A DNA stretch of 64,000 nucleotides from Myxococcus stipitatus. Its GTDB lineage: Bacteria > Myxococcota > Myxococcia > Myxococcales > Myxococcaceae. Position 1 is the stretch's first letter. Every line of letters begins with the position of its first letter. The position numbers were made by a program, and so were the translations under genes. Positions 1 through 64,000 of this stretch are shown here, piece by piece. The notes under the pieces were generated by a model. The model saw only the letters and a list, made by a program, of their open reading frames with translations, searched no databases and had not been told where the DNA came from. Location: assembly GCF_038561935.1 (NCBI RefSeq), contig NZ_CP102770.1, positions 1,240,001-1,304,000 on the forward strand, given 5' to 3'.

Positions 1-2
1 AG

Positions 3-599
3 GAGCGGGTGCGGTGGCGGCGGCAGGTGTCCGATGCGTGGCTGACGCTGACGGATGGCTCGGCGGTCGACGTGAAGCAGCTGGTGCAGCGGCCGGTGGT
101 GGCTCGCGCCGCGCTGTATGAGGCGGTCCGCACGCTGACGTCGAAGGAGCGCGTGGAGGCGCTGCTGCCGCTGGCTCGGGAGCTGGATGCGCTGGGTGGG
201 GGCTCGGTGCTCCAGGACTACGTGCGGCAGGTCGCGACGCGGGACTTCACGGCGCGGGCTCCCCTGGCGCAGGGGTACGCGGGGCTCCTGCGCGACAGCG
301 ACTCGAAGAAGGACGCCACGGCGCTGCTGGACTCGCTGCGCCGCTCGGGGGAGCGGGACATCTACTTCGGCGCGCTGGTGCAGACGGGCTTCGCGGCGAT
401 GGATGGCGCGGCGATGAGCGCGCTGCGAGGCTTCGCCGAGGGCACGCCGGACCCGTGGCTGCACCTGCTGGCCGAGCGCGAGGGCATCCGCCGCGAGCTG
501 GCCGCGGGCCGCACCGCGGACGCGGAGAAGCAGCTGATGGACGCGATGCTGACGTGCAACGGCCTGGGCAACATCGTGCCGTGCATGGAGCTGAACTGA
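3..599 (+). CDS. hypothetical protein, C-terminal part (5' end outside window)
   Basis: The frame is open from the first complete codon of the window, so the gene very likely begins upstream; the first in-window start codon is GTG at 9. The visible 198 codons are rich in Ala, Leu, Arg and Glu and look all-helical, with segments such as RPVVARAALYEAV and KKDATALLDSLRRSG that resemble HEAT or TPR-type helical repeats. There is no signal peptide in the visible part, no membrane segment and no recognisable catalytic motif. It ends TGA just before a terminator-like hairpin, so it appears to be the last gene of its unit. I do not recognise the family; a helical-repeat scaffold is only an inference from composition. 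Confidence 0.6.
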   Translation, partial: ERVRWRRQVSDAWLTLTDGSAVDVKQLVQRPVVARAALYEAVRTLTSKERVEALLPLARELDALGGGSVLQDYVRQVATRDFTARAPLAQGYAGLLRDSDSKKDATALLDSLRRSGERDIYFGALVQTGFAAMDGAAMSALRGFAEGTPDPWLHLLAEREGIRRELAAGRTADAEKQLMDAMLTCNGLGNIVPCMELN

Positions 600-624
600 G
601 CCGGACTCCGGCGCGGTGAAGTGC

Positions 625-658
625 CGAGGGGGTCGGTCCGCGAGGACTGGCCCCTTCG
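625..658 (+). terminator. terminator-like hairpin after the first gene
   Basis: CGAGGGG at 625-631 pairs with CCCCTTCG at 651-658 with one bulged T, leaving a 19-base loop. It lies 26 bases after the stop of the upstream gene and before the acyl-CoA synthetase. There is only a weak T-rich tail, so it is a plausible but unproven rho-independent terminator. Confidence 0.35.
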
Positions 659-737
659 TCGTTCCAGGCTGTTGCCCATCGTGCGAAGCGGGAGCGAGGC
701 GCGCACGGGCGCGTGCGTGCGTGGCAGGCTTGCTCGC

Positions 738-2384
738 ATGACCGCCCCTTCGCCCCGCAACATGCGCGACTACGCGGCCACCCATCGCGACTTCCGGTGG
801 GAGCGGCCCGAGCACTTCAACTTCTCCGTGGACGTGGTGGACCGGCACGCGAGGGAGCGGCCGGAGTCCCTGGCGCTCCTGTGGTCCGACGAGTCCGGAC
901 GCTCGCAGCGCTTCACGTGGCAGGGCGTGCGGCAGCGCTCGGTGCACGCGGCGCAGTTCCTGGCGGGGCTGGGGCTGAAGAAGGGGGACCGGGTCTTCAT
1001 CATGATGCCCCGGATTCCCGAGTGGTGGTTCCTGGTGCTGGGCTGCATCCGCGCGGGCATCGTGTTCATGCCCGGCACGCCCATGCTCACCGTCAAGGAC
1101 ATCCGCTACCGGCTGGTGGCGGCGGATGCGAACGCGGTCATCGCGGACGTGAGCTGCCTGGACCACTTCGAGGGCCTCGCCGGCACGGGCCGCGTGGAGA
1201 CGTGGGTCGCGGTGGGGGAGGGCGCTCCGGCGCCGTGGGTCCGCTACCAGGCGGGAACGATGGGCACGGCCGCGCACGGGGAGACGTTCGCCCCGACGCG
1301 CGCGGAGGACCCGCTGCTCATCTACTTCACGTCCGGCACCACGGGCATGCCGAAGATGGTGCTGCACACGCACGCCAGCTACGGCATGGGGCACGTCATC
1401 ACCGGCAAGTACTGGCTGGACCTGACGCCGGAGGACCGGCACCTGACGTTGAGCGACACGGGCTGGGCCAAGTGCGCGTGGGGCAAGCTCTTCGGCCCGT
1501 GGAGTCAGGGCGCGTGCAACGTCGTCTATGACTTCCGAGGGCGCTTCGACGCGCCGAAGCTCCTGAAGGTGCTCGCGTCGCAGCAGGTCACCACGTTCTG
1601 CGCTCCGCCCACGGCGTGGCGCGCGATGGTGCTGCAGGACCTGAAGTCCTTCGACCTGACGTCGCTGCGGCACACGGTGAGCGCGGGCGAGCCCCTGAAC
1701 CCGGAGGTCATCGAGACGTGGAAGGCGGCCACGGGGCTGCACATCCGCGAGGGGTATGGGCAGACGGAGACGGTGGTGCTGGTGGGGATGTTCCCAGCGG
1801 TGGAGCCGCGCATGGGCTCGATGGGGAAGCCGTCTCCGGGGTTCATCGTGAGTGTCATCGACGATGCGGGGCAGGAGGTGAAGGACGGGCAGGAGGGGGA
1901 CATCGCGGTGCGCGTGGCGCCGGAGCGGCCGGTGGGGTTGTTCCAGGAGTACCTGGGAGATGCCGCCGCCAACACGGCCTGCCGCCGAGGGGACTGGTAC
2001 GTCACCGGGGACAGGGCGGTGCGGGACGCGGAGGGGTACTTCTGGTTCGTGGGGCGGGCGGATGACGTCATCAAGACGTCGGGCTACCGGGTGGGGCCAT
2101 TCGAGGTGGAGTCCGCGCTGCTGGAGCACGAGGCCGTGGCGGAGTCCGCGGTGATTGGGGTTCCGGACGAGAAGATTGGCCAGCGGGTGAAGGCGTTCGT
2201 GGTGCTGGCGCCGGGCTTCACGCCGTCTCAAGAGCTGGCGAAGGCGCTGCAGGAGCACGTGAAGCGCACGACGGCGCCGTACAAGTATCCGCGCGAGGTG
2301 GAGTTCGTCACGGAGCTGCCCAAGACGGTGAGCGGGAAGATTCGCCGCGCGGAGCTGCGCGCCTCGCCGCCGAAGCCGGAGTGA
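738..2384 (+). CDS. AMP-binding medium-chain acyl-CoA synthetase family protein
   Basis: A 548-residue member of the ANL adenylate-forming superfamily that should activate a carboxylic acid to its acyl-AMP and then the CoA thioester in the cytosol. The AMP-binding P-loop YFTSGTTGMPKM is at residues 195-206, the aromatic-rich segment after it (DTGWAKCAWGKLFGPW) and the GYGQTE motif are typical of ACSM-type and acetyl-CoA synthetase-like enzymes, and the C-terminal SGKIRR motif carries the catalytic Lys (about K534). The length is normal for the family. The frame is open upstream to 621, but ATG 738 gives the family-like N terminus. Substrate cannot be read from sequence; medium-chain or branched acids are likely from the family. 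It stands alone, with a different kind of gene 27 bases downstream. Confidence 0.9.
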   Translation: MTAPSPRNMRDYAATHRDFRWERPEHFNFSVDVVDRHARERPESLALLWSDESGRSQRFTWQGVRQRSVHAAQFLAGLGLKKGDRVFIMMPRIPEWWFLVLGCIRAGIVFMPGTPMLTVKDIRYRLVAADANAVIADVSCLDHFEGLAGTGRVETWVAVGEGAPAPWVRYQAGTMGTAAHGETFAPTRAEDPLLIYFTSGTTGMPKMVLHTHASYGMGHVITGKYWLDLTPEDRHLTLSDTGWAKCAWGKLFGPWSQGACNVVYDFRGRFDAPKLLKVLASQQVTTFCAPPTAWRAMVLQDLKSFDLTSLRHTVSAGEPLNPEVIETWKAATGLHIREGYGQTETVVLVGMFPAVEPRMGSMGKPSPGFIVSVIDDAGQEVKDGQEGDIAVRVAPERPVGLFQEYLGDAAANTACRRGDWYVTGDRAVRDAEGYFWFVGRADDVIKTSGYRVGPFEVESALLEHEAVAESAVIGVPDEKIGQRVKAFVVLAPGFTPSQELAKALQEHVKRTTAPYKYPREVEFVTELPKTVSGKIRRAELRASPPKPE

Positions 2385-2411
2385 AGCGTCGTCACTACGA
2401 GGAAGACACAT

Positions 2412-2966
2412 ATGTCCATCCCATCGAATCGCTCGCTGCGCCGCCGTGCCGTCCTCGACTGCCTGAGCGTGGGCGTGTGGGGGGCGTTGATGCTGCCGGG
2501 TGCCGCATCGGCGCTGGGCCTCATCACCTGTCCCCTGGGGACGTCACAGGTGTCCTATTCGCCGGGCATCACGAACACGCCGACGCCGACGAACGTCTCG
2601 GGCGTGGAGCTGTCGGGCCTGTGCACGGGGCTGGGGTTGCCCGTGGGGGTCAGCTCGTTCACGACCTCGTTCGCGGGGACGGCCACGCTCTCGTGCTCGG
2701 GCCTGTTCACGGTGGGGGAGGGGGAGCAGACCTTCGTGTGGAACAACGGGGCCACCAGCACCTGGCGCTACACGGCCACGACGCCGGTCATCGTGAACGG
2801 TCAGCGCGTCATCACGAGCACGGGCGTCATCACCTCGGGCCTGCTCGCGGGCATGCAGGTGACGCAGGTCCTCACGCTGGCGAACCTGGACCTGATGCCG
2901 TGTGACTCGTCAGGGGGCCTCACCACGACGAGCGGGCCCTCGACGTACACCTTCACGGGCCTCTGA
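2412..2966 (+). CDS. small secreted protein of unknown function
   Basis: 184 residues starting at ATG 2412, preceded by GAGGA with 8-base spacing. The N terminus has Arg residues (RSLRRRAV), a hydrophobic stretch and an AASALG cleavage-like site near residue 36, so it is probably exported by Sec or Tat. The mature part is small, Thr/Ser/Gly-rich, mostly beta by composition, and contains four Cys that could form two disulfides. There are no membrane segments and no catalytic motif. I do not recognise the family; it resembles small secreted beta-sandwich proteins in general character. Its stop codon directly abuts a 35-base repeat of the 3' end of the GTPase gene found at 6424. Confidence 0.65.
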   Translation: MSIPSNRSLRRRAVLDCLSVGVWGALMLPGAASALGLITCPLGTSQVSYSPGITNTPTPTNVSGVELSGLCTGLGLPVGVSSFTTSFAGTATLSCSGLFTVGEGEQTFVWNNGATSTWRYTATTPVIVNGQRVITSTGVITSGLLAGMQVTQVLTLANLDLMPCDSSGGLTTTSGPSTYTFTGL

Positions 2967-3001
2967 GCTACGCGGTGGCGCGGCGCAGGGGCAGCTCCTC
3001 G
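2967..3001. repeat. direct repeat copy 1: remnant of a GTPase gene 3' end
   Basis: These 35 bases match 6423-6457 at 33 positions. On the minus strand both copies read as the end of the same protein (EEL-P/T-LRRATA followed by TAG); one mismatch is synonymous and one changes Thr to Pro. Identity stops sharply after the Arg/Glu codons, so only the last dozen codons are retained here. Confidence 0.75.
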
Positions 3002-3056
3002 AAGGGAGTTCTCCCTCGCGCCATGACCAGCGCAAGTGCCGCGCTCGGGCACAGAC

Positions 3057-4997
3057 TCACGGGGCCATCTCCAGCATCGCACCGACCACGGTCGCGCTTG
3101 CGCTGGGGATGCTGTCCCGGAATGGCTCGTTCGGCGTACTCGTCTCGTTCAGGGACGCGTTGATGACGAGGACGTAGGAGTAACCAGGGAGCATGAGTCC
3201 AGGTGGCACGGTGATGCTCCGGCCTCGGGTGTAGATGGCGCCCACGCTGTCCACGCGGGTGACGTTCTCTGCGTCCGCACGAATCCGGAGCACGCTGAGC
3301 TGGTAGAGCCGTGGCGTTCCCAGCTCGGGTGCATCCCAGGTCACCACGGGGGTGGGCGTCACTCCTGTCGCCGGTTGAAAGAGGCTCACGCCATTGACTC
3401 GGGGATTCCGCACCGGGGACAGCCTGGGCGTGAGCGGATGGGCCTGGGCGTCGTCCAGGTTGTCGATGGTTTCCATGCCGGCCCGAAGCGTCACCCCCCG
3501 CGTGGTTCCCGGGAGCTGATAGTTCTTCTCGAGGACGGTGTGGGCCAGGACGCTGGTTGCCCAGCGCCCCTGCAGCGGGCTCCCGTAGTTCAGGGTGCCG
3601 GTTTCCAGCAGCTCGTCGTCCCGCTGGGTGGATATCAGCAGATAGTCCGCGGAGCTGGAGTACATCCCACGCGAATTGTCGGAGGGCAGCCCCTGCACCA
3701 CGAGGAAGGTGTGTCTGCGCTCGGGATTGGGAATGCTGTCCTGGGTGTACCGGTGGAAGTCGCGCAGTCTCCAACGGAACGCCGCCGAGTTCGCCGTCTC
3801 CACCGGAAGCATCTCTCCGACCAGTCGCGTGGTTTCTCCCTCCACTTGGGTGAAGGCGGGAAACTCCACGAGCCGGCTCATGGCGGAATAAGGCACTCCC
3901 GTCGTGCTCGTGTGCCGAGACAACTGCGCGAGGATTCCGCGGTCCCCTTGGCCTCCGTCAATCAGCCCCACATCGGTGCTGGAGACAGTCATGTCCGAGA
4001 GCGAAGTCGCCCCGACAGTGGGGGGATTTCGTGACTGGCCCTCCAGGTAGAAGAACCAGCTGTTGGCCCCCACGGAGAAGAACTCAAGCTGGTCTCCTCT
4101 CTGCCAGGGCACCAGTCCCGAGACCGAGAAGGAAAGGGGCGAGGCGCGCGCCGGCATCACCACCTCCGGCCGTCCCGCGCGTGCGCGCCCCAGGTCGATG
4201 CCCGTTCCTTCTCCTTCGCCTTCCCCCAACAGGAGGTAGGTCGTTCCCACCCGGAGGTAGAGGGGGCCCCGAGGAACGTTGGGGACACTGAAGACGCCGT
4301 CCGCGGAGTTTCCCCGGCCGGGATACTCCCTGAAGAGGCCATTGGCTCCGAGGACGAGCGCGGAGACCCCCTGGCGTTCGACGTTGTTCGGCAGACTTCG
4401 GACCTGGTGCTCCGTGAGCCATGTCGTCCTGGCCACGCCCATGACGGTGCGGCTCCCTCTGGATTGGCCCACGAAGCCCTTGCTGAAGTGGACCACCCTG
4501 GCGACCAGGTGCCCATTCTCCACAACCCCGCCGAGCGGCTCATAGCCACTCCCATCCTGCGTGGACCAGTAGAGCGTGGGGGGACTGGCCGCATCCGTGA
4601 TGGGAATCGACACGGTGACGGGCCGATTGAAGACGACGCCCGCGGGCTTGAACTCGTAGAGACGGGAGGCCCTGCCCAGCTCCGCGGGAGGTGCCTCCTC
4701 CGAGAGGGCCATGGTCACCTGCACATCGGACTCGAGTGCATCCCGAGGGACGGTGAGCGTGGCCCCGTCCGACAGCTTCAGCACGCCTCCCTCCACGCCC
4801 ACTTCCTTCGTGAAGGACTCCGGTGGTGGAGGCGGCTCCACCGGTGGACCGGGCTGTTCCTCGGTTCCACTGCATGCCCCGAGGAGCACGAGGATCAACA
4901 ACAAGAGTCGCCCCCTCCAGCCCCAGTCTTCACCCTCTTCGTGCACGACAACACGCCCCCTGCGGGGCACGGCAGTCCGCTGGCACTCAGGCCTCAT
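3057..4997 (-). CDS. large secreted lipoprotein with a ZU5-like N-terminal domain
   Basis: 646 residues from ATG 4997, chosen because GGGAG lies 7 to 8 bases upstream and because the N terminus then reads as an Arg-rich n-region, a Leu-rich core and the lipobox LLGAC near residue 41, followed by a Pro-rich linker. The first mature domain has the pattern of ZU5-like modules of myxobacterial lipoproteins: GGVLKLSDGATLTVPRDAL, then PVTVSIPI and a HFSKGFVG ending. The remainder is Gly/Ser/Thr-rich and looks beta-structured, with VTPTPVVTWDAPE and a fibronectin-like tail. Expected to be outer-membrane anchored. It lies downstream of a LuxR-type regulator on the same strand with a 20-base palindrome between them, so that regulator may control it. 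Function unknown. Confidence 0.75.
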   Translation of the reverse strand: MRPECQRTAVPRRGRVVVHEEGEDWGWRGRLLLLILVLLGACSGTEEQPGPPVEPPPPPESFTKEVGVEGGVLKLSDGATLTVPRDALESDVQVTMALSEEAPPAELGRASRLYEFKPAGVVFNRPVTVSIPITDAASPPTLYWSTQDGSGYEPLGGVVENGHLVARVVHFSKGFVGQSRGSRTVMGVARTTWLTEHQVRSLPNNVERQGVSALVLGANGLFREYPGRGNSADGVFSVPNVPRGPLYLRVGTTYLLLGEGEGEGTGIDLGRARAGRPEVVMPARASPLSFSVSGLVPWQRGDQLEFFSVGANSWFFYLEGQSRNPPTVGATSLSDMTVSSTDVGLIDGGQGDRGILAQLSRHTSTTGVPYSAMSRLVEFPAFTQVEGETTRLVGEMLPVETANSAAFRWRLRDFHRYTQDSIPNPERRHTFLVVQGLPSDNSRGMYSSSADYLLISTQRDDELLETGTLNYGSPLQGRWATSVLAHTVLEKNYQLPGTTRGVTLRAGMETIDNLDDAQAHPLTPRLSPVRNPRVNGVSLFQPATGVTPTPVVTWDAPELGTPRLYQLSVLRIRADAENVTRVDSVGAIYTRGRSITVPPGLMLPGYSYVLVINASLNETSTPNEPFRDSIPSASATVVGAMLEMAP

Positions 4998-5089
4998 GGA
5001 TTGCTCTCCCTCTCGAGTCAGACACGCGCCCATGCGCGACGCCAGGAACCCGGCGCTGGATTCACGGTACGAAAGCGAGGGAGGGCTGT

Positions 5090-5109
5090 CGTACCCCAAA
5101 CGGGGTACG
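5090..5109. promoter_or_regulatory. 20-bp palindrome, candidate LuxR-family operator
   Basis: CGTACCCC (5090-5097) and GGGGTACG (5102-5109) form a perfect 8-base inverted repeat around AAAC. A further half-site-like CGTACC lies on the minus strand at 5065-5070. The palindrome sits after the regulator gene stop (5124) and about 80 bases upstream of the lipoprotein start (4997). Its size suits a LuxR-family dimer site; a terminator is the alternative but no T-run follows. Confidence 0.4.
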
Positions 5110-5123
5110 TCGGAAGGCGTCGC

Positions 5124-6275
5124 TCAACGCGCGTTGGCGAGGTGAAGCGCCGCGCTCCCCAGGAGCATGCGAACCAATTCCGCCTGCCGACGTGTGCCGG
5201 TCTTCTCGAGGACCCGCTTCAGGTGTGTTCGAGCGGTCTGCTCGGAGCAGCCCCGCTGCTCGGCAAACTCAGCCAGCGTCTTGCCTTGCGCGAGCGCGGA
5301 GGCCAACAGGGACTCGGCGGAGGTCAGGCCGTGGAGACCTGCAATCAACTGGGGGTCCAGCAGCAACGCGGCATCAGGGTCGTGGATGACGGCGAGGACG
5401 CGCGCTGAGCGAGGAGCACATCCCCGGAGGGGACTCATCGGCCGCAGCGGCACGAACAAGATGCTGAGAGGCGCTCCATTCCGCCGCGTCACCTTGACCG
5501 GCGAATGGACAGGCACTTCCGAGGAGGCGTGTGGGGTGGCCTCGCTGAAGGCCGCGGACCGGGCGACAGTCGCGGTCAGCCGCTGGGCCTCTCCCGCGCG
5601 GTCCGCGGTCAGCTTCTGGCTCTTCACCTGAAGGCCATCCGCCTTGGAGAGCAGGTGCTCCGCGGCGGTGTTGGCGCAGATGAGATGCGCGGCTTCGTCC
5701 AGGACCGCTACCGCCCCTGGGACGATGTCGAGCGTCCGCCGCAAATCGCCGATTTCATGCCGCATGCCCTCCAGGAGGAGCCTCAGGGAGGCCGCATTCT
5801 GAAGGTAGGGCAGCACCTCGGAGAACATCCGGACATGCTCTTCCCCGAACGGCCCGGCCTGCTTCTCACGCATCACGGCATGGCCCACCATGAGCCCCGG
5901 CGATGAAGAGACACACGCAAACAGGGTGTAGCGCACGCCCTGCAACATCAGCAGGTCGTTGTAGATGGACGAGGCCTCGAAGTCGTCGGGCTCGATGACG
6001 TCCACATCCGACAGGGCCTTGCCTGGGTTCTTCATGGCGGCCAGGAGGCGAGGGTCCTGATGTCTCCAATGGACCTCGTAGTTGGAGAAGCTGGCGTCCG
6101 TCGCCCCATGGAAGTGGGTCTCGACGAGGCGCCCATCTCGCATGAACAGCGAATGGGCCGAATGCCCACCCATCCAGGAGGCGATGGCCGCGAGCGCCGG
6201 TTGAAATCCGGCCTGGGAGTCCACGCAGTCCAGAATGAGCCCGACCAGCTTGTGCTCGAGAGGCCGAATCGCCAT
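5124..6275 (-). CDS. LuxR-type transcriptional regulator with PAS-like domain
   Basis: 383 residues from ATG 6275, which has AGGGA 5 bases upstream; an ATG four codons earlier (6287) lacks a Shine-Dalgarno. The C-terminal 65 residues are a LuxR/FixJ-type helix-turn-helix: LTSAESLLASALAQGKT, LAEFAEQRGCSEQTARTHLKRVLEKTG and RRQAELVRMLL. The middle (about residues 190-300) looks like a PAS fold (GAVAVLDEAAHLICANTAAEHLL), and the N-terminal 180 residues resemble the sensing region of this HTH_LUXR group, with no phosphoacceptor Asp domain. It therefore acts in the cytosol and probably responds to a ligand or protein partner. It is followed at 127 bases by a lipoprotein gene on the same strand, with a palindrome in the gap. 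Confidence 0.85.
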   Translation of the reverse strand: MAIRPLEHKLVGLILDCVDSQAGFQPALAAIASWMGGHSAHSLFMRDGRLVETHFHGATDASFSNYEVHWRHQDPRLLAAMKNPGKALSDVDVIEPDDFEASSIYNDLLMLQGVRYTLFACVSSSPGLMVGHAVMREKQAGPFGEEHVRMFSEVLPYLQNAASLRLLLEGMRHEIGDLRRTLDIVPGAVAVLDEAAHLICANTAAEHLLSKADGLQVKSQKLTADRAGEAQRLTATVARSAAFSEATPHASSEVPVHSPVKVTRRNGAPLSILFVPLRPMSPLRGCAPRSARVLAVIHDPDAALLLDPQLIAGLHGLTSAESLLASALAQGKTLAEFAEQRGCSEQTARTHLKRVLEKTGTRRQAELVRMLLGSAALHLANAR

Positions 6276-6422
6276 GGCTTCCCTCATCCGTGCTTTGGCC
6301 GAACGACACTCGATGGAGAGGGGCCGCGCTGTGTAGGTATGGCGCGATGTCCATCACTCGACTCTTGCCCGCGGCGGCTCGTGTCCAGGTGCACCGTGGG
6401 GTGGTCCGCACCCCTGTGGGCC

Positions 6423-6457
6423 GCTACGCCGTGGCGCGGCGCAGGGTCAGCTCCTCG
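6423..6457. repeat. direct repeat copy 2, within the GTPase gene 3' end
   Basis: Partner of 2967-3001 (33 of 35 bases). It covers the last codons and stop of the GTPase gene. The two copies bracket the lipoprotein and LuxR-regulator genes. Confidence 0.75.
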
Positions 6458-7512
6458 CGGAAGGCGCGGATGACGTCCTCCTCGACGGGGAGCTCTCCCG
6501 AGCGCCGCTCCATCAGCGTCGAGAGCACGGCGATATAGGTCTCGCCGAACAGCGTGGTGAGCGCGGTGGCGGTGGAGGCGGCGATGAGCGCTCCGACCAG
6601 CGAGCCCGCACCGGGCATGAGCTTGAGCAGGCCGGACACGATGGCCTGCCCGGAGAAGGTGGCTCCCAGTCCCGTGGCCACCGAGCCCACCAGCGTGGAG
6701 AGGAACGCCTCCGTGAGCGGCAGGCCGAACACACTGCTAATCCCCGCCAGCATTCCGACCTGCGTGGGGACAAGCAGGGCGGCGTCGGCGAAAGGGATGG
6801 GGGTGGCTCCGATGACAGCGGCCGTGGCCGCCGCGCTGGCGACGATGCCGTGTGCGCGCTTGCGCTTCTGGCCGATGCTCACGCGCTGAGCCGCGGCGAA
6901 GGCATTGCGCTGCGCCTCCGGCACCAACTCCATGGTGAGCTCCACCAGCTCCACGAGTCCTCGGGGATGGAGCGTGTGGCCTTCGTCATCCGTCTCCAGG
7001 AGGGCTCGCACGCGCATGACGTTGCGGGCGATGGGAAGCAGCTTCTCCACCTCCGCGCGGAAGCCCTGGTCATTGCGCGCCTTGGTGATGACCGCGATGA
7101 CCGGCATGTGCCGCGCCAGCATCCGGGCGACCTCCAGGTCTCCCTCCTCCACGCGGCGCGAGTCCTCGCCGATGCACATCCAGGCGCAGTGCAGGTGCCG
7201 CGTCGCATCCGAGTCCCGCGCCCGTGTCGCCACCAGGTCCTCGAGCAGTGTCAGCGTCTCCCGGAACGCCCCCAGCTCCATGCCCCGGGTGTCCAGGATG
7301 CTCACGGGAATGCCGTCCTTCGTGTACTCGCGCGTCTCGCGAGTGACCGGGCGGCCCTGGCCCGTGTCGGCGATGCGCCCGTGGAAGACAGCGTTGATGA
7401 GCGTGCTCTTTCCCACACCGCTTCGCCCCGCGATGACGATGTTGACGCGCCCGCGCTTGCGGAACGCCTCGTCGACCTGCTTGCGAATCTCTTCTGCGAG
7501 ATGGAGCTCCAT
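6424..7512 (-). CDS. GTPase with C-terminal DUF697-like membrane domain
   Basis: 362 residues. The start is ATG 7512 (GAGG upstream), where MELHLAEEIRKQ leads directly into the G domain; the frame is open to 7731 but the extra residues look non-coding. G1 is GRSGVGKST (29-37), G3 DTRG (74-77), and the NKxD-like region is TKAR, a weak G4. The C-terminal third is a Gly/Ala-rich amphipathic and hydrophobic block (SAAATAAVIGATPIPFADAALLVP, then VGMLAGISSVFGLPL) typical of DUF697/YcjF-type modules that attach GTPases to the inner membrane. Likely a membrane-stress or envelope GTPase of the Era/TrmE class; the substrate process is unknown. The 3' end is duplicated near 2967. Confidence 0.85.
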   Translation of the reverse strand: MELHLAEEIRKQVDEAFRKRGRVNIVIAGRSGVGKSTLINAVFHGRIADTGQGRPVTRETREYTKDGIPVSILDTRGMELGAFRETLTLLEDLVATRARDSDATRHLHCAWMCIGEDSRRVEEGDLEVARMLARHMPVIAVITKARNDQGFRAEVEKLLPIARNVMRVRALLETDDEGHTLHPRGLVELVELTMELVPEAQRNAFAAAQRVSIGQKRKRAHGIVASAAATAAVIGATPIPFADAALLVPTQVGMLAGISSVFGLPLTEAFLSTLVGSVATGLGATFSGQAIVSGLLKLMPGAGSLVGALIAASTATALTTLFGETYIAVLSTLMERRSGELPVEEDVIRAFREELTLRRATA

Positions 7513-7815
7513 GGAACCTCGCTTCGTCCTCCCGGGGGAGAGGACTCGCGGCCCGGAACGCGGGGCGCGATGGCGTGTCATGAAAGCGTAGCGGAAGGGC
7601 CAAGCGAAGCCATGTGACAGGGAGGGAGCATGGCGCACTAGAGAGCAGACAGGCGTCCTGGCGGCTGTCTGGATTCGTGAGTCGGTGGGCTCCGTGTGCG
7701 CCGCATGTGGCTCTTGGGGCGGGGTGTCCACTGCCCGTCACGAGGGTCGCGCGGCGGGCGGCCTTGTCCAGCGCTGGGCGCGCCGCCACCTTGGGCGTCC
7801 TCGGGGGCATGGCGG

Positions 7816-10758
7816 ATGGTGGTGTTCCTCATCGATGGGCAGGCTTCGCCCGCGGTGGTGGTGCGACACGCGGTGGCCTCGCGGCGCCTGCGGCTGGCGG
7901 TGCCGGGACTCCTGGGCGACCGCTCTCTGGGGCGGCGGCTGGAGCGCACGTTCCAGACGTGGCCCGGCATCGAGACGGTGAAGGCGGAGCCTCGGAGCGG
8001 TCGCATGTTGGTGCGCTATGCGCCCCATGCTCCGCTGCTGGAGCGACTGGAAGAGGCGCCCGAGGAAGCGGCGTCCACGCGAGAGGCCGCGCCTCCTCGC
8101 AAGCCCATCGAATCCCCTCCCGACGCGGAGCCCTGGCACTCGCTCACCGTGGACCAGGTGCTGCACCGGTGGCGGACGGACCGGAACGGACTGTCCCGAG
8201 CGGAGGCCGCGACGCGGCTCAAGCGGTACGGCGCCAACACGGTGGTGGGTCTCAAGCCGCGCTCGCGGTGGTCGCTGCTGCGTGCGCAGGTCGCCACGGT
8301 GCCCATGGGGTTGCTCATGGGCTCGGCCGCCGCCTCCGCGCTGGCGGGAGACCGGCTGGAGGCCACCGCCATCCTCGCGGTGGTGGGGCTCAACGCGGGC
8401 ATCGGCTATCGCATCGAGCGGCGCAATGAGTCGCTCATCGCCTCATGGCAGAAGCTGGAGGCGGGCCAGGCCCAGGTGCTGCGCGACGGCGTGGTCCACG
8501 AGGTCCCCGTGTCGGACCTCGTGGTGGGCGACGTGCTCCTGGTGCGCGCGGGAGACGTGCTGCACGCGGATGCACGCGTGCTGGAGGCACACCGGCTCAG
8601 CGTGGATGAGGCCCCGCTCACCGGGGAGAGCGAGCCGCAGCTCAAGGGCTCCGAGCCCGTGTCACACGAGGCTCCCCTCGCCGAGCGGACCTGCATGCTC
8701 TACGCGGGCACGGTGGTGGCATCGGGACACGGCCGCGCGGTGGTGGTGGCCACGGGCAGGTCCATGGCCCTGGCGCGCGTGCGCGAGCTGGTGGAGGAGA
8801 CGTCCGCTCCTCCCACGCCCTTGTCGCGCAAGCTGGAGCAGCTGGACCGGCGCGTGGCGGTGTTCTCGGTGGGCGCCAGTGTGGCGTCCGGTGTGGTGGG
8901 CCTGATTCGCGGACGGCCGATGGGGCAGGTGCTGCGCGGCGCGGTGGCGCTCGGTGTGGCGGCCTTGCCGGAGGGGCTGCCCATTGTCGCGACCGCGGCG
9001 CTGGTGCGCTCGATGCAACGCCTGCACGCGCGCGGCATGGTGGTGCGCCGGGTCTCCGCTGCGGAGGCCCTGGGCGGTGTCACCGTCATCTGCGCGGACA
9101 AGACGGGGACGCTGACTCGCAACGACATGCGGCTGGAGGTCCTGGACGTGGGCGGTGGCGCGGTGGACCTCGCGTCGCTGCGCGCGAAGCCGGAGGCGGT
9201 GCTGGAGGATGTCCCCACGCTGGCGCTGGCGGCGGCGCTGCTCAACAGCGACGTGGATGTCCACCGCAACGGGCACGAGGTCATCATCACGGGCAGCTCC
9301 ACCGAGCGGGCCTTGGTGTCCGCGGCCCATGACGCGGGACTGGATGGGGCGGCGCTGCGACGTGCCTTCCCTCGACGCAGGCTCCTGGAGCGCTCGGAGG
9401 GCATCCACTACGTGGTGAGCCTGCACGACGCCCCCGGAGGCGGTGTGGCCTTCATCAAGGGCGCACCCGAGCAGGTGGTGCGGCTGTGTTCGCACGATTC
9501 AGGAGGGCCGCTCGACGCGGAGGCACAGCGGGGATTGCTCCAGCGCAACAAGGCCCTGGCGCAGGCGGGGCTGCGAGTGCTGGCACTCGGCTGGCGGCGG
9601 GTGGACGTGTCGCGCGGCGCCGCACCGGAAGGGGGTTACACCTTCCTGGGCTTCATGGGGTTGAGGGACCCCTTGCGAGAAGGCGCCGCGGACACGCTGC
9701 ATCAGGCGCGTGTCGCGGGCATCCGGACCATCCTCCTCACGGGGGACCAGCGGCACACCGCGGAGGCAGTCGCGCGCGCGGTGGGCTTGCGAGGCGAGAC
9801 GCTCATCGCGAAGGAGCTGACCGCGCGCCTGTCCGAGCCAGGAGGCACGGAGGGGGATTGGCTCGACCGGGTCGCGGTGCTCGCGAGGGTGACTCCCGAG
9901 GACAAGATGGTCCTCGTGCGCGCGCTTCGCAGGCGAGGCGAAGTGGTGGCGATGGCCGGCGATGGCATCAACGACGCTCCCGCGTTGAAGGCCGCGGACG
10001 TGGGCGTGGCGGTGGGGGCGCGCTCCAGCGACATGGCCCGGCAGATGGCGGACATCGTCATGGCGGGGGAGGACCTGCGCGGCATCATCCACGCGGTGGG
10101 CGAAGGGCGCATTGTGCAGGACAACCTGCGCCGGGCCATCCGCTTCCTCTTCGCGACCAACCTGTCGGAGATGGCGCTGGTGATAGGGGCCACGCTCGTC
10201 GGCGGCCGTGAGCCGCTGTCGCCTCTGCAGTTGCTCTGGCTCAACCTGCTGACGGACACGCTCCCGGGGCTCGCGCTCGCGCTCGAGTCGGGTGACCCGG
10301 ACATCCTGGACCGTCCTCCCGCGCCCCCGGGGGCACCGCTGCTATCGAGGCCCCTGGCGCGGCGAGTGGTCCGCGATGCACTGCTGATGGCGGGCTTCGG
10401 CGCCACGGGGATGCTGCTGGGCGGACCGCCGCTGGCGTTCGGGATGCTCACGGGCGCGCAGCTCGGCTACGCCACGGTGTGCAGGGCGCCGCATCATCTC
10501 CACGGCGGTGGTGCCCCAGGTGCCGGACGCTTCACTGTGTTGGTGGGGAGCGCGGTGGCCATGCAGCTGCTGGGGCTCACCTTGCCGCCGCTGCGCGCGG
10601 TGCTGGGACTGCCTCCGCCATCACCGCTGACGTTCGGTGGCCTGGCCGCGGGGCTGGTGTTGCCCGGCCTCTTGATGGGGGGGGCTCGTCACGGACGTCG
10701 CAGGGCCCGGCGCGACAAGCGCTTCTTCATTCCTGCGTCCTTGGAGGCTTCCCCGTGA
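7816..10758 (+). CDS. cation-translocating P-type ATPase with N-terminal HMA-like domain
   Basis: 980 residues from ATG 7816 (G-rich Shine-Dalgarno 8 bases upstream); the frame is open from 7696. The N-terminal 70 residues resemble a degenerate HMA fold without the CxxC metal site. Then come the cation-transporter N domain, the actuator motif LTGES, the membrane motif PEGLP, phosphorylation motif DKTGTLT (D428), LLTGD and GDGINDAP, and C-terminal helices including LLWLNLLTDTLPG. PEGLP rather than CPC or SPC points to a P2-like transport site, unusual together with an HMA-like N terminus. The substrate is unknown; Ca, Mn or a protein-lipid substrate is possible. It heads a tight operon with two small partner genes, one also HMA-like, a combination seen with uncharacterised P-type ATPases. 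Confidence 0.9.
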   Translation: MVVFLIDGQASPAVVVRHAVASRRLRLAVPGLLGDRSLGRRLERTFQTWPGIETVKAEPRSGRMLVRYAPHAPLLERLEEAPEEAASTREAAPPRKPIESPPDAEPWHSLTVDQVLHRWRTDRNGLSRAEAATRLKRYGANTVVGLKPRSRWSLLRAQVATVPMGLLMGSAAASALAGDRLEATAILAVVGLNAGIGYRIERRNESLIASWQKLEAGQAQVLRDGVVHEVPVSDLVVGDVLLVRAGDVLHADARVLEAHRLSVDEAPLTGESEPQLKGSEPVSHEAPLAERTCMLYAGTVVASGHGRAVVVATGRSMALARVRELVEETSAPPTPLSRKLEQLDRRVAVFSVGASVASGVVGLIRGRPMGQVLRGAVALGVAALPEGLPIVATAALVRSMQRLHARGMVVRRVSAAEALGGVTVICADKTGTLTRNDMRLEVLDVGGGAVDLASLRAKPEAVLEDVPTLALAAALLNSDVDVHRNGHEVIITGSSTERALVSAAHDAGLDGAALRRAFPRRRLLERSEGIHYVVSLHDAPGGGVAFIKGAPEQVVRLCSHDSGGPLDAEAQRGLLQRNKALAQAGLRVLALGWRRVDVSRGAAPEGGYTFLGFMGLRDPLREGAADTLHQARVAGIRTILLTGDQRHTAEAVARAVGLRGETLIAKELTARLSEPGGTEGDWLDRVAVLARVTPEDKMVLVRALRRRGEVVAMAGDGINDAPALKAADVGVAVGARSSDMARQMADIVMAGEDLRGIIHAVGEGRIVQDNLRRAIRFLFATNLSEMALVIGATLVGGREPLSPLQLLWLNLLTDTLPGLALALESGDPDILDRPPAPPGAPLLSRPLARRVVRDALLMAGFGATGMLLGGPPLAFGMLTGAQLGYATVCRAPHHLHGGGAPGAGRFTVLVGSAVAMQLLGLTLPPLRAVLGLPPPSPLTFGGLAAGLVLPGLLMGGARHGRRRARRDKRFFIPASLEASP

Positions 10759-10892
10759 CGTTCCGTGGGTCGTCCCCTCGTGGACCCACCGCAGGCTCGG
10801 GTGCGGTGCCCTCGCGTTGGCTTGCCCCGGCCCCATGTTGCTTCGGCGGCGGAGTGAGCTTCATCCCCACTTTCGTGGAGGTTTCCCCATGA
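10755..10892 (+). CDS. possible 45-aa coupled small ORF
   Basis: A GTG start at 10755 overlaps the ATPase stop (GTGA) and is preceded by a perfect GGAGG at 10743-10747 with 7-base spacing. The ORF ends TGA at 10890-10892, overlapping the next ATG (ATGA). The residues begin MTFRGSS, like the MTFHLPS of the next gene, and the 24 bases around both starts match at 21 positions, so this may be a decayed duplicate start or a real coupling peptide. No domain, no membrane segment. Translation is plausible from the ribosome-binding site alone; a function is not indicated. Confidence 0.4.
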   Translation: MTFRGSSPRGPTAGSGAVPSRWLAPAPCCFGGGVSFIPTFVEVSP

Positions 10893-11128
10893 CGTTCCAT
10901 CTGCCGTCGTTCCTCTTGGGCTACACCGCGGGCGCGGGCACGGTGCTGTTGAGTCGGCACCTGCGCCCGCTGCTCCTGGAGCTGGCCACCGCCGCGTACC
11001 GCTTCGGCGACATGGTGCTGGCCCGGACCGCCATCAAGCAGGAGGACCTGGAGGACCTGCTGGCGGAGGCGAAGGCTCGGGCTCGCCGGGCCGCGAATGG
11101 CCACTCGAATGGTCAGTCGCCGACCTGA
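10889..11128 (+). CDS. small single-pass protein of the P-type ATPase operon
   Basis: 79 residues. ATG 10889 has GGAGG at 10877-10881. Residues 5-35 form a hydrophobic, Gly-containing segment (LLGYTAGAGTVLLSRHLRPLLLELATAAYRFG), followed by a charged helix (KQEDLEDLLAEAKARARR) and a polar tail, so it is probably a small inner-membrane protein with one helix. It lies between the P-type ATPase and an HMA-like protein gene, consistent with an accessory subunit; small membrane proteins of the DUF5132 type occur in this setting, though I cannot confirm membership. No metal ligands (no Cys, one or two His). Confidence 0.75.
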   Translation: MTFHLPSFLLGYTAGAGTVLLSRHLRPLLLELATAAYRFGDMVLARTAIKQEDLEDLLAEAKARARRAANGHSNGQSPT

Positions 11129-11139
11129 GGAGGCGCGCC

Positions 11140-11757
11140 ATGGCTCGCTACATCTACGTGGTGCATGTCCTGCCCGGGCGCGTGCGCCTGCGACTGCCTT
11201 GGCTGCGTGAGCATGCCTCCCTCGCCAACGCACTCGCGGAAGGGTTGATGGCCGTGCAGGGCATGGACGAGGTGGAGGTGCGGCCCTTCACCGGAAGCGT
11301 CCTGTGTCGTCACGACCCGGAGATGCTCGAAGCGAAGGACGTGGTGCGAGAGGTGAGGGAGCTCACCGGCGTGGACCTCGTCATCCGCCCGGGTGAGGAG
11401 CCTCCCGAAGAGGCGGCCCTGTTCGCGGCGCTGGAGACAGGCAGCGACGTGGCCCGCGCCACCAGCCGCTTCGTGAAGGGACTCGACGTCGACGTGCTCC
11501 GCGCCACCCACGGACGTGTGGGGCTGGGCGTGCTCATGTCGATGGGATTCGCGGCGGCGGGGGTCGCCAAGGTCGTCACCACCCGTCAGCTCCCCATGCC
11601 GGACTGGTTCAACCTGGCCTGGTGGGCCTTCGCCACCTTCACCGGCGTGGAGCGCACGGCCATCAACAACACGGAGTCCCCGGTGCGAGGTCCACCCCCT
11701 CGCCCCCGGACACCGGAGGAGAAAGAGGACCCCGAATCCGAGGACCTCCCCTCCTGA
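11140..11757 (+). CDS. HMA-like (heavy-metal-associated fold) protein
   Basis: 205 residues, with GAGGAGG 6 bases before ATG 11140 and 11 bases after the previous stop. Residues 1-80 have the HMA_2-type pattern: VVHVLPGRVRLRLPWLR, an amphipathic helix, VQGMDEVEVRPFTGSVLCRHDP; the CxxC site of classical HMA domains is absent. Residues about 120-170 are more hydrophobic (GLGVLMSMGFAAAGVAK) and may be membrane-associated; the C terminus is acidic and Pro-rich. The same loop signature LPGRVRLRLP-like occurs in the N terminus of the ATPase (LAVPGLLG), so the two may be paralogous regulatory domains. Likely partner of the ATPase; ligand unknown. It is the last gene of the operon and faces gnd with 13 bases between. 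Confidence 0.75.
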   Translation: MARYIYVVHVLPGRVRLRLPWLREHASLANALAEGLMAVQGMDEVEVRPFTGSVLCRHDPEMLEAKDVVREVRELTGVDLVIRPGEEPPEEAALFAALETGSDVARATSRFVKGLDVDVLRATHGRVGLGVLMSMGFAAAGVAKVVTTRQLPMPDWFNLAWWAFATFTGVERTAINNTESPVRGPPPRPRTPEEKEDPESEDLPS

Positions 11758-11770
11758 CCGGGCACGCGTC

Positions 11771-13207
11771 CTAGCTGTTCCAGTCCGTGTGCACGAACCC
11801 CGCCTCGGGCTTGTCCCGGCGCTGGTACGTGTGCGCGCCGAACGCATCGCGCTGGGCCTGGGTCAGGTTCTGCGGCAGCTCCGCGCTGCGGTAGCTGTCC
11901 AGGTACGCCAGCGACGCGCTGAACACGGGCACGGGGATGCCCACCTTCGTCGCCGCGCCCACCAGCTTGCGCCACGCGGGCGCCATCTTCTCGAGCACCG
12001 GCGCGAAGGCGTCCGACACCAGCAGGTTCGGCAGGTCCGGCTGACGCGTGAAGGACTCACGCAGCGGGGTGAGCAGCTTCGCGCGGATGATGCAGCCGCC
12101 TCGCCAGATGCGCGCCATCTCCGCCAGGGAGATGTTCCACTTGTACTCCTGCGACGCCGCCTGGATGAGCCGCATGCCCTGCGCGTACGTCACCACGCGC
12201 GCCGCGTAGAGCGCGTCATGCGCCCACTGCGCGAGCTGCGCCTTCTCCTCGGCGCTGAGCGTCTCGGAGGGGCCCTGGAGCTTGCGGCTGGCCGCCACGC
12301 GCTCGTCCTTCATCGAGGACAGGACGCGCGCGTCCAGCGAGGCCGCGATGGACGGCACCGGGACCCCCAGGTCGAGCGCCACCTGCACCGTCCACTTGCC
12401 CGTGCCCTTCTGCCCCGCCTTGTCCAGCACCAGGTCCACGAGCGGCTGGCCCGTCTGCGCGTCCTTCTTGCGCAGCACCTTGATGGTGGTCTCCAGCAGG
12501 AAGGACTCGGCGATGCCCTCGTTCCACTTCGAGAAGAGGTCCGCCAGCGCGTCCGCGGACAACCCGAGTCCCCGGCGCAGCACGTCGTACGTCTCCGCGA
12601 GCAGCTGCATGTCCGCGTACTCGATGCCGTTGTGCACCATCTTCACGAAGTGGCCCGCGCCATCCGGCCCCACGTGGGTGACACACAGGCCCTCCTCCGT
12701 GCGCGCGGCGATGGCCTCGAGCACCGGCTGCACCAGCGCGTATGCCTCCGTCGGGCCGCCCGGCATGATGGACGGCCCGTGGCGAGCGCCCTCCTCGCCG
12801 CCGGACACGCCCACGCCCAGGAACCGGAAGCCCTTCGACTTGCACAGCTCCTCGCGCCGGCGCGTGTCCTGGAACCAGGAGTTGCCCGCGTCCATGACGA
12901 CGTCCCCGGGCGAGAGCAGCGGGAACAGCCGCTCCAGCATCTGGTCCACCGCCGCGCCCGCCGTCACCATCAGCAGGATGCGCCGAGGCCGCTCCAGGCT
13001 CGCGACGAAGGCCTCCAGCGACGCGAGCGCCTGGAGCTCCGGGCGCCCGTGCTTCCGGTTCATCTCGTCGACATGCTTCGCGTCCCGGTCCCACCCCACC
13101 ACCTTGAAGCCGTGGTCCGAGATGTTGAGGGCCAGGGCCGCGCCCATGACCCCCAAGCCCGCCACGCCGAACTGCGCGCCCGCCTGGGCGCTCGCTGCCG
13201 CACTCAT
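11771..13207 (-). CDS. gnd: 6-phosphogluconate dehydrogenase (decarboxylating)
   Basis: 478 residues, normal for the long (dimeric) form. It converts 6-phosphogluconate to ribulose 5-phosphate, CO2 and NADPH. ATG 13207 has GGAGG 4 bases upstream. The Rossmann motif is GLGVMG (17-22), the substrate-binding GVGVSGGEEGARHGPSIMPGG block is intact, with the catalytic Lys in GHFVKMVHNGIEYADMQ, and the C-terminal domain carries YKWNISLAEMARIWRGGCIIR and the QRRDxxGxxHxDW end. It is the third gene of zwf-pgl-gnd, 20 bases after pgl. The longer upstream reading (to 13405) overlaps pgl and is not needed. Confidence 0.96.
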   Translation of the reverse strand: MSAAASAQAGAQFGVAGLGVMGAALALNISDHGFKVVGWDRDAKHVDEMNRKHGRPELQALASLEAFVASLERPRRILLMVTAGAAVDQMLERLFPLLSPGDVVMDAGNSWFQDTRRREELCKSKGFRFLGVGVSGGEEGARHGPSIMPGGPTEAYALVQPVLEAIAARTEEGLCVTHVGPDGAGHFVKMVHNGIEYADMQLLAETYDVLRRGLGLSADALADLFSKWNEGIAESFLLETTIKVLRKKDAQTGQPLVDLVLDKAGQKGTGKWTVQVALDLGVPVPSIAASLDARVLSSMKDERVAASRKLQGPSETLSAEEKAQLAQWAHDALYAARVVTYAQGMRLIQAASQEYKWNISLAEMARIWRGGCIIRAKLLTPLRESFTRQPDLPNLLVSDAFAPVLEKMAPAWRKLVGAATKVGIPVPVFSASLAYLDSYRSAELPQNLTQAQRDAFGAHTYQRRDKPEAGFVHTDWNS

Positions 13208-13227
13208 GGTTCCTCCAAGAAGTTCGC

Positions 13228-13899
13228 TCACCGTCCCGCGGCGGCGGTGTCCAACATCCACTGCGCATTCGAGACGCGAGCCGCCGGGAGCGCCAGGTCG
13301 CCCGCCAGCGCGCGCTTCGCCACGTCCCGCTTCCCCCCGCCCGCCACCAGCATCAGCACCGAGCTCGCCGACAGCAGCACCGGCATCGTGAGGGTCATCC
13401 GCCACGGCGGAGGCTTGGGACCCACCAGGGACAAGACCCGCCGGCCCTTCTCCTCCAGCGCCGGGTGCCCAGGGAAGAGGCTGGCCGTGTGGCCGTCCTC
13501 GCCCATGCCGAGCAGCACCACGTCCAACGTCGAAGGCAGCCGCGACTCGTAGTCACGCGCGGCTGCGTCGCGGTCCTCGCGCTCGCCCTCCATGCGGAAC
13601 ACCTGCGATGGAGACAGCCGCAGCGGCCCCACGAGGGTCTCCTCCACCATGTGGTAGTTGCTGTCCGGGTGGTCCGGCGGAACGAAGCGCTCGTCCACGA
13701 AGTAGAGGTCCACGTGCTCCCACGGGAGCGTCAGCCGGGAGAGCTCCCGGTACGCGGGCCCCGGCGTACTTCCTCCCGACAACGCGAGGCTCGCGCGAGG
13801 CTTCGTCGCGAGCGCCGCTTGCAGCGCCTTCGCCATCCACTCCGCGGCCTGATGGGCGAGGCCCTCGGTCGCGACGACCTGGGGAGGCCGCGGGCTCAT
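13228..13899 (-). CDS. pgl: 6-phosphogluconolactonase
   Basis: 223 residues of the glucosamine-6-phosphate isomerase/6-phosphogluconolactonase fold (DevB type). Motifs: LALSGGSTPGPAYREL, the YFVDERFVPPDHPDSN block and VLLGMGEDGHTASLFPGHPAL, which hold the phosphate-binding and catalytic residues. It hydrolyses 6-phosphogluconolactone from Zwf to 6-phosphogluconate for Gnd. The start ATG 13899 overlaps the zwf stop as ATGA, so translation is coupled; this overlap rules out the longer frame that extends into zwf. Length fits the family. Confidence 0.93.
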   Translation of the reverse strand: MSPRPPQVVATEGLAHQAAEWMAKALQAALATKPRASLALSGGSTPGPAYRELSRLTLPWEHVDLYFVDERFVPPDHPDSNYHMVEETLVGPLRLSPSQVFRMEGEREDRDAAARDYESRLPSTLDVVLLGMGEDGHTASLFPGHPALEEKGRRVLSLVGPKPPPWRMTLTMPVLLSASSVLMLVAGGGKRDVAKRALAGDLALPAARVSNAQWMLDTAAAGR

Positions 13900-15437
13900 A
13901 GCTGCGTCCACCTTCGCCCATCGCGAGCGAGCAGCGCGGCCGCGGCCTGCGGGCCCGTGGTGCCCGGTGCGTAGGTGTGCACCGTCCCGCCCTCGCCGGA
14001 GTCCAGCGCCTGCAGGATGGGCGTCACGTAGGCCCACGCCTGCTCCACGCTGTCCTTGCGCGCGAAGAGGGTGGCGTTGCCGCGCATGCAGTCCAGCAAG
14101 AGCCGCTCGTAGGCCTCCGGCACGGGCTTCTGGAAGCTCTCCGCGTAGTTGAAGTCCATGGTGACGCCCGCGATGTTGACGTCCTCACCGGGGACCTTGG
14201 ACTCGAAGGAGAGGGCGATGCCCTCCTGCGGCTGGATGCGCAGCGTGAGCACGTTGGGCTGGAGTCGCTGGCACGTGGCGCCCTCGCCGGCGAACAGGCC
14301 GATGGGCACGGACTTGAAGTGGATGGACACCTCCGTCATGCGCTTCTTCAGCTTCTTGCCCGCGCGCAGGTAGAAGGGCACGCCCTCCCAGCGCCACGAG
14401 TCCACGCTGAGCTTCATGGCGACATAGGTGGGCGTGCGCGAGTCGGGCTTCACGCCCTTCTCCTGGAGGTAGCCCTCGTACTGGCCCACGACGACGGAGC
14501 GGGACACCTCGCGGCCCTCGACGGGGCGCAGGGCGCGGAACACCTTGTTCTTCTCGTCGCGGATGTCCTCCGCGGCGAAGGACACGGGGGGCTCCATGGC
14601 GCACAGGGCCAGGACTTGAAGGAGGTGGTTCTGCACCATGTCCCGGATGACGCCCGTCTCGTCGTAGAAGCCCGCGCGGCCCTCCACGCCGATGGACTCC
14701 GCCGCGGTGATCTCCACATGGTCGATGTGGTTGCGATTCCACAGCGGCTCGAAGATGGCGTTGGCGAAGCGGAAGACCAGGATGTTCTGGACGGTCTCCT
14801 TGCCCAGGTAGTGGTCGATGCGGAAGATCTGCTTCTCGTCGAGGACGGAGGCGAGCTCGCGGTTGAGCTCCTTGGCGCTCTCCAGGTCATGCCCGAAGGG
14901 CTTCTCGATGACGATGCGCCGCCAGGGCTTCTGGTCGGCGCGCTCCTCGCGCGAGAGGAGTCCCGCGTCGGCCAGGCCGTGGAGAATCTGGGGGAAGGTG
15001 GAGGCGGGCGTGGCCAGGTAGTAGAGCTGGTTGCCCTGGGTGCCCTCGCGCTGGGAGACCTTCTCCAGTCGCTCCCGCAGGCGGGCGAAGGAGGCGGGGT
15101 CGTCGTAGCCGCCGGAGATGCCCTCGAGGCGCGGCGCGAAGCGCTGCCAGGCGGCCTCGTCGAGCGGCTGGGTGCGCGCGAACTTCTGGAGGCCCTCCTT
15201 CACGTGGCGGCGGAAGGCCTCGTCGTCGAGCTGCGAGCGGCTGAAGGCGACGACGGCGAAGTGGTCCGGCAGGAGGTTGGCGCGCGCCAGCTCGAAGAGG
15301 GCGGGGAACAGCTTGCGCTGCGCCAGGTCTCCCGTCGCGCCGAAGAGCACCACGGTGCACGGGTCCGGGCGCGCGGCGCGCAGCAGGGGGTCTCCCTCTC
15401 GAGGATGCGTTTCGATGTGCAGGCCCTGCGCTTCCAT
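13896..15437 (-). CDS. zwf: glucose-6-phosphate 1-dehydrogenase
   Basis: 513 residues. ATG 15437 is preceded by GGAGGAGG with 8-base spacing, and gives the usual short N terminus; 22 further residues upstream are not needed. NADP-binding motif VLFGATGDL (about 31-38), substrate-binding and catalytic segment RIDHYLGKE (about 206-214), and RAGKKL near residue 363 are all present. It oxidises glucose 6-phosphate to 6-phosphogluconolactone with NADP, the first step of the oxidative pentose phosphate path. First gene of a minus-strand operon with pgl and gnd; the 272-base gap to the divergent protease gene at 15710 should hold its promoter, though I saw no clear consensus box. Confidence 0.96.
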   Translation of the reverse strand: MEAQGLHIETHPREGDPLLRAARPDPCTVVLFGATGDLAQRKLFPALFELARANLLPDHFAVVAFSRSQLDDEAFRRHVKEGLQKFARTQPLDEAAWQRFAPRLEGISGGYDDPASFARLRERLEKVSQREGTQGNQLYYLATPASTFPQILHGLADAGLLSREERADQKPWRRIVIEKPFGHDLESAKELNRELASVLDEKQIFRIDHYLGKETVQNILVFRFANAIFEPLWNRNHIDHVEITAAESIGVEGRAGFYDETGVIRDMVQNHLLQVLALCAMEPPVSFAAEDIRDEKNKVFRALRPVEGREVSRSVVVGQYEGYLQEKGVKPDSRTPTYVAMKLSVDSWRWEGVPFYLRAGKKLKKRMTEVSIHFKSVPIGLFAGEGATCQRLQPNVLTLRIQPQEGIALSFESKVPGEDVNIAGVTMDFNYAESFQKPVPEAYERLLLDCMRGNATLFARKDSVEQAWAYVTPILQALDSGEGGTVHTYAPGTTGPQAAAALLARDGRRWTQL

Positions 15438-15709
15438 TCCGCTGCCTCCTCCGAGTGACTTCGTGGTCGGCCACCTTACGCCCCCCTTGTCTCCGGACGG
15501 CAAGACAGAGTGCGCGCAGTGACGTGCGCGTGACGTCTGGAGCGTTGGATAGCGCGCCCCCGACGTGACGAGGGCCCTGCTCTAACAGCACGACGCCACG
15601 CTCGCCATGCCCAGTCGGCGGGGACGCACGCCAAAGGTCGCTGGAATGTGTCCTTCTCCGAGCAGCTCGGAGCGCCTCGGGGACGGGCTGTCCTGGTAGG
15701 GTCCCGTGA

Positions 15710-17824
15710 ATGAGAAGACTGCGTGGGATTCTGCTGTCTTGTGGGGGCGCGCTGTGGTTGGCGGCTTGTGGGAGCGGCGGCACGTCGCAGGAGCCCGTCG
15801 GTGAGCTCGAGGCGCGGACGCTTCCGATTGTCGCCGAGCAGCCGGGCGGAATCGCCGAGGCCGTCTGGCGTTGGTACGACGACCCGGACATCGCGAAGTC
15901 CAGCTACGCGAGCCCCGTCTGGTTCGACTTGGGAGGAGGCTCGATTCATTGCTCCGCGGGGATGATTGGCCCCAACCTCATGCTCACCGCGGCCCACTGT
16001 GGAGGACTGCCCGAGCTGACGCTGAGCTTCCTGACGTACGCGGAAGACAGCAACACGGCCAAGCGCTTCGAGGATTTCAACTGCAAGCTGCTGTACAACA
16101 CCTGGCACAGCTCCGACCTGTCGCTCTACTTCTGTCCCCCGAACGCCTCGGGCGTCAACCCGGGTGACAAGTACGGCTACCTCGACTTCGAGAGAAGCGC
16201 GCCGAGCGTGGGCCAGCCCGTCTACAGCATCTGGGGCAATCCGCTTCAGACGCCGGCTCCCGCCCTCTATGACGTCCGCTTCCTGTCGAAGGGCACCATC
16301 ACCTCGACGACGAGCACGGGGACCTTCACGACGGACCCGGCGTTCGTCCAGGTCAATCCCTCGACGGGGCTGCCGGACTACACCACCAGCCACGAGCGCC
16401 CCATCGGCATCAGCACGAGCTTGTGGAGCAACTACGGCGCCAGTGGCTCCGTGCAGCTCAGCGCGACCTCCCACAAAATCGTCGTGGGCCCGCTGTCCAC
16501 CGCCACGCCCGATGGTCATGGGCGCAACGCGCTGTCCATCGCGCAGTACCTGCTGGATGGCACCGTGGACGGCCGCGACCCGATACGGCTCAACAGCGCG
16601 TACATCGCCTCGCTGGGCCTGACGCCGTCGAACTATGCGGGGCTCATGGACAAGGACGGGGACAAGCTCATCGACATCCAGGAGGACCTCGAGCGCCTGC
16701 GAGGCGAGGGCGCCCGCGATTGGTATGCGCTCGACTTCGACAGCGAGCGGCGCAACGCGCTGTGGACGCTGAACACGGCGCCCTTCGTCTCGGTGACCTT
16801 CAACACCACGGACCGCACCGCCCAGCTCATCAGGACCCAGGCCGCGGTGAGCGAGCAGCCGATGTTGTCCCACTCGCGCCTGAACCTCGTGCCCGGCAAG
16901 TACAGGCTCTCGCTCCAGCTGGACACGGTGACGTCCGACTCCTCGCTGCCCGTGTGGTTGGGGATGTCCTGGACGAATCCGGTCACGGGCCTGGGCGAGA
17001 TTCAGGGCCGGTGGCTCTGGAGCCCTCCGGGGGCGGGGTGGGGAATGCATGCGGTGGAGGTGACGCTGCCGACCACCCAGGGCGCGCAGGTGATGGTGAT
17101 GGGCGCGAGCAGCCGGTTCAATGTCCGGCTGGCCGCCATCAACGTCGTGAAGTCCGGCGCGGCGATGAACCTGGACACCGCGGACCTGCGCTTCCACTGG
17201 CGCAACGATGTCACGGGGGGACGGGGGCGGGTCGTCCCGCGCGGCGTCAACTCCGCGACGCGGACGGACTGGGCGCTGCGGGTGAAGTTCGATGCGACGA
17301 ACCCGACGGGCTGGCCCATCCGCAACCGGCAGTTCGCGCTGGTGGGCGCTGGTCGCTACCGCCTCTGCTTCGACCACAAGCAGGAGACGCCGGCCGCGAG
17401 TGGAGTGATGCGCGTGGTGTCCTCGGGTGAGGAGCGCGTGCGGCAGAACATCGCCGCGGGCAGTGCGTGGAGTCGGACGTGTACGCCCAGCTTCCGGGCG
17501 AAGACCGACGACAACAACGTCCAGTTCGGCGTCACCTCGGGAGCGGGCTCCTACCTGGTGGACAACATCGCCATCGTCGAGGAGCCGCGCTTCATCAGCG
17601 AGCCGGGCGTCGACCGGCCGGGCCAGGACATCCGAAGCTTCGACCTCGTCGTGGCGGACCCCGTGCTCTGCGAGGATGCCTGTGCGAATGAGAGTGGCTG
17701 CGTCGCCTATACCTACGTGGAGCCGGGCCACCAGGGAGTGAATGCGCGGTGCTGGCTCAAGAGCGCGGTGCCCGCGAACTCCTACTCGACCAGCTGGTGC
17801 CACACGGGCTATCGCCTGCCCTAG
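15710..17824 (+). CDS. secreted trypsin-like serine protease homologue with C-terminal PAN/Apple-like domain
   Basis: 704 residues. The N terminus is a lipoprotein-like signal (LWLAAC, Cys20). The chymotrypsin-fold domain has TAAHC (His96), a matching Asp in HSSDLSLYF (Asp136) and a Ser in NYGASGS (Ser245), where the usual GDSGG is replaced by GASGS; the oxyanion-site Asp is lost, so activity may be altered or absent. The middle section has two beta-rich carbohydrate-binding-like stretches. The last 60 residues (VDRPGQDIRSFDLV, then CEDACANESGCVAYTYV and CWLK, ending with a paired Cys) have the Cys spacing of PAN/Apple modules, which bind proteins or sugars. Likely a surface or secreted enzyme for prey or matrix proteins. 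Stands alone, followed by a strong hairpin. Confidence 0.82.
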   Translation: MRRLRGILLSCGGALWLAACGSGGTSQEPVGELEARTLPIVAEQPGGIAEAVWRWYDDPDIAKSSYASPVWFDLGGGSIHCSAGMIGPNLMLTAAHCGGLPELTLSFLTYAEDSNTAKRFEDFNCKLLYNTWHSSDLSLYFCPPNASGVNPGDKYGYLDFERSAPSVGQPVYSIWGNPLQTPAPALYDVRFLSKGTITSTTSTGTFTTDPAFVQVNPSTGLPDYTTSHERPIGISTSLWSNYGASGSVQLSATSHKIVVGPLSTATPDGHGRNALSIAQYLLDGTVDGRDPIRLNSAYIASLGLTPSNYAGLMDKDGDKLIDIQEDLERLRGEGARDWYALDFDSERRNALWTLNTAPFVSVTFNTTDRTAQLIRTQAAVSEQPMLSHSRLNLVPGKYRLSLQLDTVTSDSSLPVWLGMSWTNPVTGLGEIQGRWLWSPPGAGWGMHAVEVTLPTTQGAQVMVMGASSRFNVRLAAINVVKSGAAMNLDTADLRFHWRNDVTGGRGRVVPRGVNSATRTDWALRVKFDATNPTGWPIRNRQFALVGAGRYRLCFDHKQETPAASGVMRVVSSGEERVRQNIAAGSAWSRTCTPSFRAKTDDNNVQFGVTSGAGSYLVDNIAIVEEPRFISEPGVDRPGQDIRSFDLVVADPVLCEDACANESGCVAYTYVEPGHQGVNARCWLKSAVPANSYSTSWCHTGYRLP

Positions 17825-17852
17825 CCGCCCGCTTCCCTGTCAGGCACCTGAA

Positions 17853-17890
17853 GCGTGCCCGGAGGCTGTCCTTGCCCCCTCCGGGCACGC
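17853..17890 (+). terminator. strong hairpin after the protease gene
   Basis: GCGTGCCCGGAGG (17853-17865) pairs perfectly with CCTCCGGGCACGC (17878-17890), a 13-bp GC-rich stem with a 12-base loop, starting 29 bases after the protease stop. No T-run follows (TATGTCC), so it may stop transcription weakly or protect the mRNA 3' end. Confidence 0.5.
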
Positions 17891-17946
17891 TATGTCCCAG
17901 GACCGATGATGAGCCCCCGCCACGCGCCGCCGCTGTCCCCGCCACG

Positions 17947-18672
17947 ATGAAGTACCTCGTCACCGTCTGGTTCTGGCTCGTCTTCCTGCTCACCGCGCCC
18001 CTCCTGTTCACGCTGGGGGCGCTGCTGTTGCTCGTCACCTTTCCGGTCGACCGGGACCGCCGGATGCTCCACTGGCTGGTGTGTCACTGGTGCCATGGGC
18101 TGTGGCTGCACCTGTCACCCGGTTGGCGCACGCGCTTGGAGGGCCGGGAGCTGCTTCCCAAGGGGCCCTGCGTCATCGTGGTCAACCATCAATCCGCCAT
18201 GGATATCCTCGCGGTGATGGGGCTGAACCACCCGTACAAGTTCGTCGCGAAGGCGTCGCTGTTCTCCCTGCCGCTCGTGGGCTGGATGATGACGCTCCTG
18301 GCCTACGTGCCCATCGTCCGAGGCTCCACCACGGCCATGCACCAGCTGCTGGACCCCTGCCGACGGTGGCTCCGCCGAGGCATGCCCGTCCTCATCTTCC
18401 CGGAGGGCACCTATGCGCAGCCCGGTCAGCGGTTGCCCTTCAAGCGCGGCGCCTTCCAGCTCGCGGTGGAGGAGCACGTCCCCGTGGTGCCCATCGTCGT
18501 GGAGGGAACGACGGACCTGCTGTTGGGGGACGGCCCCTGGATGAACCCCAAGGCCTCCATGCGCGTGCGCGTGTTGCCGCCGCTGCCTCCGGAGTCGCTG
18601 GGCCAGGACTCGGTGGTGCTCGCGGAGCGGGTGCGCGCGCTGTACGAACAGACCTTGTCGGCCCACGGCTGA
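17947..18672 (+). CDS. plsC: 1-acyl-sn-glycerol-3-phosphate acyltransferase
   Basis: 241 residues, the usual PlsC size. Starts at ATG 17947, where two N-terminal hydrophobic segments (residues 5-35) anchor it to the inner membrane. Block I is NHQSAMD (His81, Asp86, the HX4D catalytic pair), block II covers FVAKASLFSLPLVGWMM, block III is FPEGTYA (about 157-163) and block IV PVVPIVVEGT. It acylates lysophosphatidate to phosphatidate in phospholipid synthesis. It ends 9 bases before the membrane protein at 18682, so the two are probably cotranscribed. Several PlsC paralogues are usual in myxobacteria, so a specialised acyl acceptor is possible. Confidence 0.9.
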   Translation: MKYLVTVWFWLVFLLTAPLLFTLGALLLLVTFPVDRDRRMLHWLVCHWCHGLWLHLSPGWRTRLEGRELLPKGPCVIVVNHQSAMDILAVMGLNHPYKFVAKASLFSLPLVGWMMTLLAYVPIVRGSTTAMHQLLDPCRRWLRRGMPVLIFPEGTYAQPGQRLPFKRGAFQLAVEEHVPVVPIVVEGTTDLLLGDGPWMNPKASMRVRVLPPLPPESLGQDSVVLAERVRALYEQTLSAHG

Positions 18673-18681
18673 GACGCGCGC

Positions 18682-20565
18682 ATGGGATGGACACTCTGGG
18701 CCCTGGAGTCGTTGCTGGCGGTGGCCGCCGCGTGGGCCCTGTCCACCGCCCTGCTGCGTGAGCGCCCGACGCTGGAGCGCTGGATGGGCGCGCTCCTCTT
18801 CGGCGCCGCGAGCCTCCTCACCTGTGTCCAGGGACTGGGCCTCATCGGGCAGCTGGGCCGGCCTCAGCTCGCCGCGGTCGGACTGCTGCTGCACGGCGGA
18901 CTGCTCGCCTTCGCCGTGCGCCGGGTGGGCCGCGCGGAGCTGCGCTCCCGACTGCGCTCGGACGTGGGCGCTCCGCTGCGATTGCTGCGAGACATCCGCC
19001 AGCGTCAGGAGCTGGCCGCGTGGGCCCTGCTGCCGGCGGCCTGCGCGGTCATCGTCTCGTGCTCCATCATCTGGCACTTCCCCAACTGGGCCTGGGATGT
19101 CGTCTGGTACCACGTCCCCAAGACGAACTACGCGGTGCAGACGGGCAGCATCTCCTGGGTGGAGACCTCCGTCTGGTACGTCAACGGCTACCCCGAGCTC
19201 ACCGAGCTGCTGTCCGTCTGGAACGTGCTGCTGCCCCGGCACACGCGTCTGGATGACCTGTCACAGGTTCCCTTTGGGGTGCTGGGCGCGCTCGCGGTGG
19301 CCGCGTGGTGCCGCCGCGCGAGCGCGAGCCCCGCGCTCTCCGCGTCCCTGGGCGCGATGTGGCTCGCGCTGCCTGCGGTGGCCCTCCAGCTCCACACCTC
19401 CCACGCCGACGCGGTCGCGGGCTCGCTGTTCATCACCGCCTTCTACTTCCTCACCGAGCGCGACTGGCGCCTCTCCGCGCGCACGCTGACGCTGCTGGCG
19501 ATGGGCCTGTACGCGGGCACCAAGGTGTCGGGGCTGTTCCACCTCGCGTTGCTGTCGCCGCTGCTGCTCGCTCGGGGCGCGGGGGTGCTGTGGCGCGCGA
19601 AGGGGGCTCGCGGCCGGGTGCTGGGACAGACGGCGCTCGCGCTGCTGCTGTTGCTCTGGCTGGGCGCGCCCACCTATGTGGAGAACGTGGCGCGCACGGG
19701 CAATCCCTTCTGGCCCGCGCGCATGCGCGTGTTGGGGCATCAGCTCGAAGGCCCCATCCGCGCGGAGGACATCACCGGGCCACCGGCCTTCTTCGGTTCG
19801 CCCGGGGCGTTCCGGCGCATGGTGGAGGCCTGGACCGCGCCGGAGGGCATGTACTGGCCCGACGTGCGCGAGCGCGCCTTTGGCTGGCTCTTTCCGTACC
19901 TGCTGCTCCCCGCGCTGCTGTGGGTGAGCGCGTTCGGGGTCTTCAGCCGGGAGCGCTTCCTGCGCCTGTCGCTGCCGTTGCTCGCGGGCCTGTCCGTGCT
20001 GGTGCCCGCGGCGTGGTGGGGGCGCTTCACGTTGGGGCTTCCGGCCGCGGGGCTCGTCGCGCTGGCGGTGCTGCATCGCCAGCTGCGCACGCGCTACCTC
20101 CAGGTGCCGCTGTCCGCCGCCGCGGCGTTCCTGTGTGTGGCGTCCTTCGCCAAGGCCGCCGTGGGCTATCAAGTCCTGCCCACGATGGGCCGCCGCGCGG
20201 TGGCGGGGCTGCGAGACGAGGACCGCGTCCGCGCGCGGATGGGCTGGCTGTGGCCTCCCCATGCGGCGCGCCTGCGTGAGGAGGAGCTCAAGCCCGGCGA
20301 TGTGGTGGCCTACGACAGTGCCACCACGTTCCTCGGCGAGTACTGGACCCTGGACCTGCGCAACCGCGTCGAGTTCGTCAATCACGACGGCGCCGACGAC
20401 GTGTACCTGGACAAGCTCCGCGCGCTGAAGCCGCGCTGGGTGAGCGTGGGCCGGGACAGTCCCGCGGAGCGACTGCTGCTCGACCGCGCGCCCGTCTTCG
20501 AGCGCCTCTTCGACTGTCCTTCGAGCGGCGCTGTCATGTATCGGGTCACTCGCGACGACTGGTAG
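18682..20565 (+). CDS. polytopic membrane protein, GT-C type glycosyltransferase-like
   Basis: 627 residues with about ten to twelve hydrophobic segments. After two or three N-terminal helices comes a periplasmic loop with WDVVWYHVPKTNYAVQTGSI, the D-x(3)-YH pattern found in the first loop of GT-C glycosyltransferases of the ArnT/PMT (family 39) kind. A C-terminal soluble part (residues about 500-627) follows the last helix (DSATTFLGEYWTLDLRNRVEFV, and PAERLLLDRA). It probably transfers a sugar from a polyprenyl-phosphate donor to a lipid or protein on the periplasmic face; donor and acceptor cannot be read from the sequence. Coupled to plsC nine bases upstream, which suggests a shared lipid or envelope role. 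Confidence 0.72.
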   Translation: MGWTLWALESLLAVAAAWALSTALLRERPTLERWMGALLFGAASLLTCVQGLGLIGQLGRPQLAAVGLLLHGGLLAFAVRRVGRAELRSRLRSDVGAPLRLLRDIRQRQELAAWALLPAACAVIVSCSIIWHFPNWAWDVVWYHVPKTNYAVQTGSISWVETSVWYVNGYPELTELLSVWNVLLPRHTRLDDLSQVPFGVLGALAVAAWCRRASASPALSASLGAMWLALPAVALQLHTSHADAVAGSLFITAFYFLTERDWRLSARTLTLLAMGLYAGTKVSGLFHLALLSPLLLARGAGVLWRAKGARGRVLGQTALALLLLLWLGAPTYVENVARTGNPFWPARMRVLGHQLEGPIRAEDITGPPAFFGSPGAFRRMVEAWTAPEGMYWPDVRERAFGWLFPYLLLPALLWVSAFGVFSRERFLRLSLPLLAGLSVLVPAAWWGRFTLGLPAAGLVALAVLHRQLRTRYLQVPLSAAAAFLCVASFAKAAVGYQVLPTMGRRAVAGLRDEDRVRARMGWLWPPHAARLREEELKPGDVVAYDSATTFLGEYWTLDLRNRVEFVNHDGADDVYLDKLRALKPRWVSVGRDSPAERLLLDRAPVFERLFDCPSSGAVMYRVTRDDW

Positions 20566-20715
20566 GTGTCTCCGGGGAAAGCTCCGTGTCGTGGCGCCAG
20601 GCCACCGTGGATGACGCAGCCGTGTTGAAAGAAATCGGCGGGATTGCGAGCCCATCCGCCGGATGCGTGCGATTGACGCGCCGGGCCTGTCTCGTGCGTG
20701 CGGTATCCTGGGCAC

Positions 20716-23409
20716 ATGCGCCAACTGCTGACCTTGTTGCTCCTGCTCGCCGCTCCAGTCTGGGCCGCGGTCCCCTCGGGTTTCGTCGAGACGGTCTACA
20801 CCTCGAATGACCTGGTGGAGGCCACGGGGTTGGCGTGGGCGCCGGATGGCTCGGGGCGCTTGTTCGTCACCATCAAGTCGGGCGACGTGCGGGTGGTGTC
20901 GACGAGCAATGGCTTGCCTCGGACGACGACGCCGGGCGGCACCACCTTGGTGACGAGTCTGTTCGCCAGGGAGCCCGTGGTGGAGACCAACAGCGAGTGT
21001 GGCGTCATCGGCATCGCGTTCGACCCGAACTACGTCGTCAACCGCTACGTCTACATCTTCGTCACCGTCTCCGCGTCGGAGCAGCAGATTGTCCGCTACA
21101 CGGACCTGAATGGCGCGGGGACGGCGCGCACGGTGATTGTCTCGGGCCTCCCCACGCGAGGGCAGAACCACGACGGTGGCGCGCTGGGCTTCGGGCCGGA
21201 CGGCAAGCTGTACTTCGCCATCGGCGACCTGGGAAATGGCACGGGCGTGGACGCGGACCTCACGTCGCTGGCCGCGAAGGTGAGCCGGGTGAATCGCGAT
21301 GGCTCCCCGGTGAATGACAATCCGTTCAACGACGGCGTGGGGCCCAACAACGAGCTCATCTGGGCGCGCGGCTTCCGCAACCCCTTCACGCTCACGTTCC
21401 AGCCGAGCACGGGCCTGTTGTGGCTCAACGTCGTGGGCACCGGCTACGAGCAGGCCTTCGTGGTGAGGCGCTCCGCGCATGGGGGCTACAACGACTACGA
21501 GAACAACCAGCCGGCGACGAACAACTACATCACTCCCGTCATCAAGTACCGCACCGGCGGCATCGATGAGCGGACCCTCACCGCGAGCGGCGCGGTTCGC
21601 GCGGGGGGCGTCACCACCTTCACCACCACGGGCAACCACGGCTTCCGCAAGGGCGAGAAGCTCACCCTCGCCGGTGTCCTGGATGCGTCCTTCAACGGAG
21701 ACTTCTACGTCGCGAGCACCCCGAGCGGGACGACCTTCACCGTGGCGCAGGCGGGCCTGGCGGATGCGAGCAGCGGCGGTGGCTCGGCGAAGACGCAGCG
21801 GTTGGGAGGCTGCATGAATGGCGGCGTCTTCTATGACGCCACGCTGTTTCCGCCGGAGTACCGCGGCAACTACTTCTTCGGTGACTATGTCGATGCCACC
21901 TTCATGCGGGCCACGCTGGCGGCGGACAACACCGTGGCGACGGTGGACCTGTGGGGCACCAGCTTCACGTCGTATGTCGACGCGGCGGTGGGGCCGGACG
22001 GCGCGCTGTACACGATAGGGGTCCAGGGCGGTCGCCTGCGCCGCATCGTCCCCACCACCTCCGGTCAGCGACTGGTGGTGTCGGGGCTGTATCCCCGCGT
22101 CGTCGAAGGCGGCCGGGCCACGTTCACCGTGCGACTGGCGCAGGCGCCCACGAGCTCCGTGGTGGTGGATGTCTACCGCGCGCCGGGCGGAAGCAGTGAC
22201 CTGCGCATCGCTGGGTCCGCGACCTTCACCTTCACGCCTGACGACTGGAGCGTCCCGCGCGTCGTGACGCTCGAGGCGCTGGAGGACGCGGACACGGACC
22301 CGGACACGGCCACCTTCACCGTGTCCTCGAGTGGCCTCACGTCGGAGTCCGTGCTGGCGACGAGCATCGAGGACAACTCCGCGCAGTTCATGCTGTCGTC
22401 GAGCCTCGTCCGGGTCCCCGAGCTCGGCACCGCGACGTTCGACGTGTCGCTCTCCCGCGCCCCCGCGCGCACCGTCACCGTGAGCGTGGCGCGCACTGCG
22501 GGCGATGCGGACCTGTCCGTGCAGTCTGGTGCGTCGCTGACGTTCACGCCGAGCAACTGGAACACGCCGCAGACGGTGACGCTGGCGGCGGCGGGTGATG
22601 CCGACAACGCGGATGGGGTCGCCACCTTCACCGTTTCTGGCGCGGGGCTGGACTCGCGCGTGGTGACGGTGACGGAGGGGGACGTGAACGACCTGGCGCC
22701 GGAGCTCTCCTCCAGCGCCATCACCCGGGCGGTGGTGGGCAACCCGTATCGCTACGACGTCGAGGCGCGAGCCCGCCCCGCGGCCCAGTACTCGCTCACG
22801 ACGTCACCGCCGGGGATGACCATCGACGCGGCCACGGGCCTCATCTCGTGGACGCCGACCACGGCGCTGACGGTGGACGTCGCGGTGCGCGTGACGAACG
22901 GCGTGGCGCCCGATGCCACCCAGACGTTCTCCATCACGGTGAAGGAGGACGGGCCGCCGGTCGCGAAGCTCACGCACCCCACGCAGGAGGAGCGCGTCTC
23001 GGGTGAGTCCGCGGAGTTCTACGGCGACTGCGAGGATGACGTGGGCTGCACGCATGCGGAGTTCTACGTGGACGGGGAGCGGCGCTACGTCGATGAGCGC
23101 ACGGACAACCACTTCCACTTCGGCGGTGAACACAACCGCTGGGACACGACGGGCCTGGCTCCCGGAGGTCACCTGGTGCGCTTCGTCGTGGTGGACACGC
23201 GAGGCCAGCGCGCGGAGGCCGAGGTGAAGGTGTGCGTGGGCACTGGAGACTGCACGCTGGTGCCGCCCGACGCGGGGGCGCCGGACGCCGGGGCGCCGCT
23301 GCCCATCCCCTCGGGGGGTGGCTGCGGATGTGGCGCGGCGCCCATGGGAGCGCTGGCCTGGGGCGCCTTGGCGGTGCTGGCGCTGGTGCGGCGGCGTCAG
23401 ACTCGCTGA
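20716..23409 (+). CDS. secreted PQQ-type sugar dehydrogenase-like propeller protein with MYXO-CTERM
   Basis: 897 residues from ATG 20716, which gives a clean signal peptide (MRQLLTLLLLLAAPVWA); an in-frame GTG at 20698 is less likely. Residues about 25-450 match the glucose/sorbosone dehydrogenase family: GLAWAPDGSGRLFVT, a NHDGG-AL-GFGPDGKLY motif, WARGFRNPFTL, NGGVFYD. Between the last blades is an inserted segment (RAGGVTTFTTTGNHGFRKG). It is followed by two Calx-beta-like repeats (SGLYPRVVEGGRATFTV; LVRVPELGTATFDV), a cadherin-like domain and an Ig-like loop with paired Cys. The tail GGCGCG, a hydrophobic helix and RRR is a MYXO-CTERM signal, processed by MrtX/MrtC-type sorting for surface display. 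Last 13 bases overlap the convergent gene. Confidence 0.87.
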   Translation: MRQLLTLLLLLAAPVWAAVPSGFVETVYTSNDLVEATGLAWAPDGSGRLFVTIKSGDVRVVSTSNGLPRTTTPGGTTLVTSLFAREPVVETNSECGVIGIAFDPNYVVNRYVYIFVTVSASEQQIVRYTDLNGAGTARTVIVSGLPTRGQNHDGGALGFGPDGKLYFAIGDLGNGTGVDADLTSLAAKVSRVNRDGSPVNDNPFNDGVGPNNELIWARGFRNPFTLTFQPSTGLLWLNVVGTGYEQAFVVRRSAHGGYNDYENNQPATNNYITPVIKYRTGGIDERTLTASGAVRAGGVTTFTTTGNHGFRKGEKLTLAGVLDASFNGDFYVASTPSGTTFTVAQAGLADASSGGGSAKTQRLGGCMNGGVFYDATLFPPEYRGNYFFGDYVDATFMRATLAADNTVATVDLWGTSFTSYVDAAVGPDGALYTIGVQGGRLRRIVPTTSGQRLVVSGLYPRVVEGGRATFTVRLAQAPTSSVVVDVYRAPGGSSDLRIAGSATFTFTPDDWSVPRVVTLEALEDADTDPDTATFTVSSSGLTSESVLATSIEDNSAQFMLSSSLVRVPELGTATFDVSLSRAPARTVTVSVARTAGDADLSVQSGASLTFTPSNWNTPQTVTLAAAGDADNADGVATFTVSGAGLDSRVVTVTEGDVNDLAPELSSSAITRAVVGNPYRYDVEARARPAAQYSLTTSPPGMTIDAATGLISWTPTTALTVDVAVRVTNGVAPDATQTFSITVKEDGPPVAKLTHPTQEERVSGESAEFYGDCEDDVGCTHAEFYVDGERRYVDERTDNHFHFGGEHNRWDTTGLAPGGHLVRFVVVDTRGQRAEAEVKVCVGTGDCTLVPPDAGAPDAGAPLPIPSGGGCGCGAAPMGALAWGALAVLALVRRRQTR

Positions 23410-24050
23410 GTCGGGTGTGGCTCGGAGACGGCGGCGCGGTCAGCCGCCGTCCGGAGCGCCTCCACCAAGGCGAGCGCCGGGGCGACGTGCTTCTCCAGGT
23501 CAACGGCGGTGAAGGGTACTCCTGGGTATTCAGCCTCCAGCAGTCCCTCGATGATGACGAGGTGCTTGTAGTCCTTGCTGGCTCGCAGCAGGGGTTCTCG
23601 CACCTGGGGCGCGACGAGGAGCGCGCGCACCTGGGGATTGAGGTCCTTCAGGTGCAATGCGTCGTCCAGCTCCGGGTCGCCCGCTGCCCCGTCCTTCTTG
23701 CCGAGGCGGTCAAGGACCCTGTTCGACAGGAGCTGGGTCTCCATGTGGAGGCCGGAGGGAAGGACGTCGCTCAGGTCCACGCGCAGGACCGCCAGGCGCC
23801 GGGTTCCTTTTCCCTGGCCTCGGGTCTCGGTCACCAGGGAGACCTGCGCCCCGTGGTGGACTCCCAGGACCTCCATCTCCCTCGCGATTTCGTCGTAGCT
23901 CCATCCCCGGGCGGTCGCGAAGGTGTGCCACGCGTGCTTCGTCTTCCTCCGGATGTGGAAGTTCTGCCATGCCGAGGCGGCGATGAGGAGCACCGATGCC
24001 AGGATGAAGCCACCTTTCACGTACGCCTCTTCGGTCATGAAGGGAATCAT
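23397..24050 (-). CDS. membrane-anchored protein of unknown function
   Basis: 217 residues from ATG 24050; an ATG at 24038 is an alternative (GGGGAGG lies 0 to 12 bases upstream of the two). One N-terminal transmembrane helix (GGFILASVLLIAASAW) is followed by a cytosolic or periplasmic domain of about 180 residues starting with a basic stretch (RRKTKHAWHTFATARGWSYDE). The soluble part alternates short strands and helices (VSLVTETRGQGKGTRRLAVLRVDLS) and has no recognisable active site. The N-terminal pattern 'AW..FA..RGW' resembles the DUF3137-like or Imm-type domain that compares old and new membrane proteins, but I cannot assign it. Its 3' end overlaps the convergent gene by 13 bases. Confidence 0.65.
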   Translation of the reverse strand: MIPFMTEEAYVKGGFILASVLLIAASAWQNFHIRRKTKHAWHTFATARGWSYDEIAREMEVLGVHHGAQVSLVTETRGQGKGTRRLAVLRVDLSDVLPSGLHMETQLLSNRVLDRLGKKDGAAGDPELDDALHLKDLNPQVRALLVAPQVREPLLRASKDYKHLVIIEGLLEAEYPGVPFTAVDLEKHVAPALALVEALRTAADRAAVSEPHPTQRV

Positions 24051-24274
24051 CCTCCCCGCCGGCCTTGCACGGCCAGTCTCCCTCGTGGGTCCTCCAGGTG
24101 CTCACGACGTGCGAGGCCGAGCGCGTGGAAAAGCCGCCGGATTCCAGACACTTGCCCCAATGTCAGAGGGAGCGTGTAAGGGAGCAGGCGCCCGGCGCTT
24201 GGTGCGGACGGCATCCCCGGAGGAGGCTGCTGGCCGGCCTGGGGGCCGTGGGGTTGAGGGAGGGTGAACGCGGG

Positions 24275-25522
24275 ATGCGCTTGCTGCACACGTCGGACTG
24301 GCATCTGGGACACACGCTGTACGACGTCTCGCGAGAGGCGGAGCACGGTGCGTTCCTGGAATGGCTGTTGGACACGCTCGAGGCCCAGGCGGTGGATGCG
24401 CTGCTGGTGGCCGGCGACATCTTCGACACGTCCAATCCCAGCGCGGAGGCCCAGGCGGCCTGGTACCAGTTCATCGCGAAGGCCCGTCGGCGGTTGCCTC
24501 GGTTGGATGTGGTGGTGATTGGCGGCAACCATGACTCGGCGGCGCGGCTGGATGCGCCGGACCCGCTGTTCGCGGCGTTGGGCGTGAAGGTCGTGGGCGG
24601 ACTGCCGCGTGGAGAGGGCGGAGTGGACCTGGCGCGGCTCCTGGTGCCGGTGCACGACGCGAAGGGGCATGTGGCGGCGTGGGTGGCGGCGGTGCCGTAC
24701 CTGCGGCCGTCGGACCTGCCTCCACTGCGCGAGGACGTGGGGGACCGGTTGGTGGAGGGGGTGCGCGCGGTGTACTCGGAGGTGCTGGAGGCCGCGAGGC
24801 ATCGCCGTCAGCCGGGGCAGGCGCTGGTGGCCATGGGCCATTGCTACATGACGGGCTCGGAGCTGTCGGAGCTCAGCGAGCGCAAGATTCTGGGGGGCAA
24901 TCAGCATGCGTTGCCCGTGGACCTGTTCCCCGAGGACGTCGCCTACGCGGCGCTGGGGCACCTGCACAAGGCGCAGCGCGTGGGCGGGCGCGAGGGGGTC
25001 CGCTACAGCGGGTCTCCGTTGCCGCTGTCGCTGTCGGAGGCGGGCTATCGGCACCAGGTGTTGCTGGTGGACTTGAAGGGGGAGGCGCTGGAGCGCGTGG
25101 AGTCGGTGCCGGTGCCTCGGCGCGCGGAGATGGTGCGGGTGCCCGCGCGGGATGCGGCGGTGCTGGACGACGTGGTGGCGCTGCTGGAGGCGCTGCCGGC
25201 GCTGGATGAGGCGATGCCGGAGTGGCGGCGGCCCTACCTGGAGGTGTGCGTGTCGCTGCCTCGGCCGGAGCCCTCGCTGCGGCAGAAGGTGGAGAAGGCG
25301 CTGGAGGGGCGCGCGGCGCGGCTGGTGAAGCTGACGCCCGCGTACACGGGGACGGGGGGCGCGCTGGCGGAGACGGGGCCCGCGATGTTGTCGCTGCGGG
25401 AGCGCACGCCGGAGGACGTCTTCCGGGCGCGCTATGCACGGGACTACGAGGAGCCTCCCTCGGAGGTGTTGCTGGAGTCGTTCCACACGCTGCTGACCCA
25501 GGTGCAGGAGGACGCGTCATGA
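24275..25522 (+). CDS. sbcD: exonuclease subunit SbcD
   Basis: 415 residues. Mre11-like calcineurin-fold phosphoesterase with all metal motifs: TSDWHLG (Asp8, His10), AGDIFD (Asp48), GGNHDS (near 85), and GHCYM and GHLHKAQ later. With SbcC it forms the ATP-dependent complex that cleaves hairpins and processes DNA ends. The start is ATG 24275; the longer frame to 24065 lacks support. Coupled to sbcC by an ATGA overlap at 25519. Confidence 0.94.
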   Translation: MRLLHTSDWHLGHTLYDVSREAEHGAFLEWLLDTLEAQAVDALLVAGDIFDTSNPSAEAQAAWYQFIAKARRRLPRLDVVVIGGNHDSAARLDAPDPLFAALGVKVVGGLPRGEGGVDLARLLVPVHDAKGHVAAWVAAVPYLRPSDLPPLREDVGDRLVEGVRAVYSEVLEAARHRRQPGQALVAMGHCYMTGSELSELSERKILGGNQHALPVDLFPEDVAYAALGHLHKAQRVGGREGVRYSGSPLPLSLSEAGYRHQVLLVDLKGEALERVESVPVPRRAEMVRVPARDAAVLDDVVALLEALPALDEAMPEWRRPYLEVCVSLPRPEPSLRQKVEKALEGRAARLVKLTPAYTGTGGALAETGPAMLSLRERTPEDVFRARYARDYEEPPSEVLLESFHTLLTQVQEDAS

Positions 25523-28500
25523 GGATCCTCGGCATCCGGGGGAGCAATCTCACGAGCTTCGCGGGGAACTTCGCGCTGGAGCTGGACCGGCCGCCGTTGG
25601 ACCGGCTGGGGCTGTTCGCGATTACAGGCGCGACGGGGGCGGGGAAGAGCACGCTGCTGGATGCGCTGTGTCTGGCGTTGTTCGACCGGACGCCGAGGTT
25701 GGGCGGTCGCGGCGGCGTGCCGGTGGGGCGGGCGGACGAGGAGGATGAGGCGCGGCTGTCCGCGTACGACGTGCGCGGCATGTTGCGCCGGGGCGCGGGC
25801 GAGGGCTTCGCCGAGGTGGACTTCCAGGGGAAGGACGGTCGTCGCTACCGGGCGCGGTGGTCGGTGTGGCGGGCGCGGGGCCGCGCGGAGGGGCGCTTCC
25901 GGCCGCAGGAGATGAGCCTGACGGAGGTGGCGTCGGGGCAGCAGTTCGGTCGCACCAAGGGCGAGGTGCTCACGGCCATCCAGGAGCGGCTGGGGTTGTC
26001 GTTCGACCAGTTCCGTCGCTCGGCGTTGTTGGCGCAGGGCGAGTTCGCGGCGTTCCTCAAGGCGGACGCGAATGAGCGCGCGGAGCTGCTGGAGCGGATG
26101 ACGGGCACGGAGGTGTACAGCCGCCTGTCGATGGCCGCGCACGAGAAGAACAAGGCGGAGCAGGAGCAGCTGGCGCAGCGGGAGCGGGGGCTGGCGGCGA
26201 TTGCGCTGATGGAGGCGGAGGAGCGGAGCGCGGCGGAGGGGCGGCTCGTCGAGGAGGCGCAGGCGTGCAGGGGCGTGGAGGCGCGGCTCCTGGAGGCGGA
26301 GAGCGCGGCGGCGTGGCACTCGGAGCGGGTGTTGTTGGTGGATGCGCAGCGAGAGGCGGAGGGACGGGAGGGGCGGGCGGTGGAGGCGGTGGAGGAGGCG
26401 GCGCCTCGGGCGCGGAGGTTGGAGGAGGTTCGCGCGGCGGAGTCCTTCCGAGGAGCGGTGACGTCGGCGGCAGAGGCGGAGCGTCGGTGGGAGGAAGCGG
26501 AGGCCGCGTGTCGCGCGCGGGCGGTGGAGCTGGAGGGGGCGAAGGCGCGGTGGGTGGAGCTCCAGTCGGCGTTGCAGGGGGCGGAGGAGGCGAGGAGGAG
26601 GGCTCGGGCGGCGCAGGAGGAGGCGGCGCCTCGGTTGGAGGAGGCGGCGGAGCTGGATGCCCGGTGTGCGGCGGCGGCGCGTGACGCGGAAGAGGCGCGG
26701 GGGCGTGCGCGGGCGGCGGAGGCCGAGGCGGTGAAGGCTCGGGGCGTGCTCGAGGAGGTCGTGGCTCGGGAGGAGGAGGCGCGGGCGAAGGGGGAGGGGG
26801 CTCGGGCGTGGTTGGTGGAGAAGGCGCACTGGGAGGCGTTGGCCAAGGAGTGGCCTCGCTGGCAGCGCGAGCTGGAGCGGTACGAGGTGGCGCTGGGCGA
26901 GGGGCAGACGGCGCGGACGGTGGTGGAGAAGCAGCGTGGCGAGGTGGACCGGCTGCGCGAGGCTGCTCGGCTGAGGCGTGAGGAGCGCGACGCGGAGGTG
27001 GAGGCGGAGTCTCGGGTCCAGGCCACGGCGACCCATGCCGAGGCGGCGCTGGGGGAGGGGACGGGCGTCGAGCGTCGTGTGCTGCGCGAGTCGCTGCTCG
27101 CGAGACAGGAGACGCTGCGAGCGCTGGAGATGGCGCGGCAGGGGTTGTGCGCGGGGGAGGCCGAGGCGGCGGAGGCGGAGCGGGAGGCACAGGCCGCGAA
27201 GGGGGAGGTGGAGGCCGCGTCGTTGGCGGTGCGTGAGGCGGAGGTCCGGAGGGTGGAGGGGGAGGCGGCGCTGAAGGAGGCTCGCAGGGCGCTGTCGGTC
27301 GCGGAGGCGACGCAGGGGCACGCGGCGCAGCGGGCGCTGTTGCGTGAGGGCGAGGCGTGTCCGCTGTGTGGCGCGACGGAGCATCCCTATCGCCATGAGG
27401 TGCCCGCGCTGGCGGGGCTGGTGGCGGAGTCCGCGGCGCGCGTGGAGACGCTGGAGGCACAGCGGGCGGAGTGCTCGAGAGCGGAGGTGTCCGCGAGTGC
27501 ACGACAGGCCGCGGCGCGGGCGCGGGTGACACAGGCGGAAGTCAGACGCGAGAGCGCGGCGGCGCGATGCACGGAGCACCGCGTGGCCTGGGGCCGTGGC
27601 CGCGAGAAGTGGCGGCAGGTGAGCGACTCCACCGCGGCTTTCGAGGACGGTGCCTCGTCCGAGGCGGGCCTCTGGTTGGAGGCGCGGGCCGCCGAGCTGA
27701 AGGCGCGGCTGTCCGCGTTGAAGTCCGAGGAAGAGGCCGCGGAGGGACTGGCCCGAGCGGCGCGTGAGGCCCGCGCGGCGTTGGAGGCGCAGCGCACCCG
27801 TCGCGAGCGCGCCGCCGATTCGCTCCGCCGCGCGGAGGAGTCCTTCACGCGCGCGGAAGGGACCCTTCGAGAGGCAGTTGCCAGACTGGACGCGGCTGAG
27901 ACGACGGTGCGCCAGGTCCTCACGGACATGGCCCCCATCTTCTCCGCGGATGCCGGATGGGAAGCGAAGCTGGAGGCCGCCCCCGCGGACTTCCGCCAGA
28001 AGTGCGGCAAGCGCGTGTCCATGTGGAAGGAGCGCGAGGACCTCGTCCAGAAGGCCAAGGAGCGCGCCGACGAAGAGCAGCGCCACCGCGCCCACGCACA
28101 AGGTCTTCTGGACGTGAGCGCCCGCCGCGCCAAGGAGGACGCGGCGACGGCGGCCCTCAAGGAACGTTCGCGCGACGAAGCCACCCGTGCCCGAGCGACA
28201 CTCCTCGACGGTCGCCCCACGGACGAGGTCCGCGCCGAACTCCGCCATGCACTCGAATCCGCGGAGGCCACCTACGAGAAGTCTCGCCAGTCCGCCGAGT
28301 CCGCGAGGCAGGCCGAAGGCGTGGCGCTGGCCCGCGTGGAGGACGCGACACGGGGACTGAAGGCCGCGCTGGAGTCTCGCGACGCCGCTCGAGCGGACCT
28401 GGAACGACGTCTGTCCGCGCAAGGTGTCTCGCTGGACGCCGTGAAGGCCCTGCTCGCGCACGATGCCGCATGGTGCGAAGCGGAGGCTCGGGCGCTGGCC

Positions 28501-29307
28501 GCGTTGAAGGAGGCCCTGTCCCATGCCCGCGCGGTGCTCGAGGAGCGGCGGGCCCGCCGTGCCTCCCACGAGGCGAGTGGTGCTCCGGCCCTGTCGGAGT
28601 CCGAGGCCGCCGCCGCCCGTGAGCAGCTTCGCGCGGACGTGGAGGTCCGCCGCCGAGCCGAGGCCCTGCTGCGCGCGAAGCTGGACGCGGACGACGCGGC
28701 CCGAGCCCGTCACGGCAGCGAGGCCCAGGCGCTCGCAGAGCGCAGGCAGGCGGCCGAGGTCTGGAAGGCGCTGAGCGACCTGATCGGCTCGCACGACGGC
28801 AAGCGCTTCAAGGTGTTCGCCCAGAGCCTCACGCTCGACGCGCTGCTGCTCCATGCCAACGCGCACCTGCAGGAGCTGGCCAGGCGCTACCGCCTGATGC
28901 GCGTGCCCGGCCACGACCTGGACCTCCAGGTGGTCGACGGGGACATGGGCGACGAGGTGCGCGGCGTGGCCAGCCTGTCCGGCGGCGAGAGCTTCCTCGT
29001 CTCCCTGGCGCTCGCGCTGGGGCTCGCGTCGCTGTCATCGGAGACGACGCAGGTGGAGACCCTCTTCATCGACGAGGGCTTCGGCACCCTGGACCCGGAG
29101 ACGCTGGAGGTGGCGTTGGCCACGCTCGACGCGCTCCAGGCCACGGGGCGGCAGGTGGGCATCATCTCCCACGTCTCCGGACTGGCCGAGCGCATCGGCG
29201 TGCAGGTGCGCGTGGTGAAGCAGGGCGGAGGCCGCAGCCGGCTGGTGGTGGAAGGAGACCTGGGGATACCCGCCGCTCCCGCCCCGGAGGTCCGGCTGCT
29301 CGCCTGA
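25519..29307 (+). CDS. sbcC: exonuclease subunit SbcC (SMC-like ATPase)
   Basis: 1262 residues, larger than the E. coli 1048. N-terminal ATPase half with Walker A GATGAGKST (37-45), a QAEFAAFLKA-type Q-loop, then two long coiled-coil arms flanking the zinc hook CPLCGATEHP (near residue 614), then the C-terminal half with signature LSGGESFLVSLALALGLASL, Walker B LFIDEGFGTLDPE and the closing ISHVSGL switch. Arms are rich in Ala, Glu and Arg, giving long low-complexity heptads. It holds ATP-controlled DNA clamping by SbcCD. Start overlaps the sbcD stop. The arms are unusually repetitive and GC-rich (GCG and GAG codons dominate), which is why several long false frames appear on both strands. Confidence 0.95.
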   Translation: MRILGIRGSNLTSFAGNFALELDRPPLDRLGLFAITGATGAGKSTLLDALCLALFDRTPRLGGRGGVPVGRADEEDEARLSAYDVRGMLRRGAGEGFAEVDFQGKDGRRYRARWSVWRARGRAEGRFRPQEMSLTEVASGQQFGRTKGEVLTAIQERLGLSFDQFRRSALLAQGEFAAFLKADANERAELLERMTGTEVYSRLSMAAHEKNKAEQEQLAQRERGLAAIALMEAEERSAAEGRLVEEAQACRGVEARLLEAESAAAWHSERVLLVDAQREAEGREGRAVEAVEEAAPRARRLEEVRAAESFRGAVTSAAEAERRWEEAEAACRARAVELEGAKARWVELQSALQGAEEARRRARAAQEEAAPRLEEAAELDARCAAAARDAEEARGRARAAEAEAVKARGVLEEVVAREEEARAKGEGARAWLVEKAHWEALAKEWPRWQRELERYEVALGEGQTARTVVEKQRGEVDRLREAARLRREERDAEVEAESRVQATATHAEAALGEGTGVERRVLRESLLARQETLRALEMARQGLCAGEAEAAEAEREAQAAKGEVEAASLAVREAEVRRVEGEAALKEARRALSVAEATQGHAAQRALLREGEACPLCGATEHPYRHEVPALAGLVAESAARVETLEAQRAECSRAEVSASARQAAARARVTQAEVRRESAAARCTEHRVAWGRGREKWRQVSDSTAAFEDGASSEAGLWLEARAAELKARLSALKSEEEAAEGLARAAREARAALEAQRTRRERAADSLRRAEESFTRAEGTLREAVARLDAAETTVRQVLTDMAPIFSADAGWEAKLEAAPADFRQKCGKRVSMWKEREDLVQKAKERADEEQRHRAHAQGLLDVSARRAKEDAATAALKERSRDEATRARATLLDGRPTDEVRAELRHALESAEATYEKSRQSAESARQAEGVALARVEDATRGLKAALESRDAARADLERRLSAQGVSLDAVKALLAHDAAWCEAEARALAALKEALSHARAVLEERRARRASHEASGAPALSESEAAAAREQLRADVEVRRRAEALLRAKLDADDAARARHGSEAQALAERRQAAEVWKALSDLIGSHDGKRFKVFAQSLTLDALLLHANAHLQELARRYRLMRVPGHDLDLQVVDGDMGDEVRGVASLSGGESFLVSLALALGLASLSSETTQVETLFIDEGFGTLDPETLEVALATLDALQATGRQVGIISHVSGLAERIGVQVRVVKQGGGRSRLVVEGDLGIPAAPAPEVRLLA

Positions 29308-29319
29308 GCGCGCCGAACC

Positions 29320-30249
29320 CTACGCCGTGGTGCCCATCAACCCCCGCACCACGGCGGCCACGGCCAGGGGCGTGGCCACGCGGTCATCCGCGAGCGACGC
29401 GAGCGCCCGCGCGAACTGCGCCGCGGAGCTGAAGCGCTGCGCCGGGTTCGGGGCCAGCGCGCGGTCCAGCACCAGCGCGAGGGCGTCCGACACCTCCGGG
29501 ACATGCAGCCGGACGGGACGCACGCGGCCGCCTCGGATGGCGGACTCGACCTCGTCCCCGGGGCCCGAGGGGAAGGGGGACTCCATCGACAGCAGCTCGT
29601 ACAGCAGCACCGCGGTGGCCCACAGGTCCACCGCCACGGAGACCTCGCCCGCGAGCAGCTCCGGGGAGCGGTAGTGCTGCTTGCCCAGCCGCCGGGCATC
29701 CAGCGCCATGCCCGCCCTGGAGCGCGCCACGCCGAAGTCCGCCAGCTTCACCTCGCCCGTGCGCGACAGCAGCACGTTGTGCGGAGACACGTCGCAGTGG
29801 ACGACGCCCAGCGGGCGCCCCGTGGGACTGGTCGCCTGGTGCGCATGGGCGAGCGCCTCCAGCACCTGTCGGACGATGAGCACGGAGATGTCGATGGGCA
29901 GCTCGATGCGCCGCCGCCGGCACTGCGCCAGCACCCGCCCCAGGTCCGGCCCCTCCACCAGCTCCAGCGCCAGGTACCCGCCGTCGGGCAGCTCGCCATA
30001 CTCGACGAAGCCCACGATGTGGGGATGGCTCAGGCACCGGGCCAGCTCGGCTTCATGCAGGAGCTGCTCGTGGGCCTCGTCATCGTGCGCGCGCTCGGGG
30101 CGCACGCGCTTGATGGCCACATGCTCTCCCTCGCGCGGGCCGTCCTTCACCCGGGCCAGGAACACCTCCGCCATGCCGCCCCGGCCCAGCCGTGAGAGCA
30201 GCTCGAAGCGGCCACAGTCCCGAGGCCAGTGCTCCAACCCCTCGACCAT
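29320..30249 (-). CDS. cytosolic Ser/Thr protein kinase (Hanks type)
   Basis: 309 residues, kinase domain only, no membrane helix. Gly-loop GRGGMAEV (22-29), catalytic Lys47 in VAIKR, catalytic-loop HCDVSPHN with Cys in place of the usual Arg of HRD (a non-RD kinase, so it may not need activation-loop phosphorylation), DFGVAR and a RSPELLAGE block as the APE segment. Myxobacteria have many such kinases. The start lies 3 bases after the stop of the PilZ-domain gene, so translation is probably coupled and the pair may link c-di-GMP to phosphorylation. Substrate unknown. Confidence 0.9.
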   Translation of the reverse strand: MVEGLEHWPRDCGRFELLSRLGRGGMAEVFLARVKDGPREGEHVAIKRVRPERAHDDEAHEQLLHEAELARCLSHPHIVGFVEYGELPDGGYLALELVEGPDLGRVLAQCRRRRIELPIDISVLIVRQVLEALAHAHQATSPTGRPLGVVHCDVSPHNVLLSRTGEVKLADFGVARSRAGMALDARRLGKQHYRSPELLAGEVSVAVDLWATAVLLYELLSMESPFPSGPGDEVESAIRGGRVRPVRLHVPEVSDALALVLDRALAPNPAQRFSSAAQFARALASLADDRVATPLAVAAVVRGLMGTTA

Positions 30250-30252
30250 GAC

Positions 30253-31107
30253 CTACCCCGCTCCGCCCACCAGGCTCGCCAGGTAGCGGTCCAGTGTCTG
30301 GGAGAAGGTCGCGTCGTCGCTGAGGAACGCGAGTCCCACCCCGCCGCTGTAAGGGTCATCCACCACGTGCACCACCACCGCGTCGCCCTGGAGCCGCTCG
30401 CCATTGGGCAGCTTCACATCGACGGTGACGATGCTATCCGGCGGCGGTCGGTGTGCGGTGCGGATGAAGAGACCCCCGTTTGAGATGTTCAGCGCGTGCT
30501 CCCGCACGAAGTCCAGTTCAGTGCGGAACTCCAGCTCCAGCCTCACCGCGAAGCGGCGGCCTCGGCGCTGGGGACTCCCAGGCGGTGCGGGCGGCACGCG
30601 TCGAGGATCCAACTCCGGCGTCGGCGCGGGGGGCGGCGGAGGCGGCGCCGAGGGAGGAGGAGGCCGGGCCGCCAGCGCACCCACATGCTGCGCCAGCAGG
30701 CGAGAGGCCTCCGCGCGCTCATGGCCTCCGAAGGCCCGCCCCCCGGCGAAGGTGAGGTTGCGGAACGAGTCGCGCTCCGCCTTGGGCAGACGCCACAGCT
30801 CCACGAACGTCCCTCCGCTGCGCTTCACCTCGTCCGCGAGCCGCTCCACCGCCGCGCGCGGATAGCCGGGCGCTTCCACCTTGAGCTCGATGCCCGCCTG
30901 CTCTGCCTGCATCGCCACGACGAACTGCAGCGTCTGCGCCGAGGGCAGCAGGGCCTCAAGCCCCTCGACTACCGCCGCCGCACGCTCGGGTGTTGCCCTT
31001 CCATTCCACAAGGCCGCGAGACCGAAGACAGGCACGAAAGAGACGATAGCTGAGGGAGTGGGGGCCGCGAACACTGTTTGCGGACAGCCCTGCCGCAATC
31101 CCTTCAT
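30253..31107 (-). CDS. PilZ-domain protein with Pro-rich linker
   Basis: About 284 residues from ATG 31107; the exact start is uncertain (ATG 31155 and an internal GTG are possible, none with a strong Shine-Dalgarno). N-terminal 140 residues: a helical region (WNGRATPERAAAVVEGLEALLP) with FVELWRLPKAER. A long Pro-rich linker follows, then the C-terminal PilZ domain: RRFAVR (RxxxR-like), NISNGGLFI as the (N/D)xSxxG motif and GVGLAFLSDD. This pattern, seen repeatedly in myxobacteria (the Myxococcus paralogous domain TIGR02266), binds c-di-GMP when the Arg and Ser motif residues are intact. It sits just upstream of the kinase gene and is likely its partner. Confidence 0.82.
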   Translation of the reverse strand: MKGLRQGCPQTVFAAPTPSAIVSFVPVFGLAALWNGRATPERAAAVVEGLEALLPSAQTLQFVVAMQAEQAGIELKVEAPGYPRAAVERLADEVKRSGGTFVELWRLPKAERDSFRNLTFAGGRAFGGHERAEASRLLAQHVGALAARPPPPSAPPPPPPAPTPELDPRRVPPAPPGSPQRRGRRFAVRLELEFRTELDFVREHALNISNGGLFIRTAHRPPPDSIVTVDVKLPNGERLQGDAVVVHVVDDPYSGGVGLAFLSDDATFSQTLDRYLASLVGGAG

Positions 31108-31253
31108 GGGACTGAACAGAGTCCATACAAAGAGCAACTTCGGGCCCGTACCCACCGGAATAGTGCCTGACGAACACCCTCAGGTCTTCATAGACTTCGG
31201 GTTCCCCCTGACTCACCCCCCATTTCCCCCCGGAGTCAGGGGAAGGGAGTCGA

Positions 31254-34200
31254 ATGATGCGTACGCCCCTCTCACGGCTCATCGCCTGCGTGCTCATGTC
31301 AGCGTCATTGCTGGTGGGCTGCGGTGGGTCGGACCCCGATGATCCCAAACCCCAGGTGACCGAAGATGGTGGTTCGGACGCGGGGTCGGATGCAGGCCAC
31401 GATGAGGAAGATGCGGGAATTGATCCGGACCCCGACCCCGACCCGGGCAAGGTGCCCACGGATATCGAGGACCCGGACAACAAGACAAAGGACTCCGACT
31501 GCGATGGCCTGACGGACGCGGAGGAGTTCGCGAATGTCTATCCCAACGGGCTGAAGACGGACCCGGGCTTGCGCGACACGGACGGCGACGGAATCCGTGA
31601 CGGCGTGGAAGTGGGCCGCACCAGCAGCGTCGACCCGAAGTGCTCGTTCCGCGGGGACATGGACCCGCAGTCGCGCACCTCGCCGGTGAAGGCAGACACG
31701 GACGGCGATGGAATCCCAGACGGCCTGGAGGACACCAACCGCAACGGCGCGCGGGAGATTACGGAGACGGACCCGAACGCCATCGACTCGGATGGTGATG
31801 GCATCTCGGATGGTGAGGAGGACTCCAACAAGAGCGGCACGGTGAGCCCCGGCGAGACGGACCCGCGCAAGCGCGACACGGACGGCGATGGCCTGTCGGA
31901 CAGCCTGGAGCGGAAGCTGGGCACCGACCCGCTCAAGCCGGACACGGACGGTGACGGCTGCAGCGACGGTGACGAGGACCGCAACCGCAACGGCGTGCGT
32001 GACAGCGGCGAGACGGACCCGAAGGTCGCCGACTGCGCGGCCTCCATTCCGGACGCGGACTTCGACGGCATCCCCGACTCGGTGGAAGCCGCCACGGGCA
32101 CCGACAAGAACAAGGCCGACACGGACGGCGACGGCCTGCCCGACGGTGTCGAGGACGAGAACAAGAACGGGCGCGTGGACCCCGGCGAGACGGACCCCCG
32201 CCTGACGGACACCGACTGTGACGGCCTGCAGGATGGCTCGGGCCGCAACGGCTTCCTGGGCGAGGACGCCAACAACAACGGCAAGGTGGACGGCGCCGAG
32301 ACGGACCCGACCAACCCGGACACCGACGGTGACGGTCTGCGCGACGGCCTGGAGCGCGGTGTGACGACGGCGCAGGCGCCGCGCAAGGACTGTGGCTACT
32401 CGGGCGATGCGGACCCGACCACCACGACGAGCCCGACGAACCCGGACTCGGACGGCGACACCATTCCGGACGGCGCGGAGGACGCGAACCAGAACGGCCG
32501 CGTGGACCCGAACGAGCTGGACCCGAAGAACCCGGCGGACGGCGCCTCCGGGACGCCCGCGGGCCAGGCGTGCCGCGTGAGCAACCTGCGGCCGGTCACC
32601 TTCAAGGAGGAGAACGGCGCGGACATCCGGCTCGCGCTGCCGGCCACCTTCAAGGACGCCAACATCACCTACCTGACGGCGGGTGGCTCCACGGTGGGCG
32701 TCATCGGCTGGGATGACACCAAGCAGGTGACGATGATTGCGTACAAGCGCGGCAAGGTGGGCACCTCCACCACGCCCGTGGGGGACGAGGCGGGCATCCG
32801 CGCCGCGTCGTTCAACACCACGACGCCCGATGTCGCGCAGACGTTCACCACCTGGGATGGCTACGCGGCGCTGGCGGCGCGCTACGCGCTGGCGGGCTCG
32901 ACGGACCTGAAGGCGGCGACGAACACGCTGGTGCGCTCGCTGGTTCCGAACAGCACGGGCTCGCTCTCCGGGTCGGCGGGAGTCAGCGGTCCCTTCACGC
33001 TCCAGGCGCAGTACGTCCACCGCACCGACGCCAGCGTGCTGGTCGTCATGGCCCTCACGCCCACGGCCAGCTACAACGAGGCTGGAAGCCTCTTCACGTC
33101 GTTGGACGCGGCGGGAGGAACCTCCCTGGCCCAGTTCGGTGACGCGGACGCGGTGCAGTGTGAGCTGTTCACCTCGAAGCAGGCGGTGGTGGACTTCCTC
33201 TTCGTGGTGGATGACAGCGGCTCCATGGCGGACTCGCAGGCGGCGCTGGCGAACGCGGCCACGGCGGTGGCCAACAAGCTGGCCAACTCGACGTTGGATT
33301 GGCGTCTGGCGATGGTGACGTCCAGCTACACGTCCGGCAATTCCAACCACGTCAACCGGGGGGTGGTGCGAGGCTTCACCCGCAACATCAACCAGTTCAA
33401 GGCGTGGCTGACGACGAGCAGCGCTTGCAACAACGGACAGTGCACGGGGGTGACGATTCCTCCTGGCACGGACCCGACCACCTGCTCGGCGGCGACTCCG
33501 TCCTGCTGGGTGGGCACGGGAGGCAATGGCGAGGAGAAGTCGATGGACGCGGCGCGCGCGGCCATCAACGACAAGCTGGTGCCGAACGGCACGATTGCGG
33601 ATGACCGCATCCGTCCTGGCGCGAAGGTGGTGGTCGTCATCCTGACGGACACGCACGACTACTCGACCGACAGCATCGCGACCTTCACGCAGTACTTCCG
33701 GGGCACGGGCACCACGGCGACCACCAAGAACCCGCTGAACCAGGTCATCCAGGTCCACGGCATCCTCTGTCCGCTGGATGGCGTGACGGGTGACACGGCG
33801 ACGTGGTGTCACAACCAGGAAGACCCCCGCAATCCGAAGCACCTGGACATCATCCAGGCGACGGGTGGCGTGTCGGGCAGCATCCGGAGCTCCGCGTCCA
33901 TCACCACGACCATCAACGGCATCGTGGACAGCACCATCGCCGCGGTGGGCCACAAGACGCAGCAGCCGCCCATTGGCGCCTCGGTGAAGGTGTCCGTGGC
34001 GGCGGTGGCGAACCCCGCGACGTGCCCCACGCCGGCGGACCTGCCGCGCAGCCGGACCAACGGCTTCGACGTGGACGGCATCAACCGCACGCTGTCGTTC
34101 TTCGGCGGCTGCCGCCCGCAGGCGGACAACACGCAGGCGGCGGTGTCCTACCGCTACTGGAGCGACCGGACGACCAACGCCGACGGCGTGCCGCCTCCGT

Positions 34201-34640
34201 GCAAGTCGGACCCGAACTACGACCCGACCCAGGCGGACTACTGCAAGCGTCAGCTCGTCTGCAACCGCGTGACGGACAAGTGCGAGTGCCCCGCGGACTG
34301 TGGTGGTGGCGGAGCGCCCGGCCAGGTCTGTGACACGGACGTGAACGTGTGCGCCTTCAAGTGCGCGCCGGACTGCGGTGGCGAGTGCGGCACCTACGAG
34401 TCGTGCAACTCGGCGACGTGCGCCTGCACGTGCGTCCAGTCGGCGACGTGCGCGCCGGGCTACAAGTTCGACCCGAGCGTGTGCGCCTGCGCGTGTGACA
34501 CGTCGGTGCTGAGCTGCGGCTCCACGTCGCAGCCGGATGCGGCCTCGTGCTCGTGCGCGTGCAAGGCCGACTGCGGTGGTTGCCCGGCGAACACGCGGTG
34601 CAACGTGAACACCTGCGCGTGTGAAGGCGTCATCGGCTGA
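31254..34640 (+). CDS. VWA-domain lipoprotein with thrombospondin type 3 repeats (CglD-like)
   Basis: 1128 residues (1127 if it starts at ATG 31257; GGGAG lies 4 and 7 bases before the two). Signal ends in lipobox LLVGC, so it is an outer-membrane lipoprotein. Residues about 65-430 are at least ten thrombospondin type 3 calcium-binding repeats (DTDGDGI/L-x-DG) separated by Asn/Asp-rich turns. A VWA domain follows with a complete MIDAS-type DDSGSM after LFVVDD. The C-terminal 160 residues are Cys-rich EGF-like ([18 protein letters not shown]). This layout recalls the M. xanthus gliding protein CglD, which acts in contact-dependent motility; I infer likeness from architecture only. The neighbouring M14 peptidase gene converges on it, with a bidirectional terminator between them. 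Confidence 0.82.
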
Positions 34641-34709
34641 GGCCGGGACGTCGGCGCCGGTCCTCGCTGAAGCACGCGAGGGCCGGCCCCGCGCGATGAC
34701 GGAATGAAA

Positions 34710-34744
34710 GAAGGCCCCGGTGGCATCGTGCCACCGGGGCCTTC
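34710..34744. terminator. bidirectional terminator hairpin
   Basis: A perfect 16-bp stem (GAAGGCCCCGGTGGCA at 34710-34725 with its complement at 34729-34744) around a TCG loop lies between the convergent genes ending at 34640 and 34775. AAAG precedes it and GTGTTCC follows. Usable by both genes. Confidence 0.8.
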
Positions 34745-34774
34745 GTGTTCCAGGGGCTGGCTCTCGATCGGCGG

Positions 34775-36544
34775 CTACCGGCTGGAGGTGAGTCCCGCCG
34801 GCGCGCTGTCCGTGCGCAGGACGGGGTAGACGCGCAGCTGGGTGTCGCGGGCGGGGTGGCGCTCATAGAAGAAGCGCAGGCGCGCGCGAGCGTCCTTGGC
34901 GAAGGCGGGGTCCTTGAGCTTCGCGTCCCACTCGGCCTTCACGCGGGCGTCCTTGGCGAGCAGCTCCCGCGCGAAGGGCTCCAGCACGTAGTCCTCGATG
35001 TATTCCTTCTGCTCGAAGTGGGCGTTGAAGAAGCCCCAGGAGAGCAACGAGTCGGGGCCGGAGGGCTCGAACAGGTGCGCCACCAGCTCCACGCCGGGCT
35101 GGGCCACCGGCACGTACAGCGTCCCCGCGGGGAGCGCCCGGGTCTGCTTCTCCCACGCACCCTTGACGGAGAGCGTCTGGTGGCCCTCGTTGGAGGAGGG
35201 GCTCCACTTCGACTCGGTGGCGCGGAAGACCTCCACGTCGCTGGAGGGCGTGGGGCGGGCGAGGCGCTGGAAGCTCAGGCCGTGGGTGGTGAGCTTCTGG
35301 GACACCCAGGCGGCGTGCGCGGGAGGCACCAGGTAGCCGCCCGCGGGCAGCGTGACGGTGAGGGCGGGCTCCACCGTGTCGAAGTAGGGCACGGTCCAGA
35401 CCTCGGGCTTGGAGTCGTCGTAGCGAATCCACGTCTGGCCGGAGACCTCGGAGGTGCCGCGCTCGTAGGCGTAGCCTCGGAAGTCGATGGGGCGGCTCTG
35501 GGGGGTGTTCTTCCACGCGAGCACCACGTCGCGCACCTTGCCGGCCTGGGCCTCCGCGTCGGCGGCCTTCACGGCGGTGAGCATCTCCGCGCCGTCGCGA
35601 GCGGCCATCCGCAAGAGGCTCGCGACGACGTTGCGCGTGGCCTTCACGCGCTGGGCATAGGGCTTCCAGGAGTGGGTCTCCACGAGGACGCCGAAGCGGC
35701 GGTGGCTGGCGGCGTAGGCGTGGCTGAAGCGCGGGGAGGGCACGCCGTAGGCGAAGCCGGACTTCGGGTCATCGTCCTCGATGAAGGACGGGTAGAAGTC
35801 GAGCGGCTGGTGGCCCTGGGACTCCAGCTCCTGGAGGAGCTCCTTCATCAGCTTCGTGCCGACGGTGCGCAGGGGCGCGGGGCCGGACTGCAGGGGCTCG
35901 ATGGCGATGGCGACATCGGGCTGGAACTTGGCGCCGTCGGTGACGTGCAGGTCCGCGTAGATGAGGGCGTCCCAGGTGTTGAGGTAGCGCCGCAGGGCCA
36001 CCATCTCCGGGGCGTCGGCTTTGACGTAGTCGCGGTTGAGGTTGAAGTTCTGGCCGGTGGTGCGCCAGCCCATCTCCTCGGGGCCGACCTGGTTGGGGCG
36101 GTTGTTGGGAGCGAAGCGCTCGTGGCCGTCGACGTTGAAGACGGGGACGAAGACGGCGGTGACGTCCTTGAGGACGCCGGGGAGCGTCTTGCCGGAGAGC
36201 AGGTCCCTGAGGAGCGCGAAGCCCGCGTCCTTGCCGTCGATTTCACCCGCGTGGATGCCGCCCTGGAAGAAGACGACGGGGCGCTTCTTCTTCGTGTTGG
36301 CGGCCGGGGTGAGGGTGCCGTCCGCGCTGGCGATGAGGGCGAGCATGGGGCGACCCTCGGGGGTGGTGCCGAACGTGTCGCAGCGCACCTTGCCGGGGAA
36401 GGCCTTGGGGAAGGCGCGGCAGAGGGACTCGACCTCGGGGTAGCGGCCGGTGCGGGTCCAGCCGCTCTGCTCGGAGACGGTGGTGAGTGGGAGCGGCGCC
36501 TGGGTGAGCGCCAGGGAGAGGGCGGTGGCGAGGAGCATCCTCAA
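34775..36544 (-). CDS. secreted M14-family zinc carboxypeptidase
   Basis: 589 residues with a short signal peptide (MRMLLATALSLALTQA). M14 zinc-site motif HxxE is His98-Ala-Gly-Glu101 in GGIHAGEIDGKD; the third ligand is probably His in YADLHVTDG, about residue 200. PNRPNQVGPEEMGWRTTGQNFNLNRDY, with Asn-Arg of the specificity region, is typical of the family. Catalytic Glu is not pinned down. It removes C-terminal residues from peptides, or peptidoglycan peptides, outside the cytosol, useful for predatory nutrition. It lies 25 bases downstream of the MBL hydrolase gene, so the two may be cotranscribed. The C-terminal part (residues 380-589) is a beta-rich extension of unknown role. Confidence 0.87.
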   Translation of the reverse strand: MRMLLATALSLALTQAPLPLTTVSEQSGWTRTGRYPEVESLCRAFPKAFPGKVRCDTFGTTPEGRPMLALIASADGTLTPAANTKKKRPVVFFQGGIHAGEIDGKDAGFALLRDLLSGKTLPGVLKDVTAVFVPVFNVDGHERFAPNNRPNQVGPEEMGWRTTGQNFNLNRDYVKADAPEMVALRRYLNTWDALIYADLHVTDGAKFQPDVAIAIEPLQSGPAPLRTVGTKLMKELLQELESQGHQPLDFYPSFIEDDDPKSGFAYGVPSPRFSHAYAASHRRFGVLVETHSWKPYAQRVKATRNVVASLLRMAARDGAEMLTAVKAADAEAQAGKVRDVVLAWKNTPQSRPIDFRGYAYERGTSEVSGQTWIRYDDSKPEVWTVPYFDTVEPALTVTLPAGGYLVPPAHAAWVSQKLTTHGLSFQRLARPTPSSDVEVFRATESKWSPSSNEGHQTLSVKGAWEKQTRALPAGTLYVPVAQPGVELVAHLFEPSGPDSLLSWGFFNAHFEQKEYIEDYVLEPFARELLAKDARVKAEWDAKLKDPAFAKDARARLRFFYERHPARDTQLRVYPVLRTDSAPAGLTSSR

Positions 36545-36569
36545 CCCTCAGCACAGGCTCCCGTGTGAT

Positions 36570-37505
36570 TCAACCGCTGTGCACGGTGAGAGTTCCTCCC
36601 ACGGGTAGGACGTGGAGGTGTTGTCGCGGCAAGTCACGGCGCGTCCACTCGGCGTCCAGGCGGCGGGGCGGCTCGTCGAGGGGCTCGTCGGTGAGCTTGA
36701 AGGTGCCCCAGTGCATGGCGAGGAAGTCCCGGGCGCGGAGGGCTTCAAAGGCTCGCACGGCTTCCTCGGGATTCATGTGCTGGCGGCTCATGAACCATTC
36801 CGGGTCATACGCGCCGATGGGGAGCATGGCGGCGTCGATGCGAGGGAAGCGCTGGCCGATGTCGTGGAAGCCCTCGAACCAGGCGGTGTCGCCGGAGTGG
36901 TAGAGGCGCGCGCTGGAGCCTTCGATGACGAAGCCGCCCCAGAGCATGTCATTGGCGTCGTTGAGGCCGCGCCGGCTCCAGTGCTGGGAGGGGACGAAGT
37001 GGACGGTGACGGGGCCGACGCGGGTGGAGTGCCACCAGTCGAGCTCGGTGACGGCGAGGCCGCTGCCGCGGAACACGGGCGCGTGGCCGAGGCCCGTGAC
37101 GATGGGGGCCCGGATGTCGACGAGGGTGGGGAGGTCCAGGTGGTCGTAGTGGTTGTGGGAGACGAGGCTGGCGGTGATGGGGGGAAGCTGGTGGGTGGGG
37201 ATGCCGGGCGGGACGTTGCGGCGGATGACGACGTTGATGGCGTCGCGCAGGACGGGGTCGATGACGAGGGAGATGCCATCGAGTTGCACGAGCCAGCTCG
37301 CATGGCCGAGCCAGGTGAGGCGGGCGCCTTCACCGGGGGCGGGAGGCGTGGTGAGGAGGGCGAGGTCTGGGGAGACGTGGGGGACGGGGGCGTGGTCGGG
37401 GGACTTGCGGCGGCGGCCCGAGAGTTTGTCGGCGACGGCCCATTTGAAGACGGTGCTGAAGGGTTGAGGGCCGGTGCCGTCGAGGTTCTTGAAGCGCAGG
37501 GGCAT
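36570..37505 (-). CDS. MBL-fold metallohydrolase (NAPE-PLD/UlaG-like)
   Basis: 311 residues, no signal peptide. Metallo-beta-lactamase motif SHNHYDHLD (His117, His119, Asp121, His122) plus GLGHAPVF, SQHWSRR and the second metal site YHSGDTAWF, MNPEEAVRA and HWGTFKL. That block order matches N-acyl-phosphatidylethanolamine phospholipase D-like and UlaG-like hydrolases. It likely cleaves a phosphodiester or ester of a lipid or sugar acid. Likely first gene of a unit with the M14 peptidase. Confidence 0.85.
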   Translation of the reverse strand: MPLRFKNLDGTGPQPFSTVFKWAVADKLSGRRRKSPDHAPVPHVSPDLALLTTPPAPGEGARLTWLGHASWLVQLDGISLVIDPVLRDAINVVIRRNVPPGIPTHQLPPITASLVSHNHYDHLDLPTLVDIRAPIVTGLGHAPVFRGSGLAVTELDWWHSTRVGPVTVHFVPSQHWSRRGLNDANDMLWGGFVIEGSSARLYHSGDTAWFEGFHDIGQRFPRIDAAMLPIGAYDPEWFMSRQHMNPEEAVRAFEALRARDFLAMHWGTFKLTDEPLDEPPRRLDAEWTRRDLPRQHLHVLPVGGTLTVHSG

Positions 37506-37596
37506 GAGGGCGGAGTCCTGGGGCGGGGGCGCGCGCGGCCCGAGCGCCTGTCATGCGCGCGAGGTGTGTGGGTTCGCAAGGGAATGCGGAGGAAGG

Positions 37597-38475
37597 TCAC
37601 CAGTCGGGGTGGCAGACCCAGGGGGAGGAGGGGCGACGTTGGAAGCAGCGGAAGCCGTCGGCGCAGGTGCTGGGGCCGTCGGGCTGACAGGGCTGTTTGC
37701 AGGACCAGCCGTCGCAGATGAGGCCGGTGGGGCACGGAGGGAAGTCCTGGCCGCAGCGTTGCTCACACTCGGACCAGATGCGGTCGGGGAATCGGGAGGC
37801 GTGGACGAACTTGCACTCCTGACCTTCGGGGCAGGGTATCTCCTGGCACCGAGGACCGAGGACCCGAGCACACGCGGAGGCGCCTGCCTCGTGACGGATG
37901 CAGTGCTGGCCTTCGGGACAGCCGCTCTGCTCGCAGGTGGGAAGGCACAGTGGGGCGGGCCAGTCGTCGACGCAGAAGAAGTGTGGCGGGCAGCTCGCGG
38001 GGTCGTTCAGCACGCAGGGGCGACCGCAGAAGGCGCCTTCGGTGGAGCAATGGAGGCCGGGGGCGCATGCGCCCTCCTGGCTCTCGGAAATCTTGACGCA
38101 GCGCTCGCCTTCCGTGCGGAGCCCCATGGGGGCGCAGGTCCGCACCATGGGGTCCTGTCCTTGGGTGGCGAGGAGCTGGCAGACCTGTCCATCCGGACAC
38201 TGGGCATCCGTGCGGCACTGGCTGTCGGAGCAATAGTGGGCTCGTGCGCGCGCATCCTCGAGGCAGCCCAGCGGAGGTTCGCACTTCATCTCCGGTCCAC
38301 AGTCGCGATGATAGGTCCGCAGATGGGCGCGCTCTTCCACGGAGAGGACAGGGCTGACGCGCCGTCCTCGGACGTACTCAGGTGCGGTTGATTGGAGCAG
38401 CCCATTCGCGGTGAGCACGAGCGGCAGCGGTAGCAGCAGGGCGAGGCCGGCCCCCAACATCGCGCGGAGGTTCAT
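37597..38475 (-). CDS. Cys-rich membrane-anchored or secreted protein
   Basis: 292 residues. ATG 38475 overlaps the upstream stop (ATGA), so this start is preferred over one nine codons earlier. N-terminal hydrophobic signal (LRAMLGAGLALLLPLPLVLTANGLL) then about 30 Cys in short CPxGQxC, CDGWSC and CPEGQEC modules resembling the DUF7107-like or dickkopf-type Cys repeats common in Myxococcota. Likely exported and disulfide-linked. Function unknown. Confidence 0.72.
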   Translation of the reverse strand: MNLRAMLGAGLALLLPLPLVLTANGLLQSTAPEYVRGRRVSPVLSVEERAHLRTYHRDCGPEMKCEPPLGCLEDARARAHYCSDSQCRTDAQCPDGQVCQLLATQGQDPMVRTCAPMGLRTEGERCVKISESQEGACAPGLHCSTEGAFCGRPCVLNDPASCPPHFFCVDDWPAPLCLPTCEQSGCPEGQHCIRHEAGASACARVLGPRCQEIPCPEGQECKFVHASRFPDRIWSECEQRCGQDFPPCPTGLICDGWSCKQPCQPDGPSTCADGFRCFQRRPSSPWVCHPDW

Positions 38476-38687
38476 GGCTCGCCGCCGCATTTCTGGAGGC
38501 ACTCGTCGGAGTGTTCACGCCCGTTGCCGCAGTACCGGGCTCGTTCGTCCTGCGTGCAGTCCGAGGGGATTCGCTCCAAGGCGTCCCGATGCGCGGAGCG
38601 GTCCACCAGCCCCTCACGCCGATGAACCTCGGGGCAGCCCAGCAGGGCCAAGGACAGCGCACAGACCCAGATGACTGGCCATGGCAT
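38472..38687 (-). CDS. small lipoprotein
   Basis: 71 residues. ATG 38687 has GGAGG with 7-base spacing. The signal ends in LALLGC, a lipobox with Cys18; the mature part has four more Cys (CTQDERARYC, CLQKC). It is coupled to the Cys-rich gene downstream by ATGA. Both probably act together at the envelope; no function is suggested by sequence. Confidence 0.7.
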   Translation of the reverse strand: MPWPVIWVCALSLALLGCPEVHRREGLVDRSAHRDALERIPSDCTQDERARYCGNGREHSDECLQKCGGEP

Positions 38688-38843
38688 CGCGTGTCCTCCG
38701 GTAGAGGCGCCTCACGCGAGGTCTACCACGGCGGCGCTTGGCGCTCCGGAGCCACCGTCGTGTCCCTCGGCCCCCAGTTCAGTGGCTCACGCTGCGGCCA
38801 GGCGCGGCTTCTCGGCGAGGCCCCCATCCCGCTCCGCTCTCAC

Positions 38844-38850
38844 TTATATA
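38844..38850 (+). promoter_or_regulatory. candidate -10 box for a leaderless histidine kinase mRNA
   Basis: TTATATA in a very GC-rich context lies 7 bases before ATG 38858. No good -35 is seen at 17 bases (TCCCGC region). If it is the -10, transcription would start at or within a base or two of the ATG. Confidence 0.4.
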
Positions 38851-38857
38851 GAGCGCG

Positions 38858-40314
38858 ATGCTGCCCACCTCCGGCTCCACGACCCGCAAGCTCCTGCTCG
38901 CATTCGGCGCGCTCGTGGCCCTCTTCACCGCCGCGTCGGGCTTCGCGCTCGCCCGGCTGGCCGACATCCACGACGGCTCGCACCAGCTGCGCGAAGCCGG
39001 CAACCGCGTCCGTGATGCGCTCGAGCTCGCCACCGCCGTGCGAGACCAGTACGCCCACGTGGCGCACACCATCATCCTCGGCAACGCGAGCCACGTTCAC
39101 TTCCACGAGGAATCCCGGGCGCGCGTCGAAGCGCTCACCCGCCGTCTCCGTGAGCAGGCACAGGACGACGAGGAGCGCGCCTGGGTGGCCGACATCCAGG
39201 AGAACGGCGATGCCCTCGAGCGCCTGTACCGCGACTCCCTCCTCCCCGCCGTGCTCGCGAAGGACCACGCCACCGTCACCGCAGTCCACAGTCGGGTGCT
39301 CGAGCGCGTGTCGCTCGTCCAAGCCCGCGCCGAATCCCTGGCGCATCGCTTCGACAACTCCATCGGCTCCTTCGAGGCCCACGTCGGCGCCGTCGAACAC
39401 AACAGCTTCCGCTGGGCGCTGCTCCTGCTCGGTGGCGCCACGCTGTTCGCCATCGGCGTGGGCATCTACATCGGTAACTCCGTGGCCCGCCCCGTGGCTC
39501 GCCTGTCCGAGGGCGCCGCGCGCCTTGCCCAGGGAGACCTCGACACGCGCATCCCCGAGAATGACCCCGGAGAGCTCGGCCAGCTCGCCGCGCAGTTCAA
39601 CCGCATGACCGAGGCCCTGCGCACCCACCAAGCCCAGCTCGTCCAACACGAGAAGCTCGCGAGCGTCGGCCGCCTCGCCGCGGGTGTGGCGCATGAAATC
39701 AACAATCCCCTGGGCGTCATCCTCGGCTATGTGCGCATCCTCCAACGCAAGGCGGAGGGCCCCCTGGCCGAGGACCTCAAGGTGGTCGAGGAGGAGGCCG
39801 TGCGCTGCCAGCAGATTGTCGAAGGGCTGCTCGACCTCTCCCGCCCGGGCCATGGACCGATGGAGAAAGTCTCCGTGCGAGAGACCTGTGAGGACGTCGT
39901 GGCGAGACTGCGAGAAGCCGAGCGACTCGGTCAGGTGGAGGTGCGCGTGGAGGGCACCGCGAGCGCATGGGCCCAGCCCCTGCGCCTGCGCCAGGTCCTG
40001 CTCAACCTCGTGAAGAACGCCGCGGAGGCCGCGGGCTCGGGCGGCACCGTCGAGGTGCGAATCGAGCCCGACAAGGACGGAGGCGCCAGCGTGGCCATCT
40101 CCGACTCCGGGCCCGGCGTGAAGCCCGAGGACCGTCGCCGCCTCTTCGAGCCCTTCTTCACCACCAAGTCCACGGGCACCGGCCTGGGGCTCGCCGTGAG
40201 CCAGGCCATCGCGGAGGCGCACGGAGGACGCATCGAAGCGGACACAGGTCCACTCGGGGGTGCACGCTTCACCCTGCGGCTCCCACCCGCCTCCGCCGAG
40301 AGAGAGGCCATGGC

Positions 40315-40318
<4 letters not shown>
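38858..40318 (+). CDS. sensor histidine kinase (HAMP, HisKA, HATPase)
   Basis: 486 residues: N-terminal transmembrane helix, periplasmic helical sensor (about 30-185), second helix (WALLLLGGATLFAIGVGIYIG), HAMP (NSVARPVARLSEGAARLAQGDLDTRIP), H-box GVAHEINNPL with His279, and ATPase N-box NLVKNAAEA, G1 DSGPGV and G2 GTGLGLAV. The 'EINNPLG' H-box is NtrB-type. It phosphorylates the adjacent sigma54 activator, with which it overlaps as ATGA. Signal unknown; a small-molecule or envelope signal is likely because the sensor is periplasmic. Confidence 0.93.
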
Positions 40319-41739
<1,421 letters not shown>

Positions 41740-41833
41740 CGCCGCGTTCCACCCAGGCGAGAGGTCATGCGACTCCCCCTCGCCCAGGTGCCGCGAAGAA
41801 CGAATGTGACGGAGCGCGAGACCGGCCCCCGCG

Positions 41834-42682
41834 TCAGAATGCGGGAACCACCGCGCCGCCGTAGTTCGCCTCGATGAACTTGCGCACCTCGGCGGACTGG
41901 AGCGCCTTGAGCAGCACGCGGACCTCGGGGCGGGCATCGTCGCCCTTCCGGACCACAATCACATTCGCGTACGGGTTGCGCGCGGAGGACTCGCTGGCGA
42001 GCACCTTGGCATCGAGCTTCAAGTGCTTCTGCGCCTCCAGGAAGTAGTTGCCGTTGATGACCGCGGCGGCCACGTCCTCCAGCGTGCGCGGCTGCTGCTC
42101 GGCATCAATCTCCCGCAGCTCCAGCTTGCGCGGGTTGCCCACCACGTCCTGCACGGTGGCGGCGGCCCCCACGTTCTCACGCAGGCGCAGCAACCCATGG
42201 TCCTCCAGCAGGTGCAGCGCACGCGACGCATTGCTGGGGTCCGACGGGATGGTGACCTGCGCGCCCTCGGGCAGCTCCGCGAGCTGACGGTACTTCGTCG
42301 AGTACAGCGCGAGCGGCTCCAGATGCACGGCCCCGGCGCTGCTCAGCGACAGCTTCCGGTCCGCGGCGAAGCGCTCCAGGTACGGCACATGCTGGAAGTA
42401 GTTGGCATCGAGCTGTCCATCGGCCAGCGCGATGTTGGGCTGCACATAGTCGGTGAACTCGACCACCTCGACGCGCACGCCGTCGCGCAGGGCCACGGGC
42501 ACCGCCGCGCGGAGAATCTCCCCATGGGGCACGGGATTGACGCCGACCTTGAGGGTGGGAACGCCCGGGGCCTCGCCCGTGGCGGGGGCTTCGGACTTCT
42601 TGCAGCCCGTCCCCACCAGCAACGCGGCGGAGATGGCGGCGAAAGCCAAGGGAATCAGCAGGAACGATGAAGGTGGCTTCAT
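41834..42682 (-). CDS. metQ: MetQ/NlpA-type substrate-binding lipoprotein
   Basis: 282 residues from ATG 42682. Signal with lipobox VGTGC (Cys27). The mature part has the NlpA/MetQ pattern: LKVGVNPVPHGEILRAA, VEFTDYVQPNIALADGQLDANYFQH, and IPSDPSNASRALHLLEDHGLL. Binds methionine or another sulfur amino acid in the periplasm and feeds MetNI. Last gene of cysK-metN-metI-metQ, 56 bases after metI. The frame runs on upstream to 43393, but the lipoprotein start is clear. Confidence 0.93.
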   Translation of the reverse strand: MKPPSSFLLIPLAFAAISAALLVGTGCKKSEAPATGEAPGVPTLKVGVNPVPHGEILRAAVPVALRDGVRVEVVEFTDYVQPNIALADGQLDANYFQHVPYLERFAADRKLSLSSAGAVHLEPLALYSTKYRQLAELPEGAQVTIPSDPSNASRALHLLEDHGLLRLRENVGAAATVQDVVGNPRKLELREIDAEQQPRTLEDVAAAVINGNYFLEAQKHLKLDAKVLASESSARNPYANVIVVRKGDDARPEVRVLLKALQSAEVRKFIEANYGGAVVPAF

Positions 42683-42738
42683 GGGGTGTGGAATCCAGAC
42701 AGGGGGCGCGGCGCGAACAGCACCGCCGCGCGGATATT

Positions 42739-43419
42739 TCAGTCGTGTGCGCGATGGGGCGCGGAGCTCGTGTGGTCGAACCGGGAGGCCAGGCCATCCC
42801 CCAACCACTGCACGAGCTGCACCAGCGCCAACAGCACGGCGAGGCAGCCCAGCATGACGTCGGTGCGGAAGCGCATGTAGCCGTACTTCACCGCGAGGTC
42901 TCCCAGCCCACCTCCACCCACGGCTCCCGCCATGGCGCTGTAGCCGAGCAGGCTGATAACCATGAGCGCCGTCCCGCGCACGAGAGAAGGCAGGGCCTCC
43001 GGCAGCAACACGCGGAAGATGACGCGCTGGTGCGTGGAGCCCATCGCGATGGCCGCCTCCACGAGGCCCGCATCCACCTCCCGCAGCGCCTGCTCCACCA
43101 CGCGGCCCATGAACGGAATCGCCGCGACCACCAGTGGAACGATGGCCGCCGTGGTGCCAATGGTCGTCCCCACCAGCCACCGCGTCAGCGGGACGATCGC
43201 CACCATCAGGATGATGAAGGGCACCGAGCGCCCCACGTTGACCAGCGTGCCCAGCACGCGGTTCAGCGCCGGTCGCTCCCACAGGCCGCCCCGGTCCGTC
43301 AGCACCAGCAGCACGCCCAGGGGCAACCCCACGAGCACCACGAGCAACGTGGCCACGGACGTCATGTAGAGCGTCTCCAGCGTGGCCGTCCACAACCAGC
43401 GAGCAAGTTCAGGCGGCAC
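42739..43419 (-). CDS. metI: methionine-type ABC transporter permease
   Basis: 226 residues with five to six membrane helices and the EAA-loop EAAIAMGSTHQRVIFRVLLPEALP that docks on MetN. GTG 43419 is used with GAGGAGG 6 bases upstream; it overlaps metN by 11 bases. Family members move D- or L-methionine and some move cystine or other S-compounds; the cysK neighbour leaves that open. Confidence 0.92.
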   Translation of the reverse strand: MPPELARWLWTATLETLYMTSVATLLVVLVGLPLGVLLVLTDRGGLWERPALNRVLGTLVNVGRSVPFIILMVAIVPLTRWLVGTTIGTTAAIVPLVVAAIPFMGRVVEQALREVDAGLVEAAIAMGSTHQRVIFRVLLPEALPSLVRGTALMVISLLGYSAMAGAVGGGGLGDLAVKYGYMRFRTDVMLGCLAVLLALVQLVQWLGDGLASRFDHTSSAPHRAHD

Positions 43420-44410
43420 GAGCAGCCTCCTCGGTCGTCAAGCCCTGCTCGCGCAGGAACACCAGCGCCTGGCGCACCGCCTCCGGTGCCCCCGTGAGCT
43501 CGAACAGCAGTCGTCCCACGCGCGCCTCACCCACGCGCTCCAGCGAGCCCTCCAGCAGGTGCGCATCCACGTCGAACCGGCGCGCCAGCGTGGAGAGGAT
43601 GGGCCGCGTGGAGTGCTCACCCGCCAAGGTCAGCGCCACGCGATATCCACCGCGGAGGACGGGGCCCTCCCCCGTCGAGAACGGCGGGTAGCACAGCTCA
43701 TGAAGCCGGGTGCCCGGGCGGGACAGGAGGTCCAGCACCTTGCCCTGCTCCACCAGTCGGCCCTTCTCCAGCACGGCGGCGGAGTCGCAGATGGACTTCA
43801 CCACCTCCATCTGGTGGGTGATGAGCAGGACGGTGAGCCCCAGCTGCCGGTTGAGGTCCTTGAGCAGCGCCAGTACGGAGCGGGTCGTCTCCGGGTCCAG
43901 CGACGACGTGGCCTCGTCCGACAACAGGATGCGAGGCCGAGGCGCCAGCGCCCGCGCGATGCCCACGCGCTGCTTCTGCCCACCCGACAGCCGCGCCGGG
44001 TAGACCTCCGCCTTGTCGCTCAAGCCCACCAGCGAGAGCAGCTCGGAGACACGCGCCCGAATCTGCTCGCGAGGAAGGCCCGCCACCTCCAGCGGGTAGG
44101 CGACGTTCTGCGCCACCGTCTGCGAGGAGAAGAGGTTGAAGTGCTGGAAGATCATCCCGATGCCCTGCCTCGCCTTGCGCAGCGCCTCGGGACTCAAGCC
44201 CAGCAGCTCCTGCCCGTTCACTCGCACCCGGCCCTCGGTGGGGCGCTCCAGCAGGTTGACGCAGCGGATGAGCGTGGACTTGCCGGCGCCACTCTGGCCC
44301 AGCACGCCGAACACCTCGCCCGGCTCCACTCGCAGCGACACGTCCTGGAGCGCCGGCACCTCGCGCCCGCCCTGCCTGTACACCTTGCTGATACCGCGCA
44401 GCTCAATCAT
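43409..44410 (-). CDS. metN: methionine-type ABC transporter ATP-binding protein
   Basis: 333 residues: Walker [10 protein letters not shown] (38-46), Q-loop, [15 protein letters not shown] signature, Walker [13 protein letters not shown], and a C-terminal NIL regulatory domain (about 260-333) that binds substrate for trans-inhibition. The start overlaps the cysK stop as ATGA. Forms the transporter with MetI and MetQ. Confidence 0.95.
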
Positions 44411-45375
44411 CCACCGACTCCCTGCGGCGTGTTCGCGAGCTCCTCGGCGAACGCCGCGAAGGAACTCCAATAACGCTCCCCCGTATCCGGCAGCACGGTG
44501 AGCACCGTCTTGCCAGGACCCAGGCGACGCGCCACCTGCCGGGCCGCATGCAGCGCCGCGCCGCTGGAGACGCCGACGAGCAGCCCCTCCTTGCGCGCCA
44601 GGTCCCGAGCCGCCAGGTAGGCGTCCACATCCGCCACGTCGATGACCTCGTCGTACACGCCGCGGTCCAGCACCTCCGGAACGAAGTTGGCGCCCAGGCC
44701 CTGGATGCGGTGCGGGCCGGCCTTGCCCTGCGTGAGCAGCGGCGAGCGCAGCGGCTCCACGGCCACCACCTGGAGCGACGGGTTCGCCTTCTTGAGCACC
44801 CCGCCCGCGCCCGTGATGGTGCCGCCGGTGCCGATGCCCGCGACGAACGCATCCAGCTTCGTCACGTCCAGGTCGCCCAGGATCTCCTTCGCCGTCGTGC
44901 GCCGGTGGATCTCCGGGTTGGAGGGGTTGCGAAACTGCTGCGGCATGAAGCCCTTGTCGCCCAGCGACTTGACCAGCTCCTCGGCGGCCTCGACGGCGCC
45001 CGTCATTCCCTTGGAGGCGGGCGTGAGCAGCAGCTCCGCGCCATAGGCCTCGAGGATGCGGCGGCGCTCCACGCTCATGCTCTCCGGCATGGTGAGGACG
45101 ATGCGATAGCCCTTCACCGCGGCGACCATGGCCAGCGCGACGCCGGTGTTGCCGCTGGTGGGCTCGACAATCGTCATGCCCGGCCGCAGGCGGCCGTGGT
45201 TCTCCGCGTCCTCAATCATCGCCAGGCCGATGCGGTCCTTCACGCTGCCGCCCGGGTTGAAGAACTCGACCTTCGCGAGGACGGTCGCCTCGTCGGGGCC
45301 GCCAATGCGCGACAGCCGGATGATGGGGGTCCGGCCGATGAGCTGCGTCACGTCGGGGTAGATGTTGTTGGGCAT
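44407..45375 (-). CDS. cysK: cysteine synthase A (O-acetylserine sulfhydrylase)
   Basis: 322 residues. PLP Lys46 in NPGGSVKDR, the substrate loop [17 protein letters not shown]-like [11 protein letters not shown], and [10 protein letters not shown] are complete. It makes Cys from O-acetylserine and sulfide in the cytosol. Heads an operon with metNIQ. The protein itself contains no Cys residue, which would let it be made during Cys starvation. Upstream are a Cys-codon leader ORF (45500-45586) and an attenuator hairpin, so expression probably rises when Cys-tRNA is short. Confidence 0.95.
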
Positions 45376-45420
45376 TCGCGTTTCTCGGTGGGAAAGGCCG
45401 GGACCGCGATGCTGCGCCCC

Positions 45421-45479
45421 GGCGTGTGGGGAAAAAGGAACGGCCCGTCTCCAGATGCTGGGGACGGGCCGGACACGCC
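45421..45479 (-). terminator. intrinsic terminator (attenuator) in the cysK leader
   Basis: Read on the minus strand, GGCCCGTC (45470-45463) pairs with GACGGGCC (45449-45442), extended by one more G-C pair, with a CCAG/CTGG inner stem, and is followed by GTTCCTTTTT (T-run 45436-45432). An outer GGCGTGT/ACACGCC pairing (45479-45473 with 45427-45421) could add stability. It stops 56 bases before the cysK ATG and after the leader ORF. Confidence 0.8.
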
Positions 45480-45499
45480 TGAGCGCGAAGGTGCGTTGC

Positions 45500-45586
45500 T
45501 CAGTACGCTCGAACGGACGGACCCGTCACGGCACGACAACACGTGCCACGACAACAGGTCCGGAACGGAGCGACGGAGACGAACAT
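45500..45586 (-). CDS. Cys-codon leader peptide of the cysK operon
   Basis: 28 codons from ATG 45586 (30 from ATG 45592) to TGA 45500-45502. It carries two tandem Cys-Cys pairs, all as TGT, at 45556-45551 and 45541-45536, embedded in [10 protein letters not shown]. There is no Shine-Dalgarno; the predicted promoter starts the mRNA near 45586-45590, so translation would be leaderless. The RNA can form a leader hairpin (CGGACC 45562-45557 with GGUCCG 45523-45518, and inside it GGCACG 45547-45542 with CGUGCC 45535-45530, whose loop is exactly the second Cys pair) or an antiterminator (GACGGGUC 45527-45520 with terminator arm 45470-45463). Mycobacteria have comparable leaderless polycysteine ORFs that attenuate cysteine operons. 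Stalling at Cys codons should switch cysK on. Confidence 0.75.
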
Positions 45587-45595
45587 TGGCATCAG

Positions 45596-45624
45596 GACGT
45601 AACCAATCCGCCCAGGACTGTCAA
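45596..45624 (-). promoter_or_regulatory. sigma70-type promoter of the cysK operon
   Basis: TTGACA at 45624-45619, a 17-base gap, and TACGTC at 45601-45596 (or TTACGT one base earlier with an extended TGG). The -10 is weak, the -35 is perfect. The start would fall near 45586-45590, at the leader ATG. Confidence 0.55.
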
Positions 45625-45637
45625 CCCGACCTCCCCC

Positions 45638-46795
45638 TCATGCGGCCTCGCGGAAGGAGCGCCCGAGGGCATTCGCCAGGTCCGCCTGGAGGTCCTCCAC
45701 GTCCTCCAACCCCACGGAGAAGCGAATCAGGCCGTCGGTGATTCCCCGGCGCTCGCGCTCCGCCGCGGGCACGGAGGCATGCGAGTGCCTCGCCGGCACC
45801 GTGATGATGCTCTCCACCGCGCCCAGCGACACGCCGAGCAAGGGCAGCCGCAGCGACTCCACGAACGTCGCCGCCATGGCGTCATGGGCCAGCCGGAAGG
45901 ACACCACCGCGCCGGTGCCCGGGTAGAAGACCTCTCGAATCTCCGGCCTGCTCCCGAGCCAGCGGGCAAGGGCTCCCGCCGTGCGCACCTGTCGCTCCAT
46001 GCGGACCTGGAGCGTCTTGATGCCCCGCTGGAGCAGGAAGCAGTCCTGCGGTCCCAGCACCGCGCCCACCGCGTTCTGGAGGAAGTAGACCTCCTTGGCG
46101 AGCTCCGGCGTGCGCACCACCACCGCTCCGGCGACGACGTCGCTGTGTCCCCCCAGGTACTTGGTGGCGGAGTGGATGACGATGTCGGCGCCCTCGGTGA
46201 GCGGGCGCGAGAGGTAGGGCGACAGGAACGTGTTGTCGACGATGAGCAACGCGCCGTACGTCCGCGCGAGGATGGACATCGCGGTGACGTCGGTGCGCCG
46301 CAGGAACGGGTTGCTCACCGTCTCCACGAGCAGCCCCTTGGTGTTGGGGCGGAACGCGGCCTTCACCGCGTCCGGGTTGCTGGTGTCGACGAAGGTGGCC
46401 TTCAGGCCGAAGCGGCTGAACACCTTCGTGAGCACGCGGTAGGTGCCGCCGTAGCAGTCATCGGTGACGACCAGGTGGTCGCCCGCGCTGAACAGCATCA
46501 GCACGGTGGACAGCGCGGCCATGCCGGAGCCGAACGCGAACGCGCCCGCGCCTTCGTCCAGCTTCGCGAGCACGCCCTCGAGCGACTTGCGCGTGGGGTT
46601 TCCCGAGCGCGCGTAGTCGAACTCGCCGGGCTGGTCGAGCCCCGGCTGGTCGAACATGGACACCTGGTAGATGGGCACCGCCGCGGCGCCCGTCACCGGG
46701 TCGACTTCATGGCCGGTGTGCAGCAGCCGGGTCGCGAAGTTCGACAGGGCGGGAGCGCCCGTCGAGCGCTTGGGCCAGATCGGAGATGATGTCAT
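45638..46795 (-). CDS. PLP-dependent transsulfuration enzyme, MetB/MetC family (second copy)
   Basis: 385 residues. ATG 46795 with GAGG 7 bases upstream is inside the preceding gene (89-base out-of-frame overlap). Cys/Met-metabolism PLP fold: YARSGNPTRKSLE, FGSGMAALS, NTFLSPYLSRPL, PLP Lys in HSATKYLGGHSDVVAG, and SVGLEDVEDLQADL. Its specificity is not readable; with a sister gene upstream it may be the cystathionine beta-lyase (MetC) or a gamma-lyase. Identity to the sister is clear throughout, so an old tandem duplication is likely. Confidence 0.85.
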   Translation of the reverse strand: MTSSPIWPKRSTGAPALSNFATRLLHTGHEVDPVTGAAAVPIYQVSMFDQPGLDQPGEFDYARSGNPTRKSLEGVLAKLDEGAGAFAFGSGMAALSTVLMLFSAGDHLVVTDDCYGGTYRVLTKVFSRFGLKATFVDTSNPDAVKAAFRPNTKGLLVETVSNPFLRRTDVTAMSILARTYGALLIVDNTFLSPYLSRPLTEGADIVIHSATKYLGGHSDVVAGAVVVRTPELAKEVYFLQNAVGAVLGPQDCFLLQRGIKTLQVRMERQVRTAGALARWLGSRPEIREVFYPGTGAVVSFRLAHDAMAATFVESLRLPLLGVSLGAVESIITVPARHSHASVPAAERERRGITDGLIRFSVGLEDVEDLQADLANALGRSFREAA

Positions 46796-47834
46796 CGGAG
46801 TCCTCGATACCCACGGAGAGGCGAAGCAGTCGGTCAGTGATGCCAAGCTGTTCCCGGCGCGCGACGGGGATGTCCGCGTGGGTCTGCGTGGCGGGGAAGG
46901 TGATGAGCGTCTCGACGCCGCCCAGCGACTCGGCGAAGAGGCACAGGCGCACGCCGGCGAGCACCTGGGGCACCAGGGCCGCTTCCGTGACGCTGAAGGA
47001 GAGCATGCCGCCCGTGCCCGGGTAGTAGACGCGCTCCACCTTGGGGTGGCCGGACAGGAACGCCGCCACCGCGCGCGCGTTGGACTGGTGGCGCTCCATG
47101 CGCAGCGCCAGCGTCTTGAGGCCGCGAATCACCAGGTACGCGTCCTGCGGCCCCAGGATGGCGCCGATGCCGTTCTGCGCGAAGAGCAGCTTGTCGCCCA
47201 GCGCCGCGTCCCGCGCGACGAGCGCGCCCGCGACCACGTCGTTGTGTCCGGCCAGGTACTTGGTCGCGCTGTGGACGACCAGGTCCGCGCCGAGCTCCAG
47301 CGGGCGCTGGAGGTAGGGCGTGTAGAACGTGTTGTCGACGATGAGCAGCACGCCCGCCTTCCTGGCGATGTCCGCGAGCGCGGGCAGGTCCGCCGTCTTC
47401 ATCAGCGGGTTGGTGGGCGTCTCCACCAGCAGGGCCTTGGTGTTGGGGCGCAGCGCGGCCTTCACGGCCTCCGGCTTCGTGGTGTCCACGAAGGTGTAGG
47501 GGACGTGGAGCAGCCGGTCCACCAGCCGGTAGGTGCCGCCGTAGAGGTCCTCGGTGAGGATGATGTGGTCCTCGGGGCCGAAGAGCTGGAGCGCGCAGTG
47601 CAGCGCGGCCATGCCGGACGCGAAGGCCAGGCCCTTGCTGCCGCCCTCCAGCTGCGCGAGCGCGTCCTCGAGCGCCGCGCGGGTGGGGTTCTTCGTGCGC
47701 GAGTAGTCGTAGCCGGTGGACTGACCCAGCGCGGGGTGCTGGTAGGTGGCGGAGTGGTAGACGGGGACGGCGATGGCGCCGGTGCTCGGGTCTCTGCGGG
47801 TTCCGGCGTGGACGAGGGCGGTGGCGATTTTCAT
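46707..47834 (-). CDS. PLP-dependent transsulfuration enzyme, MetB/MetC family (first copy)
   Basis: 375 residues from ATG 47834, 32 bases after the thrA stop. Family motifs: YDYSRTKNPTRAALE, FASGMAALH, VDNTFYTPYLQRPL, PLP Lys in HSATKYLAGHNDVVAGA, and SVGIEDSDDIISDLAQAL. Cystathionine gamma-synthase (MetB) is a good reading because it follows a homoserine dehydrogenase gene and a SAM riboswitch, but lyases of the same family cannot be excluded. The next gene begins inside its 3' end. Confidence 0.88.
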   Translation of the reverse strand: MKIATALVHAGTRRDPSTGAIAVPVYHSATYQHPALGQSTGYDYSRTKNPTRAALEDALAQLEGGSKGLAFASGMAALHCALQLFGPEDHIILTEDLYGGTYRLVDRLLHVPYTFVDTTKPEAVKAALRPNTKALLVETPTNPLMKTADLPALADIARKAGVLLIVDNTFYTPYLQRPLELGADLVVHSATKYLAGHNDVVAGALVARDAALGDKLLFAQNGIGAILGPQDAYLVIRGLKTLALRMERHQSNARAVAAFLSGHPKVERVYYPGTGGMLSFSVTEAALVPQVLAGVRLCLFAESLGGVETLITFPATQTHADIPVARREQLGITDRLLRLSVGIEDSDDIISDLAQALDGRSRPVELRDPAAAHRP

Positions 47835-47866
47835 GGGAGAGGGCTCCGGGTGACTGGGGGACGGCT

Positions 47867-50368
47867 TCAGCGGCCCCGCAGCGTCTGGGAGATTCGGAGG
47901 ATGTCGGCCAGCACGCCGGACGCGGTGACGGCGCCGCCCGCGCCCGCGCCGCGGACGGTGAGGGGGAACTCGCTGTGCCGCGTGGTGGTGAACGAGACGA
48001 AGGACTCGGTGCCGCGCAGGTCCGCGCCGGGCTGGCCCGGCTCCACGGCGGCGATGCCCACGCGGATGACGGGGGAGTCCGTGCCCAGCCGCGTCGGGTC
48101 GATGCGCGCCAGGTAGCGCAGCACCGTGCCGGACTGGCGGCAGCGCTCCACCTTCTGCGCGTACTCGGCATCCAGCGAGCGCAGGCTGCGCAGGAAGGAG
48201 TCGGGGGACTCGTTGGAGTCCTCCAGCGCGGGGACGAAGGGCTCCAGCGCCACGTCGGTGAGCGACAGCGACAGGCCCAGCTCCCGCGCGAGGATGAGCG
48301 CCTTGCGCGCGACGTCCGCGCCGGACAGGTCCTCGCGAGGGTCGGGCTCGGTGAAGCCCTTGTCCCGCGCGGAGCGCACGGCGGTGGACAGCGGCACGCC
48401 CGCCAGGAGCTCGTTGCAGATGAAGCCCACGCTGCCGGAGAGCGACGCGGTGATGAGGCGCACGGTGTCGCCGGTGCGCACCAGGTTGGCGAGCGTGTCG
48501 ATGACCGGGAGGCTGGACGCCACCGTCGTCTCGTAGTGGTAGCCCACGTGGTGACGGCGGGCCTCGGCGATGAGCGCCTCGCGCTCGTTCCACGGCAGCG
48601 CCAGGGGCTTCTTGTTGGCGGCGACGACGTGGATGCCTCGGCGGAAGGCCTCCGTGTACAGCGAGGCCACGCCGCCGTCGGCGGTACAGTCGACGAGGAT
48701 GGGCACGGGCAGCCGGCGCAGCTCGTCGAGGAGCGGCGGCAGCGCCTGGGTGCCGGGCTCACCTCGGACGACGCGGGCGAGCTGCTCCTCCAGGCCCTCC
48801 AGCGCGAGCCCGGAGGCATCGAAGAGGGTGTGCCGGCTGTCGGCGATGCCCACCACGCGCAGCGCGATGCCGTGGCGCTCGCGCAGCTGTGCCTGCTGGG
48901 CGCGCAGCTGCGCCAGGAGCTGACCGCCCACGGTGCCCTTGCCCAACAGGAAGAGGTTCACCTGCTGGTGCGCCAGGTTGAAGGCGGCGTGGGTGGTGCG
49001 CACCGCGATGGAGGTGTCCGCCGCGTCCACGACGCAGGAGATGGAGCGGGAGCTGGCGCCCTGGGCGCTGGCTCGCACGTTGACGCCCACCGCGCCCAGC
49101 GCGCTGAAGAAGCGGCCGGCCACGTTGACGCCGTGACCCATGGCCTCGGCGACCAGCGTGAGGAGCGTGACGGGCTGGCGGACGCCGAGCGGCTCCACCT
49201 CGCGGCGGGAGAGCTCCTGCGCCAGCTCTGTCTCCAGCGCGGTCCGGGCGCGCTGCACGTCCGGCAGGGGCACGACGAGCGCGATGGACTGTCCGTTGGC
49301 GGACTGGGCCGTCATCCACACGGTGACGCGGGCGGCGCGCAGCGCGGACAGGACGCGCTCGCCCAGCTGGAACTGGTCGGAGAGCTTGCGGACCTCGATG
49401 CCGAGCAGCGCCAGGTCCTCGCGCGTGGCGATACAGGTGGGGCGGTTGTCGTCGCGCGAGCCGATGGCGTCGATGAGCGTGCCCGGGTGGTCCGGGTGCA
49501 TGGTGTTGCGGATGCGCAGGGAGATGCCGGACTCGATGAGCGGAATCATCGTGCGCGGGTGCAGCATGCGGACGCCCACGGCGGCCAGCTCCAGGCCCTC
49601 GGCGTGGGTGAGGTGGGGGACGGGGTACGCGTCGCTCACCAGGTCCGGGTCGGCGGTGTGCAGGCCGAGCACGTCGGTCCACACGGTGACTTCCGTCGCG
49701 CCCAGGCCCTGGGCGACGAGCGCGGCGGTGTAGTCGGAGCCGTTGCGGCCCAGCGTGGTGGTGCGGCCGTCCACGGTGGAGGCGATGAAGCCGGGGATGA
49801 CGGGCACGGAGGTGCCCCAGCCGGCGGCGCTCGCCTGGAGCTGGGTGCGCGTGCGGGCCACGTCCACGCGGGCGGTGCCGAAGGTGTCATCCGTGACGAG
49901 CAGCAGGCGCGCGTCGCGGAAGCAGGACTCGGTGCCCGCGGCGTTGAGCAGCTCGGCGAGGAGCGTGGCGGAGACGAGCTCACCGAAGGCGAGGACCTTG
50001 TCCTTGGAGGCGGGGGAACACTCGCGGGTGAGGGAGATGCCCTGGAGCAGTTGCTGAAGCGGGGCGAGGAGCTGGTCCACGCGGGCGGCGAGCGTCGTGG
50101 CCTGCGCGGCGTGGAGCGCGGCGGCGTTCGTCTTCGCGAGGTGGGCGATGCGCGCCACCACGGTGAGCGAGCCCTCCAGGTCTCCCTTCGTGGCGAGCTC
50201 GGCGGCCTCCAGGAGCCAGTCGGTGGTGTCGCCCTGCGCGGAGACCACCACCGCGAGCGGGCCGGTGCGGGCATGTTTGCCAATCAGCTCGATGACCTGG
50301 CGCAGGCGCCGGGGGGAGCCGACGGAGGAGCCACCAAACTTCATCACTCGAAAGGAATTGCTGCTCAT
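47867..50368 (-). CDS. thrA: bifunctional aspartokinase/homoserine dehydrogenase
   Basis: 833 residues, ThrA/MetL layout. Aspartokinase: KFGGSSVG (10-17), TLGRNGSDYTAALVA, then ACT repeats (about 310-465) with a GVNVRASAQGASSRSISCVV block; homoserine dehydrogenase: LLGKGTVGGQLL NAD site near residue 475, CTADGG, AANKKPLA and PVIDTLANLVRTGD. Start ATG 50368 (GAGG upstream). It phosphorylates Asp and reduces Asp-semialdehyde to homoserine, feeding Met and Thr. The operon with metB-like genes and a SAM riboswitch suggests the Met branch (a MetL role); thrA versus metL is a naming choice. Confidence 0.93.
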   Translation of the reverse strand: MSSNSFRVMKFGGSSVGSPRRLRQVIELIGKHARTGPLAVVVSAQGDTTDWLLEAAELATKGDLEGSLTVVARIAHLAKTNAAALHAAQATTLAARVDQLLAPLQQLLQGISLTRECSPASKDKVLAFGELVSATLLAELLNAAGTESCFRDARLLLVTDDTFGTARVDVARTRTQLQASAAGWGTSVPVIPGFIASTVDGRTTTLGRNGSDYTAALVAQGLGATEVTVWTDVLGLHTADPDLVSDAYPVPHLTHAEGLELAAVGVRMLHPRTMIPLIESGISLRIRNTMHPDHPGTLIDAIGSRDDNRPTCIATREDLALLGIEVRKLSDQFQLGERVLSALRAARVTVWMTAQSANGQSIALVVPLPDVQRARTALETELAQELSRREVEPLGVRQPVTLLTLVAEAMGHGVNVAGRFFSALGAVGVNVRASAQGASSRSISCVVDAADTSIAVRTTHAAFNLAHQQVNLFLLGKGTVGGQLLAQLRAQQAQLRERHGIALRVVGIADSRHTLFDASGLALEGLEEQLARVVRGEPGTQALPPLLDELRRLPVPILVDCTADGGVASLYTEAFRRGIHVVAANKKPLALPWNEREALIAEARRHHVGYHYETTVASSLPVIDTLANLVRTGDTVRLITASLSGSVGFICNELLAGVPLSTAVRSARDKGFTEPDPREDLSGADVARKALILARELGLSLSLTDVALEPFVPALEDSNESPDSFLRSLRSLDAEYAQKVERCRQSGTVLRYLARIDPTRLGTDSPVIRVGIAAVEPGQPGADLRGTESFVSFTTTRHSEFPLTVRGAGAGGAVTASGVLADILRISQTLRGR

Positions 50369-50730
50369 CTGCGACCTCGAACCTCGGGGCCGTGGCCCTG
50401 AAGGCATGAGAAGGCTCGCGGCCGTGGCGCCAACGCAGACACGTCGAGCGGCACGGCACCCGCGGTGCCATGAAGAAAGGGATTGGAGAGGGAAGGAGAG
50501 GAGAAGCCCTAGCCGGCGCGCACCGGCCCGCGCATTCGCGCGAGGGGCGCCAGGAGGGTGCGGCGCATTCGAGCGGGCTCTAGGAGCGCGCGGAACGCGT
50601 CACGGACCTTCGCGGTGGGGCGGGAGTCGATGCGGGTGGATGGAACCACGGGGGCCCTCTCTCACCGAAGCGGAGGGGCAGCCTCGCCTCGGACACTTGG
50701 TTTGTCCGTGGAGCACCTGCTCCCCGGACC
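50369..50730 (-). other. untranslated leader between riboswitch and thrA
   Basis: No ORF with a credible start. A strong hairpin (GTCCG-GGAGCA/TGCTCC-CGGAC, at 50729-50704) follows the aptamer directly, as a P5-like element. No T-run terminator is evident in the rest, so the expression platform may work at translation, at Rho, or through the pyrimidine-rich segment (CCTCTCCTTCCCTCTCC) near 50500. A GGCACC/GGTGCC palindrome lies near 50454-50469. Confidence 0.5.
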
Positions 50731-50804
50731 GCATCGTTTGGACACCTTGGAGGTCCGTCTCCAGGTTGTCGGGCCCCCGCCGAAGCGAGGGCCGCTCTTG
50801 ATGC
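50731..50804 (-). ncRNA. SAM riboswitch, SAM-I/SAM-IV clan, compact form
   Basis: RNA reads 5' GCAUC-AAGAGC ... CGACAACC ... AAGGUGUCC-AAAC-GAUGC. P1 pairs 50804-50800 with 50735-50731. P2 is a 9-bp stem with a UUCG loop (50793-50772), P3 is UGGAG/CUCCA (50763-50759 with 50752-50748). The AAGAG, CAACC and GGUG(U)CC signature and their order follow the SAM-I clan core; absence of the classical P4 and the P5-like hairpin just 3' resemble SAM-IV. P2 lacks the pseudoknot loop. The gene context is right: aspartokinase, homoserine dehydrogenase and transsulfuration enzymes. Confidence 0.75.
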
Positions 50805-50812
50805 TGAACGGC

Positions 50813-50841
50813 GAAATAGACGGGTTGCGGGGCGTTGTCAA
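50813..50841 (-). promoter_or_regulatory. sigma70-type promoter of the thrA-metB-metC operon
   Basis: TTGACA at 50841-50836, 17 bases, TATTTC at 50818-50813. The start would be near 50806, so the riboswitch begins at about +2 to +3. Confidence 0.7.
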
Positions 50842-50924
50842 GACCCCGGCCCTGCTTGCCCATTCATGAGGGCAGGCAGGGGAGCGAGTGTTTCGTTGGA
50901 GACGCTATGGAGACGTGCGTGCTC

Positions 50925-51100
50925 TCACGGCAGGCATTGGCCCGGGTTGGTCACGTCCGGGATGCACTTCTCGGTGAAGAGGCGCAGGTCGTGGATGACG
51001 CCTCGGAGATCGAGCTGTGGGGGGAGGCCTCATGGAGACCTCGAAGGTGGCCTCCATGGCCCTGCCCGCCAGCGACCGCTCTCGTCGCGTGACTCCCCTC
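50925..51100 (-). pseudogene. decayed copy of the 273-aa lipoprotein gene
   Basis: The last 60 to 70 bases match the 3' end of the gene at 58019-58840 closely (TEKCIPDVTNPGQCLP and the same TGA). Further 5' the match becomes short blocks and about 650 bases are missing relative to copy B, including the signal peptide. No start codon gives a related ORF. It lies where the intact gene lies in copy B. Confidence 0.75.
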
Positions 51101-51147
51101 CAATGTTCGTGTGCCGGGGCCAGGCGGAGGCATCGCGTTGAGACGCC

Positions 51148-52122
51148 CTACGGAATGGCGGAGTGTTCCGGTGCTACGCCCCAGACACCCACCATTCCAT
51201 TGCCTTGTCCCCACACGAGAGTGCGGCCGTCCGGCGAAAACAGAGCCGAGCTGAGCTGCATGTCATTGTCATCCCCGTGACGGAAGAGAATCTGGCCATC
51301 CGCGGTACGCAGGACGACAAAGGACGCCATGCCGGAGGCGATTACAAGGAGTGTGCCGTCTGGGTTGAAACTCAAACCGTGAGCGCCGGCTGCAGGGGTA
51401 GCGAAAGACCGCAGGCGCTTCAGGGTGGCAACCTCGATGAGGTGAAGCTGGTTCGCAGACGTCGCCACTGCGAGTCGCTCTCCAGAAGGCTCGAATGCCA
51501 TCGCTTTGACGTAGTGGACGCCGAGGGGGATGGATGCGAGCGCTTTTCCTGTCGCGGTCTCCCAGAAGCGAAGGACTACTGGAAGGTTGCCGTGTTCATG
51601 TGCTCCCGCCACGGCGAGACGACCGTCGGGAGAGAGGGCACAGCACTCCAATGGCGTCGAGGCATTCTCGAGTTCCCGCAATCGCTTGCCCTGTCGCGCG
51701 TCCCAGAGCAAGGCGTGACCTTGAGGGCTCGTCAAGAGGACGGAATCACCTTGAAGGGCCACGGCGAGCTCGGGCTGTATCGTGTCCAGCTTCAGTTCGT
51801 GTCGTAGCGCTCCGTCCGCGACCGACCAGGACTGCAGCGAGCCTTTCAGCGTCAGGGACACGAGGATGTCGTCGCCCGCGAGGAAACCCACGTGCAAGCC
51901 ACGCTGCAAGATATGGCTCGTGAGGGCTCGGGGACTGTCATTCCCGAGGGCCCACCACTGGAACGTCCCCTCCACCCCTCGTCCCACGGAGGCGAGGTGC
52001 TTTCCCTGGGCATCGAATGCGAGAGATTGGCCTCGGAAGCCCGGCGCCGTAAGGCGGGACCCGAACTGACGCAGGCGCGTCAGCCGTGAGGCGTTGTCGG
52101 AAGTCAGGGTGAGCAAAGGCAT
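51148..52122 (-). CDS. WD40-like beta-propeller protein, copy A
   Basis: 324 residues from ATG 52122 (a TTG at 52140 would add six); no strong Shine-Dalgarno precedes either. Blades carry WD40-like motifs: FDAQGKHLASV, SWSVADGALRHEL, LLWDARQGKRLREL, ALSPDGRLAVAG, AFEPSGERLAVATS, LFSPDGRTLVWGQGNGMVGVW. There is no signal peptide or membrane helix, so the protein is cytosolic. Copy B is roughly 70 percent identical by eye. It follows the 804-aa secreted protein by 61 bases. A partner or immunity role is possible but inferred. Confidence 0.82.
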   Translation of the reverse strand: MPLLTLTSDNASRLTRLRQFGSRLTAPGFRGQSLAFDAQGKHLASVGRGVEGTFQWWALGNDSPRALTSHILQRGLHVGFLAGDDILVSLTLKGSLQSWSVADGALRHELKLDTIQPELAVALQGDSVLLTSPQGHALLWDARQGKRLRELENASTPLECCALSPDGRLAVAGAHEHGNLPVVLRFWETATGKALASIPLGVHYVKAMAFEPSGERLAVATSANQLHLIEVATLKRLRSFATPAAGAHGLSFNPDGTLLVIASGMASFVVLRTADGQILFRHGDDNDMQLSSALFSPDGRTLVWGQGNGMVGVWGVAPEHSAIP

Positions 52123-52183
52123 GGAGGCGATCCGGTTCAAGGCATCAGGCCAGACAGGCCCGGCGCCTTGGGGTGAGGCGTGT

Positions 52184-54598
52184 CTACAACTTCAGGTGGG
52201 TGTTGATGGCCCAGATGCGCTCCATCACGTCGTGGAGCGCATATTCGTTCTTGATGATGTACTCTTTGGAGATCGTCGTCACCTCGCAGTACCAATCCAC
52301 CAGGACGCCCTTCACGTCCATGCCTGGCGTCTTGGGGACGATCTTGTTGCTGTCCGTGACCTTCACGAGGACGTCGCTCGGATCATGGACGCCAGGGAGG
52401 TTAGTGATCTCCTTCTTGAGGTGCGGGTACGGATGGTCGATGGTGCGCTCCGCGATTCGGACGAGAGAGTTGTCAGGGTGCATCCAGAACTCCTGGCCAT
52501 CCTTGACATAGGGTTCAGGAATCCAGTGGGTGATGTTGCCAGCAGCATCCCTTACAGGGCTGCCGAAGTTGTTCGCCCGGAGCGTTGCCTTCATCGAGTC
52601 GGCGGTTTCACCGAACACGCTTGGCAGCTTCCTGACGGCGAGGCCCTTCGTCTGGAGGAGTTCCTGGATGGCCGGGTCCAACTTGGCCAGGAACTTCGCT
52701 TCCATGGGGAACTCAGTGAGCGCCACGATCTGCTTCCCCGTGAGCCGTTTGGCGAGCGTGTTGAGGTCGGCGTCTCCCACCGAGAAGTTCAGCAGCTTCA
52801 GGATTTGATGGCTCGCAAGGCCATCCATTCGTGAGATAGCCTTCTCGCCCAGCCGGCTGACGAGGAGCTGCTTGGTCTCCGCGGTGAGCCCCTTGAGGTT
52901 GTCGAGGAGGTTGCTCAGCTTCGTGACGGGGACAACCGCGCCCACGCTCACCGCGGTGCCGACAGTGCGCCAGAACTGCCCGCTGCCGATGACCAGGCCC
53001 GCTCCGGAGAGCATGCGATCACCGACAGTGAGGTCCTCGCCCAAGGGGTTGCACAGCTCTTTGCCCGTGACGACCTCGCACAGGTCGATGAAGTCACCCG
53101 CCGGAGTGAACCCCAGGCCAATTCCCGCCACCGCCTTGGTAGCCACCACCGCTCCGTCGAGGATGCGGAAGAGTGTCGCGGGGATGGTGGGGTCCTCGGC
53201 CTCCACGCCCTCGTCCAGCGCCCTGTAGCCGCCGAAAAGGGCGTCCAGGGTGTCGAGCACCACCTTCTGCTCGAGCGAACGAGGCGGGTCGTCGTACCAG
53301 AGGTTGAGGTTGTTCTTGAGCGCCTGCGCCTGGGCCGCGCTCTCGGGCCGCTGGGCGAGGAAGGCAACGAGGGCCTTGGTGTTCTCCCGCACGGGCGTGT
53401 CGAGGAACCAGTCCCCTTCGCTCATGAAGCCCCGGACGAAGTTGAGGACCTCGAGCTGCGCCGAGTGGAACGCGCCCCACTCCTCCAGCGAGACGCCCAC
53501 GCGGGACTTCAGGCCGCGCTCGAAGACGTCCTGATTGAAGCGCCACAGACGAACCATGGATTGGAAGCCCTGTCTGTCTGTCACCACGCCGTTGGCCAGG
53601 GACTTGTTCAGCTCGGTGAGCGTCTGCTGGGCGAAGGCGGCGTAGGGGTCCTGCGTCTCGTCGAAGTCGTCGCCCTGGCTGACATCGGGGACCTCCACCT
53701 CGTCCACCGAGTCGTCGCCGAGATCCGGCTCGAAGGTGTCGGGGTCGTGGACGTCCAGGCCGCCCGGCTGGGGCATGACGTAGCCATCCAGGTCTTGCAT
53801 CTGCTGGCGGAAGACGGAGTTGATGCGGTCAATCTCCGCGCGCAGCTCATTGATGCTGGCGTGGAGGTCGGTGAGCATCTGCACCAGTCGCGAGCGCACG
53901 GACGAAGGAACCGCGCTGTAGCGGGCGAGCAGCGCCTCGAGCTCCGCGGAGGTGATGGAGTCGAGCGGGCGGCTCAAGAGCTGCTTGAGCTCGGCTTGGA
54001 GTGCTTCCAGTTGCGTGGCTTGCTGCCGGGCCCAGTCGAACTGGGAGCTCAGTTGATAGAGCCGACGGAGCTCTCCCTTCACCACGTCCTCGAGCTCGGC
54101 GATGCTGCGCGAGAGCACGGGGTTGATTTCGGACAGGTCCATCGTCAGCGACGTCACGCCGGAGAAGGGCTGTCCGTTGCGGGTGATGTAGAACAGCCGC
54201 CGCGAAAGGTCCCCGGAAACGAGGTCGACCGTGTCCTCGCTGTGGGTGCAGTGGTCGTTGTTGCCGGACGTGGCGATGTCGAAGAAGAAGTCGTTCTTCC
54301 CCCAGTTCAGCAGGCTGCCGCTGAAGGGCGCCTTGGCGCGGCCTTCCTGGTCTCCGTTGGGGAAGGTGCGAAGGGGGGTCTCGGTGAAGGTGGGGATGAG
54401 GGTGGTGTTGACGGTGAAGAGCGGGATGCCTTCGTGCAGAAGCTTGGGCTCGAGGCAGCTTCCGCGAGTCCCTCGGAAGGAGACGGTCTTCAGCTTGAGG
54501 GTGTAGTCCCGAGCGAGGCCCGCCGCGGAGGCGTCCTCCGGGAGGCCAGCCATCGTGACGCACACGAGGGCCGTGAGGCAGGTCCTGAGAAGGTTCAT
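52184..54598 (-). CDS. 804-aa secreted protein with pre-toxin-like segment, copy A
   Basis: From ATG 54598, with signal peptide (MNLLRTCLTALVCVTMAGL, cleavage near ASAA). The first 100 residues have paired Cys; 170-300 is coiled-coil and ends in a DVHDPDTFEPDLGDD acidic stretch. A segment near residues 500-545 (PAGDFIDLCEVVTGKELCNP, DRMLSGAG) resembles the PT-TG pre-toxin module of polymorphic toxins. The last 110 residues have WMHPDNSLVRI and HPYPHLKKEI, reminiscent of toxin nuclease tails (HPD...VRI...PH..KE). This is similarity of pattern only. Residues about 555-700 differ most from copy B, while the tail is conserved. Confidence 0.7.
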   Translation of the reverse strand: MNLLRTCLTALVCVTMAGLPEDASAAGLARDYTLKLKTVSFRGTRGSCLEPKLLHEGIPLFTVNTTLIPTFTETPLRTFPNGDQEGRAKAPFSGSLLNWGKNDFFFDIATSGNNDHCTHSEDTVDLVSGDLSRRLFYITRNGQPFSGVTSLTMDLSEINPVLSRSIAELEDVVKGELRRLYQLSSQFDWARQQATQLEALQAELKQLLSRPLDSITSAELEALLARYSAVPSSVRSRLVQMLTDLHASINELRAEIDRINSVFRQQMQDLDGYVMPQPGGLDVHDPDTFEPDLGDDSVDEVEVPDVSQGDDFDETQDPYAAFAQQTLTELNKSLANGVVTDRQGFQSMVRLWRFNQDVFERGLKSRVGVSLEEWGAFHSAQLEVLNFVRGFMSEGDWFLDTPVRENTKALVAFLAQRPESAAQAQALKNNLNLWYDDPPRSLEQKVVLDTLDALFGGYRALDEGVEAEDPTIPATLFRILDGAVVATKAVAGIGLGFTPAGDFIDLCEVVTGKELCNPLGEDLTVGDRMLSGAGLVIGSGQFWRTVGTAVSVGAVVPVTKLSNLLDNLKGLTAETKQLLVSRLGEKAISRMDGLASHQILKLLNFSVGDADLNTLAKRLTGKQIVALTEFPMEAKFLAKLDPAIQELLQTKGLAVRKLPSVFGETADSMKATLRANNFGSPVRDAAGNITHWIPEPYVKDGQEFWMHPDNSLVRIAERTIDHPYPHLKKEITNLPGVHDPSDVLVKVTDSNKIVPKTPGMDVKGVLVDWYCEVTTISKEYIIKNEYALHDVMERIWAINTHLKL

Positions 54599-55106
54599 GG
54601 AATCACCAGAAGGGAGTGGAGCCCCGTAATCACAGGGGCTCGGAGGAGCGGAGCGCGACGTCATGGGCGATGGCCGCGGCACGCACGCGGCCGGCGGCGA
54701 GGTGCTGCTCGATTTCCTGAAGCAGCGTCGCGTTCACCCCCGCGGTGCGCATGGAGGCGATGTTCAGGCGCATGGTGCCGGGGAGGGTGGTGTTGACGTA
54801 GTTGCGGGACTTGGAGAACTGGAGCGCGAGGGTGTTGCAGCCCGTGCCCATCCAAGGCGTGGCGGCGGCCTTGGCGCAGACGGACTCGAGCTGGAGGATG
54901 CTCTCGTGCTCCTGGAGCTTGCCGGCGAGGAAGTAGAGGCGAAGCTTCGTGCTGCGAGGAGGCAGCTTGCCGACCTCGGTGACGCGGGCGGTGGTCTCGG
55001 CGAGGAACTGGGTGGAGGCGGCGAGGTTGGTGTTCTGGACGATGGTCTGACGCGTGGCCTGGTCGGCCTGGAGCGTCATGAGGGCCGTCTGGCGTCGGCG
55101 GATGCC
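54560..55106. repeat. 547-bp perfect repeat tract, copy A
   Basis: Identical to 62301-62847 base for base, covering the end of the coiled-coil lipoprotein gene, the gap and the first codons of the 804-aa gene; mismatches resume on both sides. Confidence 0.9.
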
Positions 55107-56207
55107 ATCGAGTGTCTTGGTGACGATGTCGCCGGTGCGCACGTAGCGCGAGTCGGCGTAGGCCTGGATGTTGGCGAGCACCTCCATGGGCTCATCGGCG
55201 AGCTTGGGGCGCGCGAAATTGTGGGCCCTCATGAAGTCGAGGTGGGGTTCCAACTCGGCCTCGAGTTCGTCATGGACTCGGGAGAGTTGGCGGGAGAGGC
55301 GGAAAGCCTCGAGCTGAAGCTGCTGAGGGGCGATGCCCTCGGCGCGGCTGAGTTGGACGAGCTCCAGCTGGACGTTGGGGAGTGTCGCGAGCGTGGCGGT
55401 GGAGGCCTGCTGGACGAGCGTGTTGAGGCGGGCGAGGAGGATGGGCTCGTTGGTGCGGTAGGTCTCGAACTGCGCCACCAATGCGGCATAGGCAGCCTGA
55501 TGCGTCTGGAGGCTCTCCTGGTGGCGATCCAGCAGGGACTGGATCTCCAGCACGGTCTCTCGTTGGTGGGCGAGGTCCGCCTGGGCCGTCTTGCCCTCCT
55601 CGGCGGCCTTGACCTTGAGCAGTTCGGGCAGGGCGCTGTCGAGAATGCGCCGGTTGCTGTCCACCACCTGTCTGATGGGCGCGTGGTAGTTGTTGACCAT
55701 CTCCTCGGCGATTTCGCGAATCTTTCGAAGGCTCTGCTCGAAGGAGGTCGCGGTGACGTTCTCTGCGTTGGACGTCCGGTAGAACACGGCGATGCGCTCG
55801 ACCTGGGCGTTCCAGGCGTCGAACTGGTCCGGGCTGGTAGCTGCCTCGACCCAGAGCACGGGCGGATACTTCATGCAGGCTTCCCAGGCTCGTTTCGTCT
55901 CAGCCTCCGTGGGGTTGGGCGCCAGGACGATGCAGTTGGAACGGATGACATCGAGGACACCCTGGTACAGGTCCGCCGGCTCCCGCGTGCTGGAGCAGGT
56001 GGTGGGGATGACCTTGTAGTCCGGCCGATACGCGCAGATGGCGGGAGTCGAGGCGGCCCGGGTCACCGTCGCGGTGGGGCCGGGCTCCTTGTTGGCGGAG
56101 GTGGGAGGAGACTCGGGTGACGTCTGCTGTCCGCAGCCAGCGGCGAGCAGGAGCGCGGCGAAGGGCACGAAGCCGTGGCCGCGGATGAAGCGCAAGGGCG
56201 AAGTCAT
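54630..56207 (-). CDS. coiled-coil lipoprotein, copy A
   Basis: 525 residues. Lipobox LLAAGC near residue 25 with Gly next to Cys (outer-membrane type). Mature part starts with a Pro/Ser/Thr linker, has four Cys before residue 115, and from about 120 to 440 is nearly all helix with heptads (QADLAHQRETVLEIQSLLDRHQ, LQLEAFRLSRQLSRVHDELE). The C terminus (GTGCNTLALQFSK) adds a Cys. A hairpin AGCCCC/GGGGCT spans its stop and the gap to the 804-aa gene. Possibly a scaffold or delivery subunit; unknown. Confidence 0.75.
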   Translation of the reverse strand: MTSPLRFIRGHGFVPFAALLLAAGCGQQTSPESPPTSANKEPGPTATVTRAASTPAICAYRPDYKVIPTTCSSTREPADLYQGVLDVIRSNCIVLAPNPTEAETKRAWEACMKYPPVLWVEAATSPDQFDAWNAQVERIAVFYRTSNAENVTATSFEQSLRKIREIAEEMVNNYHAPIRQVVDSNRRILDSALPELLKVKAAEEGKTAQADLAHQRETVLEIQSLLDRHQESLQTHQAAYAALVAQFETYRTNEPILLARLNTLVQQASTATLATLPNVQLELVQLSRAEGIAPQQLQLEAFRLSRQLSRVHDELEAELEPHLDFMRAHNFARPKLADEPMEVLANIQAYADSRYVRTGDIVTKTLDGIRRRQTALMTLQADQATRQTIVQNTNLAASTQFLAETTARVTEVGKLPPRSTKLRLYFLAGKLQEHESILQLESVCAKAAATPWMGTGCNTLALQFSKSRNYVNTTLPGTMRLNIASMRTAGVNATLLQEIEQHLAAGRVRAAAIAHDVALRSSEPL

Positions 56208-56273
56208 GGCAATGAGAGTCCTTTCGGGTCGGCTTGGGGCCGCCCGTCGGAGATGTCTGGGATTGAGGCGCGG

Positions 56274-57260
56274 TTACGGCGTGAGCCAGGGCGCGAGCTG
56301 CAGCCGGGCCAGGTCGAGCTTCTGCTGGGCGGCGACGACGGCGAGCGCTGCGGCCTGGTACTGGGCCTGGTATTGGGCGCGAGCGGCGGGAGTGGAGCGG
56401 CCGGCGAGCTTGTCGATGACGACCTTGGCCTCGTCACCGAGGAAGTCGCGCACCGTCTTCAGCGAGCCGTCGGGGTGGGTGTAGTCACCAGGCCCGCCGA
56501 GGGTGCCGAGGTTGAAGAAGAGCTGGTTGAGGAGCTCGCGGTCGGCGTCGGTGAGGAGGAGCTCGGGAGGAGTGCCAGCGGGCTGCTCGCAGGTGATGGC
56601 GACCTTGAGGAGGACGTTGGAGGAGTCCATGGACTTGGCGCGCAGGTCCATCATCGTCTCGGTGGTGAGCTCGGCGTAGAAGCGGTTGGAGAGCTCGCCC
56701 ATGAAGTTGTAGGCGGTGCTGAAGTCGAGGAGGGCCTCGAGGTTGTTCCGCTGGAGCGTCTTCGCCGCGAGGTCCGCCTGGAGGTCCTGGATGAGCGTCT
56801 GGGCCTGGGAGGAGGAGTCGACGTCGACCTGGTTCCAGTCGATGTTGAGGGAGACGCGGCAGGTGTCCGCGAAGGAGGCGATGGAGGTCCAGGTGGAGGA
56901 GTCCTTGAGCTCGATGCTGGTGAGGAGCTGGCGGTCGAGGCCGCGGAGGACGATGGACGGGGTGGAGAGGAAGGAGTAGCGCGTGGCGCTGCCGCCGGCG
57001 GGAGTGAGCATGACCTCCAGCGGGTACTGGGTGGAGCAATTGCCAGACAGGGCACGCTGGACGACGGTGCGCATGGGGACGGCCGTCATGAAGTCCGTGC
57101 CAGTCAATGTCTGGGTAGGGATGGAACAGCGGGTCAGCCGCCCGGCGGTGGGAGTGCAGCGCGCGGGGGAGATGACGTCGATGACCGTGGTCTGCGCCAG
57201 CGCGGTACCACCGCACAGCGAAGACACCAGGAGTGCTCCGAACAGAGTTTGCTTGGGCAT
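56274..57260 (-). CDS. secreted protein of unknown function, first gene of cassette A
   Basis: 328 residues from ATG 57260: signal peptide KQTLFGALLVSSLCGGTALAQ. Mature N-terminal half beta-rich with three or four Cys (PARCTPTAGRLTRCSIPTQ), then helical from about 180 (AQTLIQDLQADLAAKTLQRNNLEALLDFS). The stop is TAA. No Shine-Dalgarno is evident. It is the first gene after the sigma54 promoter. No known family recognised. Confidence 0.72.
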   Translation of the reverse strand: MPKQTLFGALLVSSLCGGTALAQTTVIDVISPARCTPTAGRLTRCSIPTQTLTGTDFMTAVPMRTVVQRALSGNCSTQYPLEVMLTPAGGSATRYSFLSTPSIVLRGLDRQLLTSIELKDSSTWTSIASFADTCRVSLNIDWNQVDVDSSSQAQTLIQDLQADLAAKTLQRNNLEALLDFSTAYNFMGELSNRFYAELTTETMMDLRAKSMDSSNVLLKVAITCEQPAGTPPELLLTDADRELLNQLFFNLGTLGGPGDYTHPDGSLKTVRDFLGDEAKVVIDKLAGRSTPAARAQYQAQYQAAALAVVAAQQKLDLARLQLAPWLTP

Positions 57261-57315
57261 GAGAGTGGTTGGCGACGTTGTCGCGAACGAGGTAGATACG
57301 GCGAGTCCGCTGATG

Positions 57316-57331
57316 TGCACTTGCCGGGCCA
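57316..57331 (-). promoter_or_regulatory. sigma54-type promoter of cassette A
   Basis: On the minus strand, TGGCCCG-GCAA-GTGCA matches TGGCACG-N4-TTGCA at 10 of 12 fixed positions, with GG and GC in the exact 12-base register. Transcription would begin near 57305, giving a 45-base leader before ATG 57260. Confidence 0.7.
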
Positions 57332-57422
57332 GAGACGTTTGGTGCGTCCCTCTGCCCATGTCGGCCTTGAGATTCCCCGGGCCGCAGCAGAGCAACTCCC
57401 GAGTCCAGGTGGGGACGATACC

Positions 57423-57440
57423 CGTCCGGATTCCCGGACG
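57423..57440. promoter_or_regulatory. inverted repeat, candidate enhancer site for a sigma54 activator
   Basis: CGTCCGG-ATTC-CCGGACG, perfect 7-base arms, about 92 bases upstream of the -24 element; that distance suits an NtrC-type activator. Confidence 0.45.
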
Positions 57441-57869
57441 TCCGTGACAGAAGTTCGATGGGCTGGACGTGCATCTTGGGGCGCTCGCTGCCCTGCCTGG
57501 TGTCCCAAAGGGCTTGTCGCACCTCGGTCCAGGAATGCTGGACCGCCCCCATCCTGGTCGAGCCCGGTGCGCTCCAAGGCCCAGGGGCCACACGGCACGA
57601 GGCGTCACTTCCCGCGACTGCCTCGGCCATGTGTTGCCGGTGGGGCAAGGACAACCAGTCGTTGTTGCCCGCCTATGCAGCGCTTGCTGCTGCTTGCTCA
57701 CCCAGCACTGCTTGCCTTCACTGTCAGACAGGACCCGCACGTGCTCGGGGGGCTCTCGCACACTGCGCTGTCGAGTTTGCCTGGCACTCAATCGGAGCTC
57801 GAATCGCAAACCTTGGCTTGGGCGAACTGCACCGGTTCGCGCTGACGTCCAAAGGTAGGAAGCTCCTGA

Positions 57870-57895
57870 CAAAGAAAGATGCGATTCTTTCTTTG
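57870..57895. promoter_or_regulatory. AT-rich perfect palindrome
   Basis: CAAAGAAAGA (57870-57879) and TCTTTCTTTG (57886-57895) around TGCGAT. AT-rich arms are striking in this GC-rich DNA. It may be an operator or part of a hairpin; no gene link is clear. Confidence 0.45.
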
Positions 57896-58018
57896 GGGCA
57901 CGGACCCTCCATCGATCCTCGTGGGCTCCACGAGGAGGGCCGTGCGCGGGGCACCCAGCCTATCCACTCAACGGGACAGGCTGGACGCCGGTGATTCGCA
58001 AGGACTACTGCGGTGCGC

Positions 58019-58840
58019 TCACGGCAGGCATTGGCCCGGGTTGGTCACGTCCGGGATGCACTTCTCGGTGAACAGGCGCATGTCGTGGAAGATGATTTCG
58101 GAGATGTTGTTGTAGGAGTTCTTCACGTAGACCTCGAAGGTGACCTCGGTCCAGGGGGCGAGCGTGGTCTCGACTTCGAAGGCACCCACCGGGGCACCGC
58201 GAACAATCGGGAGCTCCGTCCTCGTGACCTCCGTCCAGGTCGGGTTCACGGAGTCCTTCTTGTTGAGGACCAGGATCAACGACGTCGCCTCACTGCAGCC
58301 ACCGGTGGTGGCGCAATAGGACTCGTCATAGGCCGCGAACACTGTGCCTCGCACCAGGGCCGGGCGGATGTGGTCGACGACGGAGACCAGCATGCCCTGG
58401 CGCTGGGGCGTCCCCGTCGTGCCCGTGTACCGGCTCCAGGTGGACGCGCGATAGGTGTTGTTCACGCTGTCGCAGAACACGGACTGCCCACGGCTGTAGA
58501 AGCTGTACACCCCCCAGGACAGGGACCACACCTTCACCTGGGGCCTGCCGAAGTTGGCATCCGCCCGAACGTACTCAGAGCCAGTGTTGGGGCGGAGCCA
58601 GAACGTCGACGGCGTCGGTCCCGAGGGACATGCATACTGCTTGTCGTAATCCAGCCAGCAGGACCAGCCCGAAGGCAGGTTCGAGAGGTTGCACATCGGC
58701 AGCGTCACTTCCGTGCCGTTGATCTCCTGCTCGGTCGTCCCCGTCCCTCCAGAGACGTCTCCGTCCACGTCAGAAGGGGTGCCACAAGCCGTGACGCCCA
58801 GAAGAGACACGAGTGCCAGCTTTTGAATGAGGGATTGCAT
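58019..58840 (-). CDS. 273-aa lipoprotein, last gene of cassette B
   Basis: ATG 58840 with AAGGA 6 bases upstream. Signal ends in VTAC (Cys19). Mature part beta-rich with eight or so Cys (WSCWLDYDKQYAC, CATTGGC) and the closing CIPDVTNPGQCLP; it looks like a lectin- or jelly-roll-like domain (GAFEVETTLAPWTEVTFEVYVKNSY). It follows the propeller by 48 bases. A decayed homologue ends copy A. Confidence 0.8.
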   Translation of the reverse strand: MQSLIQKLALVSLLGVTACGTPSDVDGDVSGGTGTTEQEINGTEVTLPMCNLSNLPSGWSCWLDYDKQYACPSGPTPSTFWLRPNTGSEYVRADANFGRPQVKVWSLSWGVYSFYSRGQSVFCDSVNNTYRASTWSRYTGTTGTPQRQGMLVSVVDHIRPALVRGTVFAAYDESYCATTGGCSEATSLILVLNKKDSVNPTWTEVTRTELPIVRGAPVGAFEVETTLAPWTEVTFEVYVKNSYNNISEIIFHDMRLFTEKCIPDVTNPGQCLP

Positions 58841-58888
58841 GGTGTTTCCTTGAGGTGACGTGACTGAGATGAATCGCGCGGGGACTCG

Positions 58889-59863
58889 CTACGGAGTGAC
58901 GGAGTGCTCTGGGGCCACGCCCCAGACACCCACGGTTCCGTCGCCTTGTCCCCACACGAGGGTGCGGCCGTCCGGCGAGAACAGCGCGGAGCTGGCCTGC
59001 ATGTCATTGCTATCCGAGTGACTGAAGACCTGCTGCCCATCCCGGGTGCGCAGGAGGACGAAGGCCGCCATCGCACAGGCGACCGCGAGGAGCGAGCCGT
59101 CCGGACTGAAGCTCAGCCCGTGCGTGCCGACCGGAGGACTCTCGAGCGTCCGCAGCCGCGTCCGGGTGGCGGTCTCGATGAGGTGAATCTGGTTCTCGGA
59201 GGTCGCCACCGCGAGTCGCTCCCCGGAGGGCTCGAAGGCCAGCGCCTTGATGGAGTGGGCGTCAAGGTCGAAGGCCGGCAGCACCGCGCCAGTATGGGTC
59301 TCCCAGAAGCGGAGCACGCCCGGGAGGTTGCCGGGCTCACGTGTCCCCGCCACCGCGAGGCGCCCATCGGGTGACAGCGCACAGCCCTGCAAGGGCGTCG
59401 ATGCATTCTCGAGTTCGCGCACCCGCTCCCCGCGTCGCGCGTCCCAGAGGAAGGCGTGGCCCTGCGGGCTCGTCACCAACACGACGTCCCCCTGGAGGGC
59501 CACGCCAATCTCCGGGCCCACCGCGTCCAGGCGCAGCTCATGCCGGAGCGTCCCGTCCACGGTGGACCACGACTGGAGAACCCCCTGCAGCGTCAGCGAG
59601 ACGAGCAGGTCGCCTCCCGCGAGGAAGCCCACGTCCGTGCCTCGGGTCACGGGGTGGCTCGCGCAGGCCCGAGGACTGTCGCCCGGAAGCTCCCACCACT
59701 GAAGCATCCCCTCCGCCCCACGGCCCATGGAGGCGAGGTGCCGTCCCTGGGCATCGAATGCGAGGGATTGGCCTCGGAAGCCCGGCGCCGTGAGGCGGGG
59801 CCCGAACTGACGCAGGCACGTCAGCCGTGAAGCGTTGTCGGAAGTCAGGAGGAGCGAAGGCAT
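58889..59863 (-). CDS. WD40-like beta-propeller protein, copy B
   Basis: 324 residues from ATG 59863 (TTG 59881 would add six). Blade motifs as in copy A: FDAQGRHLASM, LLVSLTLQGVLQSW, FLWDARRGERVREL, ALSPDGRLAVAGT, LVWGQGDGTVGVWGV. Cytosolic. Substitutions from copy A are spread through all blades and the differing loops suggest partner-specific change. Confidence 0.82.
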   Translation of the reverse strand: MPSLLLTSDNASRLTCLRQFGPRLTAPGFRGQSLAFDAQGRHLASMGRGAEGMLQWWELPGDSPRACASHPVTRGTDVGFLAGGDLLVSLTLQGVLQSWSTVDGTLRHELRLDAVGPEIGVALQGDVVLVTSPQGHAFLWDARRGERVRELENASTPLQGCALSPDGRLAVAGTREPGNLPGVLRFWETHTGAVLPAFDLDAHSIKALAFEPSGERLAVATSENQIHLIETATRTRLRTLESPPVGTHGLSFSPDGSLLAVACAMAAFVLLRTRDGQQVFSHSDSNDMQASSALFSPDGRTLVWGQGDGTVGVWGVAPEHSVTP

Positions 59864-59924
59864 GAAGGCGGTCCGGTTCAAGGCGCCAGGCCAGAGCAGC
59901 CCGGCGCCCTGGGGTGAGGCGTGT

Positions 59925-62339
59925 CTACAACTTCAGGTGCGTGTTGATGGCCCAGATGCGCTCCAGCACGTCGTGGAGCGCATACTCGTTCTTGATGATG
60001 TACTCCTTGGAGACCGTCGTCACCTCGCAGTACCAGTCCACGAGAACGTCCTTCACGTCCGTGCCCGGGGTGGCGGGGACGATCTTGTTGTTGTCGGTGA
60101 CCTTCACCAGGACGTTGGTGACCTCATGGACGCCCGGGAGGTTGGTGATCTCCTTCTTGAGGTGCGGGTACGGATGGTCGACGGTGCCCTCCGCGATCCG
60201 GACGAGCGAGTGGTCCGGATGCATCCAGAACTCCTGGCCGTTCTTCTTGACCGGCTGGGGCACCCAGCTGGTGATGTTGCCGGAGGCATCCCGGACCGGA
60301 CTGCCGAAGCCCTTCGCCACGAGCTCCGTGCGCACCTCGTCGGCGGTCCGCTTGTACACACTCTGGAGGCTCTTGACGGCGGTGCCCTGCTGCTTGACGA
60401 GCTGCTGGGTGGCCTCCGGCATCCGGGCCAGGAACTTCGCCTCCATGGTGAACTCGGAGAGCGCAATCAGCTGCCTTCCGTTGAGCCGCTTGGCGAGCGT
60501 GTTGAGGTCGGCATCCCTGATGGACCAGTTCAGCAGCTTGAGGATCTGGTCGCTCGTCAGGCCGTCCATCCGCGAGATGGCCTTCTCTCCCAGCCGCCGG
60601 ACGATGTCCTCCTTGTCAATCTTGGAGAGGCCCTTGATGTTGTCGAGGAAGTCTCCCAGCTTGACCATGGCGACGATGCCGGTCGCGGACACCGCGAGGC
60701 TCACGTTGCGCCAGAACGTCCCGCTGCCGATGAACAGGCCCGCGCCGGAGAGCATCCGGTCGCCGACGGTGAGGTCCTCGCCCAGGGGGTTGCACAGCTC
60801 CTTGCCCGTGACGACCTCGCACAGGTCGATGAAGTCACCCGCCGGAGTGAACCCCAGGCCGATGCCCACCACCGCCTTCGTGGCCACCACGGCGCCATCG
60901 AGGACGTTGTTGAGCGTCGCGAAGATGGACGGGTCTTCGCTCCCCACGCCCTCGTCCAACGACCTGAAGCCTCCGAAGAGCGCGTCCAGGGTGTCGAGCA
61001 CCAGCTTCTGCTCGAACGAGCGGGGCGGGTCGTCGTACCAGAGGTTGAGGTTGTTCTTGAGCGCCTGCGCCTGCGCGGCGTTCCCCGGCCGCTGCTCCAG
61101 GTACGCGACCAGGGCCTTGGTGTTCTCCCGCACGGGCGTGTCGAGGAACCAGTCCCCCTCGCCCATGAAGCCCCGGACGAAGGTGAGGACCTCGAGCTGC
61201 GCCGAGTGGAACGCGCCCCACTCCTCCAGCGAGACGCCCACGCGGGACTTCAGGCCGCGCTCGAAGACGTCCTGATTGAAGCGCCACAGGCGAACCATGG
61301 ACTGGAAGCCCTGGCGGTCCGTCACCACGCCGTTGGTCAGGGACTTGTTCAGCTCGGTGAGCGTCTGCTGGGCGAAGGCGGCGTACGGGTCTTGCGTCTC
61401 GTCGAAGTCGTCGCCCTGGCTGACGTCGGGGACCTCGACCTCTTCCACCGAGTCGTCGTCGAGGTCCGGCTCGAAGGTGTCGGGGTCGTGGACGTCCAGG
61501 CCGCCCGGCTGGGGCATGACGTAGCCGTCCAGGTCTTCCATGTGCTGACGGAAGATGGCGTTGATGCGGTCAATCTCCGCGCGCAGCTCATTGATGCTGG
61601 CGTGGAGGTCGGTGAGCATCTGCACCAGTCGCGAGCGCACGGACGAAGGAACCGCGCTGTAGCGGGCGAGCAGCGCCTCGAGCTCGGCGGAGGTGATGGA
61701 GTCGAGCGGGCGGCTCAAGAGCTGCTTGAGCTCGGCCTGGAGCGCTTCCAACTGCGCGGCCTGCTGCTGGGCCCAGTCGAACTGGTCGCTCAGCTGGCGC
61801 AGCCGGTAGAGCTCCGCCTTCACCGCGTCCTCGAGCTCGGCGATGCTGCGCGAGAGCACGGGGTTGATTTCGGACAGGTCCATCGTCAGCGGCGCCACGC
61901 CGTGGAAGGGCTGTCCGTTGCGGGTGATGTAGAACAGCCGCCGCGACAGGTCCCCGGAGACGAGGTCGACCGTGTCCTCGCTGTGCGTGCAGTAGTCGCC
62001 GTTGCCCGTCGTGGAGACGTGGAAGAAGAAGTTGTTCTGCCCCCAGTTCAACAGGCTGCCGTTGAAGGGCGCCTTGAAGCGGCCTTCCTGGTCTCCGCCG
62101 GGAAGATTGCGAAGCGGCGTCTCGGTGAAGGTCGGGAGGAGCGTGGTGTTGACGGTGAAGAGCGGGATGCCCTCGTACTGGAGCGAGGGCTCGAGACAGC
62201 TCCCCCGCGTCCCTCGGAAGGAGACCGTCTTCAGCTTGAGCATGTAGTCCCGGGCGAGGCCCGCCGCGGAGGCGTCCTCCGGGAGGCCAGCCATCGTGAT
62301 GCACACGAGGGCCGTGAGGCAGGTCCTGAGAAGGTTCAT
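59925..62339 (-). CDS. 804-aa secreted protein with pre-toxin-like segment, copy B
   Basis: Same layout as copy A: signal peptide, coiled coil, acidic DVHDPDTFEPDLDDD, PT-TG-like DFIDLCEVVTGKELC, C-terminal HPYPHLKKEI. The block from GSGTFWRN to RTADEV (roughly residues 550-690) is far more diverged from copy A than the rest. No frame damage; same length, so both copies appear functional. Confidence 0.7.
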   Translation of the reverse strand: MNLLRTCLTALVCITMAGLPEDASAAGLARDYMLKLKTVSFRGTRGSCLEPSLQYEGIPLFTVNTTLLPTFTETPLRNLPGGDQEGRFKAPFNGSLLNWGQNNFFFHVSTTGNGDYCTHSEDTVDLVSGDLSRRLFYITRNGQPFHGVAPLTMDLSEINPVLSRSIAELEDAVKAELYRLRQLSDQFDWAQQQAAQLEALQAELKQLLSRPLDSITSAELEALLARYSAVPSSVRSRLVQMLTDLHASINELRAEIDRINAIFRQHMEDLDGYVMPQPGGLDVHDPDTFEPDLDDDSVEEVEVPDVSQGDDFDETQDPYAAFAQQTLTELNKSLTNGVVTDRQGFQSMVRLWRFNQDVFERGLKSRVGVSLEEWGAFHSAQLEVLTFVRGFMGEGDWFLDTPVRENTKALVAYLEQRPGNAAQAQALKNNLNLWYDDPPRSFEQKLVLDTLDALFGGFRSLDEGVGSEDPSIFATLNNVLDGAVVATKAVVGIGLGFTPAGDFIDLCEVVTGKELCNPLGEDLTVGDRMLSGAGLFIGSGTFWRNVSLAVSATGIVAMVKLGDFLDNIKGLSKIDKEDIVRRLGEKAISRMDGLTSDQILKLLNWSIRDADLNTLAKRLNGRQLIALSEFTMEAKFLARMPEATQQLVKQQGTAVKSLQSVYKRTADEVRTELVAKGFGSPVRDASGNITSWVPQPVKKNGQEFWMHPDHSLVRIAEGTVDHPYPHLKKEITNLPGVHEVTNVLVKVTDNNKIVPATPGTDVKDVLVDWYCEVTTVSKEYIIKNEYALHDVLERIWAINTHLKL

Positions 62340-62847
62340 GGAATCACCAGAAGGGAGTGGAGCCCCGTAATCACAGGGGCTCGGAGGAGCGGAGCGCGAC
62401 GTCATGGGCGATGGCCGCGGCACGCACGCGGCCGGCGGCGAGGTGCTGCTCGATTTCCTGAAGCAGCGTCGCGTTCACCCCCGCGGTGCGCATGGAGGCG
62501 ATGTTCAGGCGCATGGTGCCGGGGAGGGTGGTGTTGACGTAGTTGCGGGACTTGGAGAACTGGAGCGCGAGGGTGTTGCAGCCCGTGCCCATCCAAGGCG
62601 TGGCGGCGGCCTTGGCGCAGACGGACTCGAGCTGGAGGATGCTCTCGTGCTCCTGGAGCTTGCCGGCGAGGAAGTAGAGGCGAAGCTTCGTGCTGCGAGG
62701 AGGCAGCTTGCCGACCTCGGTGACGCGGGCGGTGGTCTCGGCGAGGAACTGGGTGGAGGCGGCGAGGTTGGTGTTCTGGACGATGGTCTGACGCGTGGCC
62801 TGGTCGGCCTGGAGCGTCATGAGGGCCGTCTGGCGTCGGCGGATGCC
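62301..62847. repeat. 547-bp perfect repeat tract, copy B
   Basis: Identical partner of 54560-55106. Confidence 0.9.
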
Positions 62848-63957
62848 GTCGAGCGTCTTGGTGACGATGTCGCCGGTGCGCACGTAGCGCGAGTCGGCGT
62901 AGGCCTGGATGCTGGCGAGCACTTCCATGGGCTCGTCGGCGAGCTTGGGGCGCGCGACGTTGTGCGTGCGGATGAAGTCGAAGTGGGGCTCCAGCTCCTC
63001 CTCGAACTCGTCATGGACGCGGGCCAGCTGGCGCGAGAGGCGGAAGGCCTCGAGCTGGAGCTGCTGCGGGGCGATGCTCTCCGCGCGGTGGAGCTGGACG
63101 AGCTCCAGCTGGACGTTGGGGAGTGTCGCGAGCGTGGCGGTGGAGGCCTGCTGGACGAGCGTGTTGAGGCGGGCGAGGAGGATGGGCTCGTTGGTGCGGT
63201 AGGTCTCGAACTGCGTCACCAACGCGGCATAGGCGGGCTGGTGGGTCTGGAGCTTCGCCTGGTGGCGGTCCAGCAGGGACTGGATCTCCTGCATCGTCTC
63301 GCGCTGGTGGGCGAGGTCCGCCTGGATGGGCTTGCCCTCCGCCTCCGCCTTCGCCTTCAGCAGCTCCGGGAGGGTGGAGTTGAGGATGTTGCGGTTGCTG
63401 GTCTCCACCCGCCGGATGGGCGCGTGGTAGCCGTTGACCATCTCGTTCGCGATGTCGCGAATCTTCCGGAGGCTCTGCTCGAAGGAGGTCGCGGTGACGT
63501 CCGGCGAGTTGGCGGTCCGGTAGAAGACGGCGATGCGGTCGACCTGCTGGTTCCAGGCGTCGAACTGGTCCGGGCTGGTAGCTGCCTCGACCCAGAGCAC
63601 GGGCGGGTACTTCATGCAGGCTTCCCAGGCCCGCTTCTTCTCGGCCTCCGTGGGGTTGCCGGGATTCTCGGCGAGGACGATGCAGTTGGACCGGATGCTG
63701 TCGAGGACACCCTGGTACAGGTCCGCCGGCTCCCGTGTGCTGGAGCAGGTGGTGGGGATGACCTTGTAGTCCGGCCGATACGCGCAGATGGCGGGAGTCG
63801 AGGCGGCCCGGGTCACCGTCGCGGTGGGGCCGGGCTCCTTGTTGGCGGAGGTGGGAGGAGACTCGGGTGACGTCTGCTGTCCGCAGCCGGCGGCGAGCAG
63901 GAGCGCGGCGAAGGGCACGAAGCCGTGGCCGCGGATGAAGCGCAAGGGCGAAGTCAT
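62371..63957 (-). CDS. coiled-coil lipoprotein, copy B
   Basis: 528 residues, three more than copy A (insert EN/G near AENPGNPTEAE). Signal peptide and the last 190 residues are almost identical to copy A; the middle (120-330) has diverged, for instance in FEQSLRKIRDIANEMVNGY and RVETSNRNILNST. Expected in the outer membrane. The promoter and first gene of copy B lie beyond 64000. Confidence 0.75.
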   Translation of the reverse strand: MTSPLRFIRGHGFVPFAALLLAAGCGQQTSPESPPTSANKEPGPTATVTRAASTPAICAYRPDYKVIPTTCSSTREPADLYQGVLDSIRSNCIVLAENPGNPTEAEKKRAWEACMKYPPVLWVEAATSPDQFDAWNQQVDRIAVFYRTANSPDVTATSFEQSLRKIRDIANEMVNGYHAPIRRVETSNRNILNSTLPELLKAKAEAEGKPIQADLAHQRETMQEIQSLLDRHQAKLQTHQPAYAALVTQFETYRTNEPILLARLNTLVQQASTATLATLPNVQLELVQLHRAESIAPQQLQLEAFRLSRQLARVHDEFEEELEPHFDFIRTHNVARPKLADEPMEVLASIQAYADSRYVRTGDIVTKTLDGIRRRQTALMTLQADQATRQTIVQNTNLAASTQFLAETTARVTEVGKLPPRSTKLRLYFLAGKLQEHESILQLESVCAKAAATPWMGTGCNTLALQFSKSRNYVNTTLPGTMRLNIASMRTAGVNATLLQEIEQHLAAGRVRAAAIAHDVALRSSEPL

Positions 63958-64000
63958 GGCAATGAGAGTCCTTTCGGGTCGGCTTGGGGCCGCCCGTCGG

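Follow-up and report, generated by a model that had tools for sequence, protein, structure and literature searches.

A probable cysteine-reading leader-peptide attenuator in front of metNIQ in Myxococcus

The classical ribosome-mediated attenuators are the trp, his, and leu leaders. Like them, the locus analyzed here, found in a 64-kb stretch of the Myxococcus stipitatus genome (the whole stretch is termed the window), comprises a leader ORF with tandem regulatory codons and mutually exclusive hairpin, antiterminator, and terminator structures, followed by a biosynthetic or uptake operon. On the other hand, it differs from those leaders in its Cys codons, its near-leaderless ORF, its metNIQ target, and its host, a member of Myxococcota. 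This phylum is known for very large regulatory genomes. Protein regulators, CysB or CymR for instance, are generally credited with the control of cysteine in bacteria, and polycysteine leaderless short ORFs were reportedly described in mycobacteria by Canestrari et al. in 2020.

The uORFC-8-2 motif is located upstream of cysS in Rhodobacterales. In the passage describing it (PMC8632094), the motif resembles the leader in the window in bearing tandem Cys codons in the first stem, followed by a terminator with a U run, whereas it belongs to a different phylum and to cysS, is dominated by UGC codons, and carries a single Cys pair, usually at codons 14-15; the leader in the window uses UGU and carries two pairs, and the gene following it and its homologues is cysK or metN. 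No tandem double leader, such as the one found before cysH in this study, appears in that passage (PMC8632094). The Cys leaders of mycobacteria are characterized, in passages of two sources, as leaderless, placed before sulfur operons, cysteine-responsive, and acting on translation (PMC9031893, PMC13236596), and the excerpted account of the Actinobacterial cys leaders gives them Cys runs near the stop codon and no conserved terminator (PMC1262725). To the extent covered by these sources, both groups share with the window a Cys-rich ORF before a sulfur operon, while the window differs from the Actinobacterial leaders in having Cys pairs in the middle of the ORF (codons 11, 12, 16, and 17 of 28) and an intrinsic terminator (45471..45432). 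As the Rhodobacterales cysS uORF and the Actinobacterial Cys leaders are the nearest published systems, we regard the type of mechanism as known and this form of it as new. A literature search short of full texts did not turn up a myxobacterial Cys attenuator, in agreement with the earlier note on this DNA, which knew of none.

The earlier note, made from the letters alone, had read the region upstream of cysK as a cysteine-responsive attenuator. Conservation across genomes and a computed ribosome-dependent switch support this reading, and we consider it very likely that the locus is a ribosome-mediated transcription attenuator, which reads charged tRNA-Cys and controls metNIQ, here together with cysK. 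The window contains a conserved ORF with Cys codons, RNA folds computed to exclude one another, and a terminator with a U-tract, and its features are as follows.

45619..45624, minus strand: -35-like element TTGACA, all six bases unvaried in 28 of 28 aligned loci
45597..45602, minus strand: -10-like element TTACGT with a 16-nt spacer (TACGTC if 17 nt), a putative role assigned from the sequence
45500..45586, minus strand: leader ORF of 28 codons, its length, start, and stop identical across all 28 aligned loci
45551..45556, minus strand: proposed regulatory Cys codons 11-12 (TGT TGT), from the sequence and the alignment of 28 loci
45536..45541, minus strand: proposed regulatory Cys codons 16-17 (TGT TGT), lying within the loop of the hairpin, from the sequence and the alignment of 28 loci
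45518..45562, minus strand: leader (anti-antiterminator) hairpin with a 7-bp outer and an 11-bp inner stem, from the MFE fold
45520..45527, minus strand: 5' arm of the antiterminator, GACGGGUC, from pairing counts over the aligned loci
45463..45471, minus strand: 5' arm of the terminator, CGGCCCGUC, common to the antiterminator, with 92.8% of cells paired as terminator
45441..45449, minus strand: 3' arm of the terminator, GACGGGCCG, from pairing counts over the aligned loci
45432..45440, minus strand: T-tract of the terminator, TTCCTTTTT, from the sequence, with T5 at 45436..45432
44407..45375, minus strand: cysK, cysteine synthase A (TIGR01139, above the cut-off)
43409..44410, minus strand: metN, ATPase of a MetNIQ-type ABC transporter (best match TIGR02314, 378.6 bits, below the cut-off of 499.7)
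42739..43419, minus strand: metI permease (NF008049, 212.6 bits against a cut-off of 212)
41834..42670, minus strand: metQ lipoprotein, start approximate (best match NF008285, E 1.8e-54, below the cut-off)

The genes after the leader thus comprise a cysK equivalog and a MetNIQ-type transporter that may feed cysteine to the cell. If the wider view of a cysteine regulon (see below) is true, MetNIQ of these bacteria would serve cysteine supply. A likely signal would be assigned to transporters of this type. CysK itself contains no Cys residue, as the earlier note had observed. Just upstream of the leader (45638-47858), there are two adjoining cystathionine synthase/lyase-like PLP genes, approximately 49% alike over the 135 residues compared, and this pair comes after a fused aspartokinase-homoserine dehydrogenase gene.

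The TTGACA promoter and an ORF with two TGT-TGT pairs were all found where the earlier note had placed them, but of the 28-30 codons proposed for the ORF only the shorter length holds: the start giving 30 codons (45592) is not conserved, and the second ATG (45586) is the sole one of the two in most homologues, so that we set the ORF at 28 codons. The ATG lies 38 nt past the first T of TTGACA in the window, and the corresponding distance, measured from the first T of TTGAC, is 37-39 nt in all 29 homologous loci. In the -10-like element, T-A-C and the final T are unvaried in 28 of 28 loci, and the match to the consensus is weak. Since this spacing from promoter to start is accompanied by no Shine-Dalgarno sequence seen between the -10-like element and the leader ATG in the window, initiation is probably leaderless or nearly so.

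A Cys-rich ORF at this spacing is rare in the window. Both strands of the 64 kb contain 48 TTGAC sites and seven short ORFs starting 34-40 nt downstream of them, among which the leader alone possesses at least three Cys codons. The loci fetched for this study (813,910 bases, both strands summed), which overlap, are related, and were mostly chosen around these leaders, contain 341 TTGAC sites and 67 short ORFs starting 34-40 nt downstream. At least three Cys codons are present in 51 of these ORFs, every one of which precedes metN or cysK-metN.

We searched the DNA of 96 genomes of the family without requiring Cys codons, and 30 matched. The match in G083 (29 bases, E 4e-5) yielded no leader by the locus finder and was left out of the counts. 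Homologues of the leader ORF were therefore counted in 29 genomes, namely 25 of the 27 Myxococcus genomes (genus g1) and four of the 16 genomes of genus g6. The locus finder behind the 28-locus alignment required a Cys motif and 25-31 codons, which biases the alignment towards such ORFs; the search free of the Cys motif recovered the same 28 loci plus one in G067. In the aligned loci, codons 11 and 16 are TGT in 28 of 28 and codon 17 is Cys in 28 of 28 (TGT in 16, TGC in 12), bearing out the conservation on which the earlier note had staked its reading, while codon 12 varies (Cys in 18, Arg in nine, and Phe in one). The G067 homologue retains Cys at codons 11, 16, and 17 and has Leu at codon 12. 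As the Cys codons of six neighboring genes in the window are dominated by TGC (13 TGC and three TGT), the choice of TGT in the leader is unusual.

The presence of the leader follows that of metN. Strong metN orthologues (E < 1e-140) were detected in 37 of the 96 genomes (25 in g1, four in g6, three in g7, two in g5, two in g3, and one in g2). Within g1 and g6, the leader occurs in 29 of the 29 genomes with metN and in none of the 14 without it; the latter are two Myxococcus genomes (G063 and G074) and 12 genomes of g6. A weak peptide match (E above 0.001) in G074 (locus L100) showed no short ORF with at least three Cys. On the other hand, cysK adjoins the leader in only 11 of the 29 loci (L005-L015); in the other 18, cysK was unmatched in the fetched locus (approximately 3 kb each), and metN starts 140-507 nt past the leader. 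We dropped the possibility that the leader is cysK's own, because the same leader precedes metN where cysK is absent from the locus, and conclude that it belongs to metNIQ. The observation made before cysK-metNIQ is confirmed, with the amendment that the conserved target is metNIQ. The neighbor upstream of the leader differs in g6. The distance between the leader and metN amounts to approximately 330-510 nt in L056, L060, L063, and L064, and this interval may contain a short ORF with AGGAGT in front of it.

The RNA elements named in the earlier note are all present: the hairpin CGGACC/GGUCCG enclosing GGCACG/CGUGCC occurs in both the sequence and the MFE fold, GACGGGUC can pair with the 5' arm of the terminator, and a GC stem, GGCCCGUC/GACGGGCC, runs into TTCCTTTTT before cysK, the whole terminator spanning 45471..45432. 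In the MFE fold, both Cys pairs are located inside the leader hairpin, the second exactly in its loop. The 168-nt leader RNA folds with a z of -5.69, and the stability of the hairpin was equaled by 11 of 2000 synonymous recodings, both of which go beyond chance. Over the 28 loci, 80.2% of the hairpin cells are paired, and 22 cells show two-sided changes, whereas the shuffles gave 10.9 and none of the 500 attained 22; the covariation score likewise exceeded all 500 shuffles. The number of pairs with a two-sided change is only four, reached by 235 of 500 shuffles, and all such changes fall in the inner stem and none in the outer. As for the antiterminator, 91.9% of cells can pair with the 5' arm of the terminator, as opposed to at most 55.8% when the arm is slid, but its covariation over the 28 loci was not better than in shuffles. 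Among 5000 recodings, 1130 attained the 8-bp length of this helix and 2088 the energy of its duplex, so that the helix taken alone is within chance and unexceptional.

We folded the nascent transcript as far as the loop of the terminator while masking the bases under a ribosome, whose footprint was assumed to reach from 12 nt upstream to 15 nt downstream of the first P-site base. In the window, the probability of the antiterminator was 0.92 with the A site at Cys11, 0.93 at Cys12, and 0.92 at Cys16. It fell to 0.00 at Cys17 and stayed there through codons 18-27, was 0.06 at codon 28, and was again 0.00 at the stop codon and in the absence of a ribosome. Among the 28 loci, this probability exceeded 0.5 in 20 at Cys11, 17 at Cys12, and 12 at Cys16, and in none at Cys17, at the stop codon, or without a ribosome. 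The computed switch is not specific to the Cys codons, since a ribosome anywhere on codons 6-16 of the window frees the antiterminator (0.57-0.93); the point at which it switches falls on the last Cys pair, between codons 16 and 17. In the completed RNA at equilibrium, the terminator wins even with a stalled ribosome, except in L021 and L032, where the terminator is poorly formed in every state. Antitermination must therefore be kinetic.

The strength of the switch was compared with 200 synonymous recodings per locus, using one locus per group. Measured against the state with no ribosome, the switch was matched by three of 200 recodings in the window, one in L020 (a locus without cysK), none in g7, nine in g6, and 37 in g5; by the stricter measure, against the larger of the no-ribosome and stop states, the counts were three, three, two, 45, and 21 of 200, respectively. 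The antiterminator in the register of the window has a probability of 0 in four of the four g6 loci, and in L018, the sole g6 locus subjected to the recodings, the arm pairs in another register. The folding with ribosome positions thus reproduces the idea that slow decoding of Cys frees the antiterminator, and the switch beats most synonymous recodings.

From these elements, we propose the following course of events. RNA polymerase would start at the ATG or a few nt before it, and ribosomes would load onto the near-leaderless ORF, as the spacing and the absent Shine-Dalgarno sequence suggest. When Cys-tRNA is ample, the ribosome would clear both Cys pairs and the leader hairpin would close behind it, locking GACGGGUC, and the GGCCCGUC/GACGGGCC terminator would halt transcription before cysK. 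A shortage of Cys-tRNA would make the ribosome stall at Cys11, Cys12, or Cys16 and keep the hairpin open; the freed GACGGGUC would then capture the emerging 5' arm of the terminator, and transcription would run on into cysK-metNIQ. With no translation, the hairpin would form and termination would be the default.

Short Cys ORFs were also found upstream of metN in g7 (three of the three genomes with a metN orthologue) and g5 (two of two). These ORFs start with GTG 36 nt after TTGAC, a GC stem and its T-rich tract lie downstream of them, and their peptides bear no evident sequence likeness to that of the window. When the g7 and g5 leaders were folded with no ribosome, the terminator arm was free (2.0-2.6 expected pairs), whereas a ribosome placed at Cys codons 8-9 led to its capture (9.0-10.0 pairs); earlier ribosome positions capture the arm likewise. 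Among the three g7 leaders, two had already released the arm at Cys11 (3.0 and 2.1 pairs), the third retaining 8.6 pairs. The g7 loci (L106-L108) possess a second strong hairpin (e.g., ACGTCAG/CTGACGT) between the leader and the terminator, which suggests an alternative fold more complex than that in Myxococcus.

The search for metN was also run over 195 genomes of the phylum. A second metN subfamily is preceded, at the same spacing, by ORFs encoding MKAPSREWLKALCCRCGC (G043), MKPRRCRCRCR (G013), and MFGRRRFLPCRC (G038). No Cys ORF at the leaderless spacing was found before metN in the single genome of g2 and the two of g3 (G001, G003, and G004), before the second copy of metN in either G033 or G034, or before metN in six genomes of family f3. 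In four loci of the second subfamily (L109, L110, L112, and L114), the -10 region lies inside a palindrome, TCCGTTATAACGGA, which could be a putative repressor operator over these metNIQ promoters.

The T-run following the stem varies among the 28 loci: it is four or longer in 19 (the window and 18 others, which have the hairpin as well), three in two, and shorter or absent in seven. The last seven keep the ORF and its Cys codons, as would be the case if the Cys leader acted mainly via translation or Rho, a mode proposed for mycobacteria. In that scheme, the stalled ribosome would alter access either to the start region downstream or to Rho, the GC hairpin being incidental. Accounts of Actinobacterial Cys leaders without a conserved terminator (PMC1262725) and of mycobacterial leaders attenuating translation (PMC9031893, PMC13236596) point in the same direction. 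We nevertheless consider this explanation unlikely, because 19 of the 28 loci, the window among them, have a hairpin followed by a T-run of four or longer, the leaders of unrelated sequence in g5 and g7 show the same arrangement, and cysK in the window starts 57 nt past the T-run. The Myxococcus group that keeps the leader and Cys codons without a T-tract offers a natural contrast between modes of attenuation.

Judged by the pattern of codon substitution, the signal for translation of the leader ORF is weak: the synonymous share is 0.271 in frame as compared with 0.247 and 0.167 in the other frames, and no excess of third-position changes was found in the alignment. The lack of concentration of changes at third positions, as well as GGTCCGTCCG being nearly unvaried across the aligned loci, would fit a conserved structured RNA (a riboswitch or a protein-binding element), of which the open frame is a by-product. 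This is very unlikely, given that the 28 codons are free of indels and bounded by the same start and stop in every one of the 28 loci, that TGT and TGC are exchanged at codon 17, that other Cys-rich ORFs are located at the equivalent place in other genera and before cysH (see below), and that a scan of positions 40000-50000 with Rfam (E up to 1) gave no match on the leader. Three weak Rfam matches were all off the leader and below the gathering scores. That the ORF makes a functional small Cys-rich peptide (e.g., metal- or thiol-binding) is extremely improbable: the peptide is conserved across 29 genomes, with GPSVR close to the C-terminus in most homologues, but the peptides elsewhere share only Cys and position, the RNA switch outdoes most synonymous recodings, and the linkage to metNIQ is exact within two genera.

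Beyond the attenuator at this single site, we lean, by a narrow preference, towards the view that myxobacteria run a cysteine regulon via leader peptides, in which at least two unlinked sulfur operons of one genome, metNIQ (with or without cysK) and the cysH operon, carry Cys leaders. The cysH operon would have two of them in series, with a terminator-like hairpin after the second in all cases and after the first in some species. The leaders before metNIQ would have arisen or been rebuilt more than once, with nothing retained but Cys codons, leaderless spacing, and RNA switch. Cysteine would then be sensed by the speed of translation in two unlinked operons, one of them with two serial Cys leaders, and the same genes would be preceded by leaders that are unrelated in sequence but follow the same RNA logic. 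This regulon-like extension adds to the interest of the locus.

The sulfate-assimilation cysH operon of the same genome (locus L149, G000:C1 ~3386650-3386050, minus strand) comprises cysH, a siroheme synthase gene, cysD, and cysN (cysH and cysD called by PF01507, the other two by ORF reading only) and is preceded by two tandem Cys-rich leader ORFs. Two ORFs from a loose -35 scan of the sulfur loci in the same genome, VGCGPLARI... (L149) and MTARACACATS... (L150), were taken as chance. The first leader, ORF A, encodes VLMTSTPMAALLRRCCRRACACCALSGLGC and starts 37 nt after TTGACG; the second, ORF B, ends with KACRCLACACVVCPPPGGLRASRSG and is followed by GGCCCGCC..GGCGCGGGCC with T5GT5 immediately before cysH. 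ORF A was matched in 27 of 27 Myxococcus genomes (E up to 0.01), and in 22 loci the Cys residues at codons 14 and 16 of its final 24 never vary, the finder having required a third Cys, the last codon. ORF B was recovered in 21 of the 22 loci, with Cys unvaried at two positions beyond the one required by the finder. A GC stem with a T-rich tract follows ORF B in 21 of the 21 loci with ORF B and lies between the two ORFs in eight of the 21, the tracts being recognized by simple patterns and the stems by eye. ORF A gave no coding signal (synonymous share of 0.137 in frame versus 0.242 and 0.213) and no clear switch in the folding test. ORF B carries a coding signal (0.374 in frame versus 0.157 and 0.103), and in its folding the arm was captured by default and released once the ribosome passes the last Cys.
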